28,577 bases of DNA, from the IMG/VR virus record IMGVR_UViG_3300031673_008691, positions 1 through 28,577 of that record; one strand, written 5' to 3'. Below, in pieces: positions 1-28,577 of this stretch; the stretch's first letter is position 1, and every line of letters begins with the position of its first letter. This stretch comes from a virus. The position numbers were made by a program, and so were the translations under genes. Under the pieces are notes generated by a model. It was given only the letters and a program-made list of their open reading frames with translations. It was not told where the DNA came from and did not search any database.

Positions 1-329
1 TTATTAATAATATCCATTTTCTTAATCTTCTTTTGGGATTTCTGTTTCATTTGCTGAATGTTGATTTTATTAATAGTTTCCATCGCACTTGTTATGCTAT
101 TAATTAACACTCCATAAGACTCTACTGCACCAGAATCATTACTTGTTATAATTTGTCGTTGTACTGAATCCAGAGCCACCATTCCGTTCTCAATTATTTG
201 GGATGTTTTGTCTAAAATAAATTGATTAATTTGTTCTGCGGAAAGGCCTTTGCTTCTTGTTTCCATTAATTCTGCATTACCTTCTCTTAATTCATTAACC
301 AATTCGTCTATATCTATATCATCATTCAT
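1..329 (-). CDS. Possible terminase small subunit (gp16-like), 3' end outside window
   Basis: A minus-strand reading frame opens with ATG at 329-327 and stays open for 109 codons to the window edge, so the C-terminus is missing. The protein starts with an acidic stretch (MNDDIDIDELVNEL). A long predicted helical section follows, with a pattern close to IIENGMVALDSVQ, then SYGVLINSITSAMETINKIN, then a Lys/Gln-rich end (MKQKSQKKIKK). This order of acidic N-terminus, a helix before a variable gap, a second helix with 'L..I......INK', then a basic helix resembles T4 gp16 and its relatives, the oligomeric DNA-recognition subunit of the packaging motor. The match is to overall pattern, not to an invariant motif. 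It could instead be an unrelated small helical protein. A gp17-like large terminase further left on the same strand would support the call. Confidence 0.45.
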   Translation of the reverse strand, partial: MNDDIDIDELVNELREGNAELMETRSKGLSAEQINQFILDKTSQIIENGMVALDSVQRQIITSNDSGAVESYGVLINSITSAMETINKINIQQMKQKSQKKIKKMDIIN

Positions 330-377
330 AAAAATATTTATTATTTAGGGTGACCATTATCAACCTTATGTTATCAT
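330..377. promoter_or_regulatory. Divergent intergenic region between gp16-like gene and dUTPase
   Basis: This 48-bp gap separates two divergent genes and so should hold a start signal for each. On the minus strand AATAAATA (342-335) is one base from the T4-type late element TATAAATA, but it lies only about five bases from the minus-strand ATG, which leaves almost no leader. I see no clear sigma70-type pair for the plus-strand dUTPase, and no good Shine-Dalgarno before either gene. The assignment rests mainly on gene orientation. Confidence 0.25.
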
Positions 378-857
378 ATGTATATGACACAAGCTTATAC
401 AACAGACAGTAGTGGTGAAGTAGAACTTCGCTTTGTAAAAACACATGAGGATGCACAACTTCCTTCTAGTAAAAACACAGACCCTCTTACAGGTGATTCA
501 GGATATGATGTTTATTCAGTAGAACCTTATATTATTGAACCTGGTGGTAGCGAGATAGTAGCAGTAGGTTTGCAACTTGCATATATTACTCCAGGATATT
601 GGGTGAGAGTGGAAGCAAGAAGTGGATTAGGATTTAAACACGGAATTCAACCACATTTTGGTATAATTGATAATCCATATAGAGGTGATATGGGCATTAA
701 ATTATATAATCTAAGTAGACAACCGTATCACATTCAAAAAGGTGATAGAATTGCTCAACTCGTAGTATATCCTCTTATTGTACCCAATGTTGCATGGACA
801 AATGATGTTCAACAAACAGAACGTGGTAATAAAGGCTTTGGCTCTTCCGGAAAATAA
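378..857 (+). CDS. dut: Trimeric dUTPase (dUTP diphosphatase)
   Basis: The enzyme hydrolyses dUTP to dUMP and pyrophosphate, keeping uracil out of phage DNA and feeding dTMP synthesis. All five motifs of the homotrimeric dUTPase family are visible: motif I near residues 39-47 (GDSGYDVYS), motif II at 79-90 (EARSGLGFKHGI), motif III at 95-106 (GIIDNPYRGDMG, with the expected catalytic Asp98 and Tyr101), motif IV at 122-128 (GDRIAQL) and the Gly-rich C-terminal motif V at 149-157 (RGNKGFGSS). The length of 159 residues is normal. Two in-frame starts (378 and 384, M-Y-M-T) are possible and neither has a convincing Shine-Dalgarno; the first is given. T4 itself uses an unrelated dCTPase/dUTPase (gp56), so a trimeric enzyme differs from the T4 plan. 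The clamp-loader gene follows after 20 bp, consistent with a replication operon. Confidence 0.95.
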   Translation: MYMTQAYTTDSSGEVELRFVKTHEDAQLPSSKNTDPLTGDSGYDVYSVEPYIIEPGGSEIVAVGLQLAYITPGYWVRVEARSGLGFKHGIQPHFGIIDNPYRGDMGIKLYNLSRQPYHIQKGDRIAQLVVYPLIVPNVAWTNDVQQTERGNKGFGSSGK

Positions 858-877
858 CAACTAACCAATAAAAAAAT

Positions 878-1831
878 ATGTCAGAAATGTTCGATTATAT
901 TTGGGCTCAGAAATATAGACCCAAACACCTAAAAGATATTGTATTGTCTCCTTCACATAGAAGTATGTTTGAAGGGTTTATTAAAGAAAAACAAATTCCT
1001 AATTTACTATTAAGTGGAAATCCTGGTGTGGGTAAATCTACATTGGCTAAGGTCTTAGTAAATGAGTTAGAATGCGATTCCCTATATATAAATGCGTCTG
1101 ATGAGACAGGCATCGATACAATCCGCTATAAAGTAAAAAACTTTTCAGAAACGCGATCATTTAACGGCGGGATTAAAATAGTTATTCTCGATGAAGCGGA
1201 TGGCTTAGGTGGTGTAATATCAGGGAGCAAATCTTCTGCACAACAAGCTCTCCGTAATGTAATGGAAGAGTATAGTCAGACTACAAGATTTATTCTTACA
1301 GCAAATTATCCAAGTAAGATTATTCCTGCTTTACATAGTAGATGTCAGCAAATTGAACTTGCACCACCTTTCGATGAATGTGTTAAGTTCTGTGTTAATA
1401 TACTAAAGCAAGAAAATGTTCAAATTGCCAAAGAACAAAAACCACTTCTTCTTAAATTAATCAAATCTCGTTATCCTGATATGCGAAAGATTATTAATAG
1501 TCTACAACAGAATACTGTTGATGGAAAATTGGTAATTCAAGATGATGCAGAAAGATTGCACGTTGCAGAAAAGGTTTTTAAATTAATTACCAATAAAAAA
1601 CCCCTTGAAGACATAAGAGCTTTTGTAATTCAGAGTGAAACTGAGTTTGGGGATTATCATGACTTTTTGACCGATATGTTTGAAGTAATATTCAAATCAG
1701 ATATAGAACAAAAGAAAAAAGCCCCGATGATGTTAGTAATCACCGAGGCAATGTATCGACATAATATTGTGATGGATCAAGAGATCAATGCTTATTCAGC
1801 CATCATCCAATTAAGTCAGATTGATCCTTAA
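878..1831 (+). CDS. gp44: Sliding-clamp loader ATPase subunit, T4 gp44-like
   Basis: This is an AAA+ ATPase of the replication factor C small-subunit/T4 gp44 type. In T4, gp44 forms the loader with gp62 and places the gp45 clamp on primer-template junctions. Visible signatures are the N-terminal W..KYRP (residues 9-15), Walker A GNPGVGKST (47-55), Walker B VILDEAD (102-108), sensor 1 TAN (141-143) and the SRC motif with the arginine finger (154-156). The length of 317 residues is close to T4 gp44 (319). The C-terminal part beyond about residue 230 would be the collar domain. A gp62 partner is not in this window. The 3' end overlaps the convergent minus-strand gene by 29 bp. No clear ribosome binding site precedes the ATG, so translation may be coupled to the dUTPase upstream. 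Confidence 0.95.
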   Translation: MSEMFDYIWAQKYRPKHLKDIVLSPSHRSMFEGFIKEKQIPNLLLSGNPGVGKSTLAKVLVNELECDSLYINASDETGIDTIRYKVKNFSETRSFNGGIKIVILDEADGLGGVISGSKSSAQQALRNVMEEYSQTTRFILTANYPSKIIPALHSRCQQIELAPPFDECVKFCVNILKQENVQIAKEQKPLLLKLIKSRYPDMRKIINSLQQNTVDGKLVIQDDAERLHVAEKVFKLITNKKPLEDIRAFVIQSETEFGDYHDFLTDMFEVIFKSDIEQKKKAPMMLVITEAMYRHNIVMDQEINAYSAIIQLSQIDP

Positions 1832-2645
1832 CCACTTGCCTCATTCGGTTAAACCCTATCCCAAACTTACGAGCCGCTTGGATTTCTGTTTTTCCGTTTT
1901 CTTTCATCCACTTAAGGGCTTTAGACACTCTAACATCCATCTCTTCTTCGTTTGGCAAGCCTCTCTCTTCACGGGATTTGCTTTTCACGGGATGGCGACC
2001 TAAAGATGTTGCTCTACAAGCTGCTGCAAATGATTCAGAGTAGATAGAAGCATATGCTTCGCTGATTAAGTCTTCGTCATTCTTTCGTTTACTTTCACCG
2101 AAAACTGTTTTTTCAGGAACACGGCCACCAGGTTTATCAACCCACCTATTTCCACCTTTGATCTTAGTATCCTTTTTAGGATTACTTCTATCTTTGTCTT
2201 TTGTTTCTACTTCTTCTGCCCCGTGGATGTTAGCTTTGTATACTTGGCTATCTGGAGGTGTTACTCTTCCCATAGCGTCTGGCGTATCTACCAATTCAAT
2301 TATCTCTGCAGGAACTGTAATGTGACAAGGATATAATCCAGGTGCTAATTCTTGTGTGATATCTAAATGAAAACCATTTGCCGCATTCATACCACCATCT
2401 ACTGGTGCTAAAGCAGGTCGGATTGATTTTACTGCAGATACCCTAAGATTAAGGTCAGATCCAGCAAAGTCATCGATTTTAGTTTTAACATGCTCTGATG
2501 CTTCTTTATAATGGTCTGAATTCTTGTAATTCTTAATGAATTTTACATAATCTCCGTTTACATAACCACCTTGTTGAAATCTTCCCACAGCTTGTTCAGT
2601 TAGCTGGCTGAATTTGCTTTTAAATTGATTTGCGAAATTTGTCAT
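1803..2645 (-). CDS. Protein of unknown function with possible C-terminal helix-turn-helix
   Basis: This is a 280-residue soluble protein on the opposite strand to its neighbours. The N-terminus (ANQFKSKFSQLTEQAVGRFQ, then GGYVNGDYVKF) is amphipathic with a possible small beta segment. The middle (about 145-200) is charged and Lys/Gly-rich, probably disordered. The C-terminus (about 244-280) contains MKENGKTEIQAARKFGIG followed by FNRMRQVVK, which fits a homeodomain-like helix-turn-helix. There is no signal peptide, membrane segment or enzyme motif. I do not recognise the family. The ATG at 2645 is preceded on the minus strand by GGAG ten bases away and by a perfect TATAAATA at 2677-2670, so late expression is likely. 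A virion-associated or DNA-binding role is possible but unproven. Confidence 0.85.
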   Translation of the reverse strand: MTNFANQFKSKFSQLTEQAVGRFQQGGYVNGDYVKFIKNYKNSDHYKEASEHVKTKIDDFAGSDLNLRVSAVKSIRPALAPVDGGMNAANGFHLDITQELAPGLYPCHITVPAEIIELVDTPDAMGRVTPPDSQVYKANIHGAEEVETKDKDRSNPKKDTKIKGGNRWVDKPGGRVPEKTVFGESKRKNDEDLISEAYASIYSESFAAACRATSLGRHPVKSKSREERGLPNEEEMDVRVSKALKWMKENGKTEIQAARKFGIGFNRMRQVVKDQSDLIG

Positions 2646-2700
2646 AATATATATTCTCCGTTGTGTAAATATTTATACAAAGTAAAGGAATATTCTACTA
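2646..2700. promoter_or_regulatory. Back-to-back late promoters between minus-strand gene and gp25
   Basis: This 55-bp gap serves two divergent genes. The minus strand carries a perfect T4-type late -10 element TATAAATA (2677-2670), 24 bp before the minus-strand ATG. The plus strand carries TGTAAATA (2664-2671), one base from the consensus and overlapping the first, with the gp25 ATG 29 bp downstream. The core TAAATATTTA (2666-2675) is a perfect palindrome, which is what lets both strands look like late elements. Good Shine-Dalgarno sequences lie on both sides: AAAGGAA (2684-2690) before gp25, and GGAG on the minus strand (about 2656-2659). TATAAATA occurs by chance in DNA this AT-rich, so position is the main argument. 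Confidence 0.6.
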
Positions 2701-3171
2701 ATGGCAGCCATAACATTTAAAAATCTTGAAAATCCAAGAAAACTCTTTAAACCCTCACAAGCGGAACTTTATACTGATATTTCGCTTGACTTCGGAATAA
2801 ATGAAAACACTAAAGATCTTAAAGTATCTTTAGATACAAGAGCCATAGTGAACTCTGTATACAATCTACTTACAACCAGACCAGGACAAAACTTCCTTTT
2901 TCCAAGATATGGTTTAGATGTTTCAAGACATCTTTTTGAATCTATTTCAGAATTCAATGGTCAAATTTTGGGCGAGGAGATAGTTAACACCATTCAACGA
3001 TTCGAACCAAGAGTATCCGTGTTAAATGCAAACGTAGGAGTAAATATAGATAAACAGGAATATAATATTACCCTTATGCTTTACATCCCCTCTCTTGGAA
3101 CGCAAATTTCGTTCAATCCTATATTCACAAGTGATGGTGCATATTACCTAGGAAACAACCAATATGAGTGA
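2701..3171 (+). CDS. gp25: Baseplate wedge subunit, GPW/gp25 family
   Basis: This is a small baseplate-wedge protein of the gp25/GPW (lysozyme-like fold, non-enzymatic) family, which joins the wedge to the sheath and hub in contractile-tailed phages. The family core is visible: an 'AIVNSVYNLLTTRPGQNFLF' segment followed by PRYGLDVSRHLFE, then a helix (GEEIVNTIQRFEPRV) and a terminal beta sheet (YNITLMLYIPSLG). The length of 156 residues is slightly above T4 gp25 (132) because of a 30-residue N-terminal extension. The ATG has a good Shine-Dalgarno (AAAGGA) and lies behind the candidate late promoter. The end overlaps gp6 by 8 bp, so the two are probably translated together. Confidence 0.93.
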   Translation: MAAITFKNLENPRKLFKPSQAELYTDISLDFGINENTKDLKVSLDTRAIVNSVYNLLTTRPGQNFLFPRYGLDVSRHLFESISEFNGQILGEEIVNTIQRFEPRVSVLNANVGVNIDKQEYNITLMLYIPSLGTQISFNPIFTSDGAYYLGNNQYE

Positions 3172-4966
3172 ATTTGAAATACCTAAAAACAACTATCTAA
3201 CATTTGACGCATACACTATGAAACAATACATAGTGGATAGATTAAACGAGTCCGGTGTGTTTACAGACCAGAACTTTGAAGGTTCTTACATATCTACAAT
3301 TAATAACATAATTGCTTATACTTTTAATAGTTTAATGTATTACCTAAACAAAACAAGTTCTGAATCTATTTTTTCCGAAGCTCAAGTATATGAGAACATG
3401 AACCGTATTGTAAAGATGTTATCATATAAGCCTATTGGTTTTCAATCTGCGACGCTTCCGTTCACACCCACAGTAGGTGCTTTAACACCTGGCTTATATT
3501 ATATTCCTCGTTATAGTTATTTTACTAAGAATAGTATATCCTATAGTTTTGCAGAAGATATTATTTTTGAAAAAACAGTTAGTGGTACGGAAGTCCTAAC
3601 AGACTTAGCTAATCAAAAATTATTATTTCAAGGTAGATTTAGAGAATATTCAAACATTACTGCATCTGGAGAAGACAATGAAATAATAAATCTCTCTACA
3701 CCCGAGGCAGTAAACGTTGACCACTTTAATATTCAAGTATATGTGAAGAGATATAATACAGGTATATGGGAAGAGTGGAAACAAACGGAGAATTTATATT
3801 TAGAATTACCTTCAGCTCTCAAATATGAAGTAAGACTGAATGAAAATAAAAATTATGAGTTAAAATTTGGTAATGATATTAACGGTTCAAAATTGCAAGA
3901 AAATGATACTATTGCCATTTATTATTTAGAAAGCAGTGGTATTAATGGGGAAGTCGGTCAAGGTTTCTTGCAAGGTGCCTCTTTTGTGTTATTTGGATCC
4001 TCACAATGGGTTGAAATATCTTCAGACGTTGTCGAAACAAGTGTAACACAGCTACCCAATTCTTCTTTATTCACAGCAACTAACTCCTACCCATCTTCTG
4101 AATCTAAAAATATTGAAACTCCAGATGATATTAGAGAAAATGCCCCTGGTATATTCAGAAGCCAACTAAGACTAGTTACTAAAGACGATTTTAGAAATTT
4201 TCTCAAAACAAACTTCGGTAATTTTGTTCACGATGTTCATATTGCTAATAATTGGGATTTTCTTCAAGGAAGAATGCAATACCTCTACAATTTAGGTTTA
4301 GATAATCCCATGTCTGATACACCAGTGTTATATGCTCATTCACAATTTGCAGATGCTTGTAATTTTAATAACATTTACATAACAGCATTGCCGAAGACTT
4401 CTATAACTTCAATTAATAACGCACCTGTTTTATCAAACTCTCAAAAACAAACTATGATGGCTTCAATGAGACCACGTAAACTTATGACATCAGAAATAGT
4501 GTTTTTAGATCCTGTTTATATGGCTGTTGGTATTGGGGTTAGTAAAAGCAATACCAATCCAAACGCAAGTGATACTTTGAATTCAGTACTTTCTATATTA
4601 AGAGATGGAAAATCTTCAAGACCCAACAATGATATTAAAAACGATATAGTCAATATAATCACCAATGAGTTTCTTATTTCAAACAGAAGTTTGGGTGATA
4701 CAATTAATATAACAGATTTAACCAATCGAATTTTATCTGTGGGTGGTGTTAAAAAGGTATATACAAAAAGAACAGATACTGGTGAAAAATCAGAAGGCCT
4801 TCGTATGATTATTTATAACCCAATTTATCCACAAGATGTTTCCTTAGTAACAAACAATACAGACTTATCAGATTTTCAATTTGCGTTCTTCGAAAATATA
4901 TCTAATTTAGCTAGTAGAATAGAAATAGAGAACACCATAAATATCTATGAGAACGTTGAATACTAA
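3164..4966 (+). CDS. gp6: Baseplate wedge subunit gp6 (J-like)
   Basis: T4 gp6 homolog, the protein whose dimers link neighbouring wedges into the baseplate ring. The N-terminal block is the clearest evidence: TFDAYTMKQYIVDRLNESG, VFTDQNFEGS, IIAYTFNSLMYYLNKTSSES, then VYENMNRIVKMLSYKPIG, all in the order and wording of cyanophage and T4 gp6. Next come a beta-rich segment with FGNDINGSKLQENDTIAIYY (about residues 235-260), a NAPGIFRSQLRLVTKDDF block (about 325-350) and a C-terminal half with the repeated strand-helix pattern of J-like proteins. The 600 residues compare with 660 in T4. An AGGAAA eight bases before the ATG is an adequate ribosome site inside the end of gp25. Its stop overlaps the next start as TAATG. 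Confidence 0.93.
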   Translation: MSEFEIPKNNYLTFDAYTMKQYIVDRLNESGVFTDQNFEGSYISTINNIIAYTFNSLMYYLNKTSSESIFSEAQVYENMNRIVKMLSYKPIGFQSATLPFTPTVGALTPGLYYIPRYSYFTKNSISYSFAEDIIFEKTVSGTEVLTDLANQKLLFQGRFREYSNITASGEDNEIINLSTPEAVNVDHFNIQVYVKRYNTGIWEEWKQTENLYLELPSALKYEVRLNENKNYELKFGNDINGSKLQENDTIAIYYLESSGINGEVGQGFLQGASFVLFGSSQWVEISSDVVETSVTQLPNSSLFTATNSYPSSESKNIETPDDIRENAPGIFRSQLRLVTKDDFRNFLKTNFGNFVHDVHIANNWDFLQGRMQYLYNLGLDNPMSDTPVLYAHSQFADACNFNNIYITALPKTSITSINNAPVLSNSQKQTMMASMRPRKLMTSEIVFLDPVYMAVGIGVSKSNTNPNASDTLNSVLSILRDGKSSRPNNDIKNDIVNIITNEFLISNRSLGDTINITDLTNRILSVGGVKKVYTKRTDTGEKSEGLRMIIYNPIYPQDVSLVTNNTDLSDFQFAFFENISNLASRIEIENTINIYENVEY

Positions 4967-7900
4967 TGAGTGACCTATATTTAAGTAGACCCAATCAGAG
5001 GGTTAATATAAATCAACCACAGAGGTGGAATAACATATATATCTTTGCAAAGGAAATATATGTTAATAATATTCTTGACGTTTCAAATTCAGTATCTGGT
5101 GGAAGTGGTGGTGATGGTGGTAACAGTATACAAATTCCCATTCCGGTAGATATTACATCAGCTTCTCAGGCAGTTTCGGGTAGAAACGGATCTGATGGAT
5201 TTGGGCCTAACCCAGGACAAGCGGGAGGCGGCGGCGCTGGTTTTTCTCTAGGTATTAATGATTATACAGTTGGTAATCCTGGTATATCTGGTTTACCGGG
5301 TTCTAGTCCTTCAACCCCTTCATTTTACAAAGCATATTCTCCTGTGGAAGATTGGGCATTTCGTACTGTTCAAGATTTAGCTGAATCCGGTTCAGGTGGT
5401 GGTGGAGGCGGTGGTGGTTCTGCTGGAGACAGTATAACAAAAACATGTAAACAAGATTTAGTTGCAGGATCTGGCGGTGGTGGTGGTGCCGGTGGTTTCG
5501 GCGGCGGTAAAATAGTTTTAATTGCAACAGATGCTATAACATTTGGCCCAAACGCCGTACTCAAATCAACAGGTGGTTATACAGGTTTAAACGGCGCAAT
5601 TGGAGAATATGAATGGAATGAAACTACGGATAACAACGGCGTTGTTACTACAAGACTAATTCAAACTGCATCAAGTAAAGCAACCAAAACTGCAATTGGT
5701 GGTTTGGGTGGTTCTGATGATGAAAATATAAACATTAGTGATTTTAGTAACATTTATAATGAATCATTAGGTGGTGATGGTGGATTGGGCGGATTGAATT
5801 ATAAATTATCTGATGTAGGTACGCCTGGAGAATGTCAATATTCCCAAGAGTTGGCCGAAGCTAAAAAAGGTGGAAATGGTGGTAAGGGTGGCGCTGGTTC
5901 CGGTGGTTCTATTTTACTGCAATCCCCTTCTATCCAATCCTTTTCAAATTATGATGTTTCTGGTGGTAATAATAATGAGGGTATTGTTTTAAGTGCAAAT
6001 GACTTAAACGACATCACACTATTTTTCACACCATCTTCAAGAGATGCTTATATATATTTCGATTCAATAAAGGCTCATATTGATACAAATGTAAATGATA
6101 TTTTTACCAGACCTACTATTTCAAACTGGTCTTCGGATTTTGAATCGAATATTTTTAGTACCACAGAAGGCGAAGTACTAAGTTCAACAGATTTATTAAA
6201 TTTAGTTTTGTCATCTACTTCAGACAACTCTACTATTTATATGTTAGCTTCTGCAAATAACGGCACGATAGTGGGCGCAAACGCATTACCCTCAGTGTCA
6301 GTTTTTGGTTTATCTGCTGAAGTATCATCTCAAAATACATATGTTGAAAGTAATACAATTAAAGGTTATTTATGTAATACATTTGCGTTTTCAGGACAGG
6401 ATTTAGGTATTTTATATACTTCTTCTTCTGTTAATAAAACATATGGTGATAATACGTTTTCTTTCACGGTTACAAGTGATTATATTAAAAACGGCGTTTT
6501 GAATTATGGTGAAAGAGGTACTAAACGTTCATCTATTATTAATGATAATACTATTGTTGTGTCCATTTCTACATCTTCACCTTCAGAATCTAGTTATTTA
6601 TTTACTGCGGACGGGACAGGGAATTTAACAAGTAACATTGGAGGCATTTCTGGTGTTGATACAAATTCATTTTTTGAATTAATTTCACCCGTAACTTCAT
6701 ATTATATAGACGACACCGAATATAATGGTTTTTCTAATATAGTAGAATCTGCCTCTTCTAATCCTTATGTTACTACGTTTTTAGGATTCCTATCTGCATC
6801 GTTGTCTTTTGCCTTGCCTCTTTCCACATCTCAAAACATGCTAAGTACTATTACAGATGTTGAGGCACTTAGTACAAATGAAAATTATGTTTTTGCTTAT
6901 GAAGATTACTTGCCTTTACTTTTAACAGATACCTTTTTCAATCCAATTTCAACTGCTACATATTTCTGCTTAGCGACATCAGATGATGTTCCATATGGTT
7001 CTGTTTTAGATACAACTCAAAATGTTTATTTTTCAGTTTATGATGGAAGTGATGTTTATACTTTATCTACTGATTATTCAAATGAAGTTATTCCAGGGTC
7101 CGCTGCTTTTGGTTATTATATGGATACTTCAAATATCAATATTACAGGTATATTATTAAATACCAATAATGTTGAAGATATTGTTTTGATTTCTGATTTA
7201 TCAGGAATAGATACATCTAGAGACTTACCTCTTGATACTGTTGGATATATTAAAATCATTTCAAATCCGTCCATTTTCAATTTTGCTACTACAGAATTAT
7301 CAGGAGCAGCAGATTATTATACTACTAGACAAGCTAGTATTTTCCCACCTATAGGTGTTGTAAATTTAACGCCATCAAATGTTAACCCAACCACTATTGA
7401 ATTTGTTGACGAAACAATATATTCGTTTATTTCTGGCAGTGATTATGTAAGCAATCTACCACAAATTTCTGGATTTTTGGATATTTCATCTGGTGATTTT
7501 AGCACATATACACCCACTGCTGTCTCATTGAGTGATGTTGTTTCTGCTGTGGGTGCATTTAATGTGGCACTATCTGGTGAAATGAATGCAAATTATAGCA
7601 TATTAAATGGGTATGTTTTATCTGCAGCATTTTCATTTCCTGATATTATGAATATTTCAGAATGTGTTACATTTTTTAAATCAATTACAGCGGAAGAACA
7701 ACCATATGCTAGTATAACATTATCTGATAATTCACAACTTACACCTTTTAATTCTATTGAAACACAAATAAACAACAACGAGCAATATATAGGTTATGCA
7801 CCTTTATCTTCGACCTGGAATATAGATATTGAAAATCCTTGGTTTTTTCCAAGCAACGTTTTATCTTGGGCTGCTGATACAGATGTTATAACTTTAAACC

Positions 7901-10900
7901 AGTTAATAGGGTTATCAGGTTACGAAACAGATGATGCGAATTATAGTTCAGCTTTACAAGCGATAACATCATTTAATGATAGAGATATTATTTTATTTCC
8001 AAATAGCGGTGATGTAACACTAACAAGAGGAATAACAGCCGTTCCTAGTGGTGTTAATCAACGATATGAAGATGTATATGAATCATCTATAGTATATGAT
8101 ATTGATTATGAAGAAACATATATAGACACATTTGATATTTCGCCTTTATCTGGTTATTATAATGATACAGATATTACAATCACATATAATTACAAAACAT
8201 GTGAAACAGCTTCTCCTACAGGTTCATTCGATGTATATTTACAGACATATAACACAACAGAAACAGAATTAGTAACGTCTATTGATTATAACGGTATTTC
8301 TACTGGTGTTAATTTTATTTTTCCCTTAACATCTACTAAACAAGATGTTGGACGTCTTCGTATTGAGAACTCAAACAATTTTATTAATTCTAGTTTTGTT
8401 GCGGAAGGAAATTATTATCCTGCTGTATCTGTAAATCAATTTGATGTTTATCCAAACATACAAACAGGTTATGTATCTGCTACACCGTTTATTATTACAT
8501 CGAATGTCAACACATATCAAGATGATATATTAATAGACACTAATAATATAGTAGCACAGGCATCCGCTGTTTTTGATTATAGCGATGGATTGGGAAGAAT
8601 TTCAGACATTGTAAATCACGGCGAAGAAGAATTACACTTTAACAAAACAATCTTTATTAATGATACTGGGTTGACCGAGTTGTCTGCTTGGTTGTCTTAT
8701 ACAGATGGGTTTAATAACGTTTCAACAGCTTTGACGAGTGTGTCTACGATTCTCCCACCATCGGCAACGTATCTTGATAGTGCTACAGATGGATGTAAAG
8801 TGTCTTCTGTAAACGGATATTATTATTTGGGTGGTGAGTTAACATTTGAAGGAAGTGTTGTTTCTTATGGGTTACCCTACGTAACTTCAATAGTTTCTAA
8901 TAGTGCTGATAATGTTGAAATAGTTTCCACACAAGATAGTATTATTTCAGCCTCAATAAATTTTGATAATTATTTTATCAACAATGAATTTGTTTCTTTT
9001 GTACCCCAGCTTTGGATATATCCGCTATTAGCTGAATCAAATATTAATTTATATCAAGACGCATATTTAGATTCTGGTTTAGATATAGTAAAATTCAATT
9101 TCGACTCATTTACTTACATTCCGTCTACTTATAGAGCAAATCTTGATAATATAGTATTCAATTCTTTTATTCCGTCAAGTACTTCGGGTTCATACTCAAT
9201 ATCAGGAATAACAACAACCTCTAATTATATTTCAGCCGATATATTAATCAATCAATTTAATAACACAGTTACAAGACCAGTCTCAACTACCATTTCTCTA
9301 TTATCAGCATTTCAAGGTCTTGTAGATAATAATTCATACGGAATTACAGCCACACTTTTTGAAACCAATTATATTGGTACAACTTCTGTTGATTTATATT
9401 TTAATCAAGTATCTGCAGGTCAGGTAGAAATACCTATTTCATTTACAGACGGTTGTAATATCGAGAACACATCTATTTCATTTGTTTTTTCTCGGTATGA
9501 ATACATTACACCAACTATGTATTTTGAAAACACTCTTCCTGTAAGTTACATGGGATGTAGAAGTACTGTCCCTCAGAAACTTATCTTCTGGGATGACGTT
9601 GCTCGTGAATCGCATACTGCGGTATTATATGCACGTGGTTCAAATTCTATTCCATACTATGAAAAGAACAATAGATGGGACCACTTATTACCTCGCTGGA
9701 GATTCACAGACATAGACGGAAACGTTGTTGATTCAATTTCATCCACTAATGTATATCTTTCTTCAGACACGCGTTTGATAGGCGTTTCCGGCGTGTCTGA
9801 GTTCTATTATGTGGATGATTTACCAACAGGTGAGGAAGGTTTGCTTTTAGTGGCTACGCTTTCTTCACATTCATTTGCCTCTCCTTTAGATGTTGAAAAT
9901 GCAATCGATTTGCCCGGATTTGCAAATAGTAAATTAAATGCTGTTGAATTATATCATGTTAATGATTTACCCGCAACTGATTTAACAATCACAAGAGATG
10001 GTTTACGAACACACAGACCTTATTACTGGACAGATACTAAAGTACCATATACAATTACTCTTTCAAGCAATGTGACTAAGTGTGCAGATTGTAATTCTAT
10101 TGTATTTACATTCCCACAATTATCAGCAGAAGAATATGATTATTCAATTGAAATGCAATCTGTTTCTGCTAATTTCTTCCCTATAAATTCTGCATTTAAA
10201 GCATTTGATGATGATGGATTGCCAATAGGAGGTTTTGTTAGAGGAACTATGCAACCTTTTGTTTCAGGTAGTACTGTTTCTTTCTTTGCCAGCACAGTTG
10301 TTTCCTTGTCTGGTTTATACTCACATCAACCACAAGTTTGGATATCTAATCCCGAAAACAGAACATTAAATCTTCTTACATATAATCCAGGTGGTGTAGC
10401 AGATGAATATAAAGCATGTATGGATACATACACCAGTTCTTCTTATCTTTCAGCAAACTCCCTTATTATAGATGTTCCTTATATTTCTGCAGCAAGCGAT
10501 TCAATGTACCTTACTGGGTTTGGTGGTATGTGGGGATTGGGCGTAGATGGTTGTTATAATGTTTGGGCGGCCGATACAGAAATGGACACCTTGCGTAAAT
10601 ACAATCCAGTTGGTGAAGAGTTGATATCTATTAACTTAGCAGATGGTTCCGCCCCTGCAGGGGTTTCAGTTGATAAAAACAATGACGTATATGTAACTTT
10701 AAAAGATTCTGTAAGTACTCTTAAATTTTCAACGGAAGGATTATATATTACAGCTCTTATTCCAGAAAACGGATTTATTACAGACGAATTAAGTAATAAT
10801 ATTTTTAATCCTTCTCAAGTTGAAGTAGATTCAAATAATGATGTTTGGGTTTCTTATTACAATCCTCTTTGCAGTTGTGTTATAAAATACAACCAAACAA

Positions 10901-12351
10901 CTTATGAAGAAGAAATTAGAGTAGATTTAAGCCCATATTTTTCACCCTTCGATTTAGATATAGGTGAAAATAATATTTTATATGTAACAACACAATTTTT
11001 AAGTGGATCAGAGGAATATGCGACAAGACATTTTGTAGGAGCTCTACATGAAATAACTTCAACTGGTACACTTACAACTACTCTATCTGATTTAAATAAT
11101 CCTCACTATCTTGCGTTGGATGAAAATAATAACGCTTGGTTTTCTGAAGGCGTATCTGTTGTTTCTGTTCTTTCAGGCAGTGATTTGGTTAGTTACTATT
11201 TATCAGGAGGAACTACTAATGACGCAGTTATTGAAAGAGTAGAAGCAGCTGCATTGCCAGAAGGCTTTGGTGATGATGCACAAATAGGTGGTATCGGCCA
11301 CACTGCAAATGGTTACACTTATGTAATTCAAAGCAAAGAAAATATGGTATATATTTTCAACACGGATACTTTTGAGCTTGTAAACACCTTCAACGTTTAC
11401 CCAGATGGCGGTTTTGATGAGTCTGCAAGAGCATTTGGTGATTGGACAGGATTTGCTTGGTATAATAAATTCATTAGAATTCCATATGAAAACCAAACAG
11501 TAGAATTGTCAGGTAGATCAACATTCTTTGATATTTTAGATGCGCCTGAAGATATAAGATTGAAAAATGATAGTTATAATCTTTCACAAACCATATCAAA
11601 TCTGTTCTTACAACCTCAAGCAGCGCAAAACATCAACCCCGTATTACACGATGACTACTTCCCATCTGTATTTGGAACACCCGCGGATGGATATCAAACA
11701 ATAGGCCGACAGTATTATGAGAAGATTGCAAACTTTGTTCAGAATAATAAAGACATTGAAACATGCAATATCCCACAATTATATAGTATTTGTAAAGCAA
11801 TTGACGTGCCTGTAGATGATTACAATCTTTCATATCCTGCTGATTTATCAAGATTAATGGATATAGTATCTATTCACTATAGTACGCTTCGTGGTGTAAA
11901 AGACAAATATAATTTATATCTTGGACCATATGGATGTAATATTCCTTCTCAATATACAAATATTACAAATCAGGAATATACAATTAATAGACATCTCACT
12001 GCTTTAGACACAGACTATGTTACATCAAGTGGTGAAGGGTTAATAGTATTAGATAATATAAACAACAAATATGATTTAATTTATGTTAACGACAGCACTG
12101 CTTTAAGCGCTCTTTCTGGTTTCGGTTTAAGGGAACCTCTAATTGTTAATAATGGATATAACGGTTATTCCTTCTTTAAATATAATAAAGACAATCACAG
12201 AAGTGCATATGTAAACAATTTAATTGACTGGGAAAACGAATATAATTCTATTTCATACGAAGTTTCTTCTATTAATGATTGGTATGGTGAATATGGATTA
12301 ATCGAAAAATGGTTTGATTATGAAATACACAAAGGCCTTGGATTTATCTAA
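4966..12351 (+). CDS. Giant virion structural protein: Gly-rich N-terminal part, C-terminal NHL-like propeller
   Basis: A 2461-residue protein with start and stop fused to gp6 as TAATG. Residues 1-43 form a short non-repetitive head. Residues about 45-330 hold Gly-rich runs between short beta strands such as GGKIVLIATDAITFGPNAVL, a pattern seen in phage and bacterial surface fibres. Residues about 340-1840 are a long Ser/Thr/Asn-rich beta region with scattered Cys, probably many Ig-like domains. Residues about 1847-2150 are a six-bladed NHL-like propeller: six strands of the type VDKNNDVYVT start near 1858, 1899, 1951, 1996, 2048 and 2108. The last 200 residues are more helical (YYEKIANFVQNN, LSRLMDIVSIHYSTLRG) and may be the docking part. 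No signal peptide or membrane segment is seen. Its place after gp6 matches gp7 in T4, but I cannot show homology. The exact role is unknown; baseplate periphery or a side fibre is inferred. Confidence 0.85.
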   Translation: MSDLYLSRPNQRVNINQPQRWNNIYIFAKEIYVNNILDVSNSVSGGSGGDGGNSIQIPIPVDITSASQAVSGRNGSDGFGPNPGQAGGGGAGFSLGINDYTVGNPGISGLPGSSPSTPSFYKAYSPVEDWAFRTVQDLAESGSGGGGGGGGSAGDSITKTCKQDLVAGSGGGGGAGGFGGGKIVLIATDAITFGPNAVLKSTGGYTGLNGAIGEYEWNETTDNNGVVTTRLIQTASSKATKTAIGGLGGSDDENINISDFSNIYNESLGGDGGLGGLNYKLSDVGTPGECQYSQELAEAKKGGNGGKGGAGSGGSILLQSPSIQSFSNYDVSGGNNNEGIVLSANDLNDITLFFTPSSRDAYIYFDSIKAHIDTNVNDIFTRPTISNWSSDFESNIFSTTEGEVLSSTDLLNLVLSSTSDNSTIYMLASANNGTIVGANALPSVSVFGLSAEVSSQNTYVESNTIKGYLCNTFAFSGQDLGILYTSSSVNKTYGDNTFSFTVTSDYIKNGVLNYGERGTKRSSIINDNTIVVSISTSSPSESSYLFTADGTGNLTSNIGGISGVDTNSFFELISPVTSYYIDDTEYNGFSNIVESASSNPYVTTFLGFLSASLSFALPLSTSQNMLSTITDVEALSTNENYVFAYEDYLPLLLTDTFFNPISTATYFCLATSDDVPYGSVLDTTQNVYFSVYDGSDVYTLSTDYSNEVIPGSAAFGYYMDTSNINITGILLNTNNVEDIVLISDLSGIDTSRDLPLDTVGYIKIISNPSIFNFATTELSGAADYYTTRQASIFPPIGVVNLTPSNVNPTTIEFVDETIYSFISGSDYVSNLPQISGFLDISSGDFSTYTPTAVSLSDVVSAVGAFNVALSGEMNANYSILNGYVLSAAFSFPDIMNISECVTFFKSITAEEQPYASITLSDNSQLTPFNSIETQINNNEQYIGYAPLSSTWNIDIENPWFFPSNVLSWAADTDVITLNQLIGLSGYETDDANYSSALQAITSFNDRDIILFPNSGDVTLTRGITAVPSGVNQRYEDVYESSIVYDIDYEETYIDTFDISPLSGYYNDTDITITYNYKTCETASPTGSFDVYLQTYNTTETELVTSIDYNGISTGVNFIFPLTSTKQDVGRLRIENSNNFINSSFVAEGNYYPAVSVNQFDVYPNIQTGYVSATPFIITSNVNTYQDDILIDTNNIVAQASAVFDYSDGLGRISDIVNHGEEELHFNKTIFINDTGLTELSAWLSYTDGFNNVSTALTSVSTILPPSATYLDSATDGCKVSSVNGYYYLGGELTFEGSVVSYGLPYVTSIVSNSADNVEIVSTQDSIISASINFDNYFINNEFVSFVPQLWIYPLLAESNINLYQDAYLDSGLDIVKFNFDSFTYIPSTYRANLDNIVFNSFIPSSTSGSYSISGITTTSNYISADILINQFNNTVTRPVSTTISLLSAFQGLVDNNSYGITATLFETNYIGTTSVDLYFNQVSAGQVEIPISFTDGCNIENTSISFVFSRYEYITPTMYFENTLPVSYMGCRSTVPQKLIFWDDVARESHTAVLYARGSNSIPYYEKNNRWDHLLPRWRFTDIDGNVVDSISSTNVYLSSDTRLIGVSGVSEFYYVDDLPTGEEGLLLVATLSSHSFASPLDVENAIDLPGFANSKLNAVELYHVNDLPATDLTITRDGLRTHRPYYWTDTKVPYTITLSSNVTKCADCNSIVFTFPQLSAEEYDYSIEMQSVSANFFPINSAFKAFDDDGLPIGGFVRGTMQPFVSGSTVSFFASTVVSLSGLYSHQPQVWISNPENRTLNLLTYNPGGVADEYKACMDTYTSSSYLSANSLIIDVPYISAASDSMYLTGFGGMWGLGVDGCYNVWAADTEMDTLRKYNPVGEELISINLADGSAPAGVSVDKNNDVYVTLKDSVSTLKFSTEGLYITALIPENGFITDELSNNIFNPSQVEVDSNNDVWVSYYNPLCSCVIKYNQTTYEEEIRVDLSPYFSPFDLDIGENNILYVTTQFLSGSEEYATRHFVGALHEITSTGTLTTTLSDLNNPHYLALDENNNAWFSEGVSVVSVLSGSDLVSYYLSGGTTNDAVIERVEAAALPEGFGDDAQIGGIGHTANGYTYVIQSKENMVYIFNTDTFELVNTFNVYPDGGFDESARAFGDWTGFAWYNKFIRIPYENQTVELSGRSTFFDILDAPEDIRLKNDSYNLSQTISNLFLQPQAAQNINPVLHDDYFPSVFGTPADGYQTIGRQYYEKIANFVQNNKDIETCNIPQLYSICKAIDVPVDDYNLSYPADLSRLMDIVSIHYSTLRGVKDKYNLYLGPYGCNIPSQYTNITNQEYTINRHLTALDTDYVTSSGEGLIVLDNINNKYDLIYVNDSTALSALSGFGLREPLIVNNGYNGYSFFKYNKDNHRSAYVNNLIDWENEYNSISYEVSSINDWYGEYGLIEKWFDYEIHKGLGFI
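5098..5925 (+). repeat. Glycine-rich low-complexity coding region (GGN codon runs)
   Basis: Within the 2461-residue protein several runs of GGN codons encode polyglycine, for example eight consecutive Gly codons at about 5395-5418, and shorter runs near 5100, 5224, 5470-5500, 5770 and 5870-5905. Short hydrophobic strands separate the runs. Because the unit is a codon, expansion or loss by slippage would stay in frame. On the opposite strand this region gives poly-Pro and His-rich open frames that are only shadows. In other phages such glycine-rich segments form polyglycine-helix sandwiches in receptor-binding adhesins; that role here is inference. Confidence 0.8.
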
Positions 12352-12371
12352 GTTATCCACTAAATAGTTTT

Positions 12372-15300
12372 ATGTCCGAAACAATACGTAGATTTGCAAA
12401 TCCTGATTCTAATAACAATCAGGCTGGTTCTAAAAAATACTATTCCAATATTCCACAGGTGAATAATTCTCTACCTGTGGATTTTAATAAACCGCTGGCA
12501 TTTTCTGAGTGGTTAAAATATCAAATAGGCATTGACCCCAACAATCAATATCAAATCTACTTACAATATATAATTAAATGGTATGCAAATAGTGTAGATT
12601 CTGATACAACATCAGACACCATACAAAAAAGTTATCTATCTGTTCTCGAATCTCTTGCTCTTGTGTTTAGAGATGAAATTAAAGATGAATGGGTAAGGGA
12701 ATTAAATTTTAATGAAGATATCGATGTACAGGATGCGATTGAATTTTACTCACGCAAGTTAAAAGAAATTGCTTTGTATTATATAAACAAAAGAAATGAA
12801 GCTCAAAACGCAAAACTGAAATATAATCTTTCTGGTTCTGAAAAAGCTATTACTGAACTTATTTCTGATTATATTTTAAAAGCATTTACACAACGCGAAC
12901 ATGTGCTTAATATACCATCTCAAGAAATATATAATCAATTACCTCAACTTTCCGCTGTTAATAATAAATCTAAAGTTTCAATTGAATATTTTTTCGATAA
13001 GACCAACTACTTTGATAAATCTCCAACAGCACCTGTAAGTGCATATTTCGATACATCTTCTGCAATAGAATTTTTATCTAGTAATAATATAACAATAACC
13101 CCAGATGTTCTTTATTCTTCAGGTATTTTCGACAATCAATACGCATCTGACCCAATTACATTTTCAAATGATTTAAGCTCCAGAGCAAATTCTATTACAG
13201 ATGTTCAGTTTTCTGAAATTATGTTGTCTTTGACAGAAAAGTACACGGGAGCAATAAAACACAGACTTGCAATTTACGAAACACTTAACAATGTCATTAC
13301 TTCTGAATATACACTTGAAGAAGGTAACAATTGGTTTTATTGGCCATCTGGTGAATATGTTTTTGAACAGGACAATTTAGAAGTTACCCCTATTCCTCTA
13401 AAAAATACTAATTTAATTTTACAAGGGGCAACTGCATCAGAAGATTATAAAAACGCTGATAAAATTTTTGTTTCTGTATCGGATGACACAACCAAAGCAG
13501 CTTGGTTAAAATTTACACCGTCAACAACAGAAAATAAAACAATTTCGGCTATTATATACCCTAAAGAAACTTTAATATTTAAATTTCCTTACCCAGGATA
13601 CGGTGCAGCAGCCAAGACTTTGGACTGGACAGGGCCTGAGTTTTCAAATTTCAATACACTTTATAATTTTGTAGATGATGAAACAAAAAAAGAAATTGAA
13701 AATGCATATTTTACTAATACGACAGAATTTACGTCAATTAGTGTATCACCAGTTAATATAAATGAATCAACTCTTGCGTACTCTGGACTTACACCCTCTA
13801 ATAAATATAGTACATCAAGTAAAATAACACGTCGAAACACTGATAATCTTAATAAAATAAACGACAATGTGCCTGATTCTGTATTTACATCTACCCTTGA
13901 ACATTCGTGGTTATATGACTTGCAAAAAACAAATTTACCCCTTTCAATAGGACAAACCAACGTTATATGGCCATATAAAATAATTAACAATGACACACTA
14001 AGTTTTTCTGTTTGTTCAGATGCATGTCTTCCTGTTAATATTTCAGATATACACCCACTAAGTGGTCTTAGTGGATCGACTGCCGGAAGAGGATTGTATG
14101 ACAGTGACGTGTTATACAAACTAAACAATGTTAACGGATTTGCTAGAGAGTGTGCATTTTTGTCAGGGCCTGAATTATCTGCATCTAATTTAGTTTCTAC
14201 TAAATTTACTGAAGGTATAGACGGTGTTCTACAACCAGGACTTCACACTAAATGTTCTCCAGGTGTTTATACAACATTTCTGTGGTGTGGTGATGATGAA
14301 TTAAGCTTATCCGCCACAAATATAAAATATCATGAAATACCCAAGGATAGTGAATTTTATAAAACTAAACACAAATCTATATATGACCAGCGAACTAAAA
14401 CTCTTGAGCAAATAGAGACAGAATCAAACATTTCTACAGGAAGAATTTTTGATGACTTTGGTACAGGTCCTGGAGTGGGTGACTGGAAAACAGATTCAAG
14501 CAGGTCTGTTTTATACAGCCCAATAGGGCATTCAGGAAATACATATGATGATTATGATAATATGTCAGATATTATATTTGCGGACTGGGATTTTCCTAAT
14601 AATTTTTCTCTGCAGAGCTGGAGAGACGATCAAGGTAGGAATTATAAAACATCTCCAGATTTTGCTTGGTTTAAATTGAACAATAATGATTTATTTGCTG
14701 ATGTTGGATGGGGTCTTGGTGAATGGGTAAACTATGATGGTTCTAACGGATTTAAGTTAAAACAAGGAATTCAATACAAATATTTGAGAGCTAATCTGAG
14801 AAGAAGTGATGATGAGATTGATTCAAATGCAGTGCCTTATATGATTATCAGAGAATCATTCAATCTTCCAGTATCTACATTCGAATGGAAATATGCACAG
14901 CTTCAAGATGACTCAACCTGGCTTGCTACAACATCATCTTCTGAAATAATAGTGAACCCTGGAGATGTTCTGCTATATGACCATAATGATGTTACTACAT
15001 ATTGTGTGAGCACTGTTGATACAAGAGGTTTCCGTCAGCAAGATATTCAGAGCATTTCTTCTTCAGGTGATACATCATATTGGATTGATGTTGTTGCTGC
15101 TCCTGTGGGCTCAACACTAGTTGCTAACTGGCCATCCACATATTACAATTCTGCATCTGCCCTTCCTTCTTTAATTGAACTCGACACTATTACATGGATT
15201 CTTTCAACCGAAACAAATGTTAAAACATGGGAAAATATCCCTGCAGGGGTGCCTATATCATTTACTCTGGCGAACTCTGGTATTTATGTACTAAGTGCGG

Positions 15301-17216
15301 CTGCAGTCTTATTAGATTCCACTCCTTATTACAATGAAAATATCTATTTCGAAATAACATCGTTTCAAGATACGTTTGTGTATACACCAACAGGTTCTCT
15401 TGAGTATGATACTATTTCATATCCTAACTTAACCGTAGATGCCGCTATCCAATTACACGGATGGGACATAGAAAACAGCACAACTACTTTATCTAATTCT
15501 AATCACGCAAAACCTATTTGGGTAAAGGCTTATGATGGTAATGATAATACAACCCGCAATAAAGGTGTTTCAATATATGGAACTAATTTAGGTTTTAGTG
15601 ATGAATACGTACCTCGCGTTCAACCAGATATTGACTCTTGGAATTTAAAGGAAAACACACTTCTCGAAATCAAACATCTTGGTAATTCCGTAGTTGAATG
15701 GTATCAACCTGTTGAAATTCTAAATTCAAACAACGAAGTTGAATGGAAGGAATTACAATTTGATGACATAGATTCACCTTTACAAGATTTTTCAGAGCAC
15801 GATTTATCATACTTGCAAATTTCTGCTACTGATAAAACTTCTGATATTGTTCTCTCTCCTTACACGGATAAATGCAAAGGTGAAGTATTTATTAACTATT
15901 TTGCACAAAACCAGTTTACATGGACACAAGAGTTATCTACATACTATACAGGAACTGTTACTATAGTAAATAGTTCTTTAGATACAACTCCAATTTCTCC
16001 ATATGCATATTTGACAAATCGCCATTATCCAACTATGGCAATATTGCCAGATTTCTCTAACATAATTAGTGAAAAGAATGTTGGTTTATTTATACCGCAA
16101 AATCTAGGGCTGGGTAAATTTTTCACAAATAACCATACTCTGACACTGTCTTCAAAAGAATCTATTTCTGGCATTTATCTCGATATAGATAAATTTGAAT
16201 CAGACTATGGTTTTACACAAGAATATAATGACAGTGCCGTTAGTTATATAGAATATGACGCACAGTGGATGAAAAAAGGGATAACAACATTTGCGAGGTC
16301 TGGAGAAATTTCAAATCCATCCAGATATCAGAAATTTGTGCCTTATGTTAATTCAGCAGAATACAAATCATTTGATTATAATACAATCAACAATAAAACA
16401 GACCCCTGGGATGATTATTTGGATAAAAATTGGAGAGATATAGATAATTTTCCCCTAGACTTCAGAGGTCAGGAAAAAATTGCAACCTGGTATTCAGAGA
16501 ATATTTCACCATCCGGTCAAGTATATCAATTCTATGATGATATATATGGCAATAAATACTATTTATTCAAAAATATTGAAAACGTGGATTTATACACACA
16601 GAAGTCATTGAATGGTTCACTCTGGGTAAAAACTATCGATGGTAAATTTGGCACAGCTTCGAAAATGTTATCTGGTGTTGTAGATAACTACATTACATCT
16701 TCATACGCCCATGAAATAACCTCTGGACAAATTAGAGATATATATTGCTATTCTGACGTACTCACTATTATATTGCAGAATAATGTATTAATGGAAAGAA
16801 TAAAATTTGATTATGATTCTGGTCTGCCATATAGCATTGCAGATGATAGTAGAATAATTGAGACATCTGGTTTTGGGGATATATACTATAATACCACAGA
16901 CAACTGTCAATATATAGTGATGAATAATATCAACACCGGATTTGAAATACAAAGATTAGATATTAATGATTTTAATTTACGCAAAGTCTTCCCTACGTAT
17001 AAATCAAATAATGTTTCTTTACTCTCTTCTCTTTCTGCTTTACCTGATGTTGAGTTTGATTTACCACTTATAGACCACAATAAATATACTGGTAAATATA
17101 ATGTATCTTTTTTTGCTAATGCATCCTCTGGACAACATTTAGTAAGTGTAAATCTTAATGAAAAACAAGACCATTTTGATGTTTCGTCGGTAGATATTGT
17201 TTATCCCACCTCATAA
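12372..17216 (+). CDS. Large virion structural protein with helical N-terminus
   Basis: A 1614-residue protein beginning 20 bp after the 2461-residue gene with no visible Shine-Dalgarno. Residues about 38-175 are clearly helical (FSEWLKYQIG, QYIIKWYANS, IEFYSRKLKEIALYYINKRN, ITELISDYILKAF) and could be the part anchored in the baseplate. The rest is beta-rich, Ser/Thr/Asn-rich and aromatic. The middle has isolated Cys pairs (CSDACLP near residue 550; CSPG and FLWCGDD near 630-645) and a segment rich in Trp and Asp (FGTGPGVGDW, IIFADWDFPNN, WGLGEW). The final 280 residues have repeated strands with a turn (GSLWVKTIDG, IRDIYCYSDVLTIILQNNV, QYIVMNNI) that could be another propeller, but the repeats are irregular. 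I recognise no enzyme motif. Position in the baseplate block suggests a tail component. Confidence 0.82.
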   Translation: MSETIRRFANPDSNNNQAGSKKYYSNIPQVNNSLPVDFNKPLAFSEWLKYQIGIDPNNQYQIYLQYIIKWYANSVDSDTTSDTIQKSYLSVLESLALVFRDEIKDEWVRELNFNEDIDVQDAIEFYSRKLKEIALYYINKRNEAQNAKLKYNLSGSEKAITELISDYILKAFTQREHVLNIPSQEIYNQLPQLSAVNNKSKVSIEYFFDKTNYFDKSPTAPVSAYFDTSSAIEFLSSNNITITPDVLYSSGIFDNQYASDPITFSNDLSSRANSITDVQFSEIMLSLTEKYTGAIKHRLAIYETLNNVITSEYTLEEGNNWFYWPSGEYVFEQDNLEVTPIPLKNTNLILQGATASEDYKNADKIFVSVSDDTTKAAWLKFTPSTTENKTISAIIYPKETLIFKFPYPGYGAAAKTLDWTGPEFSNFNTLYNFVDDETKKEIENAYFTNTTEFTSISVSPVNINESTLAYSGLTPSNKYSTSSKITRRNTDNLNKINDNVPDSVFTSTLEHSWLYDLQKTNLPLSIGQTNVIWPYKIINNDTLSFSVCSDACLPVNISDIHPLSGLSGSTAGRGLYDSDVLYKLNNVNGFARECAFLSGPELSASNLVSTKFTEGIDGVLQPGLHTKCSPGVYTTFLWCGDDELSLSATNIKYHEIPKDSEFYKTKHKSIYDQRTKTLEQIETESNISTGRIFDDFGTGPGVGDWKTDSSRSVLYSPIGHSGNTYDDYDNMSDIIFADWDFPNNFSLQSWRDDQGRNYKTSPDFAWFKLNNNDLFADVGWGLGEWVNYDGSNGFKLKQGIQYKYLRANLRRSDDEIDSNAVPYMIIRESFNLPVSTFEWKYAQLQDDSTWLATTSSSEIIVNPGDVLLYDHNDVTTYCVSTVDTRGFRQQDIQSISSSGDTSYWIDVVAAPVGSTLVANWPSTYYNSASALPSLIELDTITWILSTETNVKTWENIPAGVPISFTLANSGIYVLSAAAVLLDSTPYYNENIYFEITSFQDTFVYTPTGSLEYDTISYPNLTVDAAIQLHGWDIENSTTTLSNSNHAKPIWVKAYDGNDNTTRNKGVSIYGTNLGFSDEYVPRVQPDIDSWNLKENTLLEIKHLGNSVVEWYQPVEILNSNNEVEWKELQFDDIDSPLQDFSEHDLSYLQISATDKTSDIVLSPYTDKCKGEVFINYFAQNQFTWTQELSTYYTGTVTIVNSSLDTTPISPYAYLTNRHYPTMAILPDFSNIISEKNVGLFIPQNLGLGKFFTNNHTLTLSSKESISGIYLDIDKFESDYGFTQEYNDSAVSYIEYDAQWMKKGITTFARSGEISNPSRYQKFVPYVNSAEYKSFDYNTINNKTDPWDDYLDKNWRDIDNFPLDFRGQEKIATWYSENISPSGQVYQFYDDIYGNKYYLFKNIENVDLYTQKSLNGSLWVKTIDGKFGTASKMLSGVVDNYITSSYAHEITSGQIRDIYCYSDVLTIILQNNVLMERIKFDYDSGLPYSIADDSRIIETSGFGDIYYNTTDNCQYIVMNNINTGFEIQRLDINDFNLRKVFPTYKSNNVSLLSSLSALPDVEFDLPLIDHNKYTGKYNVSFFANASSGQHLVSVNLNEKQDHFDVSSVDIVYPTS

Positions 17217-17227
17217 GTATTGATAAG

Positions 17228-20200
17228 ATGGTCTTAAAATTACGCAATATTCAAACTACTACGGTAGACACAAATACATTTTCAGATGTTGAATTATCTG
17301 CATCTTATTATAATGACCTCGCATCTTGGTATAATATATCTGCAAACAATATTAACAATCTCGGTTATGAACCTAGCTTAGAATACCCGTTTCATTTAAC
17401 AAGCAACGTATTATCTGGTATATCTCCATTTGCTAATTTTAAATTTATTCCAGTTGTTGGAAATGATGTTACGGAAGTATGTATGACAATTGAAGACGAT
17501 TGGGTAGACAATCAAGTAACGACATGTTTATCTATACCTTCCATAAGCAATAAAACATACACCGAGAACATAACAGCAACTGTTGTAAACAATATAGAAG
17601 GAGTTTTCTCTGCAGGATATAACACACTTATTTTAAAAGATGAAGATGTATTTTATAAAGAGTTTAATATTGTTTGGGATTCTTCTCTAAACCCCACATG
17701 GGGCATTTACAATAATTTTATTTCTCAGCCACTCTATGGTGTTTCAATAGATTTCGTGATTGATAATAACACATTATATGCTGTTTATGATTTTTCATCT
17801 TCTACTACATTAGGCCAACCTTTTAATAATAAATGGGACATTAAATCATATGGTATAGGGGACACTTTTCCTGAAGAAACACCCAATAAATTCGCTACAG
17901 ATATAATAAACAGCGAAGGTGTTATTTCTGGCAAAACAACAGTGGCCAGTATTCCAGTTTCCGCTTTGGGTTTATTTACAACAGTTTCTCTTTCATCAGA
18001 ACTAGGTGTAGACAGATACAACACAATTCACACAGTCAGCAATTCAGGTGAGTTTAAGTATACATATAATGAAATTTCTACAAATACAAACGCTCCTATC
18101 TTATCTGGCGAAATAGTGGGAGATACGTATAATTTTACAGTTAGTTGTGATTTACCGTGTCTTTATAAAGCTTATACTTTTACTAAAGACTCTTTTAAGA
18201 AACACAATTTAAGTAAAATTGAAATTGAAAATTTATATCCTCCAACAGATATTTTACAATCAACAATAGATTCTTTTAATCAATATGGAGCTCAATGGTA
18301 TACCATTATATCCAGCGGAGACAATGTAGAATTAAACAGGATAGTTGGAATCTGGGACACAAATTCTGATGAGGTTACATACACAAGCATACAGTCGGAA
18401 AAGACAAATAACTTCAACGCAAATTATATTTTAGCACATCTTAAAAACGATAATATTGGTATAAAATTTACAGAAGGTAACACATATTGGAACATCGATG
18501 GTTTTCGCTTTGATTTTAATAATGCAAGCCCTTCTGATGTCTTCTCCTTTAAAGGATATGAATTAATATCTTCAACACAAACCATAATTGATAGAATAGG
18601 CATTAACGACACAAATGCGGTTGTGTGGGATTTAAAAGCAAATACTTTTCTTAATGATAATGTACAGAAAACTCAAATAGCGACAATATGGCCTAATAAC
18701 AACGTTTCATATAATTATACAAATATTATTAATAACAAAGAAAATAATATTGAACAGTTATTTACTCCAACTATAAGTTCAGACGGACAATATATCTATC
18801 TATTAGGCAACGCAGAGTATAACTATTCATTGGAGGGATATCGTACATCTGTAAATAATCTTAGCTCCTTTACACGAAATGTTGATGATATAGTTATAGA
18901 AAATGGTGACGGTTATCTTCTAAATTCAAGCCCATATACAAACAATTTATGGACGGTTTATGCAAGCGGTGAAGAAGGACAATTCCTGGCAGAGATAACA
19001 AGTAATAAAACAAATAGCCAATTTAAAATTCTTACTAACAATTTTCCTACAACCTCTGTCGAATTTGATGTACAGTCCATTGGGCCAAATTATGAATTAT
19101 ATATTACAAATCCAACATCAACATTTTGGAACATAACGGGGTATAGAATTGACGACAGGGCAGCAGCATTAAATACCCTCCAATCCTTCGGTTCTGTTGA
19201 ATTGGAAGAAATAAACACATATAGCAACTCAGCTGAAAATTTACCAGATAGACGGTTTTTAATTACAGCTGAAAAGGAAGACGGGATATACCACACACAA
19301 CTTATTGATTATATTTGGTCTCCTTATTTCGGATATGTCAACGATACTACTAATTATATCAATTCCACAAATACTTCTACTACGTCCCTCTGTGAGTATA
19401 GAACAAACACAAATGTTATTCCATATGAAACATTCAATGATGGAATATTAAGCATTGGACTTTCATCAACGCAATATAGTTGGGATTTGTCGTATATAGA
19501 TGTTACAAAAGAACTTGCGAAAATCTCAACTAATATAAACAAAGCTTCAATAATTGATGAAGATTATTTGTTTGATTACACCTTTTCTCATCCTGGATTA
19601 TTTTCTGCTAGTTTATCTTCGTCAAATGAATCTATTGCATATGAAAATTTAATTACAGTTGAGGACATTGCACCACAAATCATGTTGCACTTTTCTACAT
19701 CTGCCACAACAACCATTGAAGGTGAATTTTCTGCGGCACCTTCAGAAGACTTTTTATCTTACTACGATACATCTTATACAAATCCCATTTCTGCACCGTC
19801 CAATCAACTTTATTTTACCTTTGCTAATACTAAACCAGGGTCTTTTCCTATTTTTGATATATCTATTGATTGGAACGATGGTTCGGGTATTACAAGTGTT
19901 ACAAGAGAAGGTGTTGCAAATATAGGAAATAATACTCGTATATTTGAACTGTCTACATTATTTCAAACAAATATAGATGATGTAAGAAGATATTATTTTT
20001 GGCATGAATTTCCTTCTTCAGATGAAACTTTTATTGTATCTGTTTCTGCTCGCAATCTTGACACATTGAACACTTCAACCGAAACGTTTATTATCACAGG
20101 GTTTCAAGGCATTACAGAACCTGTTGGTGTAAATAAGAGATTAATTAAATCTAATTTGCGGTCGGATAATAGCATGATATATAATATTCAAACCGACGAT

Positions 20201-21217
20201 GTATTAAATACAAATCGTCCAGTTGGATATATTGAATATGATTTATCAGAACCTTATGCAGATATTTTCTCTTGTTCTGTAAGTAGTATTTTAATTGAAG
20301 CTCTTGAATATGTAGATGATGATTTAAGAATCAGAATTAATGATTCTGTTATTTCAGACACACAATACAACATAGCATGGTACTCTGGTTTTGATTATGT
20401 TTCAAGTAAAGACGTTGATTTTAGTCAACCAGATAATTTTAGAAAAATTTTACTTACTTCTAATATATTATCAGGTGCGGGACCAGGCGATGTGGTATAT
20501 ATAGACACCTTTGACGGATGGGCAGGAGCAACAATTCTTGTCCCTTGGCAGGCTACCATAACATATAATACAGGTGCCGTGTATATGTTATCAGGAGGTA
20601 TGAGTTATACAGGAAGTTCTTCAACTTCTTCAACTTCTGCAATACCTAACTACTATACAACCGGGCCATATTTATTTGATTACTATGAAAATGGTAATTT
20701 TATTATTCCTTCTTGCAGTGAATATTCTTCCACATTACCCGGAGATTCTGTCACGCCAGATTTATCATCTCTTCCTAACCCCCCGTTAGCACCTACAGTT
20801 TGTCCTTGTACGATTGCAAACCCTACTGGGTGGCCCTGTGGTGGTCTTACTGAGACATATACTATAACGCAATGGGAGTACTCATATGTAAGTGGTGCCA
20901 ATACTCGCATATGGCGCTTAAAAACACCACATGTAGTTACAAGCACAGTTAAGTGTTTATACTCAGGAGCTACCTATGCCGATGTAGAGGTGTCTCTTGA
21001 TAGTGGAGCTACATGGACAGATTCAACCAATGTTTATATAACAGTAAACCTTCACGCAATACTTGGATGGACAGTAATTGCTCAATTAGACCTTGTACCA
21101 AACTTTATTGAGGTGCACAAAACAACAGGATTAAATCCAATAGGTTCTTATAGTGAAAATGTAAGATACAACAGCGGTGTTACAGGACGTATGAATACAG
21201 CAAGTGTAACACAATAA
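17228..21217 (+). CDS. Large virion structural protein with three tandem repeats, PKD-like domain and distinct C-terminus
   Basis: A 1329-residue protein starting 11 bp after the previous stop, with only a weak ribosome site (ATAAG). The N-terminal 350 residues are beta-rich and unrecognised. Residues about 355-650 contain three tandem copies of a roughly 100-110-residue domain, each ending in a conserved motif: YWNIDGFR (420-427), YNYSLEGYR (531-539) and FWNITGYR (633-640). Residues about 815-965 look like a PKD domain, with DISIDWNDGSG around Trp882 and a later strand FIVSVSARNLD. A Ser/Thr linker (SSSTSSTS, about 1130) leads to a 190-residue C-terminal domain with a Cys/Pro cluster (TVCPCTIANPTGWPCGG) and less AT-rich DNA than the rest. 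No catalytic motif is seen. A baseplate-attached fibre or spike component is the likely role. Confidence 0.82.
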   Translation: MVLKLRNIQTTTVDTNTFSDVELSASYYNDLASWYNISANNINNLGYEPSLEYPFHLTSNVLSGISPFANFKFIPVVGNDVTEVCMTIEDDWVDNQVTTCLSIPSISNKTYTENITATVVNNIEGVFSAGYNTLILKDEDVFYKEFNIVWDSSLNPTWGIYNNFISQPLYGVSIDFVIDNNTLYAVYDFSSSTTLGQPFNNKWDIKSYGIGDTFPEETPNKFATDIINSEGVISGKTTVASIPVSALGLFTTVSLSSELGVDRYNTIHTVSNSGEFKYTYNEISTNTNAPILSGEIVGDTYNFTVSCDLPCLYKAYTFTKDSFKKHNLSKIEIENLYPPTDILQSTIDSFNQYGAQWYTIISSGDNVELNRIVGIWDTNSDEVTYTSIQSEKTNNFNANYILAHLKNDNIGIKFTEGNTYWNIDGFRFDFNNASPSDVFSFKGYELISSTQTIIDRIGINDTNAVVWDLKANTFLNDNVQKTQIATIWPNNNVSYNYTNIINNKENNIEQLFTPTISSDGQYIYLLGNAEYNYSLEGYRTSVNNLSSFTRNVDDIVIENGDGYLLNSSPYTNNLWTVYASGEEGQFLAEITSNKTNSQFKILTNNFPTTSVEFDVQSIGPNYELYITNPTSTFWNITGYRIDDRAAALNTLQSFGSVELEEINTYSNSAENLPDRRFLITAEKEDGIYHTQLIDYIWSPYFGYVNDTTNYINSTNTSTTSLCEYRTNTNVIPYETFNDGILSIGLSSTQYSWDLSYIDVTKELAKISTNINKASIIDEDYLFDYTFSHPGLFSASLSSSNESIAYENLITVEDIAPQIMLHFSTSATTTIEGEFSAAPSEDFLSYYDTSYTNPISAPSNQLYFTFANTKPGSFPIFDISIDWNDGSGITSVTREGVANIGNNTRIFELSTLFQTNIDDVRRYYFWHEFPSSDETFIVSVSARNLDTLNTSTETFIITGFQGITEPVGVNKRLIKSNLRSDNSMIYNIQTDDVLNTNRPVGYIEYDLSEPYADIFSCSVSSILIEALEYVDDDLRIRINDSVISDTQYNIAWYSGFDYVSSKDVDFSQPDNFRKILLTSNILSGAGPGDVVYIDTFDGWAGATILVPWQATITYNTGAVYMLSGGMSYTGSSSTSSTSAIPNYYTTGPYLFDYYENGNFIIPSCSEYSSTLPGDSVTPDLSSLPNPPLAPTVCPCTIANPTGWPCGGLTETYTITQWEYSYVSGANTRIWRLKTPHVVTSTVKCLYSGATYADVEVSLDSGATWTDSTNVYITVNLHAILGWTVIAQLDLVPNFIEVHKTTGLNPIGSYSENVRYNSGVTGRMNTASVTQ
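18290..19166 (+). repeat. Three tandem ~100-110-residue protein repeats in the 1329-residue gene
   Basis: Three consecutive stretches share a layout: an opening strand (QWYTIISSGDN; VVWDLKANTF; LWTVYASGEEGQ), a second strand (RIVGIWD; QIATIWP; FLAEITS), a polar Asn-rich loop, a strand near NDNIGIKFTEG / DGQYIYLLGN / NYELYITNP, and a closing W/Y-N-x-x-G-Y/F-R motif. The closing motifs lie at residues 420, 531 and 633. Conservation is at the protein level only; the DNA copies have diverged, so the duplication is old. Confidence 0.6.
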
Positions 21218-21221
21218 AAAA

Positions 21222-23384
21222 ATGAGTAATAAATACACATCAGTAATATACCTTTCTTCAGGAAACGATTATCTAAATTCGTCTCCGGCATCATCTATTG
21301 TGCCTTTACAGCTTAAAGATATTAATGATGACAATATTGTATTCAATCAAACAAGAACAACATTTAAGGATGGTTATTCGGTTTACCAGTCTGAAATGTT
21401 AAAAAACGCAAAGGATGTTAAATATAACCACGATTCTTTAATATGGTTAACTTCCTCTTTTGACCAAAACGAATTCCTAACTAAAAACGCCAGTTTAACT
21501 CTTCCTGTAGATTATCTAGATAAGTTAGGTTTTTTATATACAAAAATTGCTATTAAAGTAGGAACATCTACAAACCCTTCTTATATATCAAATATTAATA
21601 ATACTCTTGCTCTTGCAGACTCTATAGATAATGTTACTCTTTTTAAATTAACAAAAACAGAAAGCAACACGCTTAAAATATCAGATAATAACTCATATTT
21701 AACAATAAACAAAAATAATTTAGAAATTACTTTTGAATCTGAATCATCAGACGAAAATAAAATACAAGAGTTTAAATACAAAATAGATAGAAATTCTATT
21801 TATTTTTACTTTCAACATGAGCTGGGTAAAAAGTTTATTGGTATAAAAAACGACCTGTCGTTTTACGCCAATGGTATCAATTCTTCAAGATATGATAATG
21901 TGTCAATTCTAACTAATAATAGTGTTTACAAAGAAAAGAACTGCGAGTTTATGTTGATCAATAGTTTATATTCCACTTATCAACTTGGCAATTTATATGA
22001 AAAAAATACGTCATGGGTTCATTATTATAAGGAACTTGCTGATAAAGAAAATCTACTCAATGTAGAAATTAACGAACCAAAATCTTTTCATAGTGTTCGA
22101 GTTAATAATCTAATTATTTCTCCATACGAATCTACAATAGATATTGCCTCAGAATCTATTAATATTAATCATCTTCCTCTAAAGAATATGATGACGCCTG
22201 AGCAGAATTATACTATTGAACCAAAGAGAAGAGAATATAATAAAATATTTACAGGTGATAAAGATGACACTGGCTATGAAAAAACAATTCTTTCATATGA
22301 AGCTGATACAAAATTACAAATACTAGATGTAAATAAAGATACATACTTTCATTATCCGTTCGAGGCCCCTCAAATTGCTCTTTCAGCATCTGGGTTAATT
22401 GAATCCGGTGCACTTGCTGGTAGCACACCATTTAACTCTGATAAAATATTCAAGAAAAATGCAAAATATGAAGACTTTATGTATTGGGGTGAAAGCAAAC
22501 AAATATTTGGGTGTGATGATGGTGTTTGGCTTTGTGCGTGGCTATCAGGTAGCAACGGTTCTTCGTTTGAAGGTCTCGATAACTCAATTTGGATAGACAG
22601 GTGGTATGACCCCTCTAAACTAACAGAAGAAACCGCTCTATCATTGGGATATAATACATTTAATCTGGAAACCAAAACACCTGTATTTTTCGATGTGCCT
22701 AGTGAGTTAACATTTGACCCAGGTGCTTATTACTATTATCACCGCACTGGAAACGACGATATTAAAGTAATAACTGATACTTTTAATTTAGGCAATACAG
22801 CACTTAGACTTCAATTTAAAGATAATTGGGGCACCGATACTGAAGATTTATCACCATATGCAAACACTGGTAAAATTGACAATTTTAATAGCGAAGATAT
22901 TATTGATGTCGGGCCTGCATATGGTTCATTAAACCAAAAATCTATTTTATTGTCTGACGATAATTATATTTCAGTACCACAATCAGATTCGTTGGATTTG
23001 TCTGGCTCATTTACTCTTGCTACTTGGATTTATTCTAACAACTGGAAAAATAACCCAGGTAGCGATATAATATCAACCAATTTTAGAAGTGGTGCTAAAA
23101 TTAATTATTCAAACAATTTCTTCACACCTATCGTGGGTATTATTGAAGATACTTATGCACATGTTGTTCAACATACACAGTGCAATCCAAATTCAGATAC
23201 TAAAATAACATATATACAAGATGATTTAACAACGGGTGAATTTGGTATAAGAACACCGTTTGACTGGACATGGTTTGGTACAAGCACAGAAGGTGCGAAT
23301 CCAATTACGTGGCAGCAATTATTAGATATAGACCCCGATAATAGATACACATTTGCTTATAGCACTACTGCTACCACACTATAA
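21222..23384 (+). CDS. Virion structural protein ending in the N-terminal half of a LamG domain
   Basis: A 720-residue protein starting 4 bp after the previous stop. Residues 1-380 are beta-rich and unrecognised. A Trp/Gly-rich segment (FMYWGESKQIFG, CDDGVWLCAWLSGSNG, DNSIWIDRWYDP) follows at about 415-470. Residues about 528-649 form the first half of a LamG/concanavalin-like domain: LRLQFKDNWG, SPYANTGKID, NYISVPQSDSLDLSGSFTLA followed by TWIYSNNW, then IISTNFRSGAKINY. The WYH..LTYD half normally next is missing. From about residue 650 the sequence becomes an unrelated 71-residue tail (ending YAYSTTATTL in effect) and stops. The missing half occurs in the 568-residue protein two genes on. 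The stop codon TAA is part of a TATAAATA late promoter for the next gene. The protein probably belongs to the baseplate or fibre system, and may be a truncated remnant of a longer one. Confidence 0.8.
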   Translation: MSNKYTSVIYLSSGNDYLNSSPASSIVPLQLKDINDDNIVFNQTRTTFKDGYSVYQSEMLKNAKDVKYNHDSLIWLTSSFDQNEFLTKNASLTLPVDYLDKLGFLYTKIAIKVGTSTNPSYISNINNTLALADSIDNVTLFKLTKTESNTLKISDNNSYLTINKNNLEITFESESSDENKIQEFKYKIDRNSIYFYFQHELGKKFIGIKNDLSFYANGINSSRYDNVSILTNNSVYKEKNCEFMLINSLYSTYQLGNLYEKNTSWVHYYKELADKENLLNVEINEPKSFHSVRVNNLIISPYESTIDIASESININHLPLKNMMTPEQNYTIEPKRREYNKIFTGDKDDTGYEKTILSYEADTKLQILDVNKDTYFHYPFEAPQIALSASGLIESGALAGSTPFNSDKIFKKNAKYEDFMYWGESKQIFGCDDGVWLCAWLSGSNGSSFEGLDNSIWIDRWYDPSKLTEETALSLGYNTFNLETKTPVFFDVPSELTFDPGAYYYYHRTGNDDIKVITDTFNLGNTALRLQFKDNWGTDTEDLSPYANTGKIDNFNSEDIIDVGPAYGSLNQKSILLSDDNYISVPQSDSLDLSGSFTLATWIYSNNWKNNPGSDIISTNFRSGAKINYSNNFFTPIVGIIEDTYAHVVQHTQCNPNSDTKITYIQDDLTTGEFGIRTPFDWTWFGTSTEGANPITWQQLLDIDPDNRYTFAYSTTATTL

Positions 23385-23387
23385 ATA
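23380..23387 (+). promoter_or_regulatory. T4-type late promoter element TATAAATA
   Basis: A perfect TATAAATA spans the end of the 720-residue gene, its TAA stop being bases 23382-23384. The next ATG is at 23405, 17 bases on, and a strong Shine-Dalgarno (AAAGGAAA, about 23392-23399) lies between. Spacing therefore allows a short leader carrying the ribosome site, the usual arrangement of T4-type late promoters recognised by the gp55 sigma factor. Chance matches to this 8-mer occur elsewhere in the window inside genes; here the intergenic position and the ribosome site support function. Confidence 0.65.
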
Positions 23388-23404
23388 TTTTAAAGGAAAA
23401 TAAT

Positions 23405-24067
23405 ATGACAACTTACTTACAATGCATTAGTGCAATCGATGAAACAGAAAGAATTGGGGATTCTTTAGATAAAATAAATGGAAATTTTTTATGTTTAGAT
23501 TCTGCAGTTGAATCTCTTAGCGGAAGTGTAGATATACAAATCAACAATTTACAAACACAGGTAACAACACTATCTGGTGATTTTAATAATCTTTCTACGT
23601 TTGTATCCACGAATAGTTCAAAATGGCTTTCGGTGATATCTGTTTTTAACGCATATCAGGAGTTTTCCGGAATTAATATGTCAAAGAATGGATATGATAT
23701 TAAGTTTACTACAGGTGAACAAATCATGACTTCTGCGCCAGCGACATACGATTCAGGAACAGGAATGGTAACCATCCTCGAAGATGGCTGGTATGAGCTT
23801 CATGGGAGTGTTAGATTTGGACTTGGAAGTTATGCCAACCAAAATAATAATCTTACATGGGACGTGCGTTTACGTAAAAATGGTTTCGATGCTTCAATGG
23901 GATATTCTTCTATTCAAGATCATACCTCTTCGGGTGGTGGAGATACATTTGTTACTGTTAAAGCAAATGCAGGTGATACATTTAACCTCGTATTTTTTCA
24001 CGAAATCAATTCAACATTTCCTTTAATCTATGGTGCTTTAAGTATTAAAAAAATTGCTGACTTTTAA
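23405..24067 (+). CDS. C1q/TNF-like trimeric fibre or decoration protein
   Basis: A 220-residue protein with its own late promoter and strong ribosome site. The N-terminal part (about 10-75) is a likely trimeric coiled coil: IGDSLDKINGNFLCLDSAV, then SVDIQINNLQTQVTTLSGDF with heptad-spaced hydrophobics. The C-terminal 130 residues fit a C1q-like jelly roll: MVTILEDGWYELHGSVRFG (the usual 'aGvY.f..s' strand), WDVRLRKNG, DTFVTVKANAGDTFNLVFF and a last strand IYGALSIKKI. Such domains form compact trimers that bind ligands and are found on phage fibres and capsids. The KINGNFLCLD segment resembles the helical repeats of the 708-residue protein downstream. Base composition looks less AT-rich than the flanks. 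The stop overlaps the next ATG as TAATG. The binding target is unknown. Confidence 0.82.
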   Translation: MTTYLQCISAIDETERIGDSLDKINGNFLCLDSAVESLSGSVDIQINNLQTQVTTLSGDFNNLSTFVSTNSSKWLSVISVFNAYQEFSGINMSKNGYDIKFTTGEQIMTSAPATYDSGTGMVTILEDGWYELHGSVRFGLGSYANQNNNLTWDVRLRKNGFDASMGYSSIQDHTSSGGGDTFVTVKANAGDTFNLVFFHEINSTFPLIYGALSIKKIADF

Positions 24068-25773
24068 TGAGTAATATAAATGGAAATATAGTAGCATCTA
24101 TAGTAAATGATGATTTATATACATTTGCTTTAGATACTAATTTATCTTACCTCCAGAAAATAGAATATTCTGGAGAGATAGTTGATTCTCTTAGTTTAAA
24201 AGAGGAATCGACATTCTCTGTAAAAAATAAATTCGGCAATTATTCTCTTGCGCTTGATGCAAATGAAATGATTAGAGTGTATGATATTGCGTATTATTGG
24301 CTATATAAAATAAATCCAGAAAATTTAGAAATTAGTGAAAGACTTCAAATACAATCAGGCCGAGGGCAAAACTTTACAATCGACCTACATAATAATATCA
24401 TCATAGGCAATTGGGAGTCAGTAGCAGTCGATGAATATAATAGGATTTATACAATCGAGCAAGCAGATACATTTCCTGATGTTTCATTCTCGACATATCC
24501 AAACAATGTATATAGATATGACCTTTCAAATGTTTCATCATCAGATTCGGTTATATATTTAAACGACTATCAAAAACAAGATATAGTAGTTGTAAATGAA
24601 TTCTATGAAGACATCACATTTAATATATTTTATAAGAATTCACAAAATTTTCAATTACTATCTAAACCATTCAATCCCCAAACATTGGTTATCACAAAGG
24701 ATAACTATTTATGCGTAGGAAACGATACAGCAGAAATTCTTAAATTAAAAATATTCTCAGACTATATTTTATATAAAAACACATACAATATTTTCAACCC
24801 ACAAATTTGTACTGGAAAAAACTTTGAAGATATTTCAAGCATAAACGGGTTAGAAGAATATGTAGACACACCTCTTTGGAGTGAACTTTCTGCGACCAAT
24901 TTAAACACAATTCAATTTGCTGCAACATATGAACAAAGCAGTGAAAAGGAACAAGATGATTTTTTCTGGATTATTGATTCGAATAATAAAATTTTAAATA
25001 AGACAGATTCGTCTTTTGAAAGAGTTGCTTGTTTTTTCTTACCTGATTCACTTGACCCTATTAATACATCAGATGAAGACTTTATGTCTTATAGTTTTAC
25101 CAAACCTCCGATTACAGCTTATGACTGGCATAGGAAGTATACATGGATTAATGGTGGAAAATTGGATAATAACTTCTCAGCTTCTGTATATACTCTTTCT
25201 GGTAATAATATATCAAAAAATACCCTATCTTCTTCTACTCCGCTTTATGACAAACAATGGTATCATATTGCTCTTACATACGATAAGCCTTCAGGCGTGT
25301 TGAAAATGTATTTAGACAACATATTAGTGAGTGAAAAAGTAATTGATGCAAATCAGGACGTATATAACTTTTTTGACAACGGGGTTGTAATAGGTGCAAC
25401 ACAACTAAAAACAGGTACAATAAACTCTGAATTGAACTGCAATATGTATAGTTTTAATGGGCAAATTTATGATACAAGAATATATGATTATGAGTTAACA
25501 CAAAGCAAATTAGCAAATATCATTCTTGAATCTATAAAAATTGAACCAATTGAATGGAATATTCAAGTCAACAAGAGACAGTATATGGAGCAAATTGAGA
25601 GGTTCTTTATGAATAGAGTACCAGGCAATGCTAGCCAATTTTATAAGATTAAATTATCAGGATTTGATATTACAGACCAATCTATTAAAAACACGATTGA
25701 GGAGATTGTTAAACAAAACATCGAGCGCATCTCTCCTGCTTATACAACTTTATATGGGATTGAGTGGGAATAA
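24067..25773 (+). CDS. Virion structural protein: propeller-like region plus C-terminal half of a LamG domain
   Basis: A 568-residue protein coupled by TAATG to the C1q-like gene, with no ribosome site of its own. Residues 1-310 look propeller-like: YTFALDTNLSYLQKIEYSG, YWLYKINP, SVAVDEYNRIYTIEQ, FWIIDSNNKILNKTDSS. Residues about 394-480 are the second half of a LamG fold (QWYHIALTYDKPSGVLKMYL followed by DNILVSEKV, then GVVIGATQL and FNGQIYDTRIYDYELTQSKL). The first half of a LamG domain, with its SFTLATW strand, is absent here but present at the end of the 720-residue protein. Residues about 490-568 are a separate conserved-looking end (QYMEQIERFFMNRVPG, SGFDITDQSIKNTIEEIV, IERISPAYTTLYGIEW) that may be the anchoring part. 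Together with the 720-residue gene it looks like one ancestral gene in two pieces. Confidence 0.82.
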   Translation: MSNINGNIVASIVNDDLYTFALDTNLSYLQKIEYSGEIVDSLSLKEESTFSVKNKFGNYSLALDANEMIRVYDIAYYWLYKINPENLEISERLQIQSGRGQNFTIDLHNNIIIGNWESVAVDEYNRIYTIEQADTFPDVSFSTYPNNVYRYDLSNVSSSDSVIYLNDYQKQDIVVVNEFYEDITFNIFYKNSQNFQLLSKPFNPQTLVITKDNYLCVGNDTAEILKLKIFSDYILYKNTYNIFNPQICTGKNFEDISSINGLEEYVDTPLWSELSATNLNTIQFAATYEQSSEKEQDDFFWIIDSNNKILNKTDSSFERVACFFLPDSLDPINTSDEDFMSYSFTKPPITAYDWHRKYTWINGGKLDNNFSASVYTLSGNNISKNTLSSSTPLYDKQWYHIALTYDKPSGVLKMYLDNILVSEKVIDANQDVYNFFDNGVVIGATQLKTGTINSELNCNMYSFNGQIYDTRIYDYELTQSKLANIILESIKIEPIEWNIQVNKRQYMEQIERFFMNRVPGNASQFYKIKLSGFDITDQSIKNTIEEIVKQNIERISPAYTTLYGIEWE

Positions 25774-27899
25774 TGTCACAATTACATTTATATAACGCGA
25801 CACCTTATATTCCTGCTGGTCAGGAGGTAACATTTAATCTTTACATGTCTGCAGTGAACAAGACAATTACAGAAAAGGAATGGATTTATTTTAATGACTC
25901 ATCTCCTTTAACAGCTACTCAGGTTTTTAGTACTAATTATGGTCCTGTTTCTACTGATTCTGTTTATTTAGAAGTTTCATATAGTAATGATATATATGGT
26001 ACGATATCTCTGTTGATGTCTTCAGTGGGAAGTTCTTATTTAGAAGGTGTTCCAAGTATAGTTCTTACCGACCCAACTGCAGTGTTCACCCCAGCCCCTT
26101 CAGCTTATTTGGAAGATAGTGGCAGAGTAACACTTGTAACTTTGGGTGATGTATATTCTTCTGCATATGATAGTGGCATTACTAGAATCGCAATTTCCGA
26201 AGGATATATAGTCCCAGACTATTTTACGAATAACTTCAAAGCCGATGATGTTACAATTGACTATGGAGACGGAAACGTTGTTTTATTCACATATTACGGT
26301 GGTCCTGCTGATACATTTACACATACGTTCTCTTCCACAGGTATTTTTGATTTACATGCAAGTGTTTCAACATCAACGGAAACAATTACACAAGATTTTT
26401 CTGCATATATTAACATCATCAATGATGTTTCGTATGCCTCTGAAAATGTTATTAGAACTGGTTATAACGATAATATTAACTTACCCAACCCTATTTGTAA
26501 TATCCCAGTTAATGAATTTGTCTCTCACGAACCCATTAATCAAATTTTCAAGAAACTTTGGGATAATTTTATTTATTTGCAAGATATATCAAAATTATAT
26601 CAAACAGCCCCACAAGATTATATAGGTTGGGGTCATTTAACCTCCACAAAAGATATTAATTGGCACACAAATACATTTTCAGCAAGTACAATTCCCATTT
26701 CTTACGAGTTACCCAATATTACACATATAATTGCGAATAAGGATAAGGGAACATTTATATCTCTCACTGACAGAGTTAGAGAATATAGTCACACGCTTGA
26801 CACTACTGATGTTTTATACAATACAATATCTCCAAGTGGCGTCGCCTCCACAATTTCAATCAAATCTTTCGATGTTGCAAAAAACGGGAATATCTACATT
26901 CTTGACGCAAGAAAATTATTAATATATGTTTATAAATTCAACACATCTTTGAATGATTATTTTCCAACTATTCAATGGGGTGGTCTCGGTGGGGTTGCAG
27001 GATTAACTAAATTTTACAAACCGAATGATATCTATATTAAAGATAACAATGTTTATGTTACAGACTCTGGAAATAATTGTATCAAGCGCTTTAGTTTGGG
27101 TGGACAATGGGGACATACATATCAAGATGAAGTTTTTTATGGGGGTGATATATTAAAAAACGCCCCTGTATCTTGTACTACAGATTTAAATAACGATATA
27201 TATGTTTGCAATCAATCCACAATTGTTAAATTTAGTTATTCTGGAAAAAAACTCTGGGAAATTGACATCACCACAGAAGCAGATTCGACAAATATAGTTT
27301 CTATACGCAGTGCTTTAGGATTTATCTATGTTCTTACAGAGAATAAAATACTGAGGTATTTATCAAATGGTAAGTTCACTAATTCATTTGCAGACAAATC
27401 TTCAAAAATTGCTACATATAAATCTTTCCACATAAACGAAGATTATAATTTATATATTAATACAGGTGAAATAATTTTACATTATGTAGATTACCCAGTA
27501 CTATTCAACGCTCTTGTAGATACTTCTTACATTCCGTTTGATGATATAAAAATTAAACCAGATGAATTTGTTACATCATTAACTTATAATAAAGCATTTC
27601 ACAGATTGTATGATAATTTTAAATTTCTTTATCATTCAATTGAGAGCAAAATAATCAATAATTCTGATGGATCACTTTCAATTGAACCAATGTCAAGTTG
27701 TGATAGTCTTTCGCTTGGTGGACTTCCCATAAGCAAAGACGAAATTTATATAGGACTAAATGAAATTGTCACACCAGAAGTAATGAATAGATGCATTGAT
27801 AAGTTATTAACAATACAACAGTTTCTGCTTGATATTCTTATGAATAAGTATTCAAGGTGCATTACGGGGTCGGTTGAAAGTTTTGAAAACAATAACTAA
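25773..27899 (+). CDS. Virion structural protein: PKD domain, six-bladed NHL-like propeller, three helical motifs
   Basis: The start is taken as ATG 25773 (708 residues) because it overlaps the previous stop as TAATG; an in-frame GTG three codons earlier (25764) is less likely. Residues about 95-215 form a PKD domain with TIDYGDGN around Asp163-Gly167 and a closing strand GIFDLHASVSTS. Residues about 305-590 form a propeller with six recognisable blades, for example FDVAKNGNIYILDARKL, the canonical PNDIYIKDNNVYVTDSGNN, and CTTDLNNDIYVCN. A 26-residue helical motif ([ND]E[FI]V[ST]x4Nx5Lx6L) occurs three times without gaps, at residues 247, 597 and 663, so the propeller is inserted between copies. 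This suggests a structural protein with helices that dock in the baseplate and a propeller projecting outward. No enzymatic residues are seen. Confidence 0.83.
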   Translation: MSQLHLYNATPYIPAGQEVTFNLYMSAVNKTITEKEWIYFNDSSPLTATQVFSTNYGPVSTDSVYLEVSYSNDIYGTISLLMSSVGSSYLEGVPSIVLTDPTAVFTPAPSAYLEDSGRVTLVTLGDVYSSAYDSGITRIAISEGYIVPDYFTNNFKADDVTIDYGDGNVVLFTYYGGPADTFTHTFSSTGIFDLHASVSTSTETITQDFSAYINIINDVSYASENVIRTGYNDNINLPNPICNIPVNEFVSHEPINQIFKKLWDNFIYLQDISKLYQTAPQDYIGWGHLTSTKDINWHTNTFSASTIPISYELPNITHIIANKDKGTFISLTDRVREYSHTLDTTDVLYNTISPSGVASTISIKSFDVAKNGNIYILDARKLLIYVYKFNTSLNDYFPTIQWGGLGGVAGLTKFYKPNDIYIKDNNVYVTDSGNNCIKRFSLGGQWGHTYQDEVFYGGDILKNAPVSCTTDLNNDIYVCNQSTIVKFSYSGKKLWEIDITTEADSTNIVSIRSALGFIYVLTENKILRYLSNGKFTNSFADKSSKIATYKSFHINEDYNLYINTGEIILHYVDYPVLFNALVDTSYIPFDDIKIKPDEFVTSLTYNKAFHRLYDNFKFLYHSIESKIINNSDGSLSIEPMSSCDSLSLGGLPISKDEIYIGLNEIVTPEVMNRCIDKLLTIQQFLLDILMNKYSRCITGSVESFENNN
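26511..27839 (+). repeat. Three dispersed copies of a 26-residue helical motif in the 708-residue gene
   Basis: Copies begin at nt 26511, 27561 and 27759. Aligned without gaps they read NEFVSHEPINQIFKKL, DEFVTSLTYNKAFHRL and NEIVTPEVMNRCIDKL, each followed by a helix whose seventh residue is Leu. Shared positions are acidic/Asn 1, Glu 2, Val 4, Ser/Thr 5, Asn 10, Leu 16 and Leu 23. Copies 1 and 2 also share DNF at 18-20. The first copy is separated from the second by the whole propeller; copies 2 and 3 are 66 residues apart. Confidence 0.65.
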
Positions 27900-27989
27900 A
27901 AATTCATTTAGTTCATAAGTATTTCCACCAACAATGGTGCGCTTATACAGTATAAGTGAACTCAATTTGAGTTACCTGAGGAAAAATAT
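27900..27989 (+). promoter_or_regulatory. Structured leader upstream of fibre gene: three abutting hairpins, candidate late promoter, ribosome site
   Basis: This 90-bp gap is the longest non-coding stretch in the window. Three inverted repeats lie end to end: CACCA-ACAA-TGGTG (27926-27939), an 8-bp stem with one G-U pair built on CTTATACAGTATAAG (27940-27958), and AACTCAATTTGAGTT (27959-27973). Five bases later comes a strong Shine-Dalgarno GAGGA (27978-27982), seven bases before the ATG at 27990. TATAAGTG (27951-27958) matches the late element at six of eight bases and would give a short leader; a similar CATAAGTA lies at 27914-27921. The hairpins could stop read-through from the block upstream, protect the mRNA, or control fibre translation. 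They lack a U-tract, so a classical terminator is not evident. Confidence 0.5.
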
Positions 27990-28577
27990 ATGTCCAATCA
28001 ATTCCATTCTAAATACCACCGACACAACCACCACACAAATCCCACAATAGGTGAGAGAGATTCAGCAACAGACCCAATAGCATCACCTTCAGATCCTTTT
28101 CAAGGTGACTTTATAATTAACGGTGGACTAAGTGCAACATCTTTAACCGCGGTAGACATATTTACCACAGATATATTCACAACTAGTATTTCAGCTACAG
28201 AGATACATGCAATATCTTCTTATACTCATTACCAAGACATTTTAGTTTCTGAACTATCGGGATTTAACGTCACCGGGGATGTAACTATTGAAGGCAGCGT
28301 TAGTATGACTGGATGCTTGTCTACTGATTGTATCAGACCAGCATCTACATTAACTACACCCATTTTAGTTCATTCTAACTTAGATATGATGGGCTATAGT
28401 ATTTCAGGGATCGGGAACAATAGTTTAACGTTTGAATCCGGTTTGAAGATTTCAAGTGATGAACGGGCCAGATTTAGAGCGCCTACTGCATATTCTACTG
28501 CTTTTGGAACAGCATCAGCTTATGGTTTGCTTTCGTTTGCGGAAGGGTCTGCAGCAATCGCCATCGGTGTTTCTAGC
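27990..28577 (+). CDS. Partial fibre/adhesin with His-rich N-terminus and YadA-like head repeat
   Basis: The frame opens with ATG at 27990, seven bases after GAGGA, and continues for 196 codons to the window edge. The N-terminus has five His in ten residues (FHSKYHRHNHHTNP), then DPIASPSDPFQGDF. Next come short repeated strands rich in Thr/Ser (SLTAVDIFTTDIFTTSISAT), a beta-solenoid-like pattern (GDVTIEGSVSMTG), and at the right edge ATAYSTAFG-type sequence turning into FAEGSAAIAIG. That last pattern fits the head repeats of trimeric YadA-type adhesins, in which S-x-A-x-G units recur. The protein is therefore probably a trimeric tail fibre. The C-terminal part, often an intramolecular chaperone in such fibres, lies outside the window. 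The His cluster may bind metal, as His pairs do in T4 fibre tips, but here it is N-terminal and so perhaps at the attachment end. Confidence 0.75.
   Translation, partial: MSNQFHSKYHRHNHHTNPTIGERDSATDPIASPSDPFQGDFIINGGLSATSLTAVDIFTTDIFTTSISATEIHAISSYTHYQDILVSELSGFNVTGDVTIEGSVSMTGCLSTDCIRPASTLTTPILVHSNLDMMGYSISGIGNNSLTFESGLKISSDERARFRAPTAYSTAFGTASAYGLLSFAEGSAAIAIGVSS

Follow-up and report, generated by a model that had tools for sequence, protein, structure and literature searches.

A LamG-propeller gene of a T4-like phage, probably split by an adhesin-like insert

Results

The viral contig analysed here very probably records an insertional gene fission, in which a cassette of virion-type sequence recombined into a gene encoding a LamG domain with an inserted beta-propeller, and in which both halves of the interrupted gene were kept. 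In the relatives this gene is one long open reading frame (ORF). In the contig its two parts are found in a 720-aa and a 568-aa ORF, and a complete gene of different origin lies between them.

Window and gene order

The analysed stretch (hereafter, the window) comprises all 28577 bases of an IMG/VR viral-contig record. Genes for dUTPase, clamp loader and baseplate wedge (gp6 included) point to an uncultured T4-like phage as the source; they precede a series of very large genes. The position and domains of these large genes suggest that their products belong to the virion. A 280-aa ORF without an NCBIfam match (positions 1803-2645, minus strand) sits between the clamp loader and the baseplate genes.

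The region of interest consists of three ORFs on the plus strand, in the order, at the coordinates and on the strand given in a preliminary description of this DNA: the 720-aa ORF (21222..23384), i.e. the first half of the split gene with a new tail, which is homologous to the relatives up to residue 649; the 220-aa inserted gene (23405..24067); and the 568-aa ORF (24067..25773), i.e. the second half. They are flanked on the same strand by a 1329-aa gene upstream (17228..21217) and, downstream, by a 711-like gene (25773..27899, its ATG at 25773) and a partial ORF at the end of the window (27990..28577). All three flanking genes are collinear between the window and the viral-contig locus L120. 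The 711-like protein of the window is shorter than most of its relatives (about 850-1609 aa) and matches mainly their C-terminal part; the same region is made up of two ORFs in L123 and in L133.

The gene is a single ORF in the relatives

When single virion proteins were used as queries, neither phage records nor viral or genome contigs yielded a close relative of the window. The gp6 query did reach relatives, among them L002 in the 170-kb record G001 (41% identity), and a gp6 profile collected 488. The C-terminal part of the 568-aa type was found in 15 of the 50 gp6-relative records searched, each time within a single long ORF. A profile of this part found 126 loci in viral contigs, of which 80 were kept. 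The N part of LamG and the 568-type C part lie within one ORF in 77 of these 80 loci, and the propeller lies between them in all of these single-ORF loci except L156, which the propeller profile did not match. A search of bacterial and archaeal genome contigs returned no member of the LamG family.

The three exceptions have simple explanations. L126 and L150 are truncated at contig ends. L122 (L122:3049-5825) shows three frames and was considered as a second split case; this was rejected, as it differs from the intact L121, to which it is 99.9% identical, by two 2-bp indels, which are most simply sequencing or assembly errors. The loci and contigs scanned did not include a close relative that is split in the same way, so that the split is a single case.

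The 1154-aa ORF of G001 matches residues 36-641 of the 720-aa protein and residues 283-568 of the 568-aa protein, and it aligns end to end with residues 1-649 of the former joined to the latter. In other words, a relative's ORF that follows the 720-aa protein to about residue 649 and runs on into the 568-aa protein, for which the preliminary description had proposed to search, does exist. The nearest collinear relative of the window is L120, in which a 1329-like gene is followed by one 1100-aa ORF matching both the 720-aa and the 568-aa proteins, then by a 711-like gene and by a 196-like gene that matches the last, partial ORF of the window (E 1e-33). The sole difference in order is that in the window a middle gene is located within the LamG gene. 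These single ORFs lend support to the earlier proposal of an ancestral single gene, a LamG domain with an inserted propeller, cut by a roughly 0.9-kb cassette.

In the tree the window is placed on a long branch near the fused members L120, L123, L133 and L156, at a fork that is not strongly resolved. Accelerated evolution was considered as the reason for the branch length (1.42) and was rejected, as gp6 is distant to a matching degree.

In G001 a 949-aa ORF (L006:11313-14162, minus strand), which by eye resembles a subtilisin-type protease with GHGT and GTSAA-like motifs, adjoins the intact LamG gene. In the same record, 294- and 417-aa ORFs that look glycosyltransferase-like by eye (L006:1182-3321, minus strand) lie downstream of an adhesin-like array. 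Extra material is also seen within intact LamG-propeller genes: there are in-frame inserts with DUF4183-like repeats (L156:2650-6666) and with an extra propeller segment (L121:3886-6666), and about 158 extra residues are found within the C half of LamG in L176:2698-6672 and in L177. The gene looks like a hot spot for inserts.

One LamG domain and one propeller are divided between two proteins

Residues 1-328 of the 720-aa protein (21222..22205, plus strand, as are all segments given below) form a module that has its own gene (about 315 aa) in many relatives and is fused in others. It is followed by a conserved domain ahead of LamG (residues 329-524, 22206..22793, boundary approximate), by the N-terminal half of LamG according to Pfam and the model (residues about 525-634, 22794..23123), and by the first strands of propeller blade 1 according to alignment and model (residues about 635-649, 23124..23168). 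In the 568-aa protein, profiles, alignment and model place the remaining propeller at residues about 9-345 (24091..25101); the C-terminal half of LamG, seen by Pfam and the family profile, follows at residues about 346-482 (25102..25512), and a conserved C-terminal domain at residues 483-568 (25513..25770). The preliminary description had LamG continue to about residue 649 of the first protein; it ends near residue 634, and residues 635-649 are propeller strands.

The two halves are complementary in terms of the Pfam family Laminin_G_3 (PF13385, curated cut-off 27.6 bits). Positions 3-39 of the family match the 720-aa protein weakly (E 0.017, under the cut-off) and positions 59-149 match the 568-aa protein (E 1.4e-10). 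Once the propeller is removed and the two pieces are fused, a single match extends over positions 3-149 of 151 (54.8 bits, E 1.6e-14), as one would expect if a single LamG domain is divided over the two proteins, which is what had been proposed. The score also rises in three intact relatives from which the propeller was removed in the same manner.

Read together with Pfam, an AlphaFold2 model of L120 (residues 314-1100, pLDDT 87.9, pTM 0.79) begins with an N-terminal domain and the LamG N half, continues with the propeller and closes with the LamG C half and a C-terminal domain. The earlier suggestion of a propeller inserted in LamG agrees with this model, which places the propeller between the two LamG parts. 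The intact-relative model has a propeller fold (Z 27 to 1l0q_A), and the 568-aa protein modelled alone gives a propeller (Z 17) followed by a less certain remainder that includes the LamG half. A BFVD entry, A0A6J7X8W6, is a structural match to the LamG-propeller proteins. We note that the LamG assignment rests on Pfam, since propellers fill the lists of solved-structure matches and LamG is not named there.

The position of the break

In the alignment to the window halves, the corresponding stretch of L120 reads FFTPIVPTFDTTYGHVI-LSNNDNSILTDTLIPISGAVYAD-PVAILIDKNLFTWVLD. The homology of the 720-aa protein to L120 stops at FFTPIVGIIEDTYAHVV and that of the 568-aa protein restarts at VASIVNDDLYTFALD. 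Between HVI and PVAI, i.e. across the break, L120 has 23 residues, of which MSNINGNI in the window accounts for at most 8; the loss from the host gene at the insertion is about 15-23 codons. Solved propellers align from model residue about 293-296, and the break corresponds to model residue 309. Because the propeller alignment begins before this position, the break lies inside the first blade, and therefore both nested domains, LamG and propeller, are divided between the two proteins.

The N-terminus of the 568-aa protein (SIVNDDLYTFALD) had been described as resembling the segment GIIEDTYAHVV at the end of LamG homology in the 720-aa protein. The two are different segments: they align to successive stretches of the intact relative, 23 residues apart, and their pairwise score is no better than that of shuffled sequences (p 0.32). 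They look like equivalent strands of successive blades.

The insert

The insert covers about 23169-24090 (922 bp). Its left part (23169..23384) encodes, in frame with the 720-aa ORF, a foreign tail of 71 residues and the stop; the tail does not align to the LamG family, which bears out the view that it is unrelated to this gene. Across every ORF in the 80 loci, in L006 and in the window, a motif of the tail, WTWFGTSTEGANPITW (23265..23312), has its only counterparts in PKD-type proteins, whose genes lie upstream of LamG in the relatives. The octamer TATAAATA (23380..23387) matches the consensus of T4 late promoters; it occurs once on the plus strand of the window, where the count is at chance level. 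The late promoter reported between the two halves is thus a consensus match. Its use as a mark of the inserted-gene family was rejected, as the difference is not significant (8/91 against 12/274, p 0.12).

The N-terminal module of the 220-aa protein belongs to a family with the pattern GDSLxxINxNF (BLAST E 4e-7 to L178) that has 91 members by profile in these loci. The genes occur in arrays of up to three, which typically follow directly on the LamG gene or come after the 711-like one, and we infer that their products are adhesins. The gene next to a family member on its downstream side often starts with MSN or MS after a short spacer or an overlap. The C-terminal part had been labelled C1q-like; a search of Pfam, NCBIfam and PDB sequences gave no C1q match, so that the label describes the look of the sequence only. 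The stop of the 220-aa gene overlaps the start of the 568-aa ORF in TAATG (24065..24069), and two more gene borders in the window show this junction. The searches turned up no homologue of the insert as a whole, and the tail and the middle gene, searched for a donor, gave no match.

Short similarities were noted around the insert. The first codons of the 568-aa ORF share direct repeats with two places, the last part of the foreign tail (23337-23358/24109-24130) and the INGN motif of the inserted gene (23470-23485/24072-24087). At the protein level, DNRYTFA at the end of the tail resembles DDLYTFA at the start of the 568-aa protein (p 0.01-0.03 by shuffles). The repeats are weak; they may be traces of the recombination or may have arisen by chance. 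Their interpretation as a target-site duplication was rejected, as the size of the matches was estimated to be at chance level for AT-rich DNA.

Conservation of the two halves

The divergence of the halves was compared with that of gp6 in 14 relatives. When identity is set against gp6 identity, the N and the C half of the window both fall on the line of the intact genes, with mean residuals of -0.0 and +0.2 % identity (sd 3.7 and 3.6). Neither half diverges beyond the gp6 expectation. Both halves are open and their divergence is compatible with constraint, which is a weak test if the split is recent, since intact halves would then say little on function. A mosaic origin of the two halves was also considered; there is no sign of it, and both show similar identities to the same relatives.

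Discussion

Origin of the split and fate of the products

The proposed course of events is as follows. The ancestor would have been one gene of about 1100 aa, consisting of the N-terminal module, LamG with the inserted propeller and the conserved C-terminal domain. Recombination among virion-type genes would have introduced about 920 bp within the first propeller blade, with a loss of about 15-23 codons. The insert would have supplied a new tail and stop for the first half along with the late-promoter-like site. It would also have delivered a complete adhesin-like gene, the stop of which overlaps the new in-frame start of the second half. The ATG and first few codons of the 568-aa ORF may have been taken over from the beginning of the gene that came next in the donor. 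Both halves would be made as virion proteins, and translation of the second half may be coupled to the inserted gene via TAATG.

We consider it rather probable that the 720-aa and 568-aa proteins re-associate in trans and rebuild the LamG sandwich and the propeller, as this is the most economical reason to keep two incomplete halves of two domains; the absence of extra divergence is compatible with such reassembly. For the fuller arrangement, in which the two chains jointly rebuild both nested domains on the particle and the adhesin-like insert is co-expressed with them, we see an even chance.

The fission may also be real and its products may never rejoin, the 720-aa protein being a structural piece and the 568-aa protein a lone propeller with a C-terminal anchor, while the LamG halves are vestiges or are closed in some other way. 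We regard this, which bears on the last step alone, as the main rival and as less probable than reassembly. It is consistent with the propeller of the 568-aa protein being predicted without a partner and with the LamG half being the less certain part of that model; on the other hand, both LamG halves retain family-level identity and profile scores, with no visible decay.

Two further explanations concern the split itself. The window is a metagenomic contig and a second split was not found in the loci scanned, so the apparent split could come from a misassembly of two related contigs. This is improbable: the first half reads on in frame into the tail, the 568-aa ORF begins at TAATG like other borders, third-position GC is even across the insert and both flanks are collinear with L120. 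That the insert is an intron or a similar element, removed at the RNA level so that one protein is still made, would suit a sequence lying between two parts that elsewhere form one ORF. We give this next to no credence, as the insert holds stops, a gene of its own and a new start, the host gene has lost about 15-23 codons, and Pfam, PHROGs and NCBIfam detect no homing endonuclease in the insert. In addition, an Rfam search of the window that covered the intron families gave no match at or above a gathering score, although a divergent intron would escape this search.

If insertional fission with reassembly in trans is what took place, then a single recombination step converted a one-chain virion component to a multi-chain assembly. 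The case suggests that recombination of virion-type genes can break a structural gene inside its folded domains without visible decay. The pair is a candidate natural split protein, and the intact relatives provide a control.

Comparison with known split genes

Split genes are known from T4-like phages, e.g. nrdA in Aeh1, the topoisomerase gene in T4 and gene 43 in phage 25 (PMC2988022; also PMC10448857). In these splits the parts are separated by homing endonucleases or by an untranslated insert, and for the products of nrdA and gene 43 there is evidence of working assembly (PMC2988022). Within the family studied here, the LamG-propeller proteins of the uncultured T4-like phages L120, L124 and G001 have the same modules, order and neighbours as the window, and differ in that each is encoded by a single ORF.

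The closest likeness is to nrdA/mobE of Aeromonas phage Aeh1 (Friedrich et al. 2007, in PMC2988022): both phages are T4-like, and in both a gene that relatives have in one piece is divided into two ORFs by an inserted gene and the halves are kept. The Aeh1 nrdA halves make a working enzyme (PMC2988022). In Aeh1 a homing endonuclease lies in an enzyme gene, while in the window an adhesin-like gene and a foreign tail lie in a virion-type gene, and the split cuts two nested domains. The mobA-associated gene 60/39 of T4 and the split gene 43 of Aeromonas phage 25 are similar in that the splits are linked to insertions, and their products assemble; unlike the window, they concern enzymes, and the inserts are homing endonucleases or untranslated sequence (PMC2988022). 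The kind of event is already known; what appears to be new in the window, judged against open-licence papers, is an insert with no recognisable endonuclease, located in a virion-type gene.
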